Notes under the pieces: model-generated
Database searches by the model: none
The model's input: the letters and a program-made list of their open reading frames with translations, nothing else
What the model was told of the DNA's origin: nothing
Shown: positions 1 through 64,000 of the stretch, piece after piece
Layout: every line of letters begins with the position of its first letter
How positions within the stretch are numbered: position 1 is the first letter of the stretch
Program-made: the position numbers and the translations under genes
Origin: an uncultured Draconibacterium sp.
GTDB lineage: Bacteria > Bacteroidota > Bacteroidia > Bacteroidales > Prolixibacteraceae
Assembly (NCBI RefSeq): GCF_963677155.1
Contig: NZ_OY781884.1
Location: forward strand, 4,584,501 to 4,648,500
Direction of reading: 5' to 3'
DNA: 64,000 nt

Positions 1-581
1 CTGCCGGGTTTAAAATGCTGAAGGTTAAAATGGGGCGCGATAACGACAAAGAACTGATTGAAACTATTCGTTCGGTTACCGATGTGCCTTTGTGTGTGGA
101 TGTAAACCAGGGCTGGAAAGACAAACATGAGGCTTTGGAAATGATTCACTGGATGAATGAAAAAGGGATCGTTTTTGTAGAGCAGCCTATGCCCAAAGAT
201 CAGTTGGATGATATGGCCTGGCTAACGGCACATAGCCCACTGCCAACCATTGCCGACGAAGCCTTTCAGCGAATTTATGATATACCGAAATTTAAAGATG
301 TTTACTCCGGAATAAACATTAAGCTGATGAAAAGCACTGGTATGCGCGAAGCCAAAAAGATGATAGATGTAGCACGAGCACTTGATATGAATGTAATGAT
401 TGGTTGTATGACCGAAACGTCGTGTGCTATTTCTGCAGCTTCTCAGTTGTCGCCACTTTGCGATTGGGCCGATCTTGACGGAGCTTTGCTGATAACCAAC
501 GATGTATTTGATGGAATGAAAGTGATTGACGGCAAGGTTACTTTGTTTGATCTTCCGGGAATTGGCGTAGTTAGGAGCTAA
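1..581 (+). CDS. L-Ala-D/L-Glu (dipeptide) epimerase, 5' truncated by window edge
   Basis: C-terminal part of an enolase-superfamily muconate-lactonizing-type enzyme; the reading frame is open from base 3, so the start lies outside the window. Visible catalytic elements are the KxK lysine pair in LKVKMG, metal ligands in CVDVNQ, VFVEQP and TIADEA, and the second acid/base lysine in INIKLMKS, followed by GCMTET. This set and the neighbours (murQ, an amino-sugar kinase, an AmpG-like permease) fit L-Ala-D/L-Glu epimerase, which converts the L-Ala-D-Glu released from peptidoglycan stem peptides into L-Ala-L-Glu for peptidase digestion. Another dipeptide epimerase specificity is possible because the N-terminal capping domain, which sets specificity, is not in the window. 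Confidence 0.85.
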   Translation, partial: AGFKMLKVKMGRDNDKELIETIRSVTDVPLCVDVNQGWKDKHEALEMIHWMNEKGIVFVEQPMPKDQLDDMAWLTAHSPLPTIADEAFQRIYDIPKFKDVYSGINIKLMKSTGMREAKKMIDVARALDMNVMIGCMTETSCAISAASQLSPLCDWADLDGALLITNDVFDGMKVIDGKVTLFDLPGIGVVRS

Positions 582-597
582 GGGCATATAGCATAAC

Positions 598-641
598 AAA
601 GAATCGTATATAGCTATAGCATCAGATATATACGATTCTTT
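598..641. terminator. Bidirectional hairpin terminator between converging epimerase and murQ
   Basis: A perfect 15-bp inverted repeat (598-612 with 627-641, arm AAAGAATCGTATATA) with a 14-nt loop and A/T-rich flanks on both sides lies between two convergent genes. It can serve as an intrinsic terminator for both. Confidence 0.8.
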
Positions 642-666
642 ATTTTTGTACAGATAGTAACCTGTA

Positions 667-1488
667 CTAAACCGGTTGATGTCCCTTTTTCTTGTAATTA
701 TCGAGTACGTCCCGAACTGATCCGTGTAAAAGTAAAAGGCGTTTGGCTTCGTCAAACTCAATGCCTAGTTCATCAACGATCATTGTCGATCCGCGTTCAA
801 CCAGTTTTTTATTGGTAAGCTGCATGTCAACCATTTTGTTGCCTTTTACGCGCCCCAGTTTTATCATCAGCGAGGTAGTTATCATATTCAGCACCATTTT
901 CTGCGCTGTTCCGGCTTTCATACGTGTGCTTCCGGTTACAAATTCAGGGCCTACAATTGGTTCAATGGCGATCTTTGCCACTTTGGCAATTTCCGAGTTT
1001 GGGTTACAGGTAATGCAAGCGGTAAGTAAACCATTGATGTTGCCGTCTTGCAAAGCTCCAATAACGTATGGGGTGCCTCCTGAGGCTGCAATTCCAACAA
1101 TGGTGTCGCGTTCGTTAATCTGATACTTTTGCAGGTCTTCCCAACCACCGTGAATATTGTCTTCGGCAGCTTCAACAGCCTTGCGAATGGCGCGGTCGCC
1201 ACCGGCAATGAGGCCTATTACAACGCCATCGGGCATGCCATAGGTTGGTGGAATTTCTGATGCATCAAGAATCCCCAGTCGGCCACTGGTTCCTGCACCT
1301 AAATAAAACAGACGACCACCCGATTTTACGCGGTCAACAAGTTGGCTTACTAACTTTTCTATTTGTGGAATTTCTTTTTGTACGGCAAGATGAATTTTTG
1401 CATCCTCGTTGTTAATTCCGATTAACAGCTCTTCAACTGTCATTTGGTCGAGGTTGTCGTATAATGATGATGATTCTGTGACCCTCAT
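667..1488 (-). CDS. murQ: N-acetylmuramic acid 6-phosphate etherase MurQ
   Basis: Cleaves the D-lactyl ether of MurNAc-6-P to give GlcNAc-6-P and D-lactate in the cytoplasm during peptidoglycan recycling. The 273-residue protein is one SIS domain of the family's usual size (slightly short at the C-terminus). It shows the phosphosugar loop LGAGTSGRLG (63-72), the catalytic Glu in ASEIPP (E78) and the GSTRMKAGTAQK signature near 190. It lies 5 bp behind a BadF-type kinase on the same strand, so the two are probably one transcript and the kinase would supply the 6-phosphate substrate. Confidence 0.95.
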   Translation of the reverse strand: MRVTESSSLYDNLDQMTVEELLIGINNEDAKIHLAVQKEIPQIEKLVSQLVDRVKSGGRLFYLGAGTSGRLGILDASEIPPTYGMPDGVVIGLIAGGDRAIRKAVEAAEDNIHGGWEDLQKYQINERDTIVGIAASGGTPYVIGALQDGNINGLLTACITCNPNSEIAKVAKIAIEPIVGPEFVTGSTRMKAGTAQKMVLNMITTSLMIKLGRVKGNKMVDMQLTNKKLVERGSTMIVDELGIEFDEAKRLLLLHGSVRDVLDNYKKKGHQPV

Positions 1489-1493
1489 TTTTC

Positions 1494-2330
1494 TTATATA
1501 TTGGTATGAAATTTTTTAAGTCCGTTTATCGGTTTGTCAATAATGTTTCCGATCTCTATTTTTCGGTTGAACGCGACTTCTTTAAGTAAATCTGAATAGT
1601 AGTACGCAATCGATCCTACAAAGTTTACCGTGTAATTTTGATAGTCGTTATAACGTTCAATATTCCTGAAAAAGAAATCGGTAAAACTTCTCTTTATCAG
1701 GTTTTGTACGTAGTTCTGATTTCTGTTTTTGCTTATAAATTCTGAAAATTTAGCCAGGTAGCGACTTGGGTACTCTTCTCGATAAACCGAGTTTAAAACA
1801 TCTGCTAGCTCAAGGTGCAGTTCGTTTTCTATTTTTTGTTTCAGGGTTTCGGGTACGGCACGTTTAAAGTAATCGTTTATAAGAAGTTTACCCAGATAGG
1901 CACCACTGCCTTCATCGCCCAAAATAAAACCCAAGGTAGGGACTTTGTCCACAATTTCGGAGCCATTATATAGGCACGAATTGGTTCCGGTGCCCAATAT
2001 GCAGGCAATACCCGATGATTTTCCCAACAGCGCGCGGGAAGCACCTAAAATATCGTCTTCAACAGCTATCAATGCTTTTGGAAATACTCTTTTCAGAGCT
2101 TCCGATACAACCTGGTCGGTTTTGCCTTTTATGCATCCCGCACCATAGAAATATACTTCGCTTACCTCTTTCTTTTGGTCGTTTGTGAATGTGCTTGAAA
2201 GAGTTGCAAAAATTTCATCTGTTTGCTGGAAAAAAGGATTGATCCCGTGAGTGCTAATTATATATTCTTTTTCAGAGCTCATAAACAACCAATCGGTTTT
2301 TGATGAGCCGCTGTCTGCTATTACAATCAT
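1494..2330 (-). CDS. BadF/BadG-type N-acetylhexosamine kinase (MurK-like)
   Basis: 278-residue actin-fold (ASKHA) sugar kinase. The N-terminal phosphate-1 loop DSGSSKTDW (6-14), the adenosine-side LGTGTNSC and the LGDEGSGA motif are all present, as in GlcNAc and MurNAc kinases. It immediately precedes murQ on the minus strand with 5 bp between them. By analogy with kinase-MurQ pairs (for example MurK of Tannerella and Clostridium), it most likely phosphorylates MurNAc and/or GlcNAc at O6. The exact sugar cannot be read from the sequence. Confidence 0.85.
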   Translation of the reverse strand: MIVIADSGSSKTDWLFMSSEKEYIISTHGINPFFQQTDEIFATLSSTFTNDQKKEVSEVYFYGAGCIKGKTDQVVSEALKRVFPKALIAVEDDILGASRALLGKSSGIACILGTGTNSCLYNGSEIVDKVPTLGFILGDEGSGAYLGKLLINDYFKRAVPETLKQKIENELHLELADVLNSVYREEYPSRYLAKFSEFISKNRNQNYVQNLIKRSFTDFFFRNIERYNDYQNYTVNFVGSIAYYYSDLLKEVAFNRKIEIGNIIDKPINGLKKFHTNI

Positions 2331-2368
2331 TCTGGAACTATTGATTTATTTTCAGAAATTTCCTGTAG

Positions 2369-2426
2369 CAAATGTACAAAATTCTTTTTTATTGGTAATA
2401 TGTAATACAAATATTGTCTACATTTG
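2369..2426. promoter_or_regulatory. Divergent promoter region between the kinase-murQ and amidase transcripts
   Basis: The 216-bp divergent gap carries two TAnnTTTG-type Bacteroidota -7 boxes: TACATTTG on the plus strand at 2419-2426 (for the gene at 2547) and TACATTTG on the minus strand at 2369-2376 (for the kinase). Their -33 TTTG partners are poor or badly spaced, so this is a tentative call. Confidence 0.35.
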
Positions 2427-2546
2427 TTGTCATAATCTTAGTCGGAAAACTATCAAATAAACACATAAATGGATTCGAACCATGTAAAATGACTAAATTT
2501 AATTGGCGAATTCCATACGGTCTTAGCAAGAAAACAATTTTGTTGT

Positions 2547-5516
2547 ATGAAAAATTTAAACCTGACTAAATACCGAAAGCTCAAAGGATGGAAGAAAATA
2601 GTAAAATCTCTGTTTTCCTTATTCCTTATTCTTTTTTCTACTTCTGTAACTGCTCAACCAAAAGAAAAGCTAAAAGAGCAGTTGAACAAAATTATAAATC
2701 AAAGTAGCACTGATTTATACGTGGGTACCGAAAACTATCGAAACGAAAAAAGAGTGGCGCTTGATACTGCATTTTTTTCGCCGGGCACCGATACATTGTT
2801 TCTCTATTTTAATAAAGCACTGGCTGAAATGCCTTTCAGAGAAAGCAGTTTGTCGGCAGTTCGTGACTCTATCCGAAAGTTTTTGCCTGATTCGTTAAAA
2901 AAGATCCCCTTGAAAATTTGGGCTAATCAGTTGCCCTTAGAAGAACTGGTACCTAATTATTACAGACGCGAAATTCCTGTTGATAATAGCAGGTTTACAC
3001 CGGCAACCCGAAAACGTAAAAATGTAGTTCAAAAGATCCGCCCGTATTCAATTTCGGAAGGATTGGACGGAGCAAATATTGCAATGTGGAACAGTCACGG
3101 CTGGTATTACGAACCTGTTCGCGACCGCTGGGAATGGCAACGCGCACGGTTGTTTACCAATCTCGAAGATATTTCTCCGAGTTCATTTGTAATTCCGTTT
3201 ATTATTCCGATGCTGGAAAATGCCGGCGCTAATATTTTTAATGCGCGCGAGCGCGATTGGCAGATCAATGAGGTGGTTGTTGATAACGACCAGTCTACAG
3301 GAAAAAGCAAATTCAAAAAACCGCGAAAACGTAACAATGAGGAACAAGGATTTGAATATGCAGAATTGATACAGGGAATTACAAATCCTTTTCAGGAAGG
3401 AACATCAATTCTGTTCGAAAGTAGGAATAAACCAAATGTTGCGACCTATATTCCTGATTTTCCTGAATCGGGAGAATATGGCGTATATGTTTCGTATGCA
3501 AAAGGAGACGGGCCGGTTACTTATCGTGTAACGCATTCTGGAGGAGTAAGCGATTTTTTGGTTGACCAACGAATGGGATACGGAACCTGGATTTATCTCG
3601 ATAAGTTTTATTTCAAGGAAGGAAAAGATAAAAAGGCCGCCAAAGTAGAGTTGATTGCACCGAAAGGAGAAGGGAAAACTTTCTCTGCTGATGCTGTACG
3701 TTTTGGTGGAGGAATGGGGAACATTGTTCGCAATGGCAGGGCAGGCGGACTTGCCCGTTTTTATGAAGGTGCACGCTACAACCTGCAATATTCTGGCGCG
3801 CCCGACACGCTGGTGTGGAACCTGCACAACGGAGAGGATGATTACAAGGATGATTATATGAGTCGTGGTGAGTGGGTAGACTGGTTAATGGGGGCTCCTT
3901 TTGGCCCAACCAAAAACCGGATGGCTCCGGGCCTGGAAATTCCGATAGATCTGGCTTTTGCATTTCATACCGATGCCGGAATTTTGCCCGACAATAAAAT
4001 TGTAGGAACATTGGGTATTTATTCAACTGACAGAGATACTTCTGTTTTCCCCGACGGACAATCGAAATACGCTTCGCGCGATTTGACCGATTTGATACAA
4101 ACGCAGATTGTAAGCGATATAAATGCTGTGTATAAGTGCAACTGGACACGACGTGGAATGTGGAATTCGCAATACAGTGAGGCTTATCGTCCGCAAGTGC
4201 CAACCATGCTGTTGGAGTTATTGTCGCACCAAAATCTGGAAGACGCAAAATATGTGCTGAATCCAAAATTTCGTTTTGATGTTTCGCGTGCCATTTATAA
4301 AGGAATGTTACGTTTTATAACATCGCAAAATGGGCAGGATTACGTGGTGCAACCTTTGCCGGTTGATCATTTAAATGCCCGGGTTACCGATGGAAATGCG
4401 GTGAAATTAGCATGGAACCCGGTAATTGATGAATTGGAACCAACCGCAGTTCCTGAAAAATATATGGTTTACAAACGTATCGGCGATTACGGATTTGATA
4501 ACGGAACATTGGTCGATAAACCGGAAATAATAGTAACTGATCTGGAGCCAGGTAAAGTTTATGGATTTCGAGTAGCGGCTGTAAATGCAGGTGGCGAAAG
4601 TTTTCCATCTGAAACAGTGGCAGTAGGGATTGCCGAAAATAGCAAAGGCGAAGTGTTGATTGTAAATGGTTTCGACCGCATTGATGGACCGGCCATTTTT
4701 GAGACCGATTCGTTGGCGGGTATTTTGTGTTTCCTCGATCAGGGCGTAGCTTATGGATACGATGTATCGACTACCGGTGATCAGTACGATTTTGGGCGCA
4801 AATCTGCTTGGTTCGACGATGACAGCCCCGGATTTGGAGCGAGTTATGCCAATCTGGAAACAACCATTTTCAGAGGCAATACTTTCGATTTTTCGTTGGT
4901 TCACGGAAAAAGCCTGCTGGCCAATGGTTATAGTTTTGTAACGTCGAGCGACGAAGCAGTGGAAGACGGCCAGACCGATCTTAATACTTATGATCTGGTT
5001 GACTTGCTTTATGGAGAAGAGAAACAAACTTTTCTGCCGGGTGAGAATTCAGTTCCATACTTCGAAATCTATACCGAGAAAATGATAAATGCGCTTTCAG
5101 AATATACGAAAAATGGCGGAAACATTTTTATGTCGGGAGCATATGTTGGCACAGAAATATCGAAAAACAAAAATCAAAGGGAACGGATCGGGAATCTGTT
5201 CGGTTTTAAATGGTTAACAAATCATGCTGTAAAAGGCGGACAATTTTATTCCGTGAATTCAAGTCGTAACTTTACAGGAGCGTTCAACACTGATTATACA
5301 TTAGAGCAGTACCCTGTTGAAGCACCCGATGGAATTGAGGCCTTTGATGAAAATGGAAAGACGATTTTTCGATATGCAGAAAATGGAATTAGTGCAGGTG
5401 TTTATTCCGAAAACAACCACAAATCGCTGGTGTTGGGATTTCCTTTTGAAAGTGTAAAAGGGCAGAATGAGCGCGATGCGTTAATGCGTGAAATCCTAAA
5501 AATGTTAAATAAGTAA
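2547..5516 (+). CDS. Secreted amidase_3-like protein with golvesin-like and FN3 domains
   Basis: 989 residues. A basic N-terminus and hydrophobic stretch ending in SVTAQ (about 15-37) is a signal peptide. An N-acetylmuramoyl-L-alanine-amidase-like zinc hydrolase domain is split by a golvesin/xanthan-lyase C-terminal-like beta domain (about 270-390). Candidate zinc/catalytic residues are H184 (NSHGW, in place of the usual GHGG), H474 (FHTDAG) and E557 (LLELLSH). A fibronectin type III domain follows (about 605-695), then a C-terminal domain of unknown role. Homologues are often labelled xanthan lyase, but that label comes from the golvesin domain. Its position beside murQ and an AmpG-like permease argues for peptidoglycan amidase activity in the periplasm or outside the cell. 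Confidence 0.72.
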   Translation: MKNLNLTKYRKLKGWKKIVKSLFSLFLILFSTSVTAQPKEKLKEQLNKIINQSSTDLYVGTENYRNEKRVALDTAFFSPGTDTLFLYFNKALAEMPFRESSLSAVRDSIRKFLPDSLKKIPLKIWANQLPLEELVPNYYRREIPVDNSRFTPATRKRKNVVQKIRPYSISEGLDGANIAMWNSHGWYYEPVRDRWEWQRARLFTNLEDISPSSFVIPFIIPMLENAGANIFNARERDWQINEVVVDNDQSTGKSKFKKPRKRNNEEQGFEYAELIQGITNPFQEGTSILFESRNKPNVATYIPDFPESGEYGVYVSYAKGDGPVTYRVTHSGGVSDFLVDQRMGYGTWIYLDKFYFKEGKDKKAAKVELIAPKGEGKTFSADAVRFGGGMGNIVRNGRAGGLARFYEGARYNLQYSGAPDTLVWNLHNGEDDYKDDYMSRGEWVDWLMGAPFGPTKNRMAPGLEIPIDLAFAFHTDAGILPDNKIVGTLGIYSTDRDTSVFPDGQSKYASRDLTDLIQTQIVSDINAVYKCNWTRRGMWNSQYSEAYRPQVPTMLLELLSHQNLEDAKYVLNPKFRFDVSRAIYKGMLRFITSQNGQDYVVQPLPVDHLNARVTDGNAVKLAWNPVIDELEPTAVPEKYMVYKRIGDYGFDNGTLVDKPEIIVTDLEPGKVYGFRVAAVNAGGESFPSETVAVGIAENSKGEVLIVNGFDRIDGPAIFETDSLAGILCFLDQGVAYGYDVSTTGDQYDFGRKSAWFDDDSPGFGASYANLETTIFRGNTFDFSLVHGKSLLANGYSFVTSSDEAVEDGQTDLNTYDLVDLLYGEEKQTFLPGENSVPYFEIYTEKMINALSEYTKNGGNIFMSGAYVGTEISKNKNQRERIGNLFGFKWLTNHAVKGGQFYSVNSSRNFTGAFNTDYTLEQYPVEAPDGIEAFDENGKTIFRYAENGISAGVYSENNHKSLVLGFPFESVKGQNERDALMREILKMLNK

Positions 5517-5532
5517 GAAAAAGCAAAAGATA

Positions 5533-6993
5533 ATGACAAAGATTAACTGTTTCGTACCCGCTGCTGACTGGTCGCAGGTGGCAGAGATGATTGGAGAATT
5601 ACAGGCCAATCCTTCGGTAAATAGAATATTTTTACCCGAAAATGTGTCCAAAGAAGCCGGCGAAAAGGCAGAAGCTTTTTCGTTTGGTGCACTGACTTCT
5701 ACGGCAACAGTAAAGGCTATGGCTGCTTTAGCAGAAGACGCGGATTACGTTTTACTACTTACAAAAGTAACGGCCGTAAAACTGGGGCAATTTGCGATCG
5801 AGCGTTTGGTGGACACCGCAGAATTAACTGGTGCCGTTAAAATATATTCCGATTATTATGAGGTGAAAGAGGGCAAGCAGGTAACACATCCGGTGATTGA
5901 TTATCAGGAAGGCAGTTTACGCGACGACTTTAATTTTGGTCCACTGGTGTTGTACAAAGCCGATGCTTTTCAAACCGCTATAAGAAACATGGCGCAGGAT
6001 TTTGAATACGCCGGAATGTATTATCTGCGCTTAAAAGTGTCGCAGCAGGGCGAGTTGTTCCGCATTCCAGAGTTCTTATACACCATTGACGAGACCGATA
6101 ACCGCAAAAGCGGTCAGAAAATATTTGACTATGTAGATCCGAAAAACCGCCAGGTGCAGGTTGAAATGGAACAAGCTGCAACCGAACACCTAAAAGATGT
6201 TGGTGCCTGGTTGAGTCCTGATTTTACTCCGGTGGAACTGGATGAAAAGGCTTTTGCGAAAAAAGCGTCGGTGATCATTCCTGTTCGAAACCGTGAAAAG
6301 ACTATCGCCGATGCTATCGAGTCGGTACTGATGCAAAAAACGAATTTCGATTTTAACCTGATCGTTATTGATAATCACTCAACTGATAAAACCACCTCTA
6401 TAATTAAGTCCTTTGCTGAAAAAGATGATCGTGTGGTGCACATTAGCCCAGTGCGCGAAGATCTTGGTATTGGTGGATGCTGGAATCTTGGTGTCCACGA
6501 TTCGCGTTGCGGAATGATTGCCATGCAACTCGACAGCGATGATATTTACAAAGACGAAAATACACTGCAAGAAGTGGTTGATGTTTTTGAAACTGAAAAA
6601 TGTGCCATGGTTGTAGGAACCTATCAGCTGGTGAATTTTGATTTGGAAGAAATTCCACCCGGAATTATCGACCATAAAGAGTGGACACCAGACAATGGAA
6701 AGAACAATGCTTTACGAATTAACGGTTTAGGTGCGCCGCGTGCTTTCTATACACCTGTTTTGCGCGACGTGAAAATTCCAAATACCAGTTATGGTGAAGA
6801 TTATGCAGTTGGGTTGGCTATTTCAAGAAATTACCAAATCGGCCGTATTTACGATAATCTGTACCTTTGCCGCCGTTGGGACGACAACTCGGATGCATCC
6901 CTTGATATTATGAAAATGAATACACACAATACCTACAAAGACCGTATCAGGACAATCGAATTAAAGGCCCGCCAGACGAAAAATAGAATGTAA
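5533..6993 (+). CDS. Two-domain family 2 glycosyltransferase-like protein
   Basis: 486 residues, 16 bp after the amidase-like gene. Residues about 245-470 are a canonical GT-A/GT2 domain: ASVIIPVRNRE (245-255), VIDNHSTD and the metal-binding LDSDD (333-337), then GEDYAVGL as the likely general-base region. Residues 1-235 look like a second, degenerate GT-A fold without a DXD motif (start KINCFVPAADW, later FGPLVLYKADAF). No signal peptide or membrane segment, so cytoplasmic. Its place between a secreted amidase and DUF4922/SpoIID genes ties it to peptidoglycan fragment metabolism, but donor and acceptor are unknown. Confidence 0.75.
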   Translation: MTKINCFVPAADWSQVAEMIGELQANPSVNRIFLPENVSKEAGEKAEAFSFGALTSTATVKAMAALAEDADYVLLLTKVTAVKLGQFAIERLVDTAELTGAVKIYSDYYEVKEGKQVTHPVIDYQEGSLRDDFNFGPLVLYKADAFQTAIRNMAQDFEYAGMYYLRLKVSQQGELFRIPEFLYTIDETDNRKSGQKIFDYVDPKNRQVQVEMEQAATEHLKDVGAWLSPDFTPVELDEKAFAKKASVIIPVRNREKTIADAIESVLMQKTNFDFNLIVIDNHSTDKTTSIIKSFAEKDDRVVHISPVREDLGIGGCWNLGVHDSRCGMIAMQLDSDDIYKDENTLQEVVDVFETEKCAMVVGTYQLVNFDLEEIPPGIIDHKEWTPDNGKNNALRINGLGAPRAFYTPVLRDVKIPNTSYGEDYAVGLAISRNYQIGRIYDNLYLCRRWDDNSDASLDIMKMNTHNTYKDRIRTIELKARQTKNRM

Positions 6994-7001
6994 GGCTATG
7001 C

Positions 7002-7073
7002 TTCGACTTCGCTCAGTATGATAGTTAAACTCATGGAATAATGAAATGGTGATCACAGTGAGCGTAGTCGAAC
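7002..7073. repeat. REP-like imperfect palindrome (TTCGACT..CGCTCA family)
   Basis: Arms TTCGACTTCGCTCAGTATGA (7002-7021) and TCACAGTGAGCGTAGTCGAA (7053-7072) are complementary at 17 of 20 positions around a 31-nt spacer. The core resembles palindromic elements that recur between genes in many Bacteroidota. It fills the gap between the GT2 and DUF4922 genes and could act as an mRNA stabiliser or attenuator in the operon. Confidence 0.6.
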
Positions 7074-7098
7074 TGTAAATGAGCAATAGAAAAACATT

Positions 7099-8037
7099 AT
7101 GAACTCAATTTCAACAGAAATAAGACAATTGCTTGCCAATCAGAAAGAGGAATGGGAACTGGCAGGAAAGAATTTCGCTGGACTGGAAAATGTGCGGGTG
7201 CGCGAATTTCAGTTTGAAGGATTTTCGGTAAAAGTTCAGTTTAATCCCGGACGAATTGTTTCGTCGGCAGCAAAAGTGGATAAAAAGTCGATTGAAGCCC
7301 GGCCGTGTTTTTTGTGTGCGGCAAACCGACCGACCGAGCAGCGTGGAGTAACTTTTGGCGATTACGAGGTGTTGGTAAATCCGTTCCCGATCTTCCCCGA
7401 GCATTTTACGATTCCTGCTTTTGCGCATACGCCACAGCAAATAAAAGGAAACTTTGGTAATATGCTAGACCTGGCGCAGGCGATGGACGGTTTTACTTTG
7501 TTTTATAACGGCCCCAAGTGTGGCGCTTCAGCACCCGATCATTTTCATTTTCAGGCTGGCAATACAGGTTTTATGCCTCTGGATGATGAAGTAACTGCAT
7601 TAAAGGAAAAATACGGACTCCGGTGGCGAAAAGAAGAGGTGGATTGTTGCGCTATAAAAGACGGAATTCGCAACTTTCTGGTGTTGGAATCGGCTAATAA
7701 AATGTTAATAATTAATGTTTTTGCAGACATCTACACAGAGCTTGAAAATAAGGAAAGCAATCAGGAACCGATGCTAAATATTCTTACCCGTTATATTGAT
7801 GGCGGCTGGCGTGTTTTCGTTTTTCCTCGTGCGCTGCATCGTCCGTTGCAGTATTTTGCTGAAGGTGAGGAGAATATTCTGATCAGTCCGGCTTCGGTTG
7901 ATATGGGTGGTGTTTTAATTACTCCACAGGAGAAGGATTTTTTGAAGATCGGGAAAGCCGATATTGAAAGTATACTAAAACAGGTTTTGTTGCCTGAAGA
8001 CCAATTTGATAAGCTAATCGTAAAACTTAAACAATGA
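7099..8037 (+). CDS. DUF4922 family HIT-like nucleotidyltransferase/phosphorylase
   Basis: 312-residue cytoplasmic protein of the HIT/GalT/Ap4A-phosphorylase superfamily. It has a CFLC pair (C70, C73) in the place where GalT-type enzymes hold a zinc or structural Cys pair, and the HxHxQ nucleophile motif HFHFQ (H148, H150, Q152), whose first histidine usually forms the nucleotidyl intermediate. It overlaps the downstream SpoIID-like gene by 4 bp (8034-8037), so the two are translationally coupled. The known family chemistry is nucleotidyl transfer to or from phosphorylated sugars or dinucleotides. Acting on a peptidoglycan sugar phosphate is an inference from context only. Confidence 0.8.
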   Translation: MNSISTEIRQLLANQKEEWELAGKNFAGLENVRVREFQFEGFSVKVQFNPGRIVSSAAKVDKKSIEARPCFLCAANRPTEQRGVTFGDYEVLVNPFPIFPEHFTIPAFAHTPQQIKGNFGNMLDLAQAMDGFTLFYNGPKCGASAPDHFHFQAGNTGFMPLDDEVTALKEKYGLRWRKEEVDCCAIKDGIRNFLVLESANKMLIINVFADIYTELENKESNQEPMLNILTRYIDGGWRVFVFPRALHRPLQYFAEGEENILISPASVDMGGVLITPQEKDFLKIGKADIESILKQVLLPEDQFDKLIVKLKQ

Positions 8038-9365
8038 GCATTCCTAATATTCACGTTGGCATAATGAGTGCCGATAAGATCGATTTTAATTTTCAGGGAG
8101 AATACCTGCTTGTCGGAACAGATAAAGTTTTGGCAGGAGAGGGAGCAGTTTGTATTGAAAACGAAAAGATACAGCTAGCCGGAAAGGAAATAAGTCAGAA
8201 TAAATTGTATTTCGTGCCGTTTGAAAAGGGAAAGTCGGAATTCGAACTAAAAGATGTTACCATCGGTGTAAATTTTCACTGGGAGCAAAAAGAGGATCAG
8301 AAATTTCAGGGGGCTTTGAAATTTATTATCGAAGAGGACAAAATTACTGCTGTAAATATTCTTTCGATTGAAGATTACCTGATCAGTGTAATTTCGTCGG
8401 AAATGAGTGCCCAAAGTTCACTCGATTTGCTAAAAGCGCACGCCATAATTTCGCGTAGTTGGTTGATTGCTCAAATTGAAAAGCAGGATAAACTTACCGA
8501 TGCCGGAGAAAGGTATGAAAGCACTTTTAAATCTGATGAGGAGTACATAAAATGGTACGACCGCGAAGATCATACAAATTTTCATGTTTGTGCCGATGAT
8601 CATTGCCAGCGCTACCAGGGAACTACGCGTTCGCATAACCCGAATGTAGTAAAAGCTGTTAACGAAACGGCCGGTGTCGTACTTTCCTATAAAGGTGTGA
8701 TTTGCGATGCACGTTTCTCAAAATGTTGCGGCGGTATTGCTGAGCTTTTTGAGAATTGCTGGGAACCTGTAAATCATCCGTATTTAACTGCGGTGATAGA
8801 TAACCCGTCAGCTCCAAAAGGTTTTGAAACAGATCTTACTGTAGAAGAAAATGCAGTTCTGTGGTTAAAAAATGCACCGGAAGCGTTTTGTAATACCGAT
8901 GATGAAGAGGTGCTGAAACAGGTGCTGAACGAGTACGACTGGACAGCCAAAGATTTTTACCGCTGGACAGTGGAATACAAACAGAATGAACTTTCTGCTT
9001 TGATCCTGAAACGTTCGGGGCATGATTTCGGAAAAATTCTGGATATGATTCCGATAGAACGTGGCGCTTCAGGACGATTAGTAAAACTGAAAATTGTAGG
9101 AACGAAAAAGACGCTAACCGTTGGAAAGGAGCTGGAAATTCGCAGATGGCTGAGCGAGTCGCATTTATACAGTTCTGCTTTTGTGGTGGAGAAAAAGGAT
9201 GTGGTTGATGGTGTGCCCGGCAAGATTATTTTGCAGGGAGCCGGCTGGGGACATGGAGTTGGCCTTTGCCAGATCGGTGCGGCCGTAATGGGGCACAAGG
9301 GCTATAAATACGATGAAATTCTAAATCATTATTTTAAAAATATAACTTTGGAGAAGAAGTATTAA
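8034..9365 (+). CDS. SpoIID/LytB-domain protein without signal peptide
   Basis: 443 residues with the SpoIID fold. The putative catalytic Glu is in ISSEMS (E123), there is a cysteine-rich KCCGG patch in the middle, and the C-terminal GWGHGVGLCQIGA motif is present. SpoIID enzymes are lytic transglycosylases that cut denuded glycan strands and are normally exported. Here the N-terminus (MSIPNIHVGIMSADKIDF) is not hydrophobic, so the protein is predicted to be cytoplasmic. It is coupled to DUF4922 and followed by an AmpG-like permease, which suggests it acts on imported soluble muropeptides. A start further upstream would run into the DUF4922 gene and adds no signal peptide. Confidence 0.82.
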   Translation: MSIPNIHVGIMSADKIDFNFQGEYLLVGTDKVLAGEGAVCIENEKIQLAGKEISQNKLYFVPFEKGKSEFELKDVTIGVNFHWEQKEDQKFQGALKFIIEEDKITAVNILSIEDYLISVISSEMSAQSSLDLLKAHAIISRSWLIAQIEKQDKLTDAGERYESTFKSDEEYIKWYDREDHTNFHVCADDHCQRYQGTTRSHNPNVVKAVNETAGVVLSYKGVICDARFSKCCGGIAELFENCWEPVNHPYLTAVIDNPSAPKGFETDLTVEENAVLWLKNAPEAFCNTDDEEVLKQVLNEYDWTAKDFYRWTVEYKQNELSALILKRSGHDFGKILDMIPIERGASGRLVKLKIVGTKKTLTVGKELEIRRWLSESHLYSSAFVVEKKDVVDGVPGKIILQGAGWGHGVGLCQIGAAVMGHKGYKYDEILNHYFKNITLEKKY

Positions 9366-9381
9366 AACGTTAAAATTGGCA

Positions 9382-9441
9382 TGTCATTCCGATCTTGATT
9401 CGGAATCTGATTGGAGATGCTGAAATTAATTCAACATGACG
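9382..9441. repeat. REP-like inverted repeat (GTCATTCCGA...TCAACATGACG type)
   Basis: An imperfect palindrome with outer GTCAT (9383-9387) and ATGAC (9436-9440) and an inner GGAATCT/AGATGC portion. It resembles dispersed intergenic palindromes of the type TGTCATTCCGA...TCAGCATGACG found in many bacterial genomes. It lies directly upstream of the permease and creates a spurious in-frame ATG at 9417. Confidence 0.5.
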
Positions 9442-9464
9442 TTGCCGGAATATATATTAAAACT

Positions 9465-11306
9465 ATGTCAGCTAAATCAACCAACCGCAATCCCTGGTTT
9501 TGGATTCCCACACTTTATTTTGCAGAAGGATTACCCTATGTTATTGTAATGACCCTCTCGGTGATCATGTACAAACGACTGGGCATATCAAATACCGACA
9601 TTGCTTTATACACCAGCTGGCTGTATTTGCCGTGGGTAATAAAACCCTTGTGGAGCCCGATTGTGGATTTGCTGAAAACCAAACGTTTCTGGATTGTGAT
9701 TATGCAATTGGTGGTTGGTGTTGGGTTGGCCGGAGTGGCTTTTACCATTCCTGTTAGTAATTTTTTTCAGTATACGCTGGCGTTTTTCTGGTTGCTGGCT
9801 TTTAGTTCAGCTACCCACGATATAGCTGCCGATGGTTTTTATATGCTGGGATTGAGTCAGGGCGATCAGTCGTTTTTTGTGGGAATCAGAAGCACCTTTT
9901 ACCGTTTTGCCATGCTTACAGGGCAGGGGCTTTTGGTAATTCTTGCCGGAGCTCTGGAAACTGCAACAGGTTTGGAGCCGCTTGAAGTGAATGTTACAGC
10001 CCAGAATATTGCGGTTCAGGAAATTTCGTTTAATCCAGAAAGTTATCAGCAGTTGCACGAATCGGGCGATATTTATTTTGTTTCGGAGAAGGAAGTGAAA
10101 GTGCCCATTGGTCTGGTAAGAAAAGATCAGGCGGCTGAGATAAAGAAAAGTGTAGACGAATGGAATATCAATAATAACTTTTATGCGAGTGAAACTCCGC
10201 TTGCAACAAAAGATGCCGGTTGGTGGACACGAAAAGTATCTACACCTTTAAAAGAAACACTAAAAGAAAAATTCAATAAAGAAACGGTTGACCTGAGTTC
10301 TGAAGTTGGCAACCTGGCCGTTATCCCCATTCAGCTATCTACTAAACCCGAGGCCGGCGAGCAGGTGGTGCTGAATTTTGGCTACGAAAAAGGCGATGCC
10401 AGTATAAAACTGGTAAAAACCTATCGTTACGAATTTGATGAAAGCAACTGGGATAACCCTGCTTTTGCCGTTGTTCAGCTCGATCCGAAATTAAAAAAAG
10501 CCACACAGGCTACTTTTGTTGGCCGCTCTGGGAATATAAAGTTTTCGTGGTTAGTGGTTATGGTCTGTATTGCGGTGTTGTTTATGGCATTTTCGCTGTA
10601 TCACCGTTTTGCTTTGCCGCATCCGGCAAGCGATGTAGCCAACAAAACCGAAGGCAAAAGCGTGATGCCCGAGTTCTTCGAAACCTTTGCAGCCTTTTTC
10701 CGCAAAAAAGAAATTGTGTCGATAATGCTATTCCTCTTATTGTACCGACTGGCCGAATCGCAGCTGGTAAAAATGGCTTCGCCGTTTTTGCTCGATGCCC
10801 GTGAAGCCGGTGGACTTGGACTTACAACCGGCGATCTGGGTTTGGTGTACGGAACGGCCGGAATGATTTCGCTGACAATTGGCGGTATTTTAGGCGGTAT
10901 TGTTGCCTCGCGCAAAGGACTAAAACACTGGCTGTGGTGGATGGCGCTGGCCATTAATCTGCCTAACCTTTGTTATTTGTTGTTGTCGTTGTTTAACCCT
11001 ACATCGTTGTGGTGGATTTCGGCTGCGGTGGTGATCGAGCAGTTTGGTTACGGCTTTGGATTTACAGCTTATATGCTGTTCTCTATCTACGTTTCGGAAG
11101 GGAAGCATAAAACAGCACATTACGCTATTACAACCGGTTTTATGGCACTGGGAATGATGATTCCGGGAATGTTGAGCGGTTGGCTACAGGAAATAATCGG
11201 CTACCAGAGTTTCTTTGTTTGGGTAATGATCTGTACCATCCCAATCTTTTTGGTGCTGCCATTCGTTAAAGTTGATTCGAAGTTTGGTATTAAAGGGAAA
11301 GAATAA
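9465..11306 (+). CDS. AmpG-like muropeptide MFS permease with large periplasmic insertion
   Basis: 613 residues from the ATG at 9465. Upstream in-frame codons run through the palindrome at 9382-9441 and are not used here. Twelve membrane helices can be counted, with AmpG-like features in helix 1 (YFAEGLPYV), helix 2 (LPWVIKPLW) and helix 4 (THDIAADG). Between helices 5 and 6, on the predicted periplasmic face, sits a hydrophilic insert of about 190 residues (about 167-358). AmpG imports anhydro-muropeptides for recycling, which fits the cluster. Ordinary AmpG proteins lack such a domain, so substrate range may differ. Confidence 0.85.
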   Translation: MSAKSTNRNPWFWIPTLYFAEGLPYVIVMTLSVIMYKRLGISNTDIALYTSWLYLPWVIKPLWSPIVDLLKTKRFWIVIMQLVVGVGLAGVAFTIPVSNFFQYTLAFFWLLAFSSATHDIAADGFYMLGLSQGDQSFFVGIRSTFYRFAMLTGQGLLVILAGALETATGLEPLEVNVTAQNIAVQEISFNPESYQQLHESGDIYFVSEKEVKVPIGLVRKDQAAEIKKSVDEWNINNNFYASETPLATKDAGWWTRKVSTPLKETLKEKFNKETVDLSSEVGNLAVIPIQLSTKPEAGEQVVLNFGYEKGDASIKLVKTYRYEFDESNWDNPAFAVVQLDPKLKKATQATFVGRSGNIKFSWLVVMVCIAVLFMAFSLYHRFALPHPASDVANKTEGKSVMPEFFETFAAFFRKKEIVSIMLFLLLYRLAESQLVKMASPFLLDAREAGGLGLTTGDLGLVYGTAGMISLTIGGILGGIVASRKGLKHWLWWMALAINLPNLCYLLLSLFNPTSLWWISAAVVIEQFGYGFGFTAYMLFSIYVSEGKHKTAHYAITTGFMALGMMIPGMLSGWLQEIIGYQSFFVWVMICTIPIFLVLPFVKVDSKFGIKGKE

Positions 11307-11344
11307 TTCTCCTACTTTGTTAAGTGCTAAGTGCATAAGTTAGC

Positions 11345-11394
11345 AAAGGATGTCATTTCGCTGAACTTTTTTAGTGAGATGACATCCTTTTATT
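11345..11394 (+). terminator. Hairpin terminator after the permease
   Basis: A 12-bp perfect stem (AAAGGATGTCAT 11345-11356 with ATGACATCCTTT 11379-11390) is followed by a short T-rich run, 38 bp after the permease stop. It closes the plus-strand salvage operon. Confidence 0.75.
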
Positions 11395-11503
11395 ACTTTG
11401 CATGATTATTACTCGTCGTGAGGACGGTAATTTTTTTGAAACTTTGTCAGCCCCCAAAGCCCGTTTTACGACAAATCCGCCGATAATAATTCTTGGAAAG
11501 CTT

Positions 11504-11532
11504 TTTGATTCAATATGGTCTTTATAACTTTG
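11504..11532 (+). promoter_or_regulatory. Bacteroidota-type promoter for the TPR gene
   Basis: TTTG at 11504-11507, a 17-nt spacer, then TAACTTTG at 11525-11532 fit the -33/-7 pattern. A start site 6-8 bases downstream would fall at or next to the ATG at 11540, implying a very short or absent leader. Confidence 0.6.
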
Positions 11533-11539
11533 ATAAGCT

Positions 11540-13756
11540 ATGAACGACAAAGACCTTAAAATAAAATACGATACTATCTGTCAGCATTTGGCAGAGCGGA
11601 AATTAAAACCTGCTTTCGATTTGCTGGAGAATCTGATCCGTGAAAGCGGATTGCTCATTCACCTCGACGAATGGCGCAACCTGGAGCAGAACTACAGCTA
11701 CATGCTTAAATACACGGTTGAGGGAATTCAGGATCCTGAACGCCAGAAAGTATATCGGAAGCTGATAGTTTCGGTTTTTGAGTTGTGCGACAAAATTTAT
11801 GATGAGATTAGGTTGAAAATGTCGTCGTCGGTTACTTACGAGAAAAAACGCGGGTTTAAACCGGCCCTTCAGTTTTATGCGCTTTTAGATGAGCTGGAAG
11901 ATTTTTACCTGCAGGAGCAGCTGGTTTCGCTGGTTGACGATGCGGAGGTGCAACATTCATCGAAACGAATCAGCGCCCGCGATCATCAGCAAAAAATGGT
12001 GACTTTGTTTTATTTCCTATGGTTTCAGAATGAATTAAACGATGAACACCAGGCATTTATTAAAGCCTTTTTAAACAGCGAGCTGATCGAAAAATCGTAT
12101 AAGTCGTTTATCGTTTCGGCAATGCTGTTGAGTTTATTACGCTACTTCGATGAGGCTAAGTTTTCAATTCTTTTTGATGCTTACGAACACGAATTACCCG
12201 AGATCAATCAGCGGGCTATCGTTGGGTTGCTCATCGGTTTTTACCGTTACGACAGTCGTTTGGCGTATTACCCGTCGATTACCGGTCGACTGAAACTGCT
12301 GAACGAAAAACCGGAATTCAAACAAAATATCGAGCAAATTATTATTCAGCTTATTAGAAGTAAGGAAACTGAAAAGATTCAGAAAAAGATTACTGACGAG
12401 ATTTTACCGGAAATGATAAAGATAAGTCCGAATTTGAAGGATAAGATCAATCTCGACAGTTTGATGGATGGCACAATGGGCGACGATGAAAATCCGGAGT
12501 GGGAAAAGATTTTTGAAGATTCGCCGGGATTGATGAATAAAATGGAAGAGTTTTCTGAGCTTCAAATGGAAGGCGCCGATGTGTTTATGAGCTCGTTTGC
12601 CATGCTGAAAATGTTCCCGTTCTTCAGCGAATTTGCCAACTGGTTTATGCCGTTCTTTACAAAAAATCCTGAGATCGATTTTGTTGTCAATCGCGCAGAT
12701 TCGGTTACCGATCAGTTTCTGAAAGCCATTGATGCGGCTCCGGTATTGTGTAATTCCGATAAATATTCGTTCTGCTTAAGTTTGCAAAATATTCCGGCTG
12801 AAAACCGCGAATTTATGGCTGAAGGACTAAAAGCTGAAATGCAGCAGTTTGATGAATTGCAAAACGATGAAGCGTTGACTGATCCGGGTAAAAAAGCGGC
12901 TTATATTTCAAACCTTTACATCCAGGATTTGTATCGCTTTTTTAAATTACATCCGCGTAAAACTGATTTTGAAGATATTTTTAACTGGCGTTTTGATTTT
13001 CATAACAAAGAAACGCTTGGCGAAATGCTGAAAGAAGATGCCGGTATTGTTAGGAATATTGCCGAATATTATTTCTCGAAAAACTATTATAACGAAGCAG
13101 CCGAAGTTTTTAATTACCTTTTGAGTGAGGAGAAGAGTGGGGAGCTGTACCAAAAACTGGGCTATTGCTACCAAAAACTGGGCTATTTTGAACTGGCGCT
13201 GAATGCTTATAAAAGTGCCGAGTTGTTTGAGCTGAACAAAAAGTGGAACCTGAACAAAATTGCACTGTGTTACCGCAATTTAAAACAGCCGAAAAAAGCG
13301 TTGGAATACTACCGCGAGGTGGAAGTGCTGGATGAAGATAATTTGAATGTTCAGCTAAATATTGGTCACTGTTTGCTAGAGTTGGGGCGTTTTGAGGAGG
13401 CGCTGAAAACCTATTTTAAAGTGGAGTACCTGATGCCTGACAATAAAAAGGTGTGGAAACCGATTGGCTGGTGTTCGTTGGTGGCCGCTAAATTTGAGCA
13501 GGCCGAGAAATACTTCAAAAAACTGATAGATGATAGTCCGAACAAGCACGACCTGATGAACATGGGCCACGTGCAGTGGTGTTTGGGCAAACGAAAAGAG
13601 GCGCTGGATTATTACAAACAGTCGATTATAAAAACCGAATTTACTGAGCGTGAATTTTTCGAGGTTTTCCACGAAGACCTGCATTATTTAATTGGATTGG
13701 GAATTGATAAAGATGATGTGCCAATCATGCTCGATCAACTGCGGTATTTTGTATAA
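11540..13756 (+). CDS. TPR-repeat protein of unknown function
   Basis: 738 residues, no signal peptide or membrane segment. The N-terminal two thirds is mostly helical, acidic and not recognised. Residues about 510-705 are tandem tetratricopeptide repeats, for example YYFSKNYYNEAAEVFNYLL and LGYFELALNAYKSAELFE, suggesting a cytoplasmic protein-protein scaffold. Inside the TPR region a 21-bp segment is duplicated in tandem (13148-13189), giving YQKLGYC-YQKLGYF. It stands alone between a terminator and a convergent acyl-CoA ligase, so context gives no function. Confidence 0.75.
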   Translation: MNDKDLKIKYDTICQHLAERKLKPAFDLLENLIRESGLLIHLDEWRNLEQNYSYMLKYTVEGIQDPERQKVYRKLIVSVFELCDKIYDEIRLKMSSSVTYEKKRGFKPALQFYALLDELEDFYLQEQLVSLVDDAEVQHSSKRISARDHQQKMVTLFYFLWFQNELNDEHQAFIKAFLNSELIEKSYKSFIVSAMLLSLLRYFDEAKFSILFDAYEHELPEINQRAIVGLLIGFYRYDSRLAYYPSITGRLKLLNEKPEFKQNIEQIIIQLIRSKETEKIQKKITDEILPEMIKISPNLKDKINLDSLMDGTMGDDENPEWEKIFEDSPGLMNKMEEFSELQMEGADVFMSSFAMLKMFPFFSEFANWFMPFFTKNPEIDFVVNRADSVTDQFLKAIDAAPVLCNSDKYSFCLSLQNIPAENREFMAEGLKAEMQQFDELQNDEALTDPGKKAAYISNLYIQDLYRFFKLHPRKTDFEDIFNWRFDFHNKETLGEMLKEDAGIVRNIAEYYFSKNYYNEAAEVFNYLLSEEKSGELYQKLGYCYQKLGYFELALNAYKSAELFELNKKWNLNKIALCYRNLKQPKKALEYYREVEVLDEDNLNVQLNIGHCLLELGRFEEALKTYFKVEYLMPDNKKVWKPIGWCSLVAAKFEQAEKYFKKLIDDSPNKHDLMNMGHVQWCLGKRKEALDYYKQSIIKTEFTEREFFEVFHEDLHYLIGLGIDKDDVPIMLDQLRYFV
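13148..13189 (+). repeat. 21-bp tandem duplication within the TPR gene
   Basis: Two copies of TACCAAAAACTGGGCTATT plus 2 bases lie head to tail, differing only in the last two bases. The length keeps the frame and adds seven residues to a TPR helix. Confidence 0.8.
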
Positions 13757-13785
13757 GAATAGCGAGACAAATTTGGCACTGAGAC

Positions 13786-13818
13786 TCTGAGATTGCAAAC
13801 TGCGAATCAGACTTTTTT
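13786..13818 (+). terminator. Probable terminator after the TPR gene
   Basis: TCTGAgATT (13786-13794) pairs with AATCAGA (13805-13811) with one bulge, followed by CTTTTTTC. It lies 30 bp past the stop codon. Confidence 0.5.
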
Positions 13819-13879
13819 CTTTGTCGCAGATGGAATTGTTAAATTGAAAAACTGTTAAATTTTAAATCATAGCAGCGTC

Positions 13880-13920
13880 TACTGAAAACTGCGAATGATT
13901 GCTGAATGCAGCTTTCAGTA
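13880..13920. repeat. Inverted repeat between convergent genes
   Basis: TACTGAAAACTGC (13880-13892) and GCAGCTTTCAGTA (13908-13920) are complementary at 12 of 13 positions with a 15-nt loop. There is no clear T run, so it may be a hairpin terminator for the minus-strand acyl-CoA ligase or a small palindromic element. Confidence 0.45.
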
Positions 13921-13971
13921 AACTCAAAATATTAATAAGACTTTGTGGCTTTGCTTCTTTGTGTTATCGAT

Positions 13972-15876
13972 CTATTTCATCCAGTTTTTTATGGCCTCAA
14001 TATTCATTTCATTAACAATATTTTTTGCACCAGAAGTGTAGAGAAATTCCAGTTCTTTTGCGTAATGTGCAGTTACCTTGTCGCGCACCATTTTCATAGT
14101 GGCGTTTAGCATTTTGTTATCGGTGCTCAATGCTTCGGGCAAGATCGCAACCGTTGCAGGTAGCCAGCGTTCGGGAAATTCCCCCTCGTACTTGCCGCCT
14201 TTTTTGTATTCGTTAATTTCTTTCTGAATAATTTCAATTGCGGCAGTTACTGCTTCATTGCTACCTTTTTCAATGTTATGGCGTTTTAGCTCGCGGTTTA
14301 TGGCTTCCATATCGGGTACAACCATACCAACAGTGTATGCATTTTGGTTGTTGTAAAGCATTACCTGTTGAATATAAGGCGACTGGTCAACTAAAGCTTC
14401 CTCGATTCCTTCGGGGCTGTATTTTTCACCATCGTTACCAATTAGCAAACTTTTAAAACGCCCTAGAACATAAAGGAAATTATCTTTTCCCATGTAGCCC
14501 ATATCGCCGGTGTGCAGCCAACCATCTTTCAGGCTTTCGACTGTGGCGGCAGGGTTATTCCAGTAGCCTTTCATAACGTTATCGCCTTTAATCACAATTT
14601 CACCTTTTTCGCCAGTCTGAAGTTTGTTACCGTTATCGTCAAGAATTTTTATTTCGAGATTTTTTACCAGTTTCCCTGAAGAGCCAAAAACCACGTCGAT
14701 CGGAACGTTCGACGAAATAACCGGAGCAGCTTCGGTAAGGCCATAACCCTGACAGATGGGAAGTCCTACAGCGTAGAAGAAGCGCTGCAATTCAACGTCG
14801 AGCAAGGCACCACCACCCACAAAAAATTGCAGGTTTCCCCCAAAACCTTCACGAACTTTGGCAAATAGTATCTCGTCGAATAACCAATACAGTGGTTTCA
14901 GAAAAAATCGCCAGCCTTTTCCTCGGTTATTACCATAGCCATTATGTGCGTAAGCAACTTTTAAGGCAAACTGAAAAACTTTGTAGAGGAATTCTCCTTT
15001 TTTGCGAATACCGGCTTCAATATTTTTTCTGAACGTTTTTGAGTATGCCGGTACACTCATCATAAGTGTTGGCCTAATTTCCTTAATATTTTTTGGAATA
15101 TTCCGAAGGGTTTCCATTGGCGAGTTCCCAATTTCTACCGACGCAATACTTGCCCCTTTGTACATAAATACATATAAGCAGGTGGTGTGTGCAAATGCAT
15201 GATCCCACGGCAAAATAGCCAGTGTTATCCAATCGGATTGCAGATCAAGAAGCGAATTAGATTGTACCACATTGGCTGCATAATTCAGGTGGGTAAGCAT
15301 AATTCCTTTCGGATCGGCAGTAGTCCCGGAAGTGTATGAAATGTTTGCCACATCATCTGGCTCAATTCCTTTCCAAACCTCTTCTGTTAGCTCGGTGTTT
15401 TCATTTCTGAATTTTGCTCCTGCAGCTAATAATTCTTTGTAATCAATATCATTTTTACCCGGGTTTTCTTTGCCGTCAATGTAAACCACTTTTTCCAGTT
15501 CCGGCAATTTATCGCGGATCTCTTCAACCTTTGCGGCATGTAGTTTCGATACAAAAATGTACTTACTTCCACTGTGTTTTATGCGGAAAGCCAGCTCGTT
15601 GTTTTGCAAACGGATAGAAAGAGGTACGTTAATACCGCCGGCGTAAAGCATTCCGAGTTCGCTGATAATCCAGTCGTTGCGGCCATCGGCAATTAATGCA
15701 GCGCGGTCGCCTTTTTTAAACCCTAGTTGAATTAATCCTGCTGCCAGGTCTAATACTTTTTCGTGAGTTTCTTTGTAAGTGGTAGGTCTGTATTCGCCTT
15801 TTGATTTCTCCCAGAGATAAGGGTTGTCCGGGTAGTTTGCAACAGCAGTTTCAAATAACGCAACAATGGTTTTCAT
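13972..15876 (-). CDS. Long-chain fatty-acid--CoA ligase (AMP-binding)
   Basis: 634-residue member of the ANL adenylate-forming family. It activates fatty acids to acyl-AMP and then acyl-CoA. Visible motifs are the phosphate loop YTSGTTADPKG (with HLN after it), the QGYGLTEAAPV adenine-binding motif, and LHTGDMG with VLGRFKSLLIG for the hinge. The length is typical of bacterial and eukaryotic-like long-chain ligases (about 600-640). No signal peptide; probably cytoplasmic or membrane-associated. It is a single-gene transcript. A 9-bp hairpin lies just upstream of its start codon. Confidence 0.92.
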   Translation of the reverse strand: MKTIVALFETAVANYPDNPYLWEKSKGEYRPTTYKETHEKVLDLAAGLIQLGFKKGDRAALIADGRNDWIISELGMLYAGGINVPLSIRLQNNELAFRIKHSGSKYIFVSKLHAAKVEEIRDKLPELEKVVYIDGKENPGKNDIDYKELLAAGAKFRNENTELTEEVWKGIEPDDVANISYTSGTTADPKGIMLTHLNYAANVVQSNSLLDLQSDWITLAILPWDHAFAHTTCLYVFMYKGASIASVEIGNSPMETLRNIPKNIKEIRPTLMMSVPAYSKTFRKNIEAGIRKKGEFLYKVFQFALKVAYAHNGYGNNRGKGWRFFLKPLYWLFDEILFAKVREGFGGNLQFFVGGGALLDVELQRFFYAVGLPICQGYGLTEAAPVISSNVPIDVVFGSSGKLVKNLEIKILDDNGNKLQTGEKGEIVIKGDNVMKGYWNNPAATVESLKDGWLHTGDMGYMGKDNFLYVLGRFKSLLIGNDGEKYSPEGIEEALVDQSPYIQQVMLYNNQNAYTVGMVVPDMEAINRELKRHNIEKGSNEAVTAAIEIIQKEINEYKKGGKYEGEFPERWLPATVAILPEALSTDNKMLNATMKMVRDKVTAHYAKELEFLYTSGAKNIVNEMNIEAIKNWMK

Positions 15877-15893
15877 AAGTCGATAATTATATT

Positions 15894-15916
15894 AAAAGAT
15901 CCTGTTCGGATCTTTT
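15894..15916 (-). promoter_or_regulatory. 9-bp perfect hairpin in the leader of the acyl-CoA ligase gene
   Basis: AAAAGATCC (15894-15902) and GGATCTTTT (15908-15916) form a perfect stem with a 5-nt loop, ending 18 nt upstream of the ATG at 15876 on the minus strand. It could be a translational control hairpin or the 3' end of an unseen short transcript. Confidence 0.45.
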
Positions 15917-16111
15917 ATTCATATTCCCACAAAATGATCTTATTCAAAAATAGAAAAAATACTGTAATCCTGATTATTAAAAACATTTGTCGATTGGTTT
16001 GAGACTTCTCCGTGACTTTGTTTTTACACCAGCATTCAACCAACTTAAAAATAATTATGAAATAGAAGAATTATTTTTTTAATTGATATAAGTTGAATTT
16101 TAGTTGATTGC

Positions 16112-16141
16112 ATAAGAAATGCCCGAAAGGGCATTTCTTTT
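16112..16141 (-). terminator. Terminator after galM
   Basis: AAGAAATGCCC-GAAA-GGGCATTTCTT is an 11-bp perfect stem with a stable GAAA tetraloop (16114-16139), touching the galM stop codon. In the minus direction it ends in a weakly T-rich tail. Confidence 0.75.
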
Positions 16142-17177
16142 ATTCGGTAATAAATTTGTAAATTGTTTTCTGATCGTAAAGTTCTCCCGGTTTTAATGTT
16201 GTAGTTGGAAATTTTGGATGATGTACCGAGTCGGGGTAGTGTTGCGTTTCCAATGCAATGCCCGAGTAACTTCCGAATTTCTTTTTGCCATCGATGGTAA
16301 ATTCCGGAATCCAATAGCCGGTATAAACCTGCATGCCCGGCTGTGTTGTATATACTTCTACTTGTCGTCCGCTTTTTGCTTCGCTCAGTGTTCCTGCCAT
16401 AATCAAGTCGCCATCTTCGTTATCAAAAACAAAGTTGTCATCGTAGCCCATTTCCAGTCCGTCGGCATTAATCTTTTTAGGCGATGTAAAATCAAAAGCG
16501 GTACCAACCACGGGGAGAATTTTTCCTGTAGGAATTTGTTCTACCATGTCGGTAATTTTAGTGGCATTTAATTCCAGCTCGTGGTTCAGAATATTTTCTT
16601 TTCCGCCGGTTAAGTTGAAATAGGTATGGTTTGTCAGGTTTACCACGGTTGTTTTATCTGTTTCGGCATAGTACTGAATGCCTAGATCGTTTTCTTCGTT
16701 CAGTGTATAAATACAGGTAACTTTTAAATTGCCCGGGTAGTTTTCCTCGCCGTCGGGGCTAAAGTAGCTTAATTTAACACCAACCTCGTCTTCCGATTCA
16801 ATGATCTCGGCATCAAACAATTTTTTGTCGAATCCTTCCAAGCCTCCATGAAGGTGGTTGGGGCCGTTATTAACGGCTAGCTCGTATGTTTTTTCTTCAA
16901 TTTCAAGGTCCCCTTTTGAAATGCGGTTTCCGAAGCGGCCAATAATGGCTCCAAAATATGGACAGCCAGCTAAATATTCGTCGCTTTGGTAGGTTTCCAG
17001 TTTGTCGAAACCACACACAATATTATCTATCGAGCCATTTTTATTGGGCATATCAATGGCTGTTATAATGGCACCGTAGTTGGTTATTTTTATTTTAATG
17101 GTATTGTTGCTAAGGGTAAAAAGCTGGGCTTCGCGTCCATCTTTTAATGTTCCGAATGTTGTTGCAGTTATTTTCAT
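16140..17177 (-). CDS. galM: Aldose 1-epimerase (galactose mutarotase)
   Basis: 345 residues, cytoplasmic (no signal peptide). It interconverts alpha- and beta-galactose so that galactokinase can use it. Family residues visible are NYGAIIT, GRFGNRI, HLHGG (catalytic-pocket His), the second His in TNHTYFNL and the catalytic Glu in ALETQHYPDS near the C-terminus. It is divergent from the GntR-type regulator, and galK, galT and a sugar permease follow the regulator, so it belongs to the same galactose regulon. Confidence 0.93.
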   Translation of the reverse strand: MKITATTFGTLKDGREAQLFTLSNNTIKIKITNYGAIITAIDMPNKNGSIDNIVCGFDKLETYQSDEYLAGCPYFGAIIGRFGNRISKGDLEIEEKTYELAVNNGPNHLHGGLEGFDKKLFDAEIIESEDEVGVKLSYFSPDGEENYPGNLKVTCIYTLNEENDLGIQYYAETDKTTVVNLTNHTYFNLTGGKENILNHELELNATKITDMVEQIPTGKILPVVGTAFDFTSPKKINADGLEMGYDDNFVFDNEDGDLIMAGTLSEAKSGRQVEVYTTQPGMQVYTGYWIPEFTIDGKKKFGSYSGIALETQHYPDSVHHPKFPTTTLKPGELYDQKTIYKFITE

Positions 17178-17453
17178 TTTATTCTGTTATTTTTTATTTT
17201 TTTGAGCAGCCTGTTAATTTCGGGTCTTTAATTGTTGATTTTATTTTACTTAATTACCGGGTGCTATTTTACTCTTTTTTCCTGAATTTTCATTCAAATT
17301 TAGTAAAGCTGTTTACTTAATTTTAGCTTTGGTTAAAATATCGCTAATATAAAGTTGGGGAGCATATAAAACACTTAGCGTGTGGTTTATTGTGTTAACA
17401 ACTGTTAGCTAATACTATTTTGAAGCAACAAAAATGCAAAAAACAACAATTTT

Positions 17454-17471
17454 ACTGGTAGGCACTGGTGG
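17454..17471 (-). promoter_or_regulatory. Candidate GntR operator upstream of the regulator gene (autoregulation, possibly galM)
   Basis: ACTGGTAGGCACTGGTGG on the plus strand; its reverse complement matches the galK promoter site at 18605-18622 in 16 of 18 positions. It contains two ACTGGT half-sites spaced 10 bp apart. It lies 58 bp before the regulator's ATG, in the divergent 352-bp gap with galM. That gap also holds possible TAnnTTTG boxes at 17506-17513 (plus) and 17295-17302 (minus, TAAATTTG) and no gene. Confidence 0.65.
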
Positions 17472-17487
17472 TGTTTTTAAACATCAT

Positions 17488-17513
17488 TTTGTAATAAAAA
17501 ACTACTATTTTTG
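17488..17513 (+). promoter_or_regulatory. Possible promoter of the GntR regulator gene
   Basis: TATTTTTG at 17506-17513 fits TAnnTTTG. A TTTG at 17488-17491 is only 14 nt upstream, a shorter spacing than usual, so only the -7 element is reasonably supported. Confidence 0.4.
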
Positions 17514-17529
17514 TGTAAAGCTTAACTAA

Positions 17530-18537
17530 ATGCCAAGAAGAAGAGTAATTTCGATCAACGCCAAATCATCGGTGCCGAAATATCGCCAGATAATAGATTC
17601 GGTGCTAAATTCAATCGAAAAAAGACATTTAAAGAAAGGAGATAAGGTTCCTTCGATAAATCAGATCTGTTCAGAATTTAATCTTAGTCGCGATACGGTG
17701 ATGTTTGCCTTTAACGAGCTAAAAGCGAAAGGCATATTAAAAAGTCAGCCCGGAAAAGGTTATTACATAGCCAGCACCGAGATAAAAGTTGAAGAGCGTA
17801 TTTTTGTTTTGTTCGATGAAATGAATGCGTTTAAAGAAGACCTTTATAATTCGTTGATAAATTCGCTAAAAGGAAAAGCTACAGTTGAGGTATATTTTCA
17901 CCATTTTAATTACAAAGTTTTTAAGAACCTGATAACGGAAAGTATCGGGAATTACACATCGTATTTAATTATGCCGGCTACCTTCGATAATACCGGACAT
18001 TTATTATCGAAACTGCCGCAGGACCGGGTTTATATTATCGACCGCTTAAAGCCCGAGTTGTCAAAATATCCGGTAGTTTATCAGGATTTTGAACAGGATT
18101 TTTATGACGCTTTAGTGGAAGGCAAGGAGATGATTGAGAAATACCGGAAGTTGGTGTTTGTAAATCCCGGGGGAAAAGAACCGGCAGAACGATCTGAAGG
18201 ATTTCGGCGGTTTTGCGAAGAGAATAATTTTCGGTACGAGATTGTAAAGTCACTTACCGCTGTAAAACCTTCATTGTGGGAAGCCTACTTCCTGATCTCT
18301 GACCGCGACCTGGTGGAGATGGTAAAAACTGCCAAATATTGCAAGTTTAAACTAGGTAAAAAATTTGGCATAGTTTCTTTTAACGATACCATGCTAAAAG
18401 AAGTGGTTTCGGGAGGAATTACAACTATTTCAACCGATTTTACTGAAATGGGAAAAACGCTTGCCAATATGGTTCTGACGCGAGGTAAATCGCAGATCCG
18501 AAACAAAGCTCAAATGATTGTGCGAAATAGTTTATAA
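17530..18537 (+). CDS. GntR-family transcriptional regulator of galactose genes
   Basis: 335 residues. The N-terminal winged helix (about 10-78) contains DKVPSINQICSEFNLSRDTV and the wing SQPGKGYYIAS, the GntR signature. Residues about 85-330 look like a periplasmic-binding-protein/LacI-type sensor domain, as in AraR-like GntR proteins, so a sugar or sugar phosphate is the probable effector. It is flanked by galM (divergent) and galK (downstream), with matching 18-bp sites in front of itself and galK. A role as the regulon's repressor or activator is inferred. Confidence 0.85.
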   Translation: MPRRRVISINAKSSVPKYRQIIDSVLNSIEKRHLKKGDKVPSINQICSEFNLSRDTVMFAFNELKAKGILKSQPGKGYYIASTEIKVEERIFVLFDEMNAFKEDLYNSLINSLKGKATVEVYFHHFNYKVFKNLITESIGNYTSYLIMPATFDNTGHLLSKLPQDRVYIIDRLKPELSKYPVVYQDFEQDFYDALVEGKEMIEKYRKLVFVNPGGKEPAERSEGFRRFCEENNFRYEIVKSLTAVKPSLWEAYFLISDRDLVEMVKTAKYCKFKLGKKFGIVSFNDTMLKEVVSGGITTISTDFTEMGKTLANMVLTRGKSQIRNKAQMIVRNSL

Positions 18538-18572
18538 ATGTAAAATCTGTTGTGCAACATCTTTTTGTGGTG

Positions 18573-18601
18573 TTTGCAGATGCCTTTAAAAATTATATTT
18601 G
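18573..18601 (+). promoter_or_regulatory. galK promoter
   Basis: TTTG at 18573-18576, a 17-nt spacer and TATATTTG at 18594-18601 give a full -33/-7 match. The predicted start near 18608 lies inside the adjacent repeated site. Confidence 0.7.
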
Positions 18602-18602
18602 T

Positions 18603-18622
18603 ACCAACCAGTACCTACCAGT
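18603..18622 (+). promoter_or_regulatory. Candidate GntR operator at the galK transcription start
   Basis: A 10-bp direct repeat (ACCAACCAGT, ACCTACCAGT) sits right after the -7 box and overlaps the predicted start site, a position suited to repression. Bases 18605-18622 match the inverted site at 17454-17471 in 16 of 18 positions. Confidence 0.65.
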
Positions 18623-18661
18623 TGAAAATAATATTTGAAGTATATAAATCAATAACAGATT

Positions 18662-19951
18662 ATGACTAAGATTAGCACATTAAATGAGAAAATTAACGGA
18701 GGAGATAATCCGTTATTCAAGGAGTTATATGGCAGCGATATTGCCGAATTAAAAGTTCAGGCAGATCGTTATGCTGACCTGATGGCAGAGTTTGAAAAAA
18801 CTTATGGAACCGATGATGTTTCATTATATAGTTCTCCCGGTCGTACAGAAATTGGCGGAAACCACACCGACCATAACTACGGTCGCGTATTGGCAGGTGC
18901 AGTAAACCTCGATAATATTGCTGTAGCAGCTAAAAACGGAACAAATACCGTTCGGATTAAATCGGCCGGTTATCCAGCATTCGAAGTAGAGTTGAACGAT
19001 TTTCAGCCCAACGAAGATGAGTTTTATACGTCAACTTCGCTGGTGAAAGGTATTGCAGCTAAAATGAAAGAGAATGGCTACGAGATTGGTGGTTTCGATG
19101 CCTGTATCGAAGGACGTGTGCCAAAAGGATCGGGATTGAGTTCATCTGCATCATTCGAAGTATTGATCGGTGCTATTTTTAATGCACTTTTCAACGACGG
19201 GAAAATGGATGCTGTTGAAAATGCAATCATCGGTCAGTGGAGCGAAAACAACTATTTCGGAAAACCATGTGGTTTAATGGATCAAACAGCTTGTTCGGTT
19301 GGCGGATTGATTACTATTGATTTTAAAGATCCGGCCAATCCAATTGTAAAAGAAGTTGATTTTGATTTTGTGTCAACCGGCTTTTCATTGGTAATTACCG
19401 ATGTTGGTGGTGGTCACGACGACCCGGCTTCTCAGGCAGAATATGCATCGCTTCCTACTGAAATGAAATCGGTTGCTGCCGAGTTAGGCGCAAACGTTCT
19501 TCGTGAAGTTACTTTGGAACAGATCGTAGATAAAATTCCTGAAATCAGAAAGAAAACAGGTGATCGCGCATTGCTTCGTGCGTACCATTTTCAGGGCGAC
19601 AATGCACGTGTTGTAAAACAGGTTGAGGCTTTGGAAAACAATGATTTTAACGCTTTCCTTGAAATGGTTGTTGAGTCGGGGTACAGTTCGTACATGTATA
19701 ACCAGAATATTTTTGATGTTGTTCATAAAGACGAACAAGTAGTTTCGCTCGGTCTGGCATTAAGCGAAATGGTGCTGAAAGGCAGCGGTGCATGGCGTGT
19801 TCACGGTGGTGGATTTGGTGGTACTATTCAGGCATTTGTGCCACAAGAGAAGCTGAATGAGTATGTAGAAGTTTTAGAACATGTTTACGGAAAAGGCACT
19901 TGTCATAAATTGTTTATCCGCTCTAAAGGTTCGATTAAGCTTGACTTGTAG
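18662..19951 (+). CDS. galK: Galactokinase
   Basis: Phosphorylates alpha-D-galactose to galactose-1-P with ATP (Leloir pathway). GHMP-kinase family, 429 residues, longer than the roughly 380-390 of E. coli-type enzymes owing mainly to an extended N-terminus. The sugar-binding segment reads GRTEIGGNHTDHNYG, with N where many galactokinases have E. The ATP-binding motif is PKGSGLSSSASFE, and the C-terminal HGGGFGGTIQAF motif is present. Preceded by a good promoter and operator and followed by galT. Confidence 0.94.
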   Translation: MTKISTLNEKINGGDNPLFKELYGSDIAELKVQADRYADLMAEFEKTYGTDDVSLYSSPGRTEIGGNHTDHNYGRVLAGAVNLDNIAVAAKNGTNTVRIKSAGYPAFEVELNDFQPNEDEFYTSTSLVKGIAAKMKENGYEIGGFDACIEGRVPKGSGLSSSASFEVLIGAIFNALFNDGKMDAVENAIIGQWSENNYFGKPCGLMDQTACSVGGLITIDFKDPANPIVKEVDFDFVSTGFSLVITDVGGGHDDPASQAEYASLPTEMKSVAAELGANVLREVTLEQIVDKIPEIRKKTGDRALLRAYHFQGDNARVVKQVEALENNDFNAFLEMVVESGYSSYMYNQNIFDVVHKDEQVVSLGLALSEMVLKGSGAWRVHGGGFGGTIQAFVPQEKLNEYVEVLEHVYGKGTCHKLFIRSKGSIKLDL

Positions 19952-20030
19952 ACCTCCTGCTAATTGGATTATGAGAAAATGATAGTGCGAAAAAAACCAG
20001 CTTAATTGTGCACTATTTCAATTGATATTT

Positions 20031-20090
20031 TAACTTTGAGGCCGAATATTTGACTTATCCCGATTCTTTAGTCGGGATAAGTTAGTTTTT
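20031..20090 (+). terminator. Hairpin between galK and galT, behind a possible internal -7 box
   Basis: ACTTATCCCGA (20053-20063) pairs with TCGGGATAAGT (20072-20082) in an 11-bp stem followed by TAGTTTTT, an intrinsic terminator. A TAACTTTG -7-like box at 20031-20038 lies just upstream, so galT may have its own promoter with the hairpin in its leader, or the hairpin attenuates read-through from galK. Confidence 0.6.
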
Positions 20091-20121
20091 CGACCTAAAT
20101 TATAACTGACATAATAACCAG

Positions 20122-21165
20122 ATGAGTTTTAACATCGAAGACCATCCGCATAAAAGATATAACCCGTTAAATGGCGATTGGATTCTTGTGTCGCCACACA
20201 GGGCAAAACGCCCCTGGCAGGGACAGGTTGAAAAACCGGTTGTTGAAGAACGACCAAAGTACGATCCGAATTGTTACCTCTGCGCAGGTAACGAAAGAGC
20301 CGGGGGAAAAGTTAACCCGAATTATAAAGGAACCTTTGTATTTACCAACGATTTTAGTGCTTTATTAACCGATACTCCTGATGGAGGCATCGATGATGGC
20401 GAATTGTTCCAGGCGCAAAGCGAGAGTGGCATTTGTAAAGTAATTTGCTTTAGCGAAGATCACAGCCTTACTATTCCTGAAATGGAAGTTGGCGATATTC
20501 GTAATGTTGTTGACCTGTGGTGTGAGCAATATGCTGAACTGGGCGAAAATCCAACTATCAATTACGTTCAGATATTTGAGAACAAAGGGGCCATTATGGG
20601 GTGTTCAAATCCGCATCCGCATGGGCAGATCTGGTCGTCGAAAGGAATTCCTACCGAACCGGCAAAAGAATGTAAAACACAAAAAGCATATTTCGAAAAG
20701 CATGGGAAAACCATGTTGTTAGATTATGTAAATGCAGAACTGGAAAAGAAAGAGCGCTTGCTGGATCAGAACGATTCGTTTGTGGCATTAATTCCGTTTT
20801 GGGCGGTTTGGCCCTTCGAAGCGATGATTATAAGTAAACGTCCGGTTCAAAATATTTTGGAGTTGACGGATGCTGAGCGAACCGATTTGGCAGATATCTA
20901 CAAAAAGCTAACCGTAATGTACGATAACCTTTTTGAAACATCGTTTGCTTATTCGGCCGGTTTACACCAGGCTCCAACCGATGGAGAGGATCATCCTGAG
21001 TGGCATTTACATATGCACTTTTACCCACCCTTATTGCGCTCGGCAAGCGTTAAGAAGTTTATGGTTGGTTACGAAATGCTTGCAACGCCGCAACGCGATA
21101 TCACTGCAGAAGGTGCTGCCAAAAGGTTACGTGATTTGCCTAAAACTCACTTTAAGAAGAATTAA
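20122..21165 (+). CDS. galT: UDP-glucose--hexose-1-phosphate uridylyltransferase
   Basis: Transfers UMP from UDP-glucose to galactose-1-P. 347 residues, the usual length for the class I family. It shows the zinc-site Cys pair in [10 protein letters not shown], the active-site [10 protein letters not shown] motif with the nucleophilic His, and the C-terminal [11 protein letters not shown] zinc/His cluster. Follows galK and precedes the sugar permease by 30 bp. No galE is present in the window, so the epimerase step is encoded elsewhere. Confidence 0.95.
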
Positions 21166-21195
21166 TTATTAATTACTTAAATCAATAAATTTATT

Positions 21196-22497
21196 ATGGA
21201 AGCTAAAAAACAAAATTACACAGTGCCTATTATTATGATGATCCTGCTGTTCGGTATGATTGCATTCGTTACCAATTTAGCCGCACCAATGGGGGTTGTG
21301 TTAAAATCTCAGTTTAACGTAGGTAACTTACAAGGGATGTTGGGTAATGCCGCAAACTTTATTGCCTATGCCGTGATGGGAATTCCTGGTGGTCTTCTGC
21401 TTCAGAAAATTGGCTATAAAAAGACCGCGTTAATAGCTATTGCAGTTGGATTTATTGGTGTTGGAATTCAATATTTATCGGGTCATACAAATGAAACAAT
21501 GGCATTTACGGTGTACCTGATTGGTGCATTTGTTTCAGGTTTCTCAATGACTTTGTTAAACACTGTTGTAAACCCAATGCTTAATACGCTTGGAGGTGAA
21601 GGTAATAAAGGAAACCAGTTAATTCAGGTTGGAGGTTCATTCAACTCTGTAATGGCTACTTTTACTCCTGCCTTTGTCGGTATTTTAATTGGATCGCAGG
21701 TAGCTAATGCCCGTATTACCGATATTTTTCCGGTGATGTACATTGCGTTGGGTATTTTTGCTTTGGCTTTCTTTGTATTGATGGCAGTTAATATTCCTGA
21801 GCCTCACGTTAGTGCTGCATCAGAATCAATTAAAAGTTTGATGGCAGGTGCTATGCAATTCCGTCACTTCATTTTCGGAGCTATCGGAATTTTTGTTTAT
21901 GTAGGTGTTGAAGTAGGAGTACCGGGAACACTTATTTTCTGGTTAACAGACCCAAGTTCTGCTATTGCAATGGATGCAGGTACGGCAGGTTCTGTAGCTG
22001 GTACTTATTGGTTGTTAATGCTTGCTGGTCGTTTGATTGGAGCATCTATAGGTAGCAAAGTTTCAAGTAAAACGATGTTAACTTTTGCTTCATTTGTTGG
22101 TATGGTACTAGTTCTTTTGGCTATTTTATTACCTACATCAACCATGGTAAGTATGCCAGGATTCCAGGTTCAAGGTAGCTCATTATCATTTGTATTCGCT
22201 GAAGTTCCGATTAATGCGATGTTCCTTGTTCTGGTAGGATTGTGTACATCAATTATGTGGGGTGGTATCTTTAACCTTGCCGTTGAAGGTTTAGGTAAAT
22301 ATGTTGCTGCTGCTTCAGGTATTTTTATGACACTTGTTGTAGGTGGAGGATTGCTTCCTTTGGTACAGAATGCTGTTGCCGACGGTATCGGATTCCAGCC
22401 TTCGTTCTGGGTGCCATTCTTAGGATTGGCTTACCTGTTCTTCTATGCAACAATTGGTAGTAAAGTAACTAAACGTGCCGAAAGCGTTAAACTTTAA
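21196..22497 (+). CDS. Sugar MFS permease (FucP/GluP-like), probably galactose
   Basis: 433 residues, about 12 membrane helices, no signal cleavage. The N-terminal NLAAPMGVVLKSQFN and IPGGLLLQKIGYKKT segments resemble the fucose/glucose/galactose:H+ symporter (FHS) group. It lies 30 bp after galT and ends at a strong terminator, so it is the last gene of the galactose operon. Galactose or glucose is the likely substrate from context. Codon use is rich in GCT/GGT, consistent with high expression. Confidence 0.85.
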   Translation: MEAKKQNYTVPIIMMILLFGMIAFVTNLAAPMGVVLKSQFNVGNLQGMLGNAANFIAYAVMGIPGGLLLQKIGYKKTALIAIAVGFIGVGIQYLSGHTNETMAFTVYLIGAFVSGFSMTLLNTVVNPMLNTLGGEGNKGNQLIQVGGSFNSVMATFTPAFVGILIGSQVANARITDIFPVMYIALGIFALAFFVLMAVNIPEPHVSAASESIKSLMAGAMQFRHFIFGAIGIFVYVGVEVGVPGTLIFWLTDPSSAIAMDAGTAGSVAGTYWLLMLAGRLIGASIGSKVSSKTMLTFASFVGMVLVLLAILLPTSTMVSMPGFQVQGSSLSFVFAEVPINAMFLVLVGLCTSIMWGGIFNLAVEGLGKYVAAASGIFMTLVVGGGLLPLVQNAVADGIGFQPSFWVPFLGLAYLFFYATIGSKVTKRAESVKL

Positions 22498-22553
22498 AGA
22501 CTATTAAAACCTCACTTGTTGGGGATTTAAATACAAATTCGGGATAATCCCGG

Positions 22554-22587
22554 AAAGCCATCCGTTAGCTGACGGATGGCTTTTTTT
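22554..22587 (+). terminator. Intrinsic terminator of the galactose operon
   Basis: AAAGCCATCCGT (22554-22565) pairs with ACGGATGGCTTT (22572-22583) in a 12-bp stem followed by a run of T. Confidence 0.9.
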
Positions 22588-22662
22588 ATGCGAAAAAAAG
22601 AAAGGCCTGAAAATATGAGTTGCATACATTATTTTTTATTTTAGCAATACTTAATTACTACT

Positions 22663-23577
22663 ATGTACGACATTATTGGAGATGTTCATGGATATGCAGC
22701 CCAGCTAAAAAAGCTTTTAACAGAAATGGGCTACCGAAAAACGAATGGTAGTTATTCGCATCCAACGCGGAAAGCAATTTTTGTGGGCGATTTTATTAAC
22801 CGCGGGCCTGAGATCAGAAAAACAATCCGGACCATTAAAGCGATGGTTGAAAACGGCAACGCATATGCTGTGCTGGGAAATCATGAACTCAATGCTATTA
22901 TTTATCACCTGAAAGATAAGCAGGGGAAATCAATTATCTCAAAACCGAGTAAATACTTTTTATCGCTTTTTAAAACCATTAACGAGTATTCGTTAGGATC
23001 AAATGAACTGAACGAACAGCTTCGTTGGATGCGCACGTTACCACTTTATCTGGATTTAGGCGAAATTAGAGTGGTGCATGCCTGCTGGAGCGAAGACGCT
23101 ATTAAAGTTGCCGACTCGCTGTATGAAGAGGGTAGAATAAGAAAGCGCGTTTTTCGGAAGGTGTATAAGAAGTCAAATTCAGAAGAAGCACAAAGTGTGT
23201 GGAGGCTAACAAAAGGCATTAACCTGAAATTACCATCCGATTTAAGGGTAATGAACAACAAAGGTGTTTCGCCCCGTACTTTTCGAATTCGCTGGTGGGA
23301 AAATCTGGAGGGGAAAACATTTCGAGAAGCTTCGTTTGAAAGTAAATTCACGATGCCATCGTATACCATTCCTCCCGAAATTGTTCCGGCGACTTTCCCG
23401 TATCCCGATGATGCCCCGATTTTGTTCTTCGGACATTACTGCAGAGGGGCAGGACCGCACATAATAAAACACAATGTTTGTTGTGTTGATTCGTGTGTTG
23501 CGGGCTCTAAATCGCTTTTGGCGTATCGGTGGAGCGGAGAGAAGGAACTAGATATGAATCATTTAGTAAAAATATAG
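22663..23577 (+). CDS. Calcineurin-like metallophosphoesterase (PrpE/ApaH-like)
   Basis: 304 residues, cytoplasmic. All dimetal motifs are visible: GDVHG at 6-10, GDFINRGP, GNHE, a His in VVHACW and a C-terminal FFGHYCRG. The fold is that of serine/threonine protein phosphatases and diadenosine tetraphosphatases, so it probably hydrolyses a phosphomonoester, phosphoprotein or dinucleotide polyphosphate. An internal insert (about 95-125 and 150-220) is unusual for ApaH. Single gene between a terminator and the tRNA-Asp pair. Confidence 0.85.
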   Translation: MYDIIGDVHGYAAQLKKLLTEMGYRKTNGSYSHPTRKAIFVGDFINRGPEIRKTIRTIKAMVENGNAYAVLGNHELNAIIYHLKDKQGKSIISKPSKYFLSLFKTINEYSLGSNELNEQLRWMRTLPLYLDLGEIRVVHACWSEDAIKVADSLYEEGRIRKRVFRKVYKKSNSEEAQSVWRLTKGINLKLPSDLRVMNNKGVSPRTFRIRWWENLEGKTFREASFESKFTMPSYTIPPEIVPATFPYPDDAPILFFGHYCRGAGPHIIKHNVCCVDSCVAGSKSLLAYRWSGEKELDMNHLVKI

Positions 23578-23647
23578 CCTGTTTGGGAGGTGTATTTTAT
23601 TGATATTCAGTGGTATATAAAAAATATCAAAAAAATATTTTTTTGTA

Positions 23648-23677
23648 TTGCAGGTAAAAAAAGAAAGTATATATTTG
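23648..23677 (+). promoter_or_regulatory. Promoter of the tRNA-Asp operon
   Basis: TTG at 23648-23650, a 19-nt spacer and TATATTTG at 23670-23677. The transcript would start near 23684, 50 bp before the first tRNA. Confidence 0.65.
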
Positions 23678-23733
23678 CATCACCTTTGCAAAGGGCTTCA
23701 AGCCGCTTGAAAAGGGAAAAGTTCTAAAAAAAC

Positions 23734-23807
23734 GGTGGCGTAGTTCAGTTGGTTAGAATGCCGGCCTGTCACGCCGGAGGTCGCGAGTTCGAGTCTCGTC
23801 GTCACCG
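23734..23807 (+). tRNA. tRNA-Asp(GTC), first copy
   Basis: A 74-nt cloverleaf. The acceptor stem GGTGGCG/CGTCACC has one G-T pair, the anticodon stem is CCGGC/GCCGG with loop CTGTCAC (anticodon GTC at 23768-23770), the T-arm is GCGAG-TTCGAGT-CTCGT and the discriminator is G. CCA is not encoded. Confidence 0.97.
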
Positions 23808-23848
23808 CTTATTTTTTTGACAAAAAAGGTTTAGAACATCAATTTATT

Positions 23849-23922
23849 GGTGGCGTAGTTCAGTTGGTTAGAATGCCGGCCTGTCACGCCGGAGGTCGCG
23901 AGTTCGAGTCTCGTCGTCACCG
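23849..23922 (+). tRNA. tRNA-Asp(GTC), second copy
   Basis: Identical over all 74 nt to the copy 41 nt upstream, so it is a recent tandem duplication or is held identical by gene conversion. It shares the same promoter and ends at the terminator at 23946. Confidence 0.97.
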
Positions 23923-23945
23923 CTTAGTCAATCAGACAAATGATG

Positions 23946-23982
23946 AAAAGGAGTGTAACCCTTGTGTTACACTCCTTTTTTA
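23946..23982 (+). terminator. Terminator after the tRNA-Asp pair
   Basis: AAAAGGAGTGTAAC (23946-23959) pairs with GTTACACTCCTTTT (23966-23979) around a 6-nt loop, followed by more T. Confidence 0.9.
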
Positions 23983-24084
23983 TTTTCAATATGGCGTTTA
24001 TTGTTTGATGAAGAAACTTTATTTTCTTAAATATCCGATAGGTATAAAATTCACAAGAAAGGAATTCGCTGAACCAAGGTATTC

Positions 24085-24657
24085 TCAAATATCATATAAT
24101 ATTAAAAGAATAAAATAAAGATACTCTTTATCGATTTTATTTTTAAGTTGATTATACAAAAGACTTTTAAAGCGTGACTTCTGTTTTTTTACTGCTATTT
24201 CTGAGATGTTTAGAAGTTTTGCTACTTCAGCATTTTTCAGGCCTTGCTCAAAACTTAAATCAAATAGGGTTTTATATTTTTCTGGCAAGGAATCAATAGC
24301 TTCGTACAATAATGTGAGTGTTTCCTGTTCAATGAAATTTACCGAAAGATCTTTCTCTGAATCCTCAATTTGAGCCATGTACTTGCTTTGAGCCTTGCCT
24401 TTTCGGAGAATGCTAATTCCCTTATTCCGCACACAGGTATATATAAATGCCTTTAGTTGAAACGGAGAAGAGAAAGAGTGTCGCTGTTTATAGGCTTGAA
24501 AAATAGCATCTTGTACGCAGTCTTCCGATAAAAAAGCATATTCATTTCCTAATAAACGTGAGGCATAAATGATTAATTCCGGATACATTTTTTCATAAAA
24601 TGAATTAATTGTTCCTTCCTTAAATTCTGCAAATACTTGTTTATATACCTCAATCAT
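24085..24657 (-). CDS. ECF-type RNA polymerase sigma-70 factor
   Basis: 190 residues with region 2 (about 20-90: LSEDCVQDAIFQAYKQR, then FIYTCVRNKGISILRK) and region 4 (about 120-172: LPEKYKTLFDLSFEQGL, NAEVAKLLNISEIAVKKQKSR helix-turn-helix). It is divergent from the TlpA-FecR-SusC-SusD genes, the usual arrangement for a sigma factor that FecR controls in TonB-dependent trans-envelope signalling. A hydrophobic C-terminal tail (YFILLILYDI) is unusual but short. Confidence 0.9.
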   Translation of the reverse strand: MIEVYKQVFAEFKEGTINSFYEKMYPELIIYASRLLGNEYAFLSEDCVQDAIFQAYKQRHSFSSPFQLKAFIYTCVRNKGISILRKGKAQSKYMAQIEDSEKDLSVNFIEQETLTLLYEAIDSLPEKYKTLFDLSFEQGLKNAEVAKLLNISEIAVKKQKSRFKSLLYNQLKNKIDKEYLYFILLILYDI

Positions 24658-24755
24658 AAATTACATGAAAAAAACTTTAAAAATGTATTTGCGGGTGCGT
24701 AAAAGTAACAAAAACATAGCATTTTGCTTAAAAAATATATAAAAAGCAATTTTTA

Positions 24756-24785
24756 GGGTATACGAAAAAGGAAGGATTGCGTCTT
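24756..24785 (+). promoter_or_regulatory. Candidate ECF-sigma promoter for the TlpA-FecR-SusCD operon
   Basis: GGGTAT at 24756-24761 and CGTCTT at 24780-24785 are separated by 18 nt, and the second resembles ECF -10 elements. No TAnnTTTG box is seen. It lies 38 bp before the first gene's ATG. The assignment is by resemblance and context only. Confidence 0.35.
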
Positions 24786-24822
24786 AGCTCTATTAATTAA
24801 TTAATTATTTAAAGGAAACCAG

Positions 24823-26220
24823 ATGAAAAAAGAAAAATTGATTAGTGTGTTTACATTGGCAGCGTTATTTTTGATTTGTAACGTAAGCAAGGCACAACTT
24901 CTAAAAGGTATTATCAATGCTGACAGTATTCCCATACTTCAAATTGCCTATACCCCAGACGGCGATGTGATAAACACAATCTATCATAAGTTACAACCCG
25001 ACAAAGATGGTAAGTTTAGCTTTAATACAGATTTGATTGATCAGACCTGTGACGTAGGGGTTTATGTGGGTGAAGAAATTTTTGGCGCACATTTAGAGAA
25101 AGGAAAAACAACAAATATTTACCTGGAGAAAAAGAGTGGAAAAGAAAATTTCGAAATAAGATTTGGTGGAGATAATGTTGAGTTAAGTAAGGTTTATAAT
25201 GCCTATACTCAGGCTTTTGATATTTTTAAATATTTTTCCATCGATCCGGCTTTAAGTAAATCTTTTCAAGAATACAGAGATATACTTGAGAAGGAGTACA
25301 CTGCGCTAAATAAGAAGTTAGCTACAATTAAAGACGACCAATGGCAGGCGTACTATATCAAACTATCGGAAGGAATGTATAAGTGGACCCAAATTCGCTT
25401 GATTATGGATGAGTGTTTTGAGGAGAATATACCATTAGCAGAATCACCTGAATATTTGGAGTTGATTAATGCCATTAATCCGAATGACGAGGCAAGTTTA
25501 AGAACGAATCTGAGTGTTGCTTGGTTGGGGGGAAAAGTAAAACAAAGCATGGACGGAAATGATGATGATAACATTCCTTATTTTGTTGAATGTATGGAAC
25601 TTGTTGAAAATCAAATCACAAATCCAAAAGTTCGCACATCTCTTACCCGCTACATTCCTTACCTCTATTTTACCATGGGGGCCGGAAAAGGAGATGTTAA
25701 CGTATTTTGGAATCGTTTTAAGATATTTGCCAAAGATTATCCGGAATTAATAAGTGATTATGAGTCAAATGTTAAATCGTTTGTTGAAATCAAAAAAGGA
25801 GATGATGTTCCATATAACCCGGTATTGACAAAAACTGACGGAACTACTTGTAAATTGTCCGACTTAAGTGGTTATTTGGTTTATATTGATATTTGGGCGA
25901 CATGGTGCGTCCCTTGTGTTAAAGAAATACCACATTTAGAAAAAGTGGCAGAACATTTTAAAGGCAACGACAAGATTAAAATTATTAGTATATCTGTAGA
26001 TGAAAACCGGGATGCCTGGCTAAAAAAACTGGCAAAAGACCAACCTGAGTGGGAGCAATATATACTTACGCCGGAAGAGGAAGAGAAATTTATGAAAGCA
26101 TGGAATATAGGCGGAATTCCTCGTTTCATTGTGTTGGATAAAGACGGGAAAGTATTTTCGGCTGATGCACCAAGACCTTCTAACGAAGAGCTAATTGGTA
26201 CCTTGGAATCACAATTATAA
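24823..26220 (+). CDS. TlpA-family thiol-disulfide oxidoreductase, exported
   Basis: 465 residues. The signal peptide (about 1-25, ending SKAQ) directs it to the periplasm. An N-terminal beta-rich region (about 26-110) resembles the DUF4369-like domain often fused to TlpA, a helical middle follows, and the C-terminal thioredoxin domain (about 330-465) has the active site WCVPC (C362, C365) and the cis-Pro region GGIPRF. First gene of the operon, placed between the divergent sigma factor and FecR, where a receptor-linked redox or folding role is possible. The substrate is unknown. Confidence 0.87.
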   Translation: MKKEKLISVFTLAALFLICNVSKAQLLKGIINADSIPILQIAYTPDGDVINTIYHKLQPDKDGKFSFNTDLIDQTCDVGVYVGEEIFGAHLEKGKTTNIYLEKKSGKENFEIRFGGDNVELSKVYNAYTQAFDIFKYFSIDPALSKSFQEYRDILEKEYTALNKKLATIKDDQWQAYYIKLSEGMYKWTQIRLIMDECFEENIPLAESPEYLELINAINPNDEASLRTNLSVAWLGGKVKQSMDGNDDDNIPYFVECMELVENQITNPKVRTSLTRYIPYLYFTMGAGKGDVNVFWNRFKIFAKDYPELISDYESNVKSFVEIKKGDDVPYNPVLTKTDGTTCKLSDLSGYLVYIDIWATWCVPCVKEIPHLEKVAEHFKGNDKIKIISISVDENRDAWLKKLAKDQPEWEQYILTPEEEEKFMKAWNIGGIPRFIVLDKDGKVFSADAPRPSNEELIGTLESQL

Positions 26221-26233
26221 ATTAACAAGCGAA

Positions 26234-27415
26234 ATGATTGAAGAAAGAGATGAAGAGATGTGTTTTTTACTCTTCAAGCGTATTGCCGGAAAAATTGAGA
26301 AGGAAGAAGAGCAACAACTGGAGGCCTGGCGTTTGGAAAGCGAATTGCACCAGCAACTTTACGACCGGCTGCTTGATCCAGCATATCTTGAACATGAATA
26401 TAAGCGTAGAAAGGCGATTAATGTGCAGCGTCCGATGGCAGAAATGCAAGGCCGAATAAATGCTGACAACGGGAAAGTATTTCGTTTACACCGGATTAAA
26501 CGCTGGGCTATTGCTGCTTCTATCGCTTTATTGGTGGGCATAAGTGCTATTCAGATTTTTCTTCACACTTCCAACAAAACATCTTCAATTGAAACCGCTA
26601 AAACTCAATTGGCAGTATCAGATATAAAACACGGAGAGACAAAGGCTGTTTTAACAATGCCTGGCGGAGCAGAAGTGGCTTTAGGAGCCAACGACGAAAG
26701 CAATGAGGAAGCCATCAAGCATGTAAAATCTGCTTCCAAAATGCAGGCAGAAACAAAGCTGAACCTTGAAGTTCCCCGGGGTGGGGAATTTAAGATTGTG
26801 CTGGAAGATAGTACCGAAGTATGGCTAAATGCCGAGTCTAAACTTATTTATCCTGAGAAATTCTCCTTAAAAGAACGAAAGGTTACAGTAACAGGAGAAG
26901 CCTATTTTAAAGTTTCGCACGATGAAGACAGGCCATTCTTTGTTGAAACAGACGGACAACTTGTTCGGGTTTATGGTACCGAATTCAATATTCGATCGTA
27001 CAATGAAGACCAACAGGTTTATACTACTTTGGTAACAGGTAGTATTTCGTTAACCAAGGCCAATGATAAAAGTGGAGAGCTAATGCTAACTCCCGGATAC
27101 CAGGCCCTCTTTGATAAAGATAATGCCGAAACTTTTGTTAAAACGGTTAACACCGATATTGTAACCAGTTGGCGGGGAGGCCGGTTTGTTTTTGAGGAAC
27201 AAAACCTCGGTCAAATCATGCAGGATTTAAGTCGGTGGTATTTATTCGACTATCAGTTTGAAGAAAAAAGTTTGGAACAAATTGTTTTTAAAGGAAGCAT
27301 TCCTCGCTACAGCGAATTCAGTACAGTTTTAGCCATATTAGAAAAAAGTGGTGGCTTAGCTTTTAGCGTTAACGGATCAACCGTTAGCATTTCTCAAAGT
27401 GTTGATAGTAAATAA
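26234..27415 (+). CDS. [10 protein letters not shown] anti-sigma/signal transducer
   Basis: 393 residues from the ATG at 26234, 13 bp after the TlpA stop; the longer frame from 26195 would overlap the TlpA gene and is less likely. The N-terminal cytoplasmic region binds the sigma factor (about 1-90), one membrane helix follows (AIAASIALLVGISAIQIF, about 92-110), then the periplasmic FecR domain (PRGGEFKIVLEDSTEVWLNA... VTGEAYFKVSHD) and a C-terminal DUF4974-type domain (LGQIMQDLSRWY). It relays the state of the SusC-like transducer (which has an STN domain) to the ECF sigma factor. Confidence 0.92.
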   Translation: MIEERDEEMCFLLFKRIAGKIEKEEEQQLEAWRLESELHQQLYDRLLDPAYLEHEYKRRKAINVQRPMAEMQGRINADNGKVFRLHRIKRWAIAASIALLVGISAIQIFLHTSNKTSSIETAKTQLAVSDIKHGETKAVLTMPGGAEVALGANDESNEEAIKHVKSASKMQAETKLNLEVPRGGEFKIVLEDSTEVWLNAESKLIYPEKFSLKERKVTVTGEAYFKVSHDEDRPFFVETDGQLVRVYGTEFNIRSYNEDQQVYTTLVTGSISLTKANDKSGELMLTPGYQALFDKDNAETFVKTVNTDIVTSWRGGRFVFEEQNLGQIMQDLSRWYLFDYQFEEKSLEQIVFKGSIPRYSEFSTVLAILEKSGGLAFSVNGSTVSISQSVDSK

Positions 27416-27436
27416 ACAACAACTAAAATCAAATTA

Positions 27437-30400
27437 ATGAATATAAAAAAACTCTGTATAGCAATAATTATGTCCGTTTGGGGACTATTGCAGCCTATTC
27501 AAACCTGGGCGCAGGAATATAGCGTTTCCTACAACGAGGCGAATATTGATGAGGTAATTTCGGATTTAAGAAATAAGACCGGATACGAATTTGTTTACCA
27601 GAAGCAAATACTAAACAACGTTGGGCCAATATCTTGTACATATAATAGCCTGACTATTAATCAGCTTCTTGATCGTATTTTCTGGGATAAAGCCGGACTG
27701 GATTACGATATCGTAGAGAAGAATATTATTTTAAGTATATCAACTAAAGAATTAGAATATTTTAAGAAAGTAATTACAGGGATGGTAACGGATGAAAATG
27801 ATAATCCTCTTCCGGGGGCAAGCATTTTGTTCGTTGGGAGCAATACTGGTGTTACAACTGATACTGATGGGCAGTTTGTGCTTACTGTAGAAGGAAAAGA
27901 TCCGGTAATCCGTATCTCCTTTATTGGAATGAAAGAGCAGACGATTCATGTTAACTCTTTAAAAGAGAATTTCCTTTTGGTAAAAATGCAGAATGATGAA
28001 AGAATGATGGAAGAGGTTGTTGTAACCGGTTACCAAAATATCAAGCGCGAGAATGCAACCGGTTCCTATCAATCCGTTAAGTCGAAAGATTTGGGCAATC
28101 GTTATACATCATCAATTGCAGCCAATTTGGAAGGTAAAATACCCGGACTGGTTAGTTACAATAATGGTTTAGGCGACGACCAGGAATCATCGCTTATAAT
28201 CCGTGGTGTTGGATCCTTTCAGGCCAATACCAGCCCGCTTGTGGTTGTTGATGGATTACCAATTGAAGGCTCTATTGAATCTGTTAATCCGTATGAAATA
28301 GAGAATGTTACTGTTTTGAAAGATGCAGCAGCAGCAGCAATATATGGTGCGCGAGCTTCCAACGGGGTAATTGTAATTACAACAAAACGGGCCCAAAGCG
28401 AAAAGTTAACTATTGATTTTAATACGGATATCACAATCAGCGAAAAACGGGATTACGACAATTTCAGATGGGCAAATGCCAGCGAATTGATTGAACTGGA
28501 GAAGTACAATTATAATTATATACGCGACGCAGAAGATCAATCGGCATTTTCTACTTTGCTCCAATACTATGAAAACAGACGAAAGGCACTAAGTCCTGTT
28601 AGCCGTCTTTTGGTTGCCAATTATTTGGGAGAGTTAGGTCCCGATGAGCTAAATAGTACACTTGAGCGATTGAGTAAAAATGATTACCGGAAGGAGTGGC
28701 AAGATGCTACAGAACGTTCTCAGATACTGAAACAATACAACCTGGCATTACGCACAAAAGGGAAAGTATTGGGCTCAAGTATTGTATTAAATTATAAAAC
28801 CGATAACAATGGCATTGTAAATCAGCATAACAATATGCTGACGTTTAGTTATAAAGGCGATTTGGATGTTACAAAATGGCTTGATTTATCGTTGGGAACA
28901 AACATTATTCGTGAACGTGCAAAAACTCATATCAGCAGAGTATACGGATACAATAGAATCAATGCCTTTCAACCTTACCAGAGTATGTATAACGAAGATG
29001 GTTCGCGCGCAGCTATGGAAGCAGATGTTTATTTAGGCGAAGAATCTTTAAACAATCCCGCCTATGGTTTTAAGTCTGTTTCGTATAACTTGCTGGATGA
29101 ACTGAACAAGAATTTTCAGAAAACAAGCCGAACAAATATTCGTTCATTTTTGCATGCCAATGTTAAAATTCTTCCCGAATGGACGGTTAGTAGCCAGTTT
29201 CAGTACGAAGATATAAACTATAAGAATGATGCGTATTACGAGGGTGATTCTTATTACATGAGACACTTATACAATCTCTACACAACCGAAGAAGTTGTGC
29301 AGGAGGAAGATTGGGATACCGGAGAAATGATATCAAGCAGTGTCGTGAAACATCACATTCCCGCTGGAGGAAGATTGGATACCGACCTCTCAGAAGGTGC
29401 TTTTTACACTTTCAGAGCACAAAGTAATTATTCGAAAACTTTTGCAGACAAACACGAACTTATAGCTATTGCAGGTTATGAGTTTCGCGAATCAAAATCG
29501 AAAACATACAAAAACCTGTTGATGGGTTATGATGAGCAAACTCAAACAAACAGCAATGGATTGGTTAATTACGGTGTGTGGAAAGACCTGGAAGGACAAG
29601 TTTCAGCTTTAGGCGACAACTATACTATTTATGGAGCACCTGATGGAAACGATTTTTTAACGACAAATATTCTACACCGTTTTTATTCGGTTTATTTCAC
29701 CGGAAACTACAGTTACGATAACCGGTACAGTGCATCATTCTCTTATCGGGTTGATAAAACTGACTTATTTGGCGCTGATCCTAAATTTCGGGGGCGCCCA
29801 TTATGGTCAACCGGTTTAAGCTGGAACATCAACAACGAAGAGTTTATGAAAAACTATAAATGGGTTGATGTTTTGAAACTGCGCGGTAGTTACGGTTTAA
29901 CAGGGAATATCGATAAAGATATTTCATCCTACCTAACTGCAACAATTGGGGTAAACGAAGTAACCGGAGCAAAGTATGCAGACTTAGACACGCCTCCGAA
30001 CGATCAGCTTCGTTGGGAGAAAACGGCCTCATGGAATATTGGTCTCGACTTTTCGTTGTGGCGTAACCGCTTGAGTGGTTCTATTGATGGTTACCGAAAA
30101 ACCGGAACTGATATACTAACCATTACTGATCTTGACCCGACAACAGGATGGAGCCAGCTGACCATAAATAGCGGAGAAGCTCTAAACACCGGAGTTGAAA
30201 TACAACTTAATGGTAGTATTATCAAACCATCTTCTTATAATTCAATTGGGGTGAACGCTTCAGTTAACTTTGCATATAATAAAAACGAAGTTACAAAGGT
30301 AAGCCATCAACCCTCTTCTGGCGCAGAAGCATTACGAATTGGAACGCTTCACGAGGGGTATCCTGTTAATTCCTTGTTCTCGTATCGTTTTGCCGGATTA

Positions 30401-31033
30401 TTATCAGAAGATAATATACAGCATTTCAGATGGGAAGATGCCAACGGACAAATTCATTCATCCGACATAAACAGTGGCGAATTTACGCCCGAAGATGCTG
30501 TGTTTAGCGGAGGATTAGATCCAAAATACATGGCAAGTTTTAACCCTGAAATTACTTACGGCGGATTTAGCATTACTGCAATGCTTTCATATTATGGCGG
30601 ACATTATATGCGTGTATTAACAGACGACTGGTCGAGCGAAGGAAGTACTTACGGCTATAGTAGTCTGGCATCTGTTGATGCAATTCCCAGCAGTTATTTA
30701 AATTATTGGAGAAGCGATGATAAAAATTTGTATCCTGCTAACGGATATCTCGGCGGATCAAACGTAATTGGAGACTACAGGTATTTGGATACAAATGTTG
30801 TTTCTGCAGATTACGTTAAATTACGTACCCTGGTGCTGGCATATAGTTTTTCTCAGCAGTTTTCTAAAAAAATAGGGGTTAATAATCTGCGCTTAAGGTT
30901 TCAGGTAAATAACCTGGCAACCTGGCAACGTAATAAGCTGGGGATAGACCCGGAAGCTAACAATCCTGCATATGGTACCACTTTGCCGGAAACTCCGAGA
31001 AGCTACACAATGAGCTTGAATTTTAACCTGTAA
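27437..31033 (+). CDS. SusC/RagA-type TonB-dependent transporter with STN domain
   Basis: 1198 residues, outer membrane. Signal peptide about 1-25; STN (secretin/TonB N-terminal) domain about 27-105, which contacts FecR in transducing receptors; CarboxypepD_reg-like beta domain about 113-190 (GMVTDENDNPLPGAS); plug domain from about 195 (EVVVTGYQ, LVVVDGLPIEG, VLKDAAAAAIYGARASNG); and a 22-strand-type barrel to the C-terminus. Forms an operon with FecR (21 bp upstream) and SusD (11 bp downstream). No glycosidase or peptidase gene accompanies it, so the ligand is unknown. Confidence 0.95.
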   Translation: MNIKKLCIAIIMSVWGLLQPIQTWAQEYSVSYNEANIDEVISDLRNKTGYEFVYQKQILNNVGPISCTYNSLTINQLLDRIFWDKAGLDYDIVEKNIILSISTKELEYFKKVITGMVTDENDNPLPGASILFVGSNTGVTTDTDGQFVLTVEGKDPVIRISFIGMKEQTIHVNSLKENFLLVKMQNDERMMEEVVVTGYQNIKRENATGSYQSVKSKDLGNRYTSSIAANLEGKIPGLVSYNNGLGDDQESSLIIRGVGSFQANTSPLVVVDGLPIEGSIESVNPYEIENVTVLKDAAAAAIYGARASNGVIVITTKRAQSEKLTIDFNTDITISEKRDYDNFRWANASELIELEKYNYNYIRDAEDQSAFSTLLQYYENRRKALSPVSRLLVANYLGELGPDELNSTLERLSKNDYRKEWQDATERSQILKQYNLALRTKGKVLGSSIVLNYKTDNNGIVNQHNNMLTFSYKGDLDVTKWLDLSLGTNIIRERAKTHISRVYGYNRINAFQPYQSMYNEDGSRAAMEADVYLGEESLNNPAYGFKSVSYNLLDELNKNFQKTSRTNIRSFLHANVKILPEWTVSSQFQYEDINYKNDAYYEGDSYYMRHLYNLYTTEEVVQEEDWDTGEMISSSVVKHHIPAGGRLDTDLSEGAFYTFRAQSNYSKTFADKHELIAIAGYEFRESKSKTYKNLLMGYDEQTQTNSNGLVNYGVWKDLEGQVSALGDNYTIYGAPDGNDFLTTNILHRFYSVYFTGNYSYDNRYSASFSYRVDKTDLFGADPKFRGRPLWSTGLSWNINNEEFMKNYKWVDVLKLRGSYGLTGNIDKDISSYLTATIGVNEVTGAKYADLDTPPNDQLRWEKTASWNIGLDFSLWRNRLSGSIDGYRKTGTDILTITDLDPTTGWSQLTINSGEALNTGVEIQLNGSIIKPSSYNSIGVNASVNFAYNKNEVTKVSHQPSSGAEALRIGTLHEGYPVNSLFSYRFAGLLSEDNIQHFRWEDANGQIHSSDINSGEFTPEDAVFSGGLDPKYMASFNPEITYGGFSITAMLSYYGGHYMRVLTDDWSSEGSTYGYSSLASVDAIPSSYLNYWRSDDKNLYPANGYLGGSNVIGDYRYLDTNVVSADYVKLRTLVLAYSFSQQFSKKIGVNNLRLRFQVNNLATWQRNKLGIDPEANNPAYGTTLPETPRSYTMSLNFNL

Positions 31034-31044
31034 TACAAGAAACG

Positions 31045-32442
31045 ATGATTAAAAGAAACATATTTGGATTTTTACTCCTATTAATTTTAGTATCCTGTGA
31101 AGACCAACTGGACATTATCCCTAAAGGAAAAAGTACACTGGATAATTTAGATGATTTAGAATTATTGTTAAATCAGGAATATTCGCTCGGTATAAAACCT
31201 GCAGCCGATTTGGGTATGATATGCAATGAATCATTGGGGCTGATGCTGTCTGTTCCTGAAGCCTTATCTCTTACCAATACGCTGGATTATGCCTACCTCT
31301 CTTATAACGAAGAAGTAGACCGGGTAACCCTGACACAGTCTGACAGGCGATATTCTGCGGCGTATAGTTATATCAATTATATGAATGTAATACTGAGCAA
31401 GATTGACGACGTAAGCGGAGATGTTGATAGAAAAGCAAGCCTTAAAGCAGAGGCGCACATCATAAGGGCTTATCTCCACTGGCTGTTGGTTAATATTTAT
31501 GCCGCGCAATACGATGCGGCTACAGCTAAAAATAAAGGAGGTATTGCTTATGTTGATAATATTGACGTAGTTGAACAGAAAACAAAGCTGACTCTGGAAG
31601 AAGCATACCAACGCATTCTGGAAGATTGTTCTGATGAGATTATAGATCAACTGCCAGTTGATAATTCCAATATTTTGCGAGCTGACCATGCCTTTGGTAA
31701 TGCCGTGCGAGCTAAGGTTTTAATGCAAATGAAACAGTATGAAGAAGCATTGCCTTACGCACTGGAGGCACTGAACTTGAATGGAGCAATTGAAGACCGG
31801 AAAATTATTGCTGAGACTGGAGTTTGGGATTTGCAGGAAGATGTATCGAATAATTACGTGTATATGCGTAGTGAATCACGAGTAAGTCCTACCACCGAAA
31901 CCCTTTCGGTTGAAAGTTCTGCAATGTTTGAGGACGGAGACTATGTTATCAATTACGATGGAGGATGGAGCGATTTGTACGGGATGATATTTGCCGGAAT
32001 AAGCGGCTGCAAAATTTATTTTGGCTGGAATACAAAAAGCAATGAATATGGCATTAATAGCGACAGGATGTATTACACTGCTGCCGAATGTTATATTCGC
32101 ACAGGAGAAATACGCAAAGGATTAGAGCTTGTCGATCATATACGTGCCTATCGTGTGGAAGACTACCAATCGTTTGTTGCGCTTTTTGATCAAAGCCCGT
32201 TAAGCGAAACGGAGGCTATGTCGCTGTTACAAAAAGCAAAATGGATTGAGTGTGTTGCTTCTTATGAGAACTTTTTCGACTGTAAACGCTGGAACACTGA
32301 AGAGAACTATAAACGTACGATTGTCCGCAACTTAGGCGACGAGTATGGAAGTTATTCTATTTCTCCTGAGTCTCCTTTGTGGATTTTGCCATTCCCGGCT
32401 AATGCTACTCGCTATAACTCATCACTTACTCAGAACTTCTAA
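31045..32442 (+). CDS. SusD/RagB-family surface lipoprotein
   Basis: 465 residues. The lipoprotein signal has a LVSC lipobox (Cys about residue 19) followed by EDQLDIIPKGK. SusD proteins cap the SusC transporter and bind the nutrient outside the cell. TPR-like helices run through about 80-260, and the C-terminal NYNSS/RYNSSLTQNF end is typical. At 465 residues it is shorter than most glycan-binding SusD proteins, which is common in non-glycan or small-ligand systems. Followed by a strong terminator. Confidence 0.9.
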   Translation: MIKRNIFGFLLLLILVSCEDQLDIIPKGKSTLDNLDDLELLLNQEYSLGIKPAADLGMICNESLGLMLSVPEALSLTNTLDYAYLSYNEEVDRVTLTQSDRRYSAAYSYINYMNVILSKIDDVSGDVDRKASLKAEAHIIRAYLHWLLVNIYAAQYDAATAKNKGGIAYVDNIDVVEQKTKLTLEEAYQRILEDCSDEIIDQLPVDNSNILRADHAFGNAVRAKVLMQMKQYEEALPYALEALNLNGAIEDRKIIAETGVWDLQEDVSNNYVYMRSESRVSPTTETLSVESSAMFEDGDYVINYDGGWSDLYGMIFAGISGCKIYFGWNTKSNEYGINSDRMYYTAAECYIRTGEIRKGLELVDHIRAYRVEDYQSFVALFDQSPLSETEAMSLLQKAKWIECVASYENFFDCKRWNTEENYKRTIVRNLGDEYGSYSISPESPLWILPFPANATRYNSSLTQNF

Positions 32443-32451
32443 TAAATCTCC

Positions 32452-32497
32452 AAAATCAGGCTTTTACCAGAAATAACTCTGGTAAGAGTCTGATTTT
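32452..32497 (+). terminator. Terminator after SusD
   Basis: AAAATCAGgCTTTTACCAGA pairs with TCTGGTAAGAGtCTGATTTT (32452-32471 / 32478-32497), a 20-position stem with one mismatch, ending in T. Confidence 0.85.
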
Positions 32498-32840
32498 AAT
32501 GAATTCCTGTTTTAGATTAGAATGACCTTGCCGAAAATTATTCAATTCGTATGGGCATTCTCAGAATCGAAATAGTGAGCGTTACTATTGTTATTACGTT
32601 GGGCACTCATTGGATAATATCCAATGAATGAGTTGTAACGACGAAGTGTGTACACCTCCAACCGATGAAGAATTTGAGTTTGTGATCGGGTAAATACGAG
32701 CTAACTGTCATATTCAAAGAGAGGTTATCCTGAATAATAAGCGGTAGCCTTTTTTTGTGTTTCAAATTTGGTATATAATGAGTATGTTCGCGACTTGTTT
32801 GCTGATGGGTAAAATAAAAAATTAACGAAAACTGATTGTA
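32498..32840 (+). other. Gene-free region upstream of the cysteine desulfidase-family gene
   Basis: No open frame with coding character is seen. It holds a short hairpin (ACTCATTGGAT/ATCCAATGA, about 32607-32630) and, at 32722-32757, a stem AGGTTATC/GGTAGCCT with two G-T pairs followed by TTTTTTT that looks like a terminator or attenuator 84 nt before the ATG at 32841. No known riboswitch class is recognised by eye. Confidence 0.5.
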
Positions 32841-34124
32841 ATGGAAAAGACTGATGTAAGGTATGCTGAATATCTGAAAATCTTACATGAAGAGTTGATA
32901 CCGGCCATGGGCTGTACTGAGCCAATTGCTATTGCTTATGCCGGAGCTGTCGCCAAAAAGGCACTGGGAACAATGCCCGAGCGTGTTTTGGTAGAAGCAA
33001 GCGATAACATTATTAAGAATGTAAAAAGTGTTGTCGTCCCGAATACAGGAGGACAGAAGGGAATTGCTGCTGCTGCTGTTGCCGGTATTGTTGCGGGTGA
33101 TTCAGAGCGGATTTTAGAGGTAATATCTGATGTAAGTATTAAGGAGCGGGAACAGATCGCAGATTTCCTGAAATCAAATGAAGTGGAGGTCGTTTCCTTA
33201 CAAAGTGAAATAATTTTCGACCTGGTTGTGAATGTTTTTAGTGGCGATGACAGTGCTGCCGTTCAGATATCGCATTACCATACCAACATTGTTCGTATAA
33301 CCAGAAATAATGATACTGAAATTTGCAATCAGCATTGTAATGATTTAACACCATCGCAGATTTTGGATCGTTCATTCATGAGTGTTGACGATATTTTGAA
33401 ATTTGCGGAGACGGTAGAGCTTTCTCAAGTAAAAGATCTGCTGGATAAACAAATTGAGTACAATGTTGCTATTGCCAAAGAAGGCATAAAAGGGAACTGG
33501 GGAGCAAATGTAGGATCGGTACTTCTGCAATCGTGGGGTACAGATGACATAAAAGTACGTGCCAAAGCCATGGCTGCTGCCGGCTCGGATGCACGAATGA
33601 GTGGCTGCGAATTGCCTGTAATGATTGTTTCAGGTAGTGGTAACCAGGGATTAACAGCATCGCTGCCGGTGATTGAATATGCCAGAGAATTGAAGGTAGA
33701 CCAGGAAACGTTATACCGGGGGTTAATTGTTTCTAATTTAGTCACTATTCATCAAAAAACACGAATAGGACGTTTGTCGGCCTATTGTGGAGCCATCTCT
33801 GCCGGTGTTGGCGCCGGTGCCGGAATTACATGGTTACATGGTGGCCGGTTTGATGAGGTGGCCCATACCATTGTAAATGCACTTGCAATTGTGTCTGGTA
33901 TTATTTGCGACGGAGCAAAACCTTCCTGTGCAGGGAAAATTGCATCGGCTGTTGACGCTGGAATTTTGGGTTACCACATGTATAAAAACGGACAGCAATT
34001 TTATGGTGGCGACGGAATCCTGAAAAAGGGGGTTGAGAATACTATCGAGAGAATTGGTCAATTGGCTAGTAAGGGGATGCGCGAAACCGATAAAGAGATC
34101 ATTCGAATTATGTTAGGAGAATAA
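32841..34124 (+). CDS. L-cysteine desulfidase / L-serine dehydratase family protein (UPF0597, CyuA-like)
   Basis: 427 residues. The family includes Fe-S dependent enzymes that release H2S, ammonia and pyruvate from L-cysteine. Characteristic segments are PAMGCTEPIAIAYAGA near the N-terminus, VPNTGGQKGIAAAA, GSGNQGLTASLPV and the cysteines of AYCGA and CDGAKPSCAGK that would hold the cluster. No signal peptide. Single gene, preceded by a possible attenuator. The exact substrate (cysteine versus serine) cannot be told from sequence. Confidence 0.88.
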   Translation: MEKTDVRYAEYLKILHEELIPAMGCTEPIAIAYAGAVAKKALGTMPERVLVEASDNIIKNVKSVVVPNTGGQKGIAAAAVAGIVAGDSERILEVISDVSIKEREQIADFLKSNEVEVVSLQSEIIFDLVVNVFSGDDSAAVQISHYHTNIVRITRNNDTEICNQHCNDLTPSQILDRSFMSVDDILKFAETVELSQVKDLLDKQIEYNVAIAKEGIKGNWGANVGSVLLQSWGTDDIKVRAKAMAAAGSDARMSGCELPVMIVSGSGNQGLTASLPVIEYARELKVDQETLYRGLIVSNLVTIHQKTRIGRLSAYCGAISAGVGAGAGITWLHGGRFDEVAHTIVNALAIVSGIICDGAKPSCAGKIASAVDAGILGYHMYKNGQQFYGGDGILKKGVENTIERIGQLASKGMRETDKEIIRIMLGE

Positions 34125-34346
34125 CTGTTTAATATGCTGGGTGTATTGATAAGATCGTCAGTGTTCTATGTCTATGTCGAATATATTTGTGCAACATTAG
34201 CGGACTGATTTTTTTATAAGAGCGGTATCATGAATAAGTACTAGTAGTTAAAGAATTGGGTTCAGCACCTCTGTTGAGCCAGAAAATTTTTGAGACCATA
34301 TTATTTTATATCTTACACCTCGTATTGATAAACCCAATAAAATCAG

Positions 34347-35228
34347 GTGAAAACAGGTTCTGAAAATTTACCGGTATACAGCTTGCACAATTTTAGTTCG
34401 AAAGAACGGGCAAGCCAGCAGTTTCAGGTAGAAGTATTTGATGCTAACCGGCATTTTGCTGTAAAGTACCCGCATCGTCACGATTTTTTTGAGGTGTTGT
34501 ATCTGCAAAAGGGAAGTGGCTCGCATGTTATCGACGGAAATAAATACGATATCGAGCCGCCCTGTATATTTTTTATGTCGCCCGGACAGGCGCACAAAAT
34601 CGAGTTCTCGCACGATATTGATGGTTTCATTTTTATTTTCACTGCCGATTTTTACCTGCTCAATCAGCGAAATCCCAACCGTTTAATCGAGTTTCCTTTC
34701 TTTTTTACCATCCGGCAGGATAACCCGCCATTGCGTTTAAATAATGAGAACGACAAACGTTTTCTGGAGAGTTTGTTTAAAAAAGGTATTAACGAAATTC
34801 GCAGGCCCGAAGGTTATTCTATCGATATTTTACGATCGGTACTCGACCTTATTTTAACAACTTGTGCTTCGCTTTATCCGTACGACGAGAACCGTTGGAA
34901 AGGAAAAGGGCACATTGTGGTGAAAAAATTTTTTCAATTACTGGAAGAGCATTTTCACGAAAACCTTTCGGTGGCACAGTATGCCGATATTATGGCGCTA
35001 ACGCCAAATCATTTAACCCAAACGGTAAACCAGCTAACCGGGAAAACTTCGTCGCAAATTATTAAATCGAAACAAATTATTGAGATTAAACGCCTGTTGG
35101 TACATACTAATCTCAGTGTTTCGGAAATTGCTGCAAAAATGAACTTTCCGGATCAAAGTTACTTTGCCAAATTTTTTAAACGCGAAGTCGGTCTGTCTCC
35201 CTTGCAGTTTCGTTCTCAATCGCTCTAA
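34347..35228 (+). CDS. AraC-family transcriptional regulator
   Basis: 293 residues, GTG start at 34347. The N-terminal cupin ligand-binding domain (about 25-140) has HRHDFFEVLYLQKG and SPGQAHKIEFS. The C-terminal pair of helix-turn-helix motifs (about 190-290) contains LSVAQYADIMALTPNHLTQ and LSVSEIAAKMNFPDQSYFAKFFKREVG. Flanked by unrelated genes, so the target is not evident. Confidence 0.9.
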   Translation: MKTGSENLPVYSLHNFSSKERASQQFQVEVFDANRHFAVKYPHRHDFFEVLYLQKGSGSHVIDGNKYDIEPPCIFFMSPGQAHKIEFSHDIDGFIFIFTADFYLLNQRNPNRLIEFPFFFTIRQDNPPLRLNNENDKRFLESLFKKGINEIRRPEGYSIDILRSVLDLILTTCASLYPYDENRWKGKGHIVVKKFFQLLEEHFHENLSVAQYADIMALTPNHLTQTVNQLTGKTSSQIIKSKQIIEIKRLLVHTNLSVSEIAAKMNFPDQSYFAKFFKREVGLSPLQFRSQSL

Positions 35229-35463
35229 TGGTGGCAAAGTTCCATATTTAGTACATTGTTTAAGCTGTTGAAAATTAATAGTGTAATTTAAATGTTTAAA
35301 CCGGCGTTAAAATTCAAATCCATGAAAATTACCTAAAATTCATGTAATTTTACATTTCAGGTTTGCAGAAATTTTGTTGCTTTGTATTAAGGTTTGTGCA
35401 TTTGAGAACGAACAGCAAAATGTTACAGCTTAAAAGTATTTTAATCGTAAAAAATATAAGATC

Positions 35464-36939
35464 ATGGAAAATTATTTCAATACATTACCTCTTCGTCTTC
35501 AGTTAGACCAGTTGGGAAAATGCGACTTTATGGATGAGTCGGAATTTGCAGACGGAGTTGAAAAACTTAAAGGAAAACAAATTGTAGTATTGGGTTGTGG
35601 AGCACAGGGATTACACCAGGGCTTGAACCTTCGCGACAGCGGATTAAATGTTGCTTACGCGTTACGCCAGACTGCCATCGACGAAAAACGTGCATCGTAT
35701 GTAAATGCTACCGAAAATGGTTTTGAAGTTGGTACTTTCGAAGAATTGGTGCCTAAGGCCGATCTTGTACTGAATCTTACACCAGATAAACAACATACTC
35801 CGGTAGTGAACAAGGTGGTTCCTTTAATGAAAAAAGGTGCTTGCCTGGCTTATTCGCATGGTTTTAACATTGTTGAAGAAGGAATGCAGATTCGCGATGA
35901 TATTACCGTTATTATGGTGGCTCCAAAATCTCCGGGTTCAGAAGTACGTGCCGAGTACCTGCGCGGATTTGGTGTACCTACATTGATTGCAGTTCACCGC
36001 GAAAACGATCCGAACGGCGATGGTTTGGAAATTGCCAAAGCTTATGCTGTTGGTACCGGCGGTCATAAAGCAGGTGTTTTACATTCGTCGTTTGTTGCCG
36101 AGGTAAAATCAGACCTTATGGGCGAGCAAACCATTCTTTGTGGTTTATTGCAAACCGGTTCTATCCTTAGTTTCGATAAAATGATTGAAAAAGGAATCGA
36201 CGCCGGTTATGCATCAAAACTGATTCAGTACGGATGGGAAACAATTACTGAAGCTTTAAAACTTGGTGGAATTACCAATATGATGGATCGTTTGTCGAAT
36301 CCGGCTAAAATTGAAGCTTATAAACTTTCAGAGGAATTGAAAGAAATTATGCGTCCGTTGTTTGAAAAACATATGGATGATATTATGTCTGGAGAATTCT
36401 CTTCAACCATGATGGAAGACTGGGCTAACGACGATAAAAACCTGTTGGGATGGCGTGCTGCTACCGGCGAAACTGCTTTTGAGAAAACTCCGGCTGGCGA
36501 CGTTGAAATTAGCGAGCAGGATTATTTCGACAATGGAACCTTAATGGTTGCCTTTGTAAAATCAGGTGTTGAGTTGGCTTTCGAAGTAATGACCGAATCG
36601 GGAATTAAAGAGGAATCAGCTTATTACGAGTCGTTACACGAAACTCCGCTGATTGCCAACACCATTGCACGTAAAAAACTGTTCGAAATGAACCGTACAA
36701 TTTCAGATACTGCTGAATACGGTTGTTACCTTTTCGATCATGCTTGCAAGCCGTTGTTGACCGACTTCATGAAAAAAATTGATACCGATGTTATTGGTAA
36801 AAATTTCAACGAAGGAAAAAGCGCTCACGTTGATAACAAAGAGTTGATTGAAATTAACGACGAAATTCGTTACCACGATGTTGAAATTATTGGTGCCGAA
36901 TTGCGCGAGGCTATGGAATCAATGAAATCGATTATCTAA
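35464..36939 (+). CDS. ilvC: Ketol-acid reductoisomerase (long, class II)
   Basis: Converts acetolactate and acetohydroxybutyrate to dihydroxy acids in valine, isoleucine and leucine synthesis, using NAD(P)H and Mg2+. 491 residues, the long class with a duplicated knotted domain as in E. coli. The Rossmann motif is [15 protein letters not shown] (about 40-54), and acidic Mg ligands lie in [11 protein letters not shown] and the second domain. It stands alone here, without the ilvBND or leu genes that often accompany it. Ends at a strong terminator. Confidence 0.96.
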
Positions 36940-36985
36940 GCAGGTGTTTTTTTGATAGATTAAAAACAGACGATAATATAAATTC

Positions 36986-37025
36986 AAAGCTGGCTCTGCC
37001 TTTAAGGTGGGGCCAGCTTTTTTTT
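36986..37025 (+). terminator. ilvC terminator
   Basis: AAAGCTGGC(t)CTGCC pairs with GGTGG(gg)CCAGCTTT around a TTTAA loop, followed by eight T. Confidence 0.9.
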
Positions 37026-37070
37026 GCTTCACTTCAAATGGTTGTTGTTTTATTCCGGGGCGTTAATGCT

Positions 37071-37322
37071 TTAGTTGAAATGCTTATTGCTTAAGTTGAA
37101 GTAGTCATTGTTTTAATGTAAGTGCTTATTGTTTCGATGTAAGCACTCATTGCACGATTGTAAGTAGCCGTTGCATAGATGTAAATACTTATTGCATGAG
37201 TGTAAATGGTCGTTGCACAAATGTAAGTACTCGTTGCAGGATTGTAAATACACATTGCACGACTGTAAGCACCCGTTGCATGAGTGTAAGCACCCGTTGC
37301 ATGAGTGTAATGATATTGTTGC
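37071..37322. repeat. 21-bp tandem repeat array, 12 units, each with a TTRCA-N4-TGYAA dyad
   Basis: Twelve head-to-tail units of exactly 21 bp, sharpest at the right end (two units read TGAGTGTAAGCACCCGTTGCA) and decaying to the left. Across unit borders the pattern TTGCA-N4-TGTAA recurs with two helical turns of spacing. It lies between the ilvC terminator and a lipoprotein gene (ATG at 37368). Because 21 is divisible by 3 and stops are rare, several frames stay open with seven-residue Cys repeats, but none has coding support. Confidence 0.9.
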
Positions 37323-37367
37323 TTCTGATTGGATAAAGGCGCCATCTTTTGTAATTTTAAACAAAAA

Positions 37368-38048
37368 ATGGCACGTTCAGGATTTATTTATCTGTGTTTT
37401 GTGTGCGCTTTTCTAATGGTGTTAACTTCATGTAACAGCCCGGCAAAGAAAGATAATAAACAAGATCAGCAATACACTCCCTCTATACCCGAGGGCTGGC
37501 AGGCCTTGTTCAACGGGAATACACTCGATAACTGGAAAATAACCTCATTCGGCACTGAAGGACCAGTAAAGGTTTTGGATGGAAGTATAGTTATTAATTA
37601 TGGCGATGGTTGCAGCGGAATTACCTGGACGGACACTTTCCCGAAAGTAAATTACGAAGTACAGCTGGAGGCCCGCAAAATGGTTGGTAACGACTTTTTT
37701 TGTGGAATGACTTTTCCGGTTAATGATGATTTTTGCTCGCTGATTGTAGGAGGGTGGGGCGGCCCCGTTGTCGGCTTGAGCAATATTGATGGTGTTGATG
37801 CTTCGGAGAACGAAACGCAAGTGCTAAAGAACTTTGAAAAGGAGGTGTGGTACTCTATTCGCCTTCGGGTAACCGAAACGACGATTCGGGCCTGGATCGA
37901 CGATGAAAAGCTGGTTGATTTCAGTTATACTGGGCATAAATTGAGTATCCGCCCGGAGGTGTCGCTTTCAAAACCTTTCGGAATATGTACCTGGATGACA
38001 ACCGCCGAGCTGCGTAATATTGCCATGCGGAAAATTGAAGATGAGTGA
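37368..38048 (+). CDS. DUF1080 (3-keto-disaccharide hydrolase-like) lipoprotein
   Basis: 226 residues from the ATG at 37368; an upstream in-frame ATG at 37329 would precede the signal with unrelated residues. The signal peptide ends in a LTSC lipobox (Cys about residue 21), so it is a lipoprotein. The DUF1080 beta-sandwich follows: GWQALFNGNTLDNWK at the start and IRAWIDDEKLVDF near the end. Related proteins bind or hydrolyse carbohydrates, including 3-keto-glycosides. The 21-bp repeat array lies 45 bp upstream and may bear on its regulation. Confidence 0.85.
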   Translation: MARSGFIYLCFVCAFLMVLTSCNSPAKKDNKQDQQYTPSIPEGWQALFNGNTLDNWKITSFGTEGPVKVLDGSIVINYGDGCSGITWTDTFPKVNYEVQLEARKMVGNDFFCGMTFPVNDDFCSLIVGGWGGPVVGLSNIDGVDASENETQVLKNFEKEVWYSIRLRVTETTIRAWIDDEKLVDFSYTGHKLSIRPEVSLSKPFGICTWMTTAELRNIAMRKIEDE

Positions 38049-38054
38049 TAGCCC

Positions 38055-39296
38055 TTACTTTTTCTTTTTTTTCTTCTTTTTCACCTCTTTTAATTCGCGA
38101 TCGTTTTCGCGCATTAATTTTTGCCAGTTGTAATCGGTGTCTTTTGTAAAGTCCAGCGTTTCTTTGTAAAGGTTTTTGTCGATTTCAAGACGATGAATGT
38201 CTTTCCCCAGAAAGCCTTCAATCTCGTCAAGAATTTCACGTTCTTCGGTACTGCAAAACGAAACGGCTTTTCCTTTTTGGTTGCCGCGCCCTGTTCGTCC
38301 TACGCGGTGTACATAGTTTTCGGCAACTTCCGGCAGGTCGTAATTCACCACAAAATCAACATTCGGAATATCAATTCCCCGGGCACTAACATCAGTCGCA
38401 ATAAGTAATTTAAGCTCACCACTTTTAAAGCGTTGCATGGTTTGCTCGCGTTCCGCCTGCTCTTTATCGCTGTGAATGGTGTCGCTTTCAATTTCAACAC
38501 GTTCCATCGCTTTTTTCACGCGTTCGGCACGTACTTTTGTTCGAACAAAAGCCAGAATCTTTGCCTCCGGATTTTCACCCACAAGTCGTTCCAGGAAAGC
38601 TCTTTTGTCATCCATTTCGATAAATGCCACCTGGTGCTCGATGGTTTTTGCCACCGGGTCTTTGGGCGAAATCTGAATGCGTATAGGATTATTTACCAGC
38701 GAATAAGCAAGTTTTTTTATCTTTTTATTGATGGTTGCCGAAAAGAACAAGGTCTGCCGCTTTTGAGGCAGGAAGCGTATCAGGTCGTTTATATCCTTTA
38801 TAAAACCCAGGTCGAGCATATGATCGGCCTCGTCTAAAATCAGTGTTTTTACTCCGTGAAGCTTCAAATGCCCCTGGCTAACCAGGTCGAACAAGCGACC
38901 GGGAGTTGCAACCAAAACATCGGTGCCACTTTGTAAACGGTCGATTTGAGGATCCTGATCAACACCACCAATAATTACGGTTATTTTTACCCCCGTATTT
39001 TTCGAAATGGAAACAAACACTTCGCTGATTTGCTTAGCCAGCTCGTGTGTTGGTGCCATAACCAAACAACTGATTCCCTGAACGTGTTGATTCTGTTTGG
39101 CCTGCTGAATATTGTGAATTACAGGGATGGCAAAAGCCGCAGTTTTTCCGGTTCCGGTTTGAGCAATGGCCAAAACATCTTCGCCTCTTAGCACTGGCGG
39201 AATGGCTTTAAACTGAATGTCGGTAGGACGACGGAATCCGCTTTTTGCCAGGTTGGTTTTTATGGTGTTGGATATGGAATAATCCTCGAATTTCAT
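38055..39296 (-). CDS. DEAD-box RNA helicase
   Basis: 413 residues. The Q motif region (PTDIQFKAIPPVLRG), Walker A AQTGTGKTAA, PTHELAKQ, GGVDQ, TPGRL, DEAD in LDEADHML, SAT, and the second RecA domain with ATDVSARGIDIP and HRVGRTGR are all present. The C-terminus ends in eight lysines, a basic RNA-binding tail. The family (RhlE-like) unwinds RNA in ribosome assembly or decay. Convergent with the DUF1080 gene, 6 bp apart. Confidence 0.95.
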   Translation of the reverse strand: MKFEDYSISNTIKTNLAKSGFRRPTDIQFKAIPPVLRGEDVLAIAQTGTGKTAAFAIPVIHNIQQAKQNQHVQGISCLVMAPTHELAKQISEVFVSISKNTGVKITVIIGGVDQDPQIDRLQSGTDVLVATPGRLFDLVSQGHLKLHGVKTLILDEADHMLDLGFIKDINDLIRFLPQKRQTLFFSATINKKIKKLAYSLVNNPIRIQISPKDPVAKTIEHQVAFIEMDDKRAFLERLVGENPEAKILAFVRTKVRAERVKKAMERVEIESDTIHSDKEQAEREQTMQRFKSGELKLLIATDVSARGIDIPNVDFVVNYDLPEVAENYVHRVGRTGRGNQKGKAVSFCSTEEREILDEIEGFLGKDIHRLEIDKNLYKETLDFTKDTDYNWQKLMRENDRELKEVKKKKKKKK

Positions 39297-39414
39297 GTAA
39301 TCTAATTTTTGGCAAAGATAGGTGAATTTATTTATGCCAAATCAGAATTAGGGATACAAAGCTGGATGATAAGAAAAAGGCTTTATTAATCCTTCGTATT
39401 TATATTTTATCCAT

Positions 39415-39828
39415 CTAAAGTGTTGCCCAAATACGCGCCAGAGAAAATCCCGGGGCTTTGATATTCAGGTCGAGGAAATAACCAAAAGGAGTTTGTGCGG
39501 TTTTGAAATCGGCATTTTGAAGTCGTTTTTCAGCCAAATCGAAGAGTTCTTTGGTAAAGTCAACCGATGCTTTTGATTCCGAAAGGTGGGCAAACGAGTG
39601 AAGAATTACACGTTTACAGTTGTTTTTTCGCGCGGTCCATTTCAGGTGATTAACCAGTTTTTTCTCCCGGCTTTTCACATCTTTTTCTTCGTCGCTTTCT
39701 TCTACCTGAATAAAAGCTAAAATTGAATCTGAAAATTGTGCACCTTCCGTAATATCCTCAACTTCCTCCAGGTTTTTTTGTGCCGGCTGGTACGAAAACT
39801 CATCAACATACATTACCAATACCTTCAT
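39415..39828 (-). CDS. Free-standing archaeal-type threonyl-tRNA synthetase editing domain protein
   Basis: 137 residues, a single domain. The N-terminal MKVLVMYVDEFSYQP, the central HSFAHLSESKA (archaeal ThrRS editing domains read HPYAHLSS here) and the C-terminal TPFGYFLDLNIKAPG (archaeal: APFGWYKAF) match the D-Tyr-tRNA deacylase-like editing module of archaeal ThrRS. That module removes serine from Ser-tRNA-Thr or D-amino acids. Here it is a separate protein in a bacterium whose own ThrRS should carry the bacterial N2 editing domain. Its substrate in this lineage is not known to me. Confidence 0.85.
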   Translation of the reverse strand: MKVLVMYVDEFSYQPAQKNLEEVEDITEGAQFSDSILAFIQVEESDEEKDVKSREKKLVNHLKWTARKNNCKRVILHSFAHLSESKASVDFTKELFDLAEKRLQNADFKTAQTPFGYFLDLNIKAPGFSLARIWATL

Positions 39829-39876
39829 TTCTTCAGTTTTTGGTAAAGATAATATTTATGAGAGTTCTGATAAAAC

Positions 39877-40350
39877 TTACTCGCTGGCAGCATCAGCAAG
39901 CAATTCTTCGGCCAGTTTTGTCGTCCAGTCGCAAAGCTCGGCAATTTGTTCGTCGCTTAATTTTGCTTTTGTATGAATGGCACTGTAGGATTTTAACGGC
40001 ATTGATTTACGTTCCGTTTCCTGGCAAATTTCTTCCAGTATTGTAATCTTTTCAAAAATATCCATAGTGCCCCATTCCGAAAAATTAAGTTCTGATTTCC
40101 CTTCGGAAATATGATCGCTCACCATCCACGAAATTGGTGCAATGTGGTTGTACCACCAGTAGTTTGTATGGTTCGAGTGGCAATCCAGGCAGGACGTTGT
40201 TAATAGATTTTGGATATTTTTAGGAACTTCTACCTGCTTAAAAATATGATTGCTGCTTATTCCTTCGTTATTTTTTTCGGGTTGAAAAAACTGGATAACG
40301 ATAAAAGCAAGCAGCAATGTTATGATTAAAAATCGAACTAGTCGGCGCAT
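39877..40350 (-). CDS. Heme-binding (c-type) membrane-anchored protein
   Basis: 157 residues with an N-terminal membrane anchor (FLIITLLLAFIVIQFF). One CxxCH heme-c site, CLDCH (about 58-62), is followed by the YWWYNHIAPISW segment of the Haem_bd domain, and a Met in KSMPLKSY is a likely distal ligand. Faces the periplasm. It begins 1 bp after the stop of a paralogous upstream gene, so the two are co-transcribed and probably work together in electron transfer or heme sensing. Confidence 0.85.
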   Translation of the reverse strand: MRRLVRFLIITLLLAFIVIQFFQPEKNNEGISSNHIFKQVEVPKNIQNLLTTSCLDCHSNHTNYWWYNHIAPISWMVSDHISEGKSELNFSEWGTMDIFEKITILEEICQETERKSMPLKSYSAIHTKAKLSDEQIAELCDWTTKLAEELLADAASE

Positions 40351-40351
40351 A

Positions 40352-40732
40352 TTACATTCCTTTAACTACGGCTTCTGCTTCTTTTTTCGACCAATCCAAT
40401 AATAGTTGTTTATGATCTTCGCTTAAAGCTTTGTCCGGAAATCTTTCCAGAAATTTTTTTGGTGGCATTTCGTTTTTCTCAAGTACTTCGCCAATTTCTT
40501 TGTAAGTACTAATCATTTTTATTTTCGAAAGGCTGTCGAGTTTATTAAAATCGAGTTCCTTTTTTCCGTCTTCGTTTCTTGAGTCGGTGTTGTGGCATCC
40601 ATAACACGAATTCTGAATTACTTCTTTCACGTTGTTTGGTATGGCCTTAGACTTTGTTGGTTTATTGGTGCCCAATGCCACCAAACTAAGAACAAAAAAG
40701 AGTGCAATAAGAATTGATAGTGACTTTTTCAT
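40352..40732 (-). CDS. Small secreted c-type heme-binding protein
   Basis: 126 residues, signal peptide about 1-22. One CYGCH heme-c site (about 43-47) followed by NTDSRNEDGKKELDF and a Met in KNEMPPKKF. The plan is the same as in the next gene, CxxCH then a distal Met, so they are tandem paralogues of the Haem_bd type. First gene of the pair on the minus strand. Confidence 0.82.
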   Translation of the reverse strand: MKKSLSILIALFFVLSLVALGTNKPTKSKAIPNNVKEVIQNSCYGCHNTDSRNEDGKKELDFNKLDSLSKIKMISTYKEIGEVLEKNEMPPKKFLERFPDKALSEDHKQLLLDWSKKEAEAVVKGM

Positions 40733-40977
40733 CTGTTTTAATTTTTTATGGTAACTTTTTATCTGACGGAGATTTCGAATGAGATTTGGTCATGTAGTTT
40801 GTTATGAATTCCCTCTCACACTCGTATCATAAATTTTTGTAATAGTTGCGGTTATGTGCAATATAAAACACAATTCCTGAGTTTTTGTTGAAAAGTTACG
40901 TTATTGATTTGATTTGATCAAAAAATATTTAATTTTCGCGGTATTAATTTTATTTATCCTGCAAAAGCCATATAAGG

Positions 40978-43158
40978 ATGCGTTTGTATATTCCAGTTTT
41001 AGTGTTTTTTATTTTATTGTGTAACTCGGTAAGTGCACAGTTATCGGAGGGAGGTTTTCCGTTGCAGGTTGTTACTTTAAAAAGCACCGAAAAGGCGTTT
41101 GTAAAAATGCCGGTATTAAAACAAAGTGTGGTTGAGGCGGCAATGGTTGCAAATAAAACATCTGACGCGCAGTTGAAGGCATTAACTTTTGCACATGCTT
41201 TTAATGTCGATTTTAGTCCGTCAAATTCAGGTGTGTGGTATTCAACAAACGCAGGTTTTAACGTTTGGCGCCTCACTATTTCATCGAGAAATGCTTATTC
41301 GCTTAATCTTATTTTCGATGATTTTGAGTTAAACAACAAAGGGCGTTTATTTATTTATAACGAAGATAATAATCAATATCTCGGCGCTTTTACGTCGCGA
41401 AACAATAAACCTTCGCATAAATTTGCCGTAGCACCGGTTGCTGGTGACCAAATTACAGTACAATACGAAGTGCCTGAAGAAGAGGGAACTCCGGATGATT
41501 TTACGATTACCAGGGTTAACCACGATTTTATGGGCATTTTGAAATCCGACCGGCGTCCTATAAGCGGAAAGCCTGCCGGAGAATGTAATATTGATGTGAA
41601 CTGCGAAATAGGTGATCGTTGGAGTGAGGTAAAAAATGCAGTTGTACGCTTAATTGTTGATGGCAGGGACGTATGTACCGGAACACTGATTAACAATACC
41701 GCGGAAGACAAAAAGCCTTATGTTTTGTCGGCATCGCATTGTTACCGTAAGTGGGAATATGCAGAGACCTCGGTTTATACTTTTAATTACGAAAGTCCTT
41801 ATTGCGCTCCTTTAGATGGTGATCCTATTCATACGCTTTCTGGTGCAATTATGAAAGCACATTACGATAGCCTGGATTTTGCACTGGTAGAATTGGACGA
41901 TCTGCCACCGCCCGATTTCAGGCCATATTATGCTGGTTGGGATCGATCGTCGGTGTTACCCGATTCGTCGGTAACGATTCATCATCCGTTGGGTAATATC
42001 AAGAAAATATCGATTGATTACGATGTGCCTGAGTATGTAACTTTTTCTTCTTCCTCGATTAAAAATCCAACAAACGGATCGTTTAATATATTGCGTTGGG
42101 ACGAGGGAGTTACAGAAGTTGGATCTTCGGGAGCAGCATTGTTTAATATGAAAAAACAGGTTATCGGGACTTTATCAGGAGGAGCTGCTTATTGTGGGAG
42201 TCCGGTGGACGATTATTTTGCTCGCTTTGCAATGCAGTGGGACTTTAGTTCCGACACGACAAAGCAATTAAAACATTGGCTCGACCCTTTGGAAACAGGA
42301 ACTTTGTTGTTAAGTGGAAAACAATTTAATACCAATGAAGACTTGTGTAATGCATTCACAAATCTAACTGATACGGATGAACATAGAAACATTGCCATAA
42401 CTGTTTCAGGCGAAACAGAAGGGTATTGGGGCGGAACTAATTCGGTCGGAATAACCGAAATTGTAGAACGTTTTTCGATCAACGGAGATGAAATTCTGGA
42501 TGGAGTTTCGTTTGGCGTTGGAAAACTGGTAACCAATAACAACAATAGCCGGATAACCGTGAAAGTGTACGATGGCGACACTTATCCCACTAATCTGCTT
42601 TACAGTAAAGAGGTAATAATTGATAACTGGGCTGAAAATGCTATGAACTTTGTCAGTTTTGATCAGATGGTTGAGCCTTCGGGGGATTTTTTCGTAGGTT
42701 TTGAATTAAGTGGCATTAATGCTGATGATACCTTTGTAATCTTTCAATCACTGCGTGAATATGAAGATGCAGCTAACCATCTTTATTTACGGCAAAACGG
42801 TCGTTGGGAAAGTTTTTCATCGCTGAATACCCAAAACTACGCCATGGTTAATGTTATGGAGTTAGTTGCCTGTAACTACAGTTTCATAACGGATACACCA
42901 ACTGTGGAGCAACCTAAAAATGTTTGGTTGTATCCAAATCCAACATCTGGCGAACTAAACCTTGAGTCGGATAAAAGAATTGATGTGGAGAATGTTGTGG
43001 TGTATAACTTAATAGGACAGGAAATAGAAACGTCAGTTATAAAGACTGATAATTTCCGTGTAAAACTAAATCTTCGCGGAAAAACTGCAGGTGTTTATTT
43101 TGTGCGTTTTCCTTACGGAAATACTTTTGTTACCCGAAAAGTCTCGTATCTTCCATGA
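40978..43158 (+). CDS. Secreted trypsin-like serine protease with T9SS sorting domain
   Basis: 726 residues. Signal peptide about 1-21. After a propeptide-like region (to about 200) comes an S1 protease domain similar to lysyl endopeptidases. The triad is H254 (SASHC), D300 (SLDFALVEL) and S384 (VGSSGA), with several Cys pairs for disulfides. A beta-sandwich domain of unknown type follows (about 465-640). The C-terminal T9SS type A sorting domain (about 650-726) starts with WLYPNPTSGEL and ends KVSYLP, so the protein is exported by the Por system and anchored at the surface. Confidence 0.9.
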   Translation: MRLYIPVLVFFILLCNSVSAQLSEGGFPLQVVTLKSTEKAFVKMPVLKQSVVEAAMVANKTSDAQLKALTFAHAFNVDFSPSNSGVWYSTNAGFNVWRLTISSRNAYSLNLIFDDFELNNKGRLFIYNEDNNQYLGAFTSRNNKPSHKFAVAPVAGDQITVQYEVPEEEGTPDDFTITRVNHDFMGILKSDRRPISGKPAGECNIDVNCEIGDRWSEVKNAVVRLIVDGRDVCTGTLINNTAEDKKPYVLSASHCYRKWEYAETSVYTFNYESPYCAPLDGDPIHTLSGAIMKAHYDSLDFALVELDDLPPPDFRPYYAGWDRSSVLPDSSVTIHHPLGNIKKISIDYDVPEYVTFSSSSIKNPTNGSFNILRWDEGVTEVGSSGAALFNMKKQVIGTLSGGAAYCGSPVDDYFARFAMQWDFSSDTTKQLKHWLDPLETGTLLLSGKQFNTNEDLCNAFTNLTDTDEHRNIAITVSGETEGYWGGTNSVGITEIVERFSINGDEILDGVSFGVGKLVTNNNNSRITVKVYDGDTYPTNLLYSKEVIIDNWAENAMNFVSFDQMVEPSGDFFVGFELSGINADDTFVIFQSLREYEDAANHLYLRQNGRWESFSSLNTQNYAMVNVMELVACNYSFITDTPTVEQPKNVWLYPNPTSGELNLESDKRIDVENVVVYNLIGQEIETSVIKTDNFRVKLNLRGKTAGVYFVRFPYGNTFVTRKVSYLP

Positions 43159-43178
43159 TAGTTTAGTGCACTATTTTT

Positions 43179-43652
43179 CTATTCCGGTTTAAACGGAAAC
43201 GAAGAATGATGAAGGTTTAACTTGAGTGAACCATCAGAAGCCCGGAAGAAACCCATGGTGTATTCTACTTTTGTTTCTACTCCTTCTGCATCAATAAAGA
43301 AGTAGTTTCCCATTATTATTGCTTGTTTGAAGTTGGCTATAAAACCATGTACCTCAAAACGCACTTTTTCCCAGGGCTGAAGTGCAAATCCCATATCTTC
43401 GGGGTAATTGTTGTCTCCTCCCACAAAGTACGAAAGTGCCTCTTCTTTGCTTGCCCTGAATTGCGGGTCAGTAGCCTTTGTAGGCTTAAAAAGTACTTTA
43501 CTTTCATCGTAACCATACAAATCGTCAATGTGTTCTTTGGCTGCTTTCACATAGTCGCCTTTTGCGGTGTAAATTTTACCAATGTGTATAATTCCGTTAC
43601 CCCAGTCGTACTGTCGTTGCAAAATATCTTCTTTACTGAATTGTTCATTCAT
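43179..43652 (-). CDS. SnoaL/CaMKII-association-like (NTF2-fold) protein
   Basis: 157 residues, cytoplasmic. The C-terminal GFFRASDGSLKLNLHHSSFPF resembles the end of calcium/calmodulin-kinase-II association-type NTF2-fold proteins (H-H-S-S). The middle (EKVRFEVHGFIANFKQAIIMGNYFF) fits the curved sheet. Such domains are often small enzymes or oligomerisation modules. No catalytic assignment can be made. Convergent with the protease gene. Confidence 0.6.
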   Translation of the reverse strand: MNEQFSKEDILQRQYDWGNGIIHIGKIYTAKGDYVKAAKEHIDDLYGYDESKVLFKPTKATDPQFRASKEEALSYFVGGDNNYPEDMGFALQPWEKVRFEVHGFIANFKQAIIMGNYFFIDAEGVETKVEYTMGFFRASDGSLKLNLHHSSFPFKPE

Positions 43653-43693
43653 TGTCCTGCAATTTTATTCAAGATAACAGGTGTAAATGATTC

Positions 43694-45088
43694 TTAGTTC
43701 AACTTCATTGGAATTATTTCTTTTAATTGCTTAACCGTCATTTTTTTACCAATTATTTTTTTGTCCTTATCGAGCAGGTAAACGCCGGGTGTTTTTCGGG
43801 CATCGTACTTTATTTTAAAACGTGAGGTATGTTTCGGATCCCAAACATTTATCCAGTCGAACATATCGTGTTTGGCTAAAAACTCGGTCCATTCGTTTTT
43901 GTTGTCCATAGAATAAATGGCATACACCGTCAGGCCTTTGTCCTTGTTAGGCAGGTATACTTCTTTATAGAATTCGGGAACAAAAACCTTACAATGTGAA
44001 CAATTGGGCTCATAAATAAGAACTACTGTTAATTTTGATTCTATTTGGTGCAGGTTGATAAATTCGCCATCAAAACTTTCCAGTGTGAGGTCGGGAGCAA
44101 TTTCACCAATCAGGTTGTCTTGTATGAAAAGTACATTCTCGCGAATGGCCTTCATCGATTCGTCTGTTGCCCAAAAAGCTTCGCCACTCAAATAATAGTC
44201 GCGGGCAATATCAACAAATAAGGCGTCCATACCCATAATATTGCTGTTAATGCTGCTATTCAGAAAAAAAGATGTGGCAAACTGGAACAGGCGTTTATTG
44301 GGTTTTATGTCTTCAATAAATTGGTAAACATAAGGCTTTACCGAATCATAGGCAGGGTACAATACTTTGTTGAACCAGGTTTCCAGTTTGTTTTTATAAA
44401 AAGGAGTATACAAATAGCGTTCGTCGGTGTAGTCGAAATAATCCCAAAAATGTTTTTTCTGGTAGTTGAATTGAGCCATCAGCAGCAAGGAATCGTTCTC
44501 CTTAACTTCTTTTGGCAGCGTTGATTCATCGAGTTTTGGAACGTAATTAGCCGTTAAAAATTTGTAGAGAAATGAGTCGGGGAACTTTTTATCAATCATT
44601 GCCCAGTAATCGTACATTTTGTTGTTTAGTGCTTCTCGTTGTTGGGCAATTTTGTCTCTTTCTGTGGCATTGGCATTTCGGTAGGCTACATTTAATGAGG
44701 CGCTCTGTTGCTGCAGATCTGCCAGAAAATTTATATAATCGACAAAAGCTTCTGACTCTGCGGAGCCTTCTATTTTCGCATCCTTAGCCTCATAGGAGGA
44801 ATTGCTTATTTTAAAATCCTGATCGGCACCCAATAGAAAATCAAAATGGTGGTCTTTATCAACCAGTATTTTATACAACCCTTGGGGGAGAATAGTGTCG
44901 CCTGTAAATACGCCATGCCCTTTAGCATCGAGTTGGGCAGAGTCGGCAGCATATATTTTTCCGAGATAATGGTATGCCAGCTGAACCGTTTTATTTGGGG
45001 CTTCGTCAAGCTGGAATTCAATATTATAGTGCTGTGCGTTAAGCTGGAAACTTAAAAAAAGTAGAAACAGAAATACGAATCGTGTCAT
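43694..45088 (-). CDS. TlpA-family protein with DUF4369- and DUF5106-like regions
   Basis: 464 residues from the ATG at 45088, whose next residues form a clean signal peptide (TRFVFLFLLFLSFQLNAQ). The longer frame to 45202 has no signal character and overlaps the divergent GT2 start. The N-terminal DUF4369-like beta domain (about 20-115) is followed by a DUF5106-like helical middle and a C-terminal thioredoxin domain with CSHC as active site and the cis-Pro motif KTPGVYLL. A periplasmic disulfide reductase or related redox protein; the partner is unknown. Confidence 0.87.
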   Translation of the reverse strand: MTRFVFLFLLFLSFQLNAQHYNIEFQLDEAPNKTVQLAYHYLGKIYAADSAQLDAKGHGVFTGDTILPQGLYKILVDKDHHFDFLLGADQDFKISNSSYEAKDAKIEGSAESEAFVDYINFLADLQQQSASLNVAYRNANATERDKIAQQREALNNKMYDYWAMIDKKFPDSFLYKFLTANYVPKLDESTLPKEVKENDSLLLMAQFNYQKKHFWDYFDYTDERYLYTPFYKNKLETWFNKVLYPAYDSVKPYVYQFIEDIKPNKRLFQFATSFFLNSSINSNIMGMDALFVDIARDYYLSGEAFWATDESMKAIRENVLFIQDNLIGEIAPDLTLESFDGEFINLHQIESKLTVVLIYEPNCSHCKVFVPEFYKEVYLPNKDKGLTVYAIYSMDNKNEWTEFLAKHDMFDWINVWDPKHTSRFKIKYDARKTPGVYLLDKDKKIIGKKMTVKQLKEIIPMKLN

Positions 45089-45201
45089 ATGTAATTTCAA
45101 ATAAAGACTTAAAAATAGAATAATTACACGAAATGGCTTATTCCCGGAATAATTGTTTTGATCGCGAAATGTTGTAAATTCAGGGCCTGTAAAAAGAAAC
45201 A

Positions 45202-46104
45202 ATGCTTTCGATAAATATCCCGGTATATAATGTTGAAGTGGTGGATTTGGTTAACGACCTGCATCAACAGGCTAAAGGTTTAGAGATTGATTTTGAAATC
45301 AGGGTTTATGACGATGGCTCGGATGAGATCTTTAAATCGTTGAACCGCATAATTAAAAGTAAACCCAATATTGTGTATCAGGAAATGGCTAAAAACCTTG
45401 GTAGGGCTGGTGTTCGTAATAAACTTGGGGTCGACTCGCAGTATGAATGGTTGTTGTTTATTGATGCTGATTCGAAAGTTATAAGCCCGAACTATTTAAA
45501 AAACTATCTGGAAGATAGAAATAAGAATCGGGTGTTATGCGGTGGTACAGCTTATGCGAAACAAAAACCGGACGATCCTGAAAAACTGTTTCGGTGGACT
45601 TACGGAACAAAACGAGAAGCCGTATCGGCATTAGTTCGTAACCGCAGCAAAGGTTTTATAATTACTTCCAATAACTTTTTTATTGCAAAAGAATTTTTTG
45701 ATCGTGTGCACTTTCGGGAAGAAATACGTGAATACGGGCACGAAGATACCTTGTTGGGGTACGACCTGTTTTGTGCAGACGTTGAGATCTTTCATATTGA
45801 TAATCCGTTGGAACATACCGGCCTTGAAAGTGCTCAGGCATTTTTAAGAAAGAGTTGTTTAGCGCTGGAAAACCTGAAAAAGATAGGAGAGGAGTTCCTT
45901 GAAAATGACCAAATGTTTTACCGCCAGGTAAACTTTTTACGAAAATATAAACGGATAACATTTTTTATTCCATCGCGAACTATAGGGCGATTTTTCAGAA
46001 AGTACCGCGAAAAGATGGAGCAAAATTTAAAAGGAGCTCGTCCATCATTATTTGTTTTCGATTTGTATAAGCTGGGCTACTATGCGGGCATAAAAAACCG
46101 CTGA
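45202..46104 (+). CDS. Family 2 glycosyltransferase
   Basis: 300 residues. GT-A fold: start SINIPVYNVEV, IRVYDDGSDE, LGRAGVRNKLG and the metal-binding FIDADSKV. GHEDTLLGYDLF supplies the general-base Glu-Asp pair. No membrane segment, but basic C-terminal patches (RFFRKYREK) may bind the membrane. Probably adds a sugar to a surface glycan or lipid; no other glycan genes are near. Confidence 0.88.
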   Translation: MLSINIPVYNVEVVDLVNDLHQQAKGLEIDFEIRVYDDGSDEIFKSLNRIIKSKPNIVYQEMAKNLGRAGVRNKLGVDSQYEWLLFIDADSKVISPNYLKNYLEDRNKNRVLCGGTAYAKQKPDDPEKLFRWTYGTKREAVSALVRNRSKGFIITSNNFFIAKEFFDRVHFREEIREYGHEDTLLGYDLFCADVEIFHIDNPLEHTGLESAQAFLRKSCLALENLKKIGEEFLENDQMFYRQVNFLRKYKRITFFIPSRTIGRFFRKYREKMEQNLKGARPSLFVFDLYKLGYYAGIKNR

Positions 46105-46147
46105 CAAAATTGCCAACGGTTTGAAAAAAAACCTTATAGTCTAAATG

Positions 46148-47191
46148 TTAATCATCCAGATTAATATCTCCGTAACGGCTTACAACCGTAACTTTACCTC
46201 CTTCTCCCGAACCAACTTTTCCAACAACCGTGTTTTTATGGTCATCTTTGATACGGTTTCCTGTAAATTCATCTTCAGGGTATGAAATGCCGCAGTAATC
46301 GCAGCTGGCATCAAGCGAGTAACTGGCATCGTCGAGTCCCAATGAAATCTGACCATAGCTGTTGGTAATGTTGATAAACTCGAAGTTGGCACCAACTTCA
46401 TTAACCTTAATGCCTCCGTAACCTGCTTCAACTTTTAGGCTTTTCGCCAATTCTTCAATTTTAATATTGGTGTACTTAATTTCTGCCTCAAGCGATTCTA
46501 ATTCTTCAAATTTAAATTTGTCGTATTTCGATTCGATTACTACCGACTTGCATTCTTCAACGCTAATATTCGAGTATTTCGATATGATATCCAATGAAGT
46601 AGCTTCCTCAATATCAAGAGGCGAGTAGCTTACATCAACATCCATGTGCGAAACTGCGCCAATATTTGCGTTCCCGTAGGCCAGTGATAAGCTTAGCGAG
46701 CCGCTTTCGGGTGTAGAGAGTTCGTAAGCGGTAAAGTTGCCGTATTTACAATTAAAGTTGCCGTTTCCGGTAAGTCGGGCAACAATGGTATTGCCGTATT
46801 TGTTGTTTATTTTCAGATCCTTGTCAGAAGGGATATTTACTTCGTAATCGATACTAAACTGTCGGTTACTTTTAAAATTCTTTTCAATTTCGGTAACTGC
46901 TTTTACGGCACTTCCGGTTTTGCGGATATACACTTCCAGCATATCCAATAAATCATCAGCTTTGTTCTCGTTAGGTGCATCAACGGTTATGGTTACATGA
47001 ATGATTACCGAGTCGCCAACCGAACTCTTGATTTTTACTTCGCCAAAGCGGTTGTCGATTTCCAGTGACGATACCTCATTGTTTAACCATGATTCATGGT
47101 ATTCTTTTGTTTTTTCTTCAGCAGATACTGTTGTTCCGGCTAAAAAAACGCCCATAATAAACAGTACTACAAATCTTTTTAATGCCTTCAT
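46148..47191 (-). CDS. Exported DUF4097-like (putative adhesin) beta-helix protein
   Basis: 347 residues, signal peptide about 1-24 (LAGTTVSAEE). The rest is a run of short beta repeats with patterns such as IDNRFGEVKIKS, NKYGNT, SKYSNISV, ESKYDKFKF and KYTNIKIEE, typical of the DUF4097/GIN auto-transporter-adhesin-like fold. It is the last gene after a putative anti-sigma and an ECF sigma factor, a common Bacteroidota trio for envelope responses. Adhesion itself is not shown. Confidence 0.8.
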   Translation of the reverse strand: MKALKRFVVLFIMGVFLAGTTVSAEEKTKEYHESWLNNEVSSLEIDNRFGEVKIKSSVGDSVIIHVTITVDAPNENKADDLLDMLEVYIRKTGSAVKAVTEIEKNFKSNRQFSIDYEVNIPSDKDLKINNKYGNTIVARLTGNGNFNCKYGNFTAYELSTPESGSLSLSLAYGNANIGAVSHMDVDVSYSPLDIEEATSLDIISKYSNISVEECKSVVIESKYDKFKFEELESLEAEIKYTNIKIEELAKSLKVEAGYGGIKVNEVGANFEFINITNSYGQISLGLDDASYSLDASCDYCGISYPEDEFTGNRIKDDHKNTVVGKVGSGEGGKVTVVSRYGDINLDD

Positions 47192-47245
47192 TTTATTCTG
47201 GTTTTAATTGTTACTAATAATTCTTTCCAGCCAATTCACTTTGTA

Positions 47246-47842
47246 TTATATGGCCGTTGTTTCCTGCTCAAATTCCTGAGTCTTCTGTTGTACTTCTTTT
47301 AACTTGGTAATGATAATATTGATTACACTAAGCTTTGCCTGATAATATTCTAACATAGCATTTATTACACGATCGTCGTTTGGATTGGCTGTTAAATCCT
47401 TTTGCAGGTTTTGGTAAAGTGTTTCAAAATCAGCCAACTCATTGTTCATCATGTTTTGTTCGTCTTCCGAAATTAAACCTTCTTCAACCCATTTGTTCCA
47501 TTGATCCATACCGGTGTTTATCGAGCTGGTGTAATAGTATTCAACTTCCTGGTATTCCGGTGATAGAGAGGCCAACGTGATGTTTGCCGTTTGTTTTTTT
47601 GAATTAAAAATTCCCGGGCTATCAGGCGAAAAATAGATAAACGCCTGGTTGGTTGCTAAAAATATAAATACAACAGCAGCGGCAACCTTCAGAATAATAT
47701 TCAGGCTTATTGTTCTTTTCTTTTTATGTTGCTCATTAAGCTTTGCTTCAAACCGGGCAAAGTGGCCTTCCATTGGTTCGTTATCGTTTAACGTTTCAAT
47801 GTTATCCTGTATCAGTTTTTCTATGTTATCCTTCTTTTCCAT
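47246..47842 (-). CDS. Membrane protein, probable anti-sigma factor
   Basis: 198 residues. A cytoplasmic N-terminus (about 1-40) ends in EAKLNEQHKKKRT, then one membrane helix (about 46-64, ILKVAAAVVFIFLATNQAFIYF), and a periplasmic helical region of about 130 residues. It starts 4 bp after the ECF sigma stop. The single-span layout and the coupling suggest it holds the sigma factor, but no ZAS zinc motif is seen, so this is inferred from context. Confidence 0.65.
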   Translation of the reverse strand: MEKKDNIEKLIQDNIETLNDNEPMEGHFARFEAKLNEQHKKKRTISLNIILKVAAAVVFIFLATNQAFIYFSPDSPGIFNSKKQTANITLASLSPEYQEVEYYYTSSINTGMDQWNKWVEEGLISEDEQNMMNNELADFETLYQNLQKDLTANPNDDRVINAMLEYYQAKLSVINIIITKLKEVQQKTQEFEQETTAI

Positions 47843-47846
47843 AATC

Positions 47847-48434
47847 TTAATTGTATGAAAATATTTCCTTCCCTTTCAGTATATCTCGTAACTTATTCTT
47901 CGCTCTCAGCAGCTGGGTTCTCGAAGCTGAATTCGATATGCCCAAAATCTGGCTAATCTCATCGTGGTCGTACCCTTCAATCAAATAAAGACTTAACACA
48001 ACCCGGTAGCCGTCAGAAAGTTCCCTTATTGCCTGTTTTAGAACCCGGGCGTCCAGTTCGCGCGTATCTACGTGGCTTTCGGCAATTTGTGTAGTACGTT
48101 CGTTTACCTCCTCAAATTGTACTTTTCGTTTCTTTAAATAATCCAATGAACGGTTTACAACAATACGCTTTAACCATGCCCCGAAGCTTACTTCGCCTTT
48201 GTACGTTTCTATCTTTTTAAATGCACTTAAAAAGGCTTCCTGCATTACATCTTCGGCTTCCATCTGGTCATTTACAATCCGCAGACTTACACTGAACATG
48301 GCTTTGTAATAAAGCTTGTACAGCTGGAATTGCGCCTTCTGGCTTCCTTCTTTGCACTGATCGATGACTTCCTGATGAATATTTTGGTAAAGTGTATCCA
48401 AACTATCAATTTTCTGATTCAATGACGATGGCAA
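47847..48434 (-). CDS. ECF-type RNA polymerase sigma factor (SigW/RpoE-like)
   Basis: 195 residues. Region 2 (about 42-105) has AEDVMQEAFLSAFKKIETY and GAWLKRIVVNRSLDYLKKRK. Region 4 (about 135-185) has YRVVLSLYLIEGYDHDEISQILGISNSASRTQLLRAKNKL-type sequence. Start taken at the ATG at 48434, although a start about 25 residues in would still leave the whole domain. It heads the three-gene minus-strand operon. Confidence 0.93.
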   Translation of the reverse strand: MPSSLNQKIDSLDTLYQNIHQEVIDQCKEGSQKAQFQLYKLYYKAMFSVSLRIVNDQMEAEDVMQEAFLSAFKKIETYKGEVSFGAWLKRIVVNRSLDYLKKRKVQFEEVNERTTQIAESHVDTRELDARVLKQAIRELSDGYRVVLSLYLIEGYDHDEISQILGISNSASRTQLLRAKNKLRDILKGKEIFSYN

Positions 48435-48498
48435 TATTTCAATGTTGCATACGTTACGGAAATATTTTGTGTTTTTGAATGTTTTTTCTGAAATGTAT

Positions 48499-48540
48499 AG
48501 GATAGCTGTTTTAACTTCAATGAGTTAAGACAGCTTTCCT
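48499..48540 (-). terminator. Hairpin between the hypothetical gene and the sigma operon
   Basis: AGGATAGCTGTTTTAACT (48499-48516) pairs with AGTTAAGACAGCTTTCCT (48523-48540) at 16 of 18 positions with a 6-nt loop. It probably terminates the upstream minus-strand gene that stops at 48622. A T run is weak. Confidence 0.6.
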
Positions 48541-48621
48541 GATCTGATTTGTTTTGCTATTATTTATACCGACTAGTAAGAGACTAAAATATTTGACGAG
48601 TAAAGAGTTCAGAATAGTCGT

Positions 48622-49317
48622 TTACAACGAATTATAGTATTGAACTAACTCTATGATCTTGTCTTTCTTCCCCACTTTTATCTTATTTTTCTTTATAAAA
48701 TCCTGAATTTGTTTTTGATGATCGGTAAAGAAATTCTGTAAATCTTTTTTCGATTCTATTTTTACAGCAGCTTGCTGGTTTATACGTAGGTAAAACACAT
48801 CAGGACGTTTTATAAATTTTGCAGGCTCAGGTTCTTTATACCCAGCGGCTTTTTTAGGTTTTTGGTATATCACTTCAGGGCGTGCATATAAACTAAGCTT
48901 ACCTTCTATTAAAAGAATAAAATACGCGCGTTTTACTTTGTTGCCAAATTCATACGGAATGTTTGAAAAAGTATCTTCCCCAACTACTGCTTTCTCTACA
49001 ATTTCTGGCGTAGCTATGGCCAGAATTTGGTCGTCGGGAGTTTGAAATTCCATTTCGTCGTTATATATATTATAGCGTAAGGGAATATCGTTGTATTGAA
49101 TTTCTTGAGAAGTATAAATCGTACCCTTCGTAAATTCATCGATTAAGTAAGGCGAGCCTTCAATTTCGCTTTCGGAAAGAGGGCGTCGAAAATCTCCGCG
49201 CTGAATTTTATTTGTTTCAAAAAAATCAATTGCATTACGCAAATTGTAAATGCTTTGGGCGTATAGCCCGGCAGAAGAAATTAATAAAATAGCGAGTAGA
49301 GAAATGTACTTTTTCAT
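48622..49317 (-). CDS. Exported hypothetical protein
   Basis: 231 residues, signal peptide about 1-20 (ISSAGLYAQ), so periplasmic or envelope. A beta-rich middle (ISDEF, TIYTSQEIQYNDIPLRYNIY) is followed by a lysine-rich C-terminal helix (LQNFFTDHQKQIQDFIKKNKIK). The family is not recognised. It stands alone upstream of the sigma operon, separated by a hairpin, and divergent from the U32 gene. Confidence 0.7.
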   Translation of the reverse strand: MKKYISLLAILLISSAGLYAQSIYNLRNAIDFFETNKIQRGDFRRPLSESEIEGSPYLIDEFTKGTIYTSQEIQYNDIPLRYNIYNDEMEFQTPDDQILAIATPEIVEKAVVGEDTFSNIPYEFGNKVKRAYFILLIEGKLSLYARPEVIYQKPKKAAGYKEPEPAKFIKRPDVFYLRINQQAAVKIESKKDLQNFFTDHQKQIQDFIKKNKIKVGKKDKIIELVQYYNSL

Positions 49318-49413
49318 GGCCGATAATTTTGTTATGCTTTAATCATTTCAAAAGTGCTAATTTATTTGAGATAGTTAAAATTTATTATTGCTAATTTTGC
49401 GCGAAAATAGATT

Positions 49414-51390
49414 ATGCAAAAACCGGAACTTCTTTTACCCGTTGGAAATCCTGAATCGTTTTATGCTGCATTGCGCGGTGGAGCCAATGCCATTTTCCTG
49501 GGATTAAAACAATTTAACGCCCGCGGAAGGGCAAAGAATTTTACCAACGGGCAGCTTGTTACTATTCTGGAAGAAGCCAAAAAGAAAAACATTCTTGTTT
49601 ACATTACTCTAAATACGGTAATAAAAAACAGTGAAATCCCGGAATTGCTAGATTATCTGAATTTTTTGAATCAGGTTGGTGTTAACGGTGTGATTATTCA
49701 GGATTGGGGCGTTTTTTATATTGCACGAACGTATTTTCCGAATTTGGTGTTGCATGCCAGCACTCAAATGGGGATTCATAATTCAACCGGAGCCAATTAT
49801 GCCCATAAAAAGGGGATTGAACGTGTCGTTTTGGCTCGTGAACTTACACTTCCGGAACTGGCTAAAATATGCAAAAAGAGCAAGGTTGAAACAGAAGTAT
49901 TTATTCATGGGGCACTGTGTTATTCTTTTTCAGGAATGTGTCTTTACAGCAGTTATGCCGGGGGCAGGGGAGCCAATCGCGGACTTTGCACACAGCCTTG
50001 CCGACGAACTTATACCGCCAAAAATTCGCATCAGTATCTCTTTAATTTAAAAGATAACCAGCAAATTGATTTGGTTAACCGATTCGCAAAAATGGGAGTG
50101 ACAAGTTTAAAAGTTGAGGGGCGCATGAAATCGGGGGAATACACGTATCGTGTGGCGCAAGCCTACCGAACTGCGCTTGACGAACCTGATCAATTGGAAA
50201 AAGCCAAACAACTTTTATCGCTTGATTTTGGACGCGAGAAAACCGCCTATTTTATGGGAAAAGATGTAAACGAGGCCATATCAGAAAAAACGGTTGCCGG
50301 TGTTTTCCTTGGTAAAGTTGAACGGATTAAAGGACAGGATATTTGGTTGTCGTCGAAAATGAATGTTGAGCCGGGATTTCGTTTGCGTTTTCATATTCCG
50401 GGGACCGAAAAGCAGGAAACTGTAAAAGTGCGCGAAGTAGTTGAAGATAATGGTTTGTTTAAAATTCATTCGGGAGGAAAGCAGGTGAAAAGCAATAGCG
50501 AAGTTTATTTATCAGGGATTAGCGATGTTAAGTTTCCATCGAAATTAGAAGATAAAAATGCTCAAATTAAGCAGTTAAAATACGGACACAAACAAAAGAT
50601 TTTAGGTGCTTTAAAAGGCAGAGAAAATGGCCGCAAAGAAGAGTTTTATTTTCGCATCAACTCCATGGAATGGCTGAAAAAGATGAACCTGAATGAAATG
50701 GAAGGATTGTTTCTTGCATTTTCAAAAATTACCTGGAGCCGCTTTGACCCCGAGGTGCTGTTTATTCAAAAGTTTAAGGAAAAAATATACATTGAATTGC
50801 CGAAATTTATTCAGCAGGATGCCTTGCAGTTTTTCCGCGAGTTAATTGCCAAAATGGTAAAATGCGGATTACGCAACTTTGTTATCAGCCATGTTTCGCA
50901 ACTGGATCTGATTCCGCCAAAGTGCCGCATTATTGCTAACGAAAATGTATATGTTTTTAACGATGCCGCTGCCCGTTTTATCAAAAACGAAGGAGTAAGT
51001 CTGTTTTCTTATCCGCAGGAAATTGATTTTGAAACCCTGTTCTCGTTATCGCACAAAGACGGAATTGTGCCGGTTTATTTTTATCCTGAGCTTTTCCATT
51101 CGCGAATGCCAATTGCGATGAAAGATGAGAGTGATGAGCTGGTGGATGATATGAACATTAAGTTGCAGCGTTTTCGCCGAAATGGAATTACGTCCATTGT
51201 TCCGCAGGTTCCGGTTTCCATTTCGCAATCGAAAAACAAGCTAAAAAAGAATGGCTTTTCAAGGTTTTTAATTGATTTAAGTTACGAGCCGGTTTCGAAA
51301 CACCGCGCAAAAACGGTTAAAAGCCGTATTCTGCGATCGGAGCAAATTCAACCATCAAATACCTTTAATTTTAATAAAGGCCTGAAGTAG
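49414..51390 (+). CDS. U32 peptidase-family protein (RlhA/TrhP-type RNA hydroxylation)
   Basis: 658 residues. The N-terminal U32 TIM-barrel (about 1-300) starts ELLLPVGNPESFYAALRGGANAIFLGL. The conserved HGALCYSFSGMC and GANRGLCTQPCRR segments supply the four Cys for an Fe-S cluster. A C-terminal DUF3656-like region follows. Long U32 proteins of this size include RlhA, which hydroxylates 23S rRNA C2501; shorter ones such as TrhP act on tRNA U34. Length favours the RlhA type, but this was not tested. Confidence 0.85.
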   Translation: MQKPELLLPVGNPESFYAALRGGANAIFLGLKQFNARGRAKNFTNGQLVTILEEAKKKNILVYITLNTVIKNSEIPELLDYLNFLNQVGVNGVIIQDWGVFYIARTYFPNLVLHASTQMGIHNSTGANYAHKKGIERVVLARELTLPELAKICKKSKVETEVFIHGALCYSFSGMCLYSSYAGGRGANRGLCTQPCRRTYTAKNSHQYLFNLKDNQQIDLVNRFAKMGVTSLKVEGRMKSGEYTYRVAQAYRTALDEPDQLEKAKQLLSLDFGREKTAYFMGKDVNEAISEKTVAGVFLGKVERIKGQDIWLSSKMNVEPGFRLRFHIPGTEKQETVKVREVVEDNGLFKIHSGGKQVKSNSEVYLSGISDVKFPSKLEDKNAQIKQLKYGHKQKILGALKGRENGRKEEFYFRINSMEWLKKMNLNEMEGLFLAFSKITWSRFDPEVLFIQKFKEKIYIELPKFIQQDALQFFRELIAKMVKCGLRNFVISHVSQLDLIPPKCRIIANENVYVFNDAAARFIKNEGVSLFSYPQEIDFETLFSLSHKDGIVPVYFYPELFHSRMPIAMKDESDELVDDMNIKLQRFRRNGITSIVPQVPVSISQSKNKLKKNGFSRFLIDLSYEPVSKHRAKTVKSRILRSEQIQPSNTFNFNKGLK

Positions 51391-51550
51391 CGGTGATGTT
51401 CAGAAATAAGCAATAGTCGACTGTATTATGTGCAGTCGGCATATGAGATTTCAAGATTTTATTCTTTTTGAAGCCAATTCCAAATAATTCTTTTAAGGAA
51501 AGAGGAGGAAGCTGCACCATAAAACAGCAATACAATTTACAAAACAGCTG

Positions 51551-52558
51551 TTATAAATTCTCCTTCAAAAAGAATAATACTTCGGTTGCCACTTGGCCAT
51601 GAATCAAATTCCTGTTCACTGACTTGTCATCACCGTAGTATTTTTTCGTTTGCTTTTGTAGTTCATTGTTTCCCTCGTTTAAAAAAACGTAATGACCTGT
51701 TTTACCTTCTAATAGCGAAATCTTCGAATTAGGGATTAGTTGATGATATTTTAGCGCGTTTGTTTCAATTGGCGCAACCTGATCATTATTTGCGCCTATT
51801 ATTAAAACATAATTATTGACGTTCTGAGATTCGTTTGGTAATCCCAAACCCAATGCAGGTGCCATTGCAACAAAAACTTTGAATCTGTCATCTTTAAATG
51901 TAGCCGGTACTTTATTGCAATCAATTTCGTCAATTAATTTGCTTAAATCGCCTAATTCCGGGACAGTAAATTCTTTCTTCCCCTCTTTGGTCTTTGCCTG
52001 CTCTTTAACCAGTTCACAATTTACCTCGATACCGGCAATTGCAAGCGTGGTATATCCTCCCAATGAAAAACCGACCATTCCAATTCTTGTTTTGTCGATC
52101 GACGAATTAATTGTTTCATCAGCCAGTACAGCTGTTAATAAAAAGCTTATATCCTGAGGCCTTGCCCAGTAGCGAACAAAATATTCAGGAATTTTATTGT
52201 CGAAGGTATTTCCCCAGTGATCGGGCGCAACAACGATATATCCGTTTTTAGCCAATTCTGTAGCCAACCAGGCCAAACTAAATCTGTTTCCCCCGGTACC
52301 GTGTGAGATAACAATTAATGGAAAAGATTTATCGATAAGTTTTGCATTTCTTATTGTTGGAGGTAGTAGAAAAGGTAATTCTGTAGTTCTTTGGAGCATT
52401 GAGTCTGTTTCAGCAGTCGGATACCAAAGTTCAGCTTTAACTGGTCGGTTCTGTCGCGTGTTCTGATAATTAATTGTTCGTTCGCCAACATTAAAATCTT
52501 GGGCAAAACCCAATAACGGAACTGCTGCAAGAATCAATAAAATTTTAAGTTGTTTCAT
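51551..52558 (-). CDS. Exported alpha/beta hydrolase (PAF-acetylhydrolase-like)
   Basis: 335 residues from the ATG at 52558; six upstream in-frame residues (MGKAEN) precede the signal peptide and are less likely. Signal peptide ends LGFAQ. The oxyanion region is VISHGTGGN, the nucleophile elbow is GFSLGG, and the acid and base are in IGANNDQVAP and GKTGHYVF. The family acts on small esters or lipids. First of a row of small unrelated minus-strand genes; no functional partner. Confidence 0.82.
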   Translation of the reverse strand: MKQLKILLILAAVPLLGFAQDFNVGERTINYQNTRQNRPVKAELWYPTAETDSMLQRTTELPFLLPPTIRNAKLIDKSFPLIVISHGTGGNRFSLAWLATELAKNGYIVVAPDHWGNTFDNKIPEYFVRYWARPQDISFLLTAVLADETINSSIDKTRIGMVGFSLGGYTTLAIAGIEVNCELVKEQAKTKEGKKEFTVPELGDLSKLIDEIDCNKVPATFKDDRFKVFVAMAPALGLGLPNESQNVNNYVLIIGANNDQVAPIETNALKYHQLIPNSKISLLEGKTGHYVFLNEGNNELQKQTKKYYGDDKSVNRNLIHGQVATEVLFFLKENL

Positions 52559-52601
52559 ATTTTCTGCTTTTCCCAAATGTTACTTGTTATGCGCTGGTTG
52601 A

Positions 52602-52955
52602 CTAATCATTTTTATAATCAGTTATTCCCAAAAGATTTCCTGAAGGATCAGTAAACTCTAAAGCCCAACCTGTTCTAATTTTAAAGGGTTCTGTCAGAAA
52701 TTTCACTCCTTTATCTTTCAATTCAGGATAAAGTTTTCTAACATCTTCAACCTCTATCCAGATGGCGGGTTGGGCTTTAGGAAATTTGTTTTTATCTTTG
52801 ATGATAATTGCAGGTTCTTCTTCTCCAACTTTAAAGGCAATCATACCTTGTTGGCTAAAATCAAATTTTGTTGGTAATCCCAAAACATCGGAATAAAATT
52901 TTCTGCTTTCTTCTAAATTATCAGATGGGAAAAAGAAATTGTCATAGTTTTTCAT
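52602..52955 (-). CDS. Glyoxalase/VOC-superfamily protein
   Basis: 117 residues, one complete VOC module pair: NLEESRKFYSDVLGLP at the N-terminus and LEFTDPSGNLLGI at the C-terminus. These proteins bind a metal and act on small electrophiles, dioxygen substrates or antibiotics. No function can be named from the sequence. Confidence 0.85.
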   Translation of the reverse strand: MKNYDNFFFPSDNLEESRKFYSDVLGLPTKFDFSQQGMIAFKVGEEEPAIIIKDKNKFPKAQPAIWIEVEDVRKLYPELKDKGVKFLTEPFKIRTGWALEFTDPSGNLLGITDYKND

Positions 52956-53081
52956 ATCCTCTTTTTGTTTTAATCACGTACTTAAAAGTGAAATTTATTT
53001 TTTTATCAGTTAAATTGCACCCTTCTAAATTACTATTGAACCGGTTGTTATTTTATACATTTAGCTTGTTCGCGACAGGTT

Positions 53082-54071
53082 TTAGTTATTTGTTAATTTA
53101 AGTGATTCTTGCCCATATCTTTCACCGGTATTAGGGTATTTAGCAATTATGTTTTCTATTTCTGAAATTTCATCTTTTGTTAGGTCCACATCCACGGCTT
53201 TTGCATTTAATTCCAGGTATTTACGTCTTTTTGTTCCTGGAATAGGAATAACATCATCTCCCTGAGCAAGTACCCAGGCTAATGCCAGTTGAGTGGTTGT
53301 TAGTCCTTTGTCGTTTGCGAAACTTGTTAATTCTTTCACCAGTTGTTTGTTGTTTTCAAGATGCTCTCCCTGAAATCTTGGCAACTTTAACCGTGCGTCA
53401 GTTGAGTTCATTTGGCTAATATCAAAGTTCTCGGTAAACATTCCTCGTCCTAAAGGTGAAAAAGGAACTAAAGACATTTTATATTTTCTGAGAGTCGGTA
53501 AAATTTCATTCTCAATGTCGCGGCTTAATAATGAGAATTCGCTTTGCAACGCAGCAATCGGGTGTATTGCATTTGCCCTTTCAATTGATTTGGCAGACGC
53601 TTCAGAAATCCCTATATATCTTACTTTGCCTTCTTTTACTAACTTAGCCATTGCCTCAATTGTTTCTTCAACAGGGACTTTGGGGTCTATACGATGTACG
53701 TAATATAAATCAATACATTCTATATTTAATCTTTGCAGGCTTAACTCTATCGCTTGTCTCATCCATGCGGGGGAACCATCGAATTCACTGGCAAAATGAT
53801 TGCCATTTTGAGTGTATTTAAATCCAAATTTTGTTGCAATAAATACTTTGTCGCGATTAGGTTTTAGTACTTTGGAAATTAACTTTTCGTTTTCGCCTCC
53901 ACCGTAGAAATCAGCAGTATCCCAAAAGTTAATTCCTAAGTCCAGCGCACGATGCAGCGTGGCAATACTTTCCTCGTCATTTCTTTCTCCATAAGCATGA
54001 GACATTCCCATGCAGCCCAATCCTATTGCTGAAACCTTTTCAGACGACTGTCCTAAAATTCTGTATTTCAT
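53082..54071 (-). CDS. Aldo/keto reductase
   Basis: 329 residues. The catalytic tetrad is visible: Asp in DTADFYG with Tyr (Y of ADFYG), Lys in VFIATKFGF and His in YVHRIDP. NADPH-binding [11 protein letters not shown] lies near the C-terminus. The family (AKR13/YakC-like) reduces aldehydes and ketones. Stands between a VOC protein and a TlpA-like gene on the same strand, with 125-bp and 54-bp gaps. Confidence 0.93.
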
Positions 54072-54125
54072 ATTGTTTTCTTTTTTAGTATATTCGATTT
54101 ATAGCGGTGGCAATTCCCCGCAGTT

Positions 54126-55304
54126 TTAATTCTTTAGTAATTCATCAAGTTTATTGTAGAAATCATCGGATTCTCCAACAAATTTCGCCAATATATTTTT
54201 GTCTTTATCAAGTATTATTTTGGTTGGATACCCTTGAATCCCATACATTACTGAAACATCTTTGTCAATATCTTTATCATTAATTACGTGCTTCCAATTC
54301 AATTTATTTTCTTCAACTGATCTTTTCCATTTTTCTTCAGTGTCGTTACAAGCTACGCCAATAATTTCTAGTTCAGAGTTATATTTTTTGTAATAATCTC
54401 GCATTTTTGGAAAGCCTTTTATACACCATCCACACCAACTTCCCCAAAAATCAAGAACAATGTACTTGTCGTTTATTGAACTCAACGAAAATTCAGAACC
54501 AGAGAGTGATTGCAAACTAAAATCTGGCGCAATTTTTCCTTCTACTATATTTTCTTCCGCTTCTTTTATTTTTACATACTTCTGATATCTTAAGTATTGA
54601 CTGTCAAGCATGTTTTTAAATATTCCGTTTTTTATTTCTGCATTTACATTTTCATAATATTTACCTAATGTATCAAGTTTTTGCCGTGTGAGGTAATAAG
54701 CTGTTAGTTCTTTGTCCCAATTATTTTTTATAAACTTTAATTCTTCTCTATTCGCAATACTATTAATTTCTTTTCTCTCCTTGAAAAGATTGTTTATTAC
54801 CTCCTTATCTCCATTGTTTGACATGAGCGAGTCAAGTTGTAATTCAATCTTTGCAGACTGTGACATTTTCTGAATATATCCATCTCTTAATTGGCTATAC
54901 TCCTTATTAAACTCTGAACCTTTTGCTTCATACTCTAAATAATAATCGTGAAGTTTACCTTTCACTGTAATATGGTCATTAGGTTTTATTAAAAGAACAA
55001 GATATTTATGACGTGGATAATATGGAGAACCATTAACTCTTTTGAATCCTCCTTTTTTCGGAAAAAGGAACGTAAAAATAGGCTCATCACTTGGAGAATC
55101 GAATATGAATTTATCGTTTTTGGAAATTATTGTATCCGTAAAAGGTTCGTCCATTTCATAAAATTGAGAAACAGGTGCATATTCCATAAAGATGGTATCA
55201 TTTTCTATTCCCTCAATTTCAACTGACAAGTTATGTTGTTGTCCACACGATGACATTATTAGTCCGAAAATAAAAATACTGGCAAATTTTTTAATATAAT
55301 TCAT
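54126..55304 (-). CDS. TlpA-family lipoprotein thioredoxin
   Basis: 392 residues from the ATG at 55304 (MNYIKKFASIFIFGLIMSSCG), which gives a lipoprotein signal with SSC lipobox; the longer frame to 55331 puts nine polar residues in front. An N-terminal DUF4369-like domain, a helical middle and the C-terminal thioredoxin domain with WCGWC active site and the cis-Pro GYPTKII. Periplasmic redox protein, third TlpA-like gene in the window. Confidence 0.87.
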   Translation of the reverse strand: MNYIKKFASIFIFGLIMSSCGQQHNLSVEIEGIENDTIFMEYAPVSQFYEMDEPFTDTIISKNDKFIFDSPSDEPIFTFLFPKKGGFKRVNGSPYYPRHKYLVLLIKPNDHITVKGKLHDYYLEYEAKGSEFNKEYSQLRDGYIQKMSQSAKIELQLDSLMSNNGDKEVINNLFKERKEINSIANREELKFIKNNWDKELTAYYLTRQKLDTLGKYYENVNAEIKNGIFKNMLDSQYLRYQKYVKIKEAEENIVEGKIAPDFSLQSLSGSEFSLSSINDKYIVLDFWGSWCGWCIKGFPKMRDYYKKYNSELEIIGVACNDTEEKWKRSVEENKLNWKHVINDKDIDKDVSVMYGIQGYPTKIILDKDKNILAKFVGESDDFYNKLDELLKN

Positions 55305-55361
55305 AATATGTGTTGTTTGTTGATTGTGCATTTCGGTTTTATTATTGTTGTTGCTAACGTT

Positions 55362-56003
55362 TTATATTGTGTGTTGTGTACTGGCTTTTTGTTTTTTTAT
55401 TAATTCACTTATTCCAAATTCAGGACTAGATAAAACTTCTTTTTTTATTTGTTTCAAGTATTTTTTTGCTCCTTCCATTGAAGCTTGAGCTAGAAAAATA
55501 ACGTCAACTTTAGATTCCAATAGTTCTATTTTTTTTGCAATTCCTTTTTCATATCCACGAAAGTCTTTCTTTTCAAAATAAGACCAGAATTCACTACAAT
55601 CACAGTTTAAAATTTCAATTTGTTTATTTAGCTCTGATGAAACTTTAAGTAGTAAATTCTCGCTCACTTTTTTTGTTGAGTTTGCGGTATATACTAAGCC
55701 AATTTTTTTAAAATTCTGAACGATGTATTCAACAATTGGTTTGTCAATTCTATGAATGTGATAATCATTATCACATTCTTCGCCGTATGTAGAACAAGTA
55801 CAAATTATTATTGACGGTCTTTCTCTTTTTATTAATTCGATTTCACTTCTAAAAGACTTAACATCTGTCTTTCCATTAGATAATGCTGTTTCAAGCAATT
55901 TTTCATTAACGAAATGCTTAACAGTTGCATTGCTGTCGTATTTCCTAACTAGTTTTTCAAATCTATCGATGTGAACTTCAGATGTGTGTAAAAATGCTAT
56001 CAT
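55362..56003 (-). CDS. Asp/Glu racemase-superfamily protein lacking the second Cys
   Basis: 213 residues, cytoplasmic. The racemase-type fold is suggested by CTCSTYGEE (first catalytic Cys region) and by LAQASMEGA where the second Cys of Asp/Glu racemases (LAQCSM) would be. Loss of that Cys argues against ordinary racemisation. Such proteins may be isomerases, decarboxylase-like or non-catalytic. The 3' end overlaps a short sequence reading ACGTTAGCAACA on the minus strand. Confidence 0.65.
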   Translation of the reverse strand: MIAFLHTSEVHIDRFEKLVRKYDSNATVKHFVNEKLLETALSNGKTDVKSFRSEIELIKRERPSIIICTCSTYGEECDNDYHIHRIDKPIVEYIVQNFKKIGLVYTANSTKKVSENLLLKVSSELNKQIEILNCDCSEFWSYFEKKDFRGYEKGIAKKIELLESKVDVIFLAQASMEGAKKYLKQIKKEVLSSPEFGISELIKKQKASTQHTI

Positions 56004-56136
56004 TATTTTTTGAGCTTGTCTACAACGGCATTAGTTTTTATTTTGTCATCATTGAATTAATCTCTTTCTAGATATCTCAAGGATTATAAAGATTCTAAAA
56101 AGTTTCTTCATTTTGAGTGAAAGTTAATTTGTTTAA

Positions 56137-56580
56137 TTAATCATTTCTGCTCTCGATATATCTACCTAAAACCATTCCAATAGATCCAGCTAGAATTGCA
56201 CCTGGAATTATTATCATTCCAGCTGTATCAGAATCAGGAATAACCTCTAATACCAACAAGATTACACCTATTAAAAAACCAGATGATGCTCCAATAATGG
56301 TAAACCCAAAAGTGTACCATGGAAATTGTTTTTTGCTACTTTGAGGCTCATTGAAACTTGATTGGTTTGTCTCTTTTTCTCCTTGCGAAGAATTAATAAG
56401 AAAATCAGGAGAAACATTTAATGATGATGCAATAGTTTTTAAAGTGCTACCTCTGGGTACGCTTTCTCCATTCTCTATTCTTTGTATAGTTCTTAAGCTG
56501 ATTCCAGAATTTTCACATAATTCTTCTTGTGAGAATCCTTTACTTTCTCGTAGCTCCTTTATTTTTAATTGCATGCTCAT
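56137..56580 (-). CDS. XRE-family regulator with two membrane segments
   Basis: 147 residues. An N-terminal XRE helix-turn-helix (about 5-60: ELRESKGFSQEELCENSGISLRTIQRIENGE). A Ser/Gln-rich linker leads to two predicted membrane helices (about 88-112 and 118-140), so the DNA-binding domain faces the cytoplasm from the membrane. Upstream, on the same strand, is a TAnnTTTG-like -7 box (56614-56621) and an ordered repeat array (56645-56726). No partner gene is adjacent. Confidence 0.85.
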   Translation of the reverse strand: MSMQLKIKELRESKGFSQEELCENSGISLRTIQRIENGESVPRGSTLKTIASSLNVSPDFLINSSQGEKETNQSSFNEPQSSKKQFPWYTFGFTIIGASSGFLIGVILLVLEVIPDSDTAGMIIIPGAILAGSIGMVLGRYIESRND

Positions 56581-56613
56581 AACTGTTTATTTACTTTTTT
56601 CTAAAATTTGAGT

Positions 56614-56621
56614 CAAATATA
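56614..56621 (-). promoter_or_regulatory. Possible -7 box of the XRE gene
   Basis: TATATTTG on the minus strand (reverse complement of CAAATATA), 33 bp before the ATG at 56580. No clear -33 partner. Confidence 0.45.
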
Positions 56622-56644
56622 AGTATCATTAAAGCTAAAATATA

Positions 56645-56726
56645 ACGTCATTCTATAAGCATTTCATGTTTTTACATAATTTGCTTAAATGACATATTAA
56701 CGACGTAGGTATGACGTAAATATGAC
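56645..56726. repeat. Phased ATGACGT-type repeat array upstream of the XRE gene
   Basis: Four direct copies of ATGAC or a one-base variant start at 56689, 56700, 56711 and 56722, exactly 11 bp apart (ATGACAT, ACGACGT, ATGACGT, ATGACTA). A fifth, inverted copy (ACGTCAT) lies at 56645-56651. The 11-bp step puts the copies on one face of the helix, as expected for cooperative protein binding. The rest of the 312-bp gap (56581-56892) shows no gene. Confidence 0.6.
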
Positions 56727-56892
56727 TAAAAAGAATATTCAAATTATTAATCTTGGTCTGAACTCTATAATTACCACCAACAGTTGGTACATCTTGTCGG
56801 GGTGGATTTCGAAGAGTCTGCCTTCTGTAGGTAGGCGTTTCTGTCTGAAGGAAATGACGGTAAAGAAAGGAGCGGAGACAATGTCCTGAATT

Positions 56893-57531
56893 TTATTCAT
56901 TCAAATATTGCTTTACTTTTTTTTCTACAGGTTCCTCAAGTGTCAGTAAAAATACCGCAGCCCAAAGTCGGTTGTTACTATTATTAAAATCAAAGTCTTT
57001 GTGGTTAGACAAAAATCCTGCAACAATGGTTGGGGATAAACTTCCCGAAATTTCAATCGCACCGTAAAAATCCTTATAATACTCGTTGCTTTTTCCTAGG
57101 TTATGTACAAGTCTCACAAAGTCCCCTTTATTATTTAAGTCAATTGAAATATAATTTTCAGGATTATACAAAGTAGTATCTCTGTTACTCACCATTCGAG
57201 GTGTTTCTTTAATCCATATTTTATTACGCACAACAGAATCAATGCTGAATAGAAATTCATATTTCATTTCTTCTTCAAAAGCCCAGTCCAGACTGCCATT
57301 AGTTGCATTTTTGTGAAGTAAGTCAATATATTGATGGTAGGCTTTCTCAATTTCATTCAATTCCGTTTTTGATAGTACTAAACTGTCAACAAACGAAATG
57401 ATTTTCACCAATTCTTTTCTTCCTTTCTTGTCAAAGTATTTCTCAATTTGCTTTGAATTTAAATCATTTTGTCCAATACCTGAATTGGCAAAAATCAAGA
57501 TTATTGAAAGTGTTAAAATTAGTTTATGCAT
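56893..57531 (-). CDS. Exported hypothetical protein
   Basis: 212 residues, signal peptide about 1-20 (FANSGIGQ). Mostly helical; a tail with LWAAVFLLTLEEPVEKKVKQYL. The family is not recognised. Upstream on the minus strand is a palindromic non-coding stretch and then gene remnants, so it probably belongs to the transferred or decaying accessory block. Confidence 0.65.
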   Translation of the reverse strand: MHKLILTLSIILIFANSGIGQNDLNSKQIEKYFDKKGRKELVKIISFVDSLVLSKTELNEIEKAYHQYIDLLHKNATNGSLDWAFEEEMKYEFLFSIDSVVRNKIWIKETPRMVSNRDTTLYNPENYISIDLNNKGDFVRLVHNLGKSNEYYKDFYGAIEISGSLSPTIVAGFLSNHKDFDFNNSNNRLWAAVFLLTLEEPVEKKVKQYLNE

Positions 57532-57575
57532 CTCTGTTTTAGTTTGTTCATGACGTTGAGTGTGTGATTTCGTAG

Positions 57576-57631
57576 GGTATTGCGGGCTTCAAACTCATCA
57601 AGTTCCCACCAAACTTGATGCGGGAGATACC
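57576..57631. repeat. Palindromic intergenic element
   Basis: CATCAAGTT (57596-57604) pairs perfectly with AACTTGATG (57612-57620) around a 7-nt loop; an outer GGTAT (57576-57580) pairs with ATACC (57627-57631). It is GC-richer than its surroundings, in a gap between an accessory gene and a pseudogene. Possibly a recombination site or mobile-element remnant. Confidence 0.45.
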
Positions 57632-57680
57632 GCTCGGAAACCCTTATGAATTATACAACACATTGTTCGCATCAGTATCA

Positions 57681-57975
57681 TTAGATTTTCTGTTTGCTAA
57701 GAATTGTAAATGAAAAAGTTGTACCAACATTTACTTCGCTTTCCACCCATATTTTTCCACCGTGTTTTTCAACAAACTCTTTGCAAATAATTAACCCTAA
57801 GGGTGTTCCCTTTTCATTATTTGTTCCTGTTGTAGAAGTGTTTTTATCGATATAAAATAGATCATTTTGTTGCTATCCCACTCTTATCTCCAAGCTCTTC
57901 TTTTATACTTAATGATTTTTTGTGAAATTCTAATGCTTTAGGATGTGTGTTTATAGCCCAAATATTTCTTTGTTG
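57681..57975 (-). pseudogene. Internally deleted remnant of a TPR-containing sensor histidine kinase
   Basis: Reading the minus strand, about 57871-57975 encodes a TPR helix pair ([23 protein letters not shown]) and 57681-57866 encodes the end of a kinase ATPase domain: [34 protein letters not shown] and TTFSFTI, then a stop. The two parts are in different frames and lack everything between the TPR and the last third of the ATPase, so a deletion joined them near 57866-57876. Not functional. Confidence 0.7.
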
Positions 57976-58021
57976 AAAACAGAAATTCTTCCCCAAAAAC
58001 AAAGCATTAAAAGGGCTTATG

Positions 58022-61000
58022 TTATTCTAGCAACTGTACATTTTGTAAATGTTTCCCAAAATACTTTTGTAGCAAATTCTCTAATTTAGTTTTTACAAAG
58101 GGTTTCGAAATATAATCGTTACAACCTGCCTCCAATGCTTTTTCCATATCTCCGGAAAGAGCATAGGCGGTTTGGGCGATTATTACGACATCCTTGTTAA
58201 ATTCCCGGATTTTGCGTGTTGCTTGGTAGCCATCCATTAATGGCATTTTTATATCCATAAAGATTAAATCGATATCATAATACTTTTGACAAAGTTCAAG
58301 AGCTCTACTTCCTGTTTCAGCCTCCATTATTTCTTTGCCAAAATTATTAATCAACAGATGAAGATATTTCCGAGAGATTTCATCATCATCGGCTATTAGT
58401 ATTTTTAGTTTTCTATTTAATAGTTTTGGCTTTTCGTATTTGGATGAGTTCATTTTCTCAGCAGATGAATTATCGGTTATATTCCTTTTTGCAGGCAACG
58501 TAAAACAAAATGTTGACCCTATTCCTTCCTTGCTTTCCACCCAAATTTTTCCACCCAGCATTTCCACATAAGATTTGGCAATGGCAAGTCCCAATCCTGA
58601 ACCTTCAAAAGCCATCTCATCTGCAATATCTGCTTGTTCAAATCGATTGAAAATTGCTTCTTGCCGATGAGCCGGAATTCCTATTCCTGTATCTTTTACA
58701 TAAAGTTCAATTAAAGAGTCATTTAATTTGCAACCAACCTTTATCGTCCCCGATTCGGTATATTTTATTGCATTTTTTATTAGGTTTGAAATTATGGAGC
58801 CCAGCTTATCCTTGTCAGTTTCTATATGCTTTTTATTATCAGGCAGCAACAAATCAATCATTAGATTCAGACCTTTCTTTTTTGCTTCAGGTTTAAAAAA
58901 ATGAACCATTTCTTCTACCTCAGTATTAATATCTATTTTCTGGTTTCTAACACTAATAATTCCTGCTTCAATTTTTGAGACTTCAACAATATCGTTTACC
59001 GTATTCAACATACGCTGTCCGCTTTTATGTACAATTTTTATAAAGTTTTCTCGCTCCTTGCTATTTAAATCAGGATTTAAAAGAAGGTCAGTAAAACCCA
59101 ATATACCATTCATCGGGGTGCGTATTTCGTGACTCATATTTGCCAGAAATGCCGATTTTAAACGGTCGCTTTCCTCGGCTTTTTCTTTAGCTTCTCTGAG
59201 TTTTAGTTCCATATTTATACGGTCCGTAATTACTTCAGAATAAATGATAAAACCGCCAATAGAATTATCTCTATCGTACCATGGGCGGCATTCCCATCGT
59301 GCCCACCCAACTGTTCCGTCATCTTTGTAATATGGGTCATTTTCGGCACTGGATACTTCACCCAGTAATGCTTTTTTATGGACATCATGCCATTTTTGTG
59401 GTAAATCCTGGAATACATCATAATGATGCTTTCCTATAATTTCTTTTTCTTTTACCTGATAGTCTTGTAAATATCTTTGACTTACGAAGATGTATCTGTA
59501 ATCTTTATCATGAACAGCAATTGCACTTCTGTTATGTTCAATTATGTATTTCATTAAATCATATGAATGTTTTAATGCTCTCTCTCCTTCCTCTGCTTTT
59601 TCTTTGGCTTGAGTTAACTCCTGTAATATTCTTTTTTGTTCTGTAATATCAATTTTCAGCCCCCAATACCGAAGTAGTTTTCCGTTTTCGATATAGCCAA
59701 CTGCACTATTTAAGAGTTGAATGGTTTTTCCATCCTTTATTCTTTCTTCGGTTTCTACGTTTGTTAGTCGGTAATTTGATGTAATAAAGTTCTTGAGAGC
59801 CTGTCTGTTTTTTTTATTATTTTTTCCACCGTGAAGTTCTTGTTGTTTTATTCCGAGAAGGTCTTCAGGAGATTTATTACCATACATTTGAGCAAGCCGA
59901 TGGTTACATTCAGCAATGTATGTATGCTTATATATAAAGTCGATTTGTTCCTCAATATTCATGGATAAATCCATTGGCTTATCAAGCTCCATCCTGTAAA
60001 TCCCCTCCGAACTCTGTTCTACAAATGCCCGGTATTTTTTTTCGCTTTCTTCTGCTTTTTCTTTAGCCTTTATTAATTCTTTTTCAAAAAGTTTACGTTG
60101 AGTTATGTTTTTATCAATTCCCCTATATCCAATAAGTTCTCCTTCATTATTTAAAATTGGGAGCGCATTGGTAAGAAGGCAAATTAATTCTCCGTTTTTC
60201 CCGATACTCCAGTTTTCCAAATCTTTTATTGGTTGTTTTTTTGCTGTTATTTCAGTAAAAATGGGAGCGACTCTTTTTGCTTCATCTTCCGGCATAAGAT
60301 CGAATGGAGTTTTTCCAATAATTTCTTCCTCTGATATTCCAAAAAAGTCTATACTTTTTTGTGAGCTGTAGATATATTTTCCATTCTTGTCAACTTCCCA
60401 AACCCAGTCAGCACTGCTGGAAATAACAGTTCTTAAACGTTCTTCGCTTTCTATCAATGCTTTATTTGACTGCTCCTGTTCCAATTTCTGTAAGGTTATT
60501 TCGCTAATAAGTTGTGTCATATTCAGCAAAAAGTCCATCGCAATTTTTACTTTTTCCTTCGAAACAACCGGTACATTTTCGAGTGCTCTGAGATATTCTT
60601 CTTCATTAAAACCAAATTTTCTCGCTTGTTTTTTAAAATAATTTCGATTGGGTTCTTCAAAAAAGAATTGACCTGAAAATAAGTTGGCAATATGCTCTCC
60701 TTTTATGATTAGAGGTACTGCTACGTCGACCAATCCATTTAAACATTTATAAAAATGGTATTTTTCACCATTCCCCAATTCGTTAGCTAATACAGTATCG
60801 CTAACTGTGCAGTTTTTTGAAGTTTTCGGATTAATCCTATGAAAACGGGTGCAAATTTGTCTCCATCCTGATTTTGACAGCACGTTTCCTTGTAAGTCTA
60901 AAATAGCGGTAACAAATCCAGTAGATTGGTTGAATCCTTCAAGGAGTTTATTTACTTTCTCAAAATCGATTAAATTAAGAATATTTATTTTTGCTGTCAT
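58022..61000 (-). CDS. PocR-PAS hybrid sensor histidine kinase with receiver domain
   Basis: 992 residues, no membrane segment, so a soluble cytoplasmic sensor. An N-terminal PocR ligand-binding domain (about 8-180) contains WRQICTRFHR and NCTVSD cysteines that may bind a metal or small molecule. Three PAS domains follow (about 185-310, 325-460, 470-600) linked by short coiled-coil segments. The HisKA phospho-acceptor is H624 (MSHEIRTPMNG), then the ATPase (GSGLGLAIAKSYVEMLGG) and a C-terminal receiver with phospho-Asp D916 (FMDIKMP). No DNA-binding output, so it must pass phosphate to another protein. Confidence 0.92.
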   Translation of the reverse strand: MTAKINILNLIDFEKVNKLLEGFNQSTGFVTAILDLQGNVLSKSGWRQICTRFHRINPKTSKNCTVSDTVLANELGNGEKYHFYKCLNGLVDVAVPLIIKGEHIANLFSGQFFFEEPNRNYFKKQARKFGFNEEEYLRALENVPVVSKEKVKIAMDFLLNMTQLISEITLQKLEQEQSNKALIESEERLRTVISSSADWVWEVDKNGKYIYSSQKSIDFFGISEEEIIGKTPFDLMPEDEAKRVAPIFTEITAKKQPIKDLENWSIGKNGELICLLTNALPILNNEGELIGYRGIDKNITQRKLFEKELIKAKEKAEESEKKYRAFVEQSSEGIYRMELDKPMDLSMNIEEQIDFIYKHTYIAECNHRLAQMYGNKSPEDLLGIKQQELHGGKNNKKNRQALKNFITSNYRLTNVETEERIKDGKTIQLLNSAVGYIENGKLLRYWGLKIDITEQKRILQELTQAKEKAEEGERALKHSYDLMKYIIEHNRSAIAVHDKDYRYIFVSQRYLQDYQVKEKEIIGKHHYDVFQDLPQKWHDVHKKALLGEVSSAENDPYYKDDGTVGWARWECRPWYDRDNSIGGFIIYSEVITDRINMELKLREAKEKAEESDRLKSAFLANMSHEIRTPMNGILGFTDLLLNPDLNSKERENFIKIVHKSGQRMLNTVNDIVEVSKIEAGIISVRNQKIDINTEVEEMVHFFKPEAKKKGLNLMIDLLLPDNKKHIETDKDKLGSIISNLIKNAIKYTESGTIKVGCKLNDSLIELYVKDTGIGIPAHRQEAIFNRFEQADIADEMAFEGSGLGLAIAKSYVEMLGGKIWVESKEGIGSTFCFTLPAKRNITDNSSAEKMNSSKYEKPKLLNRKLKILIADDDEISRKYLHLLINNFGKEIMEAETGSRALELCQKYYDIDLIFMDIKMPLMDGYQATRKIREFNKDVVIIAQTAYALSGDMEKALEAGCNDYISKPFVKTKLENLLQKYFGKHLQNVQLLE

Positions 61001-61341
61001 AATTTCATCTATTTGATTCAGGAAGAAAGGATTACCGAACTACTGAAAGATACGAAATTATCTTTAACTGTTACACTTTCTATTTAGTTGGTTTTTTTAG
61101 CATTGCTTAAAACCCTGCCTGCCATATTGCAACCTAAGTTTACATTTTCTTATTTTATAACAATAAACAGAAAGAACGAAAAAGTGGAATAAGGTTGAGA
61201 TACAAAATAAGCCTTTAGAGCCTGTCAACATAGATTATCCCCGCTCTTTTACTACAGAAATACGATCAGTTCTCTGAGCCGTTAAGCCTGTTTTTAGGTT
61301 ATTATATTACCGTATTTTTGTTCCTTCATAATCAAAATATT
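61001..61341. other. Gene-free AT-rich region between histidine kinase and IS110 remnant
   Basis: No credible gene. The right half (about 61210-61341) could be the left end of the IS110-type element that follows, where intact relatives encode their guide (bridge) RNA; no structured RNA can be confirmed by eye. A TATTTTTG box is at 61313-61320. Confidence 0.4.
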
Positions 61342-61832
61342 ATGACTAAAAATAATCATTTTGTTGGAGTTGACGTATCAAAAGACAAATTTGATGTTGG
61401 GGATAATGTGACCGGACATCGTTCTTATCTGAATGACAGCAAGGGGTATTGCCAGTTTGCCAAACAATTGCCGGCCAATAGTTTTTGCGTTATTGAAGCA
61501 CAGTGAGCTACTATCAACAGCTTGCCATGTATTTGTATGAGCATGATATTGAATTAGCAGTAGTTAATCTGATTTTCATCAAGCGTTTCATTCAGATGAA
61601 GTTGCAGCAAAACAAAACCAATAAAAGTGATGCCCGAATGATTGTTTTGTACGGACAGGAACAGCCCGGTTTGTCTCCATGGATTCCAGCACCGGATTGC
61701 ATCACAAAATGCAAGCAACTTCAGAGTTTGACAAGCCAGGGTGTTAAAAGTGGTGTGTTAATTTGTTCTCTGAAACGACAACTTAAACAGGTGTGCCAGA
61801 AAATTGATTTTCTTGCTTATTTTACCCTCTGA
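61342..61832 (+). pseudogene. Frameshifted, truncated IS110-family transposase
   Basis: 61342-61506 encodes the N-terminal DEDD-type RuvC-like start (HFVGVDVSKDKFDV), ending at TGA after CVIEA. The homologous sequence resumes one frame over with SYYQQLAMYLYEHD, VNLIFIKRFIQMKLQQNKTNKSDARM. One base is missing near 61501-61505, where an EATGSYYQQ-like stretch is expected. The frame ends at 61832 with no C-terminal Transposase_20 domain, so the element is both frameshifted and truncated. Confidence 0.85.
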
Positions 61833-61977
61833 AGTGTGTTGCATAATGGATTTTTCGGACTAAGTGTCTAAAGAATGAAAAGCTTACTTCCTGCTTTCTT
61901 TGCTTTCATTTTAAATAATTGTTTCTCTGTCAATTTTCGCTAAGGATATTTGTAATTCGTTTGAAACACTAATGAAT

Positions 61978-64000
61978 TTAACGGTTCATTCGCATTCTGT
62001 TGGGCTGACCTTTGCCCTGGTTCGAAAAATCAGGTTCATCTTCACGTTCATGATTATGAGACGACATATTATCCCCAAAGTTATAAGTTAGTGTTGCTCC
62101 AAATTGCCGGCCTCCCCACCAGCTTTTCGATACTTGTTTAAAGCCTGCTCCATTGGTTACTGTACTCCATTTTCGGGAATTAAATAAATCTTCGGCACTA
62201 AGGCTTATACTAAATTTATCAAACGTTTTTCGGAGTCCTGCATCCAATGAGTAACTGGCTTTCTCGTGGCCCTGGGCAACCAATTGCCTGGCATTATAGT
62301 CGCCATTTAATTGCAGGGTGTAAGATTTAGGTAAGGCTATGTTGGCAATCGTTTGTACGTTCCATGTAAAATTATCCTGCATTTTCCCGATAACCGGCGA
62401 AGCAGCTCCCTGAGGTAAGTAGCTAAATCCATCAAGCTTGTAGTAAAATAAGTTTACAGATGTTGTAAGGTCAATCTTTTTGAAAAATCTGTCTTTCAAT
62501 ACAAGTTCAGTTCCTGTAGATGTTGACTTTGTAATATTCTCATAAGTCGTTTTCATTATGTTGTTTTCCATATAACTGATGTTTTGGATGACATTTTCTG
62601 TTGTCCGAAAATAACCAGAGAATGAGAACATGTGATTATCCCAGTTCTTTATGTAATTTAGTTCGAAAGAATTTGAATATTCAGGCTTCAGAAACGGGTT
62701 TCCAAATGAAATATTTGTCGAATCGGTTATATTCAGAAACGGGTTTAGTTGTTCTTCCCAGGGACGGCTTATCCGGCGCGAATAATTTAACTGAACCTCA
62801 TTAGCATTCGGTAACGAATAGGAAAGAAAAGTACTTGGGAACAATTTGAAATAGTGGGTTTTATAAGGGGCAACATCTTCCTCCGATTGCATATATGCCT
62901 GCGAGCGGGTTACAACATTTGAGTATTCTCCACGCACTCCTGCCTGGTAAGAAAATTTCTCCAGTTTTCCTCCGTAAGTCCCGTAAATCGCGCGTACATT
63001 CTGATTATAGGTAAAACGGTTGAAAAGGGAGGTAACGGGGTGGAAGTTGTTTTCATTGCTTCCCGAATGGGTTTCTACCGGACTGACATTCTTATCGACT
63101 GTTCCTTTATATCCGGCTTCAATCTTATGCTTTTCGTTGATTGTATTAACATAGTCGGCCTGAAATTCCCAATTATGGTTACCCATATCGCTCTTCTGTT
63201 TCTGATAAGTGGACATTTCTTTATTATCTGCAAACAATGAAGTTTGTTTATAAACGGCAGGCTGCTTCATTTTCCACCTGTTGTAAGAAGCTGAAAGATC
63301 AATATTACTGTTGTCGCTGAATTCGTGCTTGTACCCCAATTGCAAATTACCTCCAAACATGTCGTTCTTCATCGACGAAGTACGGTTGCTTTGGGAATAA
63401 AAATCTGTGATGTTACTTCGGTAATCAATTGTGTTGTTATCTGTTCCACGGTCAATCATTGTCATACCTGAGAGCGACAGGTGGTCTTTCGTTGTAACAT
63501 GCCAGGTAAGTCCGGTACGGGCAAACCAGCTATTCCAGGTTCCTTTGCCCGCTGATTTCTGATTTAGATAGGTGGTATCTGCACCCAAATAATTCTGCCG
63601 GTTCGAATATCCACCGCTTTTAAATACCCAGCGGTTAAACCCCAAATTGGCAAAAGCATCCAGTTTGCTACTGCTGAAATTGAAGTTTGTGCTGGCGCTG
63701 TATCCTCCATGCGAATCGACACCTGCCTGCATACCGCCGTAATACCCTGCTTTACGGTTCTTTTTAAGGATAATATTGATAATTCCTGCTGTTCCCTCGG
63801 GGCTGTACTTTGCCGAAGGATTGGTAGTAATCTCTATTTTTTCGATACTCTCTGCGGGCAACTGTCGTAGTATTTGCCCCCGGTTTTGGGAAGACAACCC
63901 TGATGCCTTTCCATCTATCCATACAGTTACAGATGAATTTCCGCGCAATGATACTTCTCCTTTATTACCGACTTTCACCGATGGAATATTACGAAGCACA
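61978..64000 (-). CDS. TonB-dependent receptor-like outer-membrane beta-barrel protein, 5' truncated by window edge
   Basis: At least 673 residues are in the window and the frame stays open at the right edge. The visible start is the end of a plug domain: LLRNIPSVKVGNKGEVSLRGNSSV-type sequence with IDGK, IEKIEITTNPSAKYSPEGTAGIINI. The rest is a barrel of the OMP_b-brl_3 kind (YTLQLNGDYNARQ, FDKFSISLSAEDLFNSRKW) and ends NRMRMNR. No SusD partner is adjacent downstream. The substrate is not evident. Confidence 0.88.
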   Translation of the reverse strand, partial: VLRNIPSVKVGNKGEVSLRGNSSVTVWIDGKASGLSSQNRGQILRQLPAESIEKIEITTNPSAKYSPEGTAGIINIILKKNRKAGYYGGMQAGVDSHGGYSASTNFNFSSSKLDAFANLGFNRWVFKSGGYSNRQNYLGADTTYLNQKSAGKGTWNSWFARTGLTWHVTTKDHLSLSGMTMIDRGTDNNTIDYRSNITDFYSQSNRTSSMKNDMFGGNLQLGYKHEFSDNSNIDLSASYNRWKMKQPAVYKQTSLFADNKEMSTYQKQKSDMGNHNWEFQADYVNTINEKHKIEAGYKGTVDKNVSPVETHSGSNENNFHPVTSLFNRFTYNQNVRAIYGTYGGKLEKFSYQAGVRGEYSNVVTRSQAYMQSEEDVAPYKTHYFKLFPSTFLSYSLPNANEVQLNYSRRISRPWEEQLNPFLNITDSTNISFGNPFLKPEYSNSFELNYIKNWDNHMFSFSGYFRTTENVIQNISYMENNIMKTTYENITKSTSTGTELVLKDRFFKKIDLTTSVNLFYYKLDGFSYLPQGAASPVIGKMQDNFTWNVQTIANIALPKSYTLQLNGDYNARQLVAQGHEKASYSLDAGLRKTFDKFSISLSAEDLFNSRKWSTVTNGAGFKQVSKSWWGGRQFGATLTYNFGDNMSSHNHEREDEPDFSNQGKGQPNRMRMNR

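Follow-up and report, generated by a model that had tools for sequence, protein, structure and literature searches.

Gene content of the locus

The window analysed here is a 64,000-nucleotide stretch of DNA from an uncultured Draconibacterium sp., and the locus lies in its first 11,306 nucleotides. The first-pass annotation had placed known recycling genes, a secreted amidase-like protein, a GT2 protein, a DUF4922 protein and a SpoIID protein in one locus; the gene content matched this description, and every named gene was found in the window. The plus strand opens with the C-terminal part of a dipeptide-epimerase-like enzyme (3..581, MR_MLE_C domain). The full-length protein has 337 aa and starts about 430 bases upstream of the window, and its matches to the NCBIfam L-Ala-D/L-Glu epimerase and DgcA models were all under cut-off. 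An NlpC/P60 lipoprotein-like gene precedes it, the NlpC/P60 domain having been tested on the relative at locus L002. On the minus strand, the MurNAc-6-phosphate etherase MurQ (667..1488) scored above cut-off with both PRK05441 (362 bits) and TIGR00274 (309.8 bits), and lies beside a BadF-like amino-sugar kinase of the MurK type (1494..2330). This kinase was closely similar to characterised MurK-type kinases in the PDB, matching 8ow9 ('Putative novel MurNAc kinase', E 6.9e-66) and 8oqw ('ATPase', E 2.3e-66), with a slightly weaker match to 8oqk ('N-acetylglucosamine kinase', E 3.5e-61). It is probably a MurNAc 6-kinase, although it scores similarly with chains named N-acetylglucosamine kinase.

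An exported amidase-like protein follows on the plus strand (2547..5516), with a hydrophobic N-terminal stretch, an Amidase_3 match under cut-off (E 2.4e-4), an fn3 domain and a Golvesin_C domain, which seems to split the Amidase_3-like domain. The motifs SHG, R-E-R-D, H-x-D-A-G and L-L-E-L were invariant in 11 of its 14 relatives, namely those longer than 700 aa. A PDB search with the protein gave fn3-type matches only, and it is related to genes found at the same place elsewhere, for example in Parabacteroides, under the name 'xanthan lyase'. Downstream, the plus-strand run of GT2, DUF4922 and SpoIID with a 4-bp overlap was confirmed. The run comprises a tandem GT-A protein of family GT2 (5533..6993), a DUF4922 protein (7099..8037) and a long-insert SpoIID/LytB-domain protein (8034..9365), hereafter parts 1 to 3 of the module, and the stop codon of DUF4922 overlaps the start codon of SpoIID in ATGA at 8034..8037. 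Next on the same strand is an MFS permease with a long insert (9465..11306), for which ATG 9465 is a likelier start than TTG 9411. It scored 175 bits with TIGR00901 (E 1.4e-51) against a cut-off of 350 bits, which was passed in 0/178 phylum-sample and 0/89 order-sample genomes; hence we use the name AmpG-like.

Features of the three module proteins

The GT2 protein contains two GT-A-like domains, a correction to the earlier description. The DxD and ED motifs of a GT-A domain are present, and D334-S-D-D, E422-D423 and R447-R-W were invariant in 35 sequences. Its best structural match was the chondroitin polymerase K4CP (2z86), which likewise carries two GT-A domains per chain, with a TM of just 0.33-0.42. 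It differs from K4CP in that its gene context is not that of a capsule and that its first domain had no match to Pfam GT families.

The DUF4922 protein (domain match E 3.5e-64) carries the nucleophile motif H148-F-H150-F-Q152, of which H148, H150 and Q152 were invariant in 33 sequences. A duplicated GalT-type fold was recognised across the whole chain, the leading match being Apa2 (4i5t_A, E 6.6e-11 over 322 columns), followed among others by ADP-glucose phosphorylase (2h39) and GalT; TM values with Apa2 chains were of moderate quality (0.51-0.60). The protein also matched DUF4931 (4qvu, E 2.6e-5). By fold and HxHxQ motif, it has the predicted features of a member of the GalT/Ap4A phosphorylase/GDP-hexose phosphorylase superfamily, from which its gene context, peptidoglycan recycling, sets it apart. 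Two papers assign GGP-type proteins of plants to the DUF4922 superfamily (PMC9871823, PMC11047344). An outlying DUF4922 of Persicobacter has an APH-type kinase and a GH2 enzyme as neighbours.

SpoIID family proteins are usually exported or membrane-anchored. The module SpoIID has the domain and the (S/A)SEM glutamate of the SpoIID lytic transglycosylases 4rwr, 5i1t and 5txu, and this glutamate and the H-C-HC motif were found in 47/47 long SpoIIDs (one further cut-short locus excluded). It differs from these enzymes by its long insert, by its fusion behind DUF4922 in two genomes and by its N-terminus. By inspection, 48/48 module SpoIIDs start with an M..EPxIxVGI-like sequence without a signal peptide (L057 being a fragment), whereas the N-terminal segment is hydrophobic in all 16 other SpoIIDs fetched, and for lack of a signal peptide we did not class the module protein as an ordinary SpoIID. 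Starts were chosen by script, and our first comparison of maximum hydropathy favoured hydrophobic starts for the short type; with equally free choice of starts the values overlapped (up to 2.19 in module proteins, 1.83 and more in other SpoIIDs). Because hydropathy does not separate the types cleanly, the location rests on inspection and on the fusions, and the absence of a signal peptide suggests that the module SpoIID is probably cytoplasmic. The combination of an amidase with a SpoIID at this locus recalls the pairing of SpoIIP with SpoIID.

GT2, DUF4922 and SpoIID co-occur with AmpG-like genes

We then assessed gene content in two genome samples, with tallies made by hand from the result tables. 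In the phylum sample (178 genomes; DUF4922 positive at E <1e-40, GT2 at E up to 1e-60, AmpG-like at TIGR00901 E up to 1e-25), DUF4922 occurred in 26 genomes, weak matches in G027, G160 and G136 (E 8e-6 or worse) being scored as without it. The long SpoIID, distinguished from the short type by domain-match length (339-357 versus 255-288 bases), was present in 26/26 genomes with DUF4922 and 0/152 without; the corresponding figures were 25/26 and 0/152 for the tandem GT2, and 26/26 and 30/152 for the AmpG-like gene. In the order sample (89 genomes; long SpoIID at E <1e-75, other matches at E 1e-14 or worse), 21 genomes had DUF4922, and genomes with and without it carried the long SpoIID in 21/21 and 1/68, GT2 in 21/21 and 0/68, and the AmpG-like gene in 21/21 and 7/68 cases. 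Here a long SpoIID in two pieces (G196) and a GT2 gene with one stop (G226) were scored present. The exceptions were G156, without a GT2 match at the threshold, and G263, which has SpoIID alone of the module.

The survey that the first-pass annotation had proposed, whether DUF4922 stays with AmpG and SpoIID, was thus positive for gene content, but the genes are often not neighbours. In 16/26 phylum-sample genomes, SpoIID either was separated from DUF4922 by more than 10 kb or lay on a different contig, and GT2 was apart from DUF4922 in 4/25, although contig breaks may hide some of this linkage. Among the best 80 of 106 DUF4922 relatives, a set skewed to close relatives and containing many MAGs, GT2 lay within 3.2 kb upstream of DUF4922 in 64 of the 76 loci in which 1.5 kb or more of sequence precedes the DUF4922 frame. 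GT2::DUF4922 fusions were found in G230 and one Bacteroides finegoldii record, and DUF4922::SpoIID fusions in G185 and G198. The genes linked to the module are recycling genes, namely MurK (25/41 loci from this set), MurQ (24/41) and NamZ, with a NagZ-like GH3 in some loci; five plasmid records served for gene context only. Pairwise identities of GT2, DUF4922, SpoIID and AmpG correlate (r 0.73 to 0.89) and were left out of the argument, since shared ancestry alone yields such values.

Chance adjacency is largely ruled out by the fusions and by both genome samples, and GT2, DUF4922 and SpoIID are a conserved set. We consider it probable that all three, SpoIID in its long form, belong to a single module serving AmpG-dependent recycling.

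Distribution of AnmK

The best clue to the step that the three enzymes serve is the pattern of AnmK. In the order sample, AnmK was present in 3/21 genomes with the module and 59/68 without (Fisher p 1e-9; one AnmK in two stretches, G211, scored present), and thus absent from 18/21 module genomes. Among AmpG-positive genomes of the phylum sample, it was present in 10/26 with the module and 29/30 without (p 3e-6), being absent from 16/26 module genomes; both comparisons are genome counts taken without species-tree correction. At the family level, one or more members lacked AnmK in 5/6 module families and 1/9 AmpG-like families without the module (p 0.011), in a tally made by hand in which one family (f13) stands in both sets. 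AmpG-like genomes without the full module were few in the order sample, and 5/7 of them had AnmK against 3/21 (p 0.009). MurK gave a weaker link as a pointer to the step (20/21 with the module versus 46/68 in the order sample, p 0.01).

The 10 module genomes with AnmK include that of the window, in which AnmK lies at C1:4826464-4827492. Because both occur together in these genomes, the module is no simple substitute for AnmK, and strict replacement is ruled out. That the module takes over the AnmK step stands at about even odds. Replacement of NagZ everywhere is doubtful, as a NagZ-like GH3 with no signal peptide evident on inspection adjoins GT2-DUF4922 and shares their gene run in L030, L053 and L074, so GT2 and DUF4922 seem unneeded for disaccharide splitting in those loci. 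The Pfam and NCBIfam models were run on the L053 protein alone, which was under the NCBIfam cut-off; the L045 gene starts are unclear and the L023 gene is cut short.

A proposed cytosolic route and its alternatives

The reading that we favour, and judge about as probable as its opposite, is that disaccharides imported by AmpG are used through a cytosolic route that is largely independent of AnmK. The exported amidase, judging by its domain, would strip peptides, and AmpG would import GlcNAc-anhydroMurNAc and GlcNAc-MurNAc, as passages of a mutant study report for both disaccharides in Tannerella forsythia, leaving the possibility that AmpG also carries peptides (PMC7670621). GT2, DUF4922 and SpoIID may then split the disaccharide and open the anhydro ring. 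Free MurNAc would pass to MurK and MurQ, a step already published for the homologues of T. forsythia, and peptides would pass to the NlpC/P60 protein and the epimerase.

Our suggestion for the exact chemistry is tentative. GT2 might act in reverse, taking GlcNAc off the disaccharide and passing it to a nucleoside diphosphate, and DUF4922 might phosphorolyse the NDP-GlcNAc to GlcNAc-1-phosphate and regenerate the nucleotide, so that the two would constitute a two-protein glycoside phosphorylase. SpoIID, with its lytic-transglycosylase fold, could open the 1,6-anhydro linkage in MurNAc, the acceptor being water or some other molecule. A cytosolic trio that conserves bond energy in this way, combining a split glycoside phosphorylase with kinase-free opening of 1,6-anhydroMurNAc by a SpoIID fold, is a speculative proposal; we know of no precedent for reverse action of such a GT2 or for ring opening by SpoIID.

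GT2 retains the DxD, ED and R-R-W motifs of an ordinary transferase, and its closest structure is a polymerase, which would suit forward use. GT2 would then use an NDP-sugar to glycosylate an imported (anhydro)MurNAc sugar or another cytosolic acceptor, DUF4922 would set or repair the NDP-sugar pool, and SpoIID would later cut the product. Passages on plant DUF4922-superfamily proteins discuss them as regulators of GDP-glucose level (PMC11047344). Against this, import and recycling genes recur around the module, and the clusters inspected, whose annotation was not exhaustive, revealed no recognisable gene for an acceptor or for export; we regard forward use as unlikely.

The conserved SpoIID glutamate and H-C-HC motif, together with AnmK in 10/26 module genomes, would also fit a cytosolic lytic transglycosylase acting on longer imported chains, with GT2-DUF4922 serving another recycling step unrelated to anhydroMurNAc and the AnmK pattern reflecting lineage history. 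AmpG, however, is known for small fragments, in E. coli for example (PMC7670621), and the three genes are hardly found without one another, leaving this a rather slim prospect.

A primer cycle would employ all three enzymes, account for the fusions and the AnmK pattern, and be compatible with the loci that bear a NagZ-like GH3. A reversed SpoIID would put anhydroMurNAc on a GlcNAc-ended primer, GT2 would remove MurNAc as NDP-MurNAc, and DUF4922 would make part of it MurNAc-1-phosphate, feeding peptidoglycan synthesis directly. The linkage of MurK and MurQ to the module suggests free MurNAc as the product instead, and to our knowledge such a cycle has no precedent, so we hold it improbable. Compact operons often place genes side by side, but that unrelated envelope genes merely share one operon here is very improbable in view of the near-perfect co-occurrence even where SpoIID or GT2 is not adjacent, and of the independent fusions.

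If the favoured cytosolic route is correct, it would suggest a role for the so far unassigned DUF4922 family and put a SpoIID-type protein to work in the cytosol, both in a pathway spanning Bacteroidota and some neighbouring phyla.

Comparison with E. coli and Tannerella forsythia

The E. coli route runs through AmpG, NagZ, AnmK and MurQ. The proposed route shares with it import by AmpG, MurQ and the same kind of imported fragment, and differs in that module genomes are often without AnmK and have three other enzymes.

T. forsythia has no predicted AnmK, yet it grows on GlcNAc-anhydroMurNAc, with restricted growth on free anhydroMurNAc, and passages of the same study name its handling of anhydroMurNAc as still to be explored (PMC7670621). 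Three candidate enzymes can now be named for anhydroMurNAc handling without a predicted AnmK, and since they form one unit travelling with AmpG-like genes, the T. forsythia question becomes directly testable.

The first-pass annotation had proposed that GT2, DUF4922 and SpoIID make up an undescribed route for imported glycan. This proposal was partly supported. The association with AmpG held in 26/26 and 21/21 genomes and the route itself is predicted, but 'undescribed' holds for the functions alone, as the gene order is that of a published operon of T. forsythia. This ampG-murTKQ operon (Tanf_08345 to Tanf_08385) was co-transcribed by RT-PCR and reads xanthan lyase, gtf, gtf, lytB, ampG, ybbC, murT, murK, murQ, and the passages give no function for gtf, gtf and lytB (PMC5388701, PMC7670621). 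Searches of the open-access literature on DUF4922, on SpoIID with AmpG and Bacteroides, and on other combinations turned up no account of the module. The published annotation matches the module locus in order, and by position and name Tanf_08355 would correspond to DUF4922 and Tanf_08360 to the module SpoIID. The Dysgonomonas locus L013 reads amidase-like, GT2, DUF4922, SpoIID, AmpG, NamZ, MurK, MurQ, and seems to have no room for murT. The Draconibacterium locus differs from the T. forsythia operon in that no NamZ was found in the window stretch, MurK and MurQ lie upstream on the opposite strand, and an epimerase gene is present.

Arrangement and neighbourhood of the module genes

The module consists of a tandem GT2 protein, a DUF4922 protein and a long SpoIID. 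In the window, its genes lie in a plus-strand run (2547-11306) that comprises, in order, an exported amidase-like gene, GT2, DUF4922, SpoIID and an AmpG-like permease gene (a TIGR00901 match below the 350-bit cut-off). The amidase-like gene and GT2 are separated by 16 bases and GT2 and DUF4922 by 105 bases, and the DUF4922 and SpoIID frames overlap by 4 bases. The window begins inside an epimerase-like gene (3-581, plus strand, partial), after which murK and murQ follow on the minus strand (2330-667). Upstream of the epimerase gene, beyond the window, lies a gene whose relative in L002, a locus from another Draconibacterium, carries an NlpC/P60 domain. In the amidase-like protein (gene at 2547-5516), an Amidase_3-like domain is apparently interrupted by a Golvesin_C domain, with conserved motifs resembling the Amidase_3 metal site on either side. 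Two tandem tRNA-Asp (gtc) genes were found at 23734-23923.

The closest named relatives of the DUF4922 protein were from Draconibacterium, with the top four sharing 83-85% identity, so the host probably belongs close to this genus. We surveyed the best 80 of 106 DUF4922 relatives, one locus each, scoring neighbours with profiles built from the surveyed loci themselves. The records, all named and many of them MAGs, came from Bacteroidota, Ignavibacteria/Chlorobiota and, in a few cases, Verrucomicrobia. GT2 lay upstream of DUF4922 in 64 of the 76 loci with enough flank. When a flank of at least 8 kb was required on each side, 41 loci remained; of these, 37 had GT2, 28 SpoIID, 26 AmpG, 25 MurK, 24 MurQ, 12 the amidase-like gene and 11 NamZ. 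Pfam confirmed the NamZ identity of three proteins.

Several loci varied in layout. L002-L005, from Draconibacterium relatives, had about 2.4 kb extra between SpoIID and AmpG, which in L002 is a large exported-looking gene (L002:12248-14719) that the window lacks. In a Parabacteroides distasonis record (L142:3848-10190), sppA, lpxK and thiL followed GT2-DUF4922 in place of SpoIID and AmpG; sppA was also present in L081. On a Persicobacter plasmid (L143:572-5903), an outlying DUF4922 gene (23% identity) stood with genes for an APH-type kinase and a GH2 family enzyme; the set may encode a sugar-1-phosphate pathway.

Co-occurrence of the module genes across genomes

A strong DUF4922 match was found in 26 of the 178 phylum-sample genomes, each at least 90% complete; three weak matches were set aside. 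The SpoIID domain match spanned 339-357 bases in all 26, and only 255-288 bases in the remaining 24 SpoIID-bearing genomes. A full-length GT2 orthologue occurred in 25/26 genomes with DUF4922 versus 0/152 without, and AmpG-like genes in 26/26 versus 30/152. Linkage was not required, as SpoIID lay away from DUF4922 in 16/26 and GT2 in 4/25 of these mostly draft genomes. In the order sample (89 genomes, 88 families), DUF4922 and GT2 occurred in the same 21 genomes and long SpoIID in 22, the additional one being G263 (93% complete); AmpG-like genes occurred in 21/21 with DUF4922 versus 7/68 without. Fisher tests on these genome counts ignore relatedness. One genome carried a second, broken GT2 and DUF4922 copy (G047:C140), with the intact copy on a different contig. 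The window's own genome holds three further AmpG-like MFS genes (G000:C1:1231698, 2374453 and 2644936).

Fusions and predicted properties of the module proteins

An open frame of 830 codons fused GT2 to DUF4922 in L123 (G230), and DUF4922 was fused to SpoIID in L122 (G185, 792 codons) and L124 (G198, 673 codons). In Bacteroides finegoldii, a record that was deposited as a plasmid contains an annotated GT2::DUF4922 protein of 821 aa; its gene overlaps by 4 bases with SpoIID, after which come an MFS gene and one whose BadF match falls below cut-off. Because both module junctions occur as fusions, they argue for physical or metabolic coupling of the module proteins and for a cytosolic SpoIID. On inspection, module SpoIIDs from 48 loci had a short M..EPxIxVGI-like N-terminus and no signal peptide (L057 is a fragment), and the 16 short-type SpoIIDs taken for contrast had hydrophobic N-terminal segments; maximum hydropathy alone did not separate the two types cleanly. 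All 47 of 47 long SpoIIDs carried the (S/A)SEM Glu and an H-x5-C-x3-5-HC motif, which we take to be catalytic and a zinc site, respectively, as in a solved SpoIID.

The DUF4922 model (pLDDT 93) matched yeast Ap4A phosphorylase Apa2 best, followed by a DUF4931 protein, Arabidopsis ADP-glucose phosphorylase, CDP-diacylglycerol pyrophosphatase and GalT. A DUF4922 profile search also recovered Apa2 (E 8.7e-6), and an HxHxQ motif was invariant among the aligned proteins. Several fold relatives catalyse nucleotidyl transfer between NDP-compounds and phosphates, and on this basis we propose an NDP-sugar reaction. In two plant GGP papers, DUF4922 appears as a superfamily label (PMC9871823, PMC11047344). 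The GT2 model (pLDDT 87, low at 190-204) comprised two GT-A-like domains, with chondroitin polymerase as its top structural match. GT2 was the most conserved of four aligned families (mean column identity 66%, versus 64% for SpoIID, 60% for the kinase and 50% for DUF4922).

Possible role of the module in the use of wall sugars

The present analysis established co-occurrence, fusion, predicted fold and, by sequence, location. In the mechanism we propose, the glycosidic bond would be split by GT2 acting in reverse together with phosphorolysis by the DUF4922 protein, and SpoIID would open the anhydro bond. The main point against such splitting is the NagZ-like GH3 gene found in some loci; in L030, L045 and L074 this gene comes after DUF4922, and NamZ and AmpG precede GT2.

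We compared the module with AnmK, the usual anhydro-sugar kinase. AnmK was found in 10/26 module genomes versus 113/152 others in the phylum sample, in 10/26 versus 29/30 when only AmpG-positive genomes were counted, and in 3/21 versus 59/68 in the order sample. By family, its absence from at least one member was seen in 5/6 module families versus 1/9 families with AmpG-like genes and no module (phylum sample). The main point against strict replacement of AnmK by the module is the AnmK-positive module genomes; the window's own genome also has AnmK. In G211:C84, the AnmK match fell in two stretches within a single 556-aa frame.

No description of the module was found in the open-access literature searched. 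The gene order has been published for Tannerella forsythia, where the genes are co-transcribed by RT-PCR (PMC5388701), as have AmpG uptake (PMC7670621) and the MurK and MurQ steps; the portions of these operon papers covered give no function to the three module genes (PMC5388701, PMC7670621). Although T. forsythia has no predicted AnmK, it can grow on GlcNAc-anhydroMurNAc; both this disaccharide and GlcNAc-MurNAc are imported by its AmpG (PMC7670621). Rhodothermus marinus is described as having the opposite arrangement, in which AmpG is absent, NagZ is exported and AnmK is present (PMC6987092). We suggest that there are two modes, either splitting outside the cell with AnmK or disaccharide import with the module; genomes that have both AmpG and AnmK but lack the module (29/30, phylum sample) may form a third, E. 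coli-like set.
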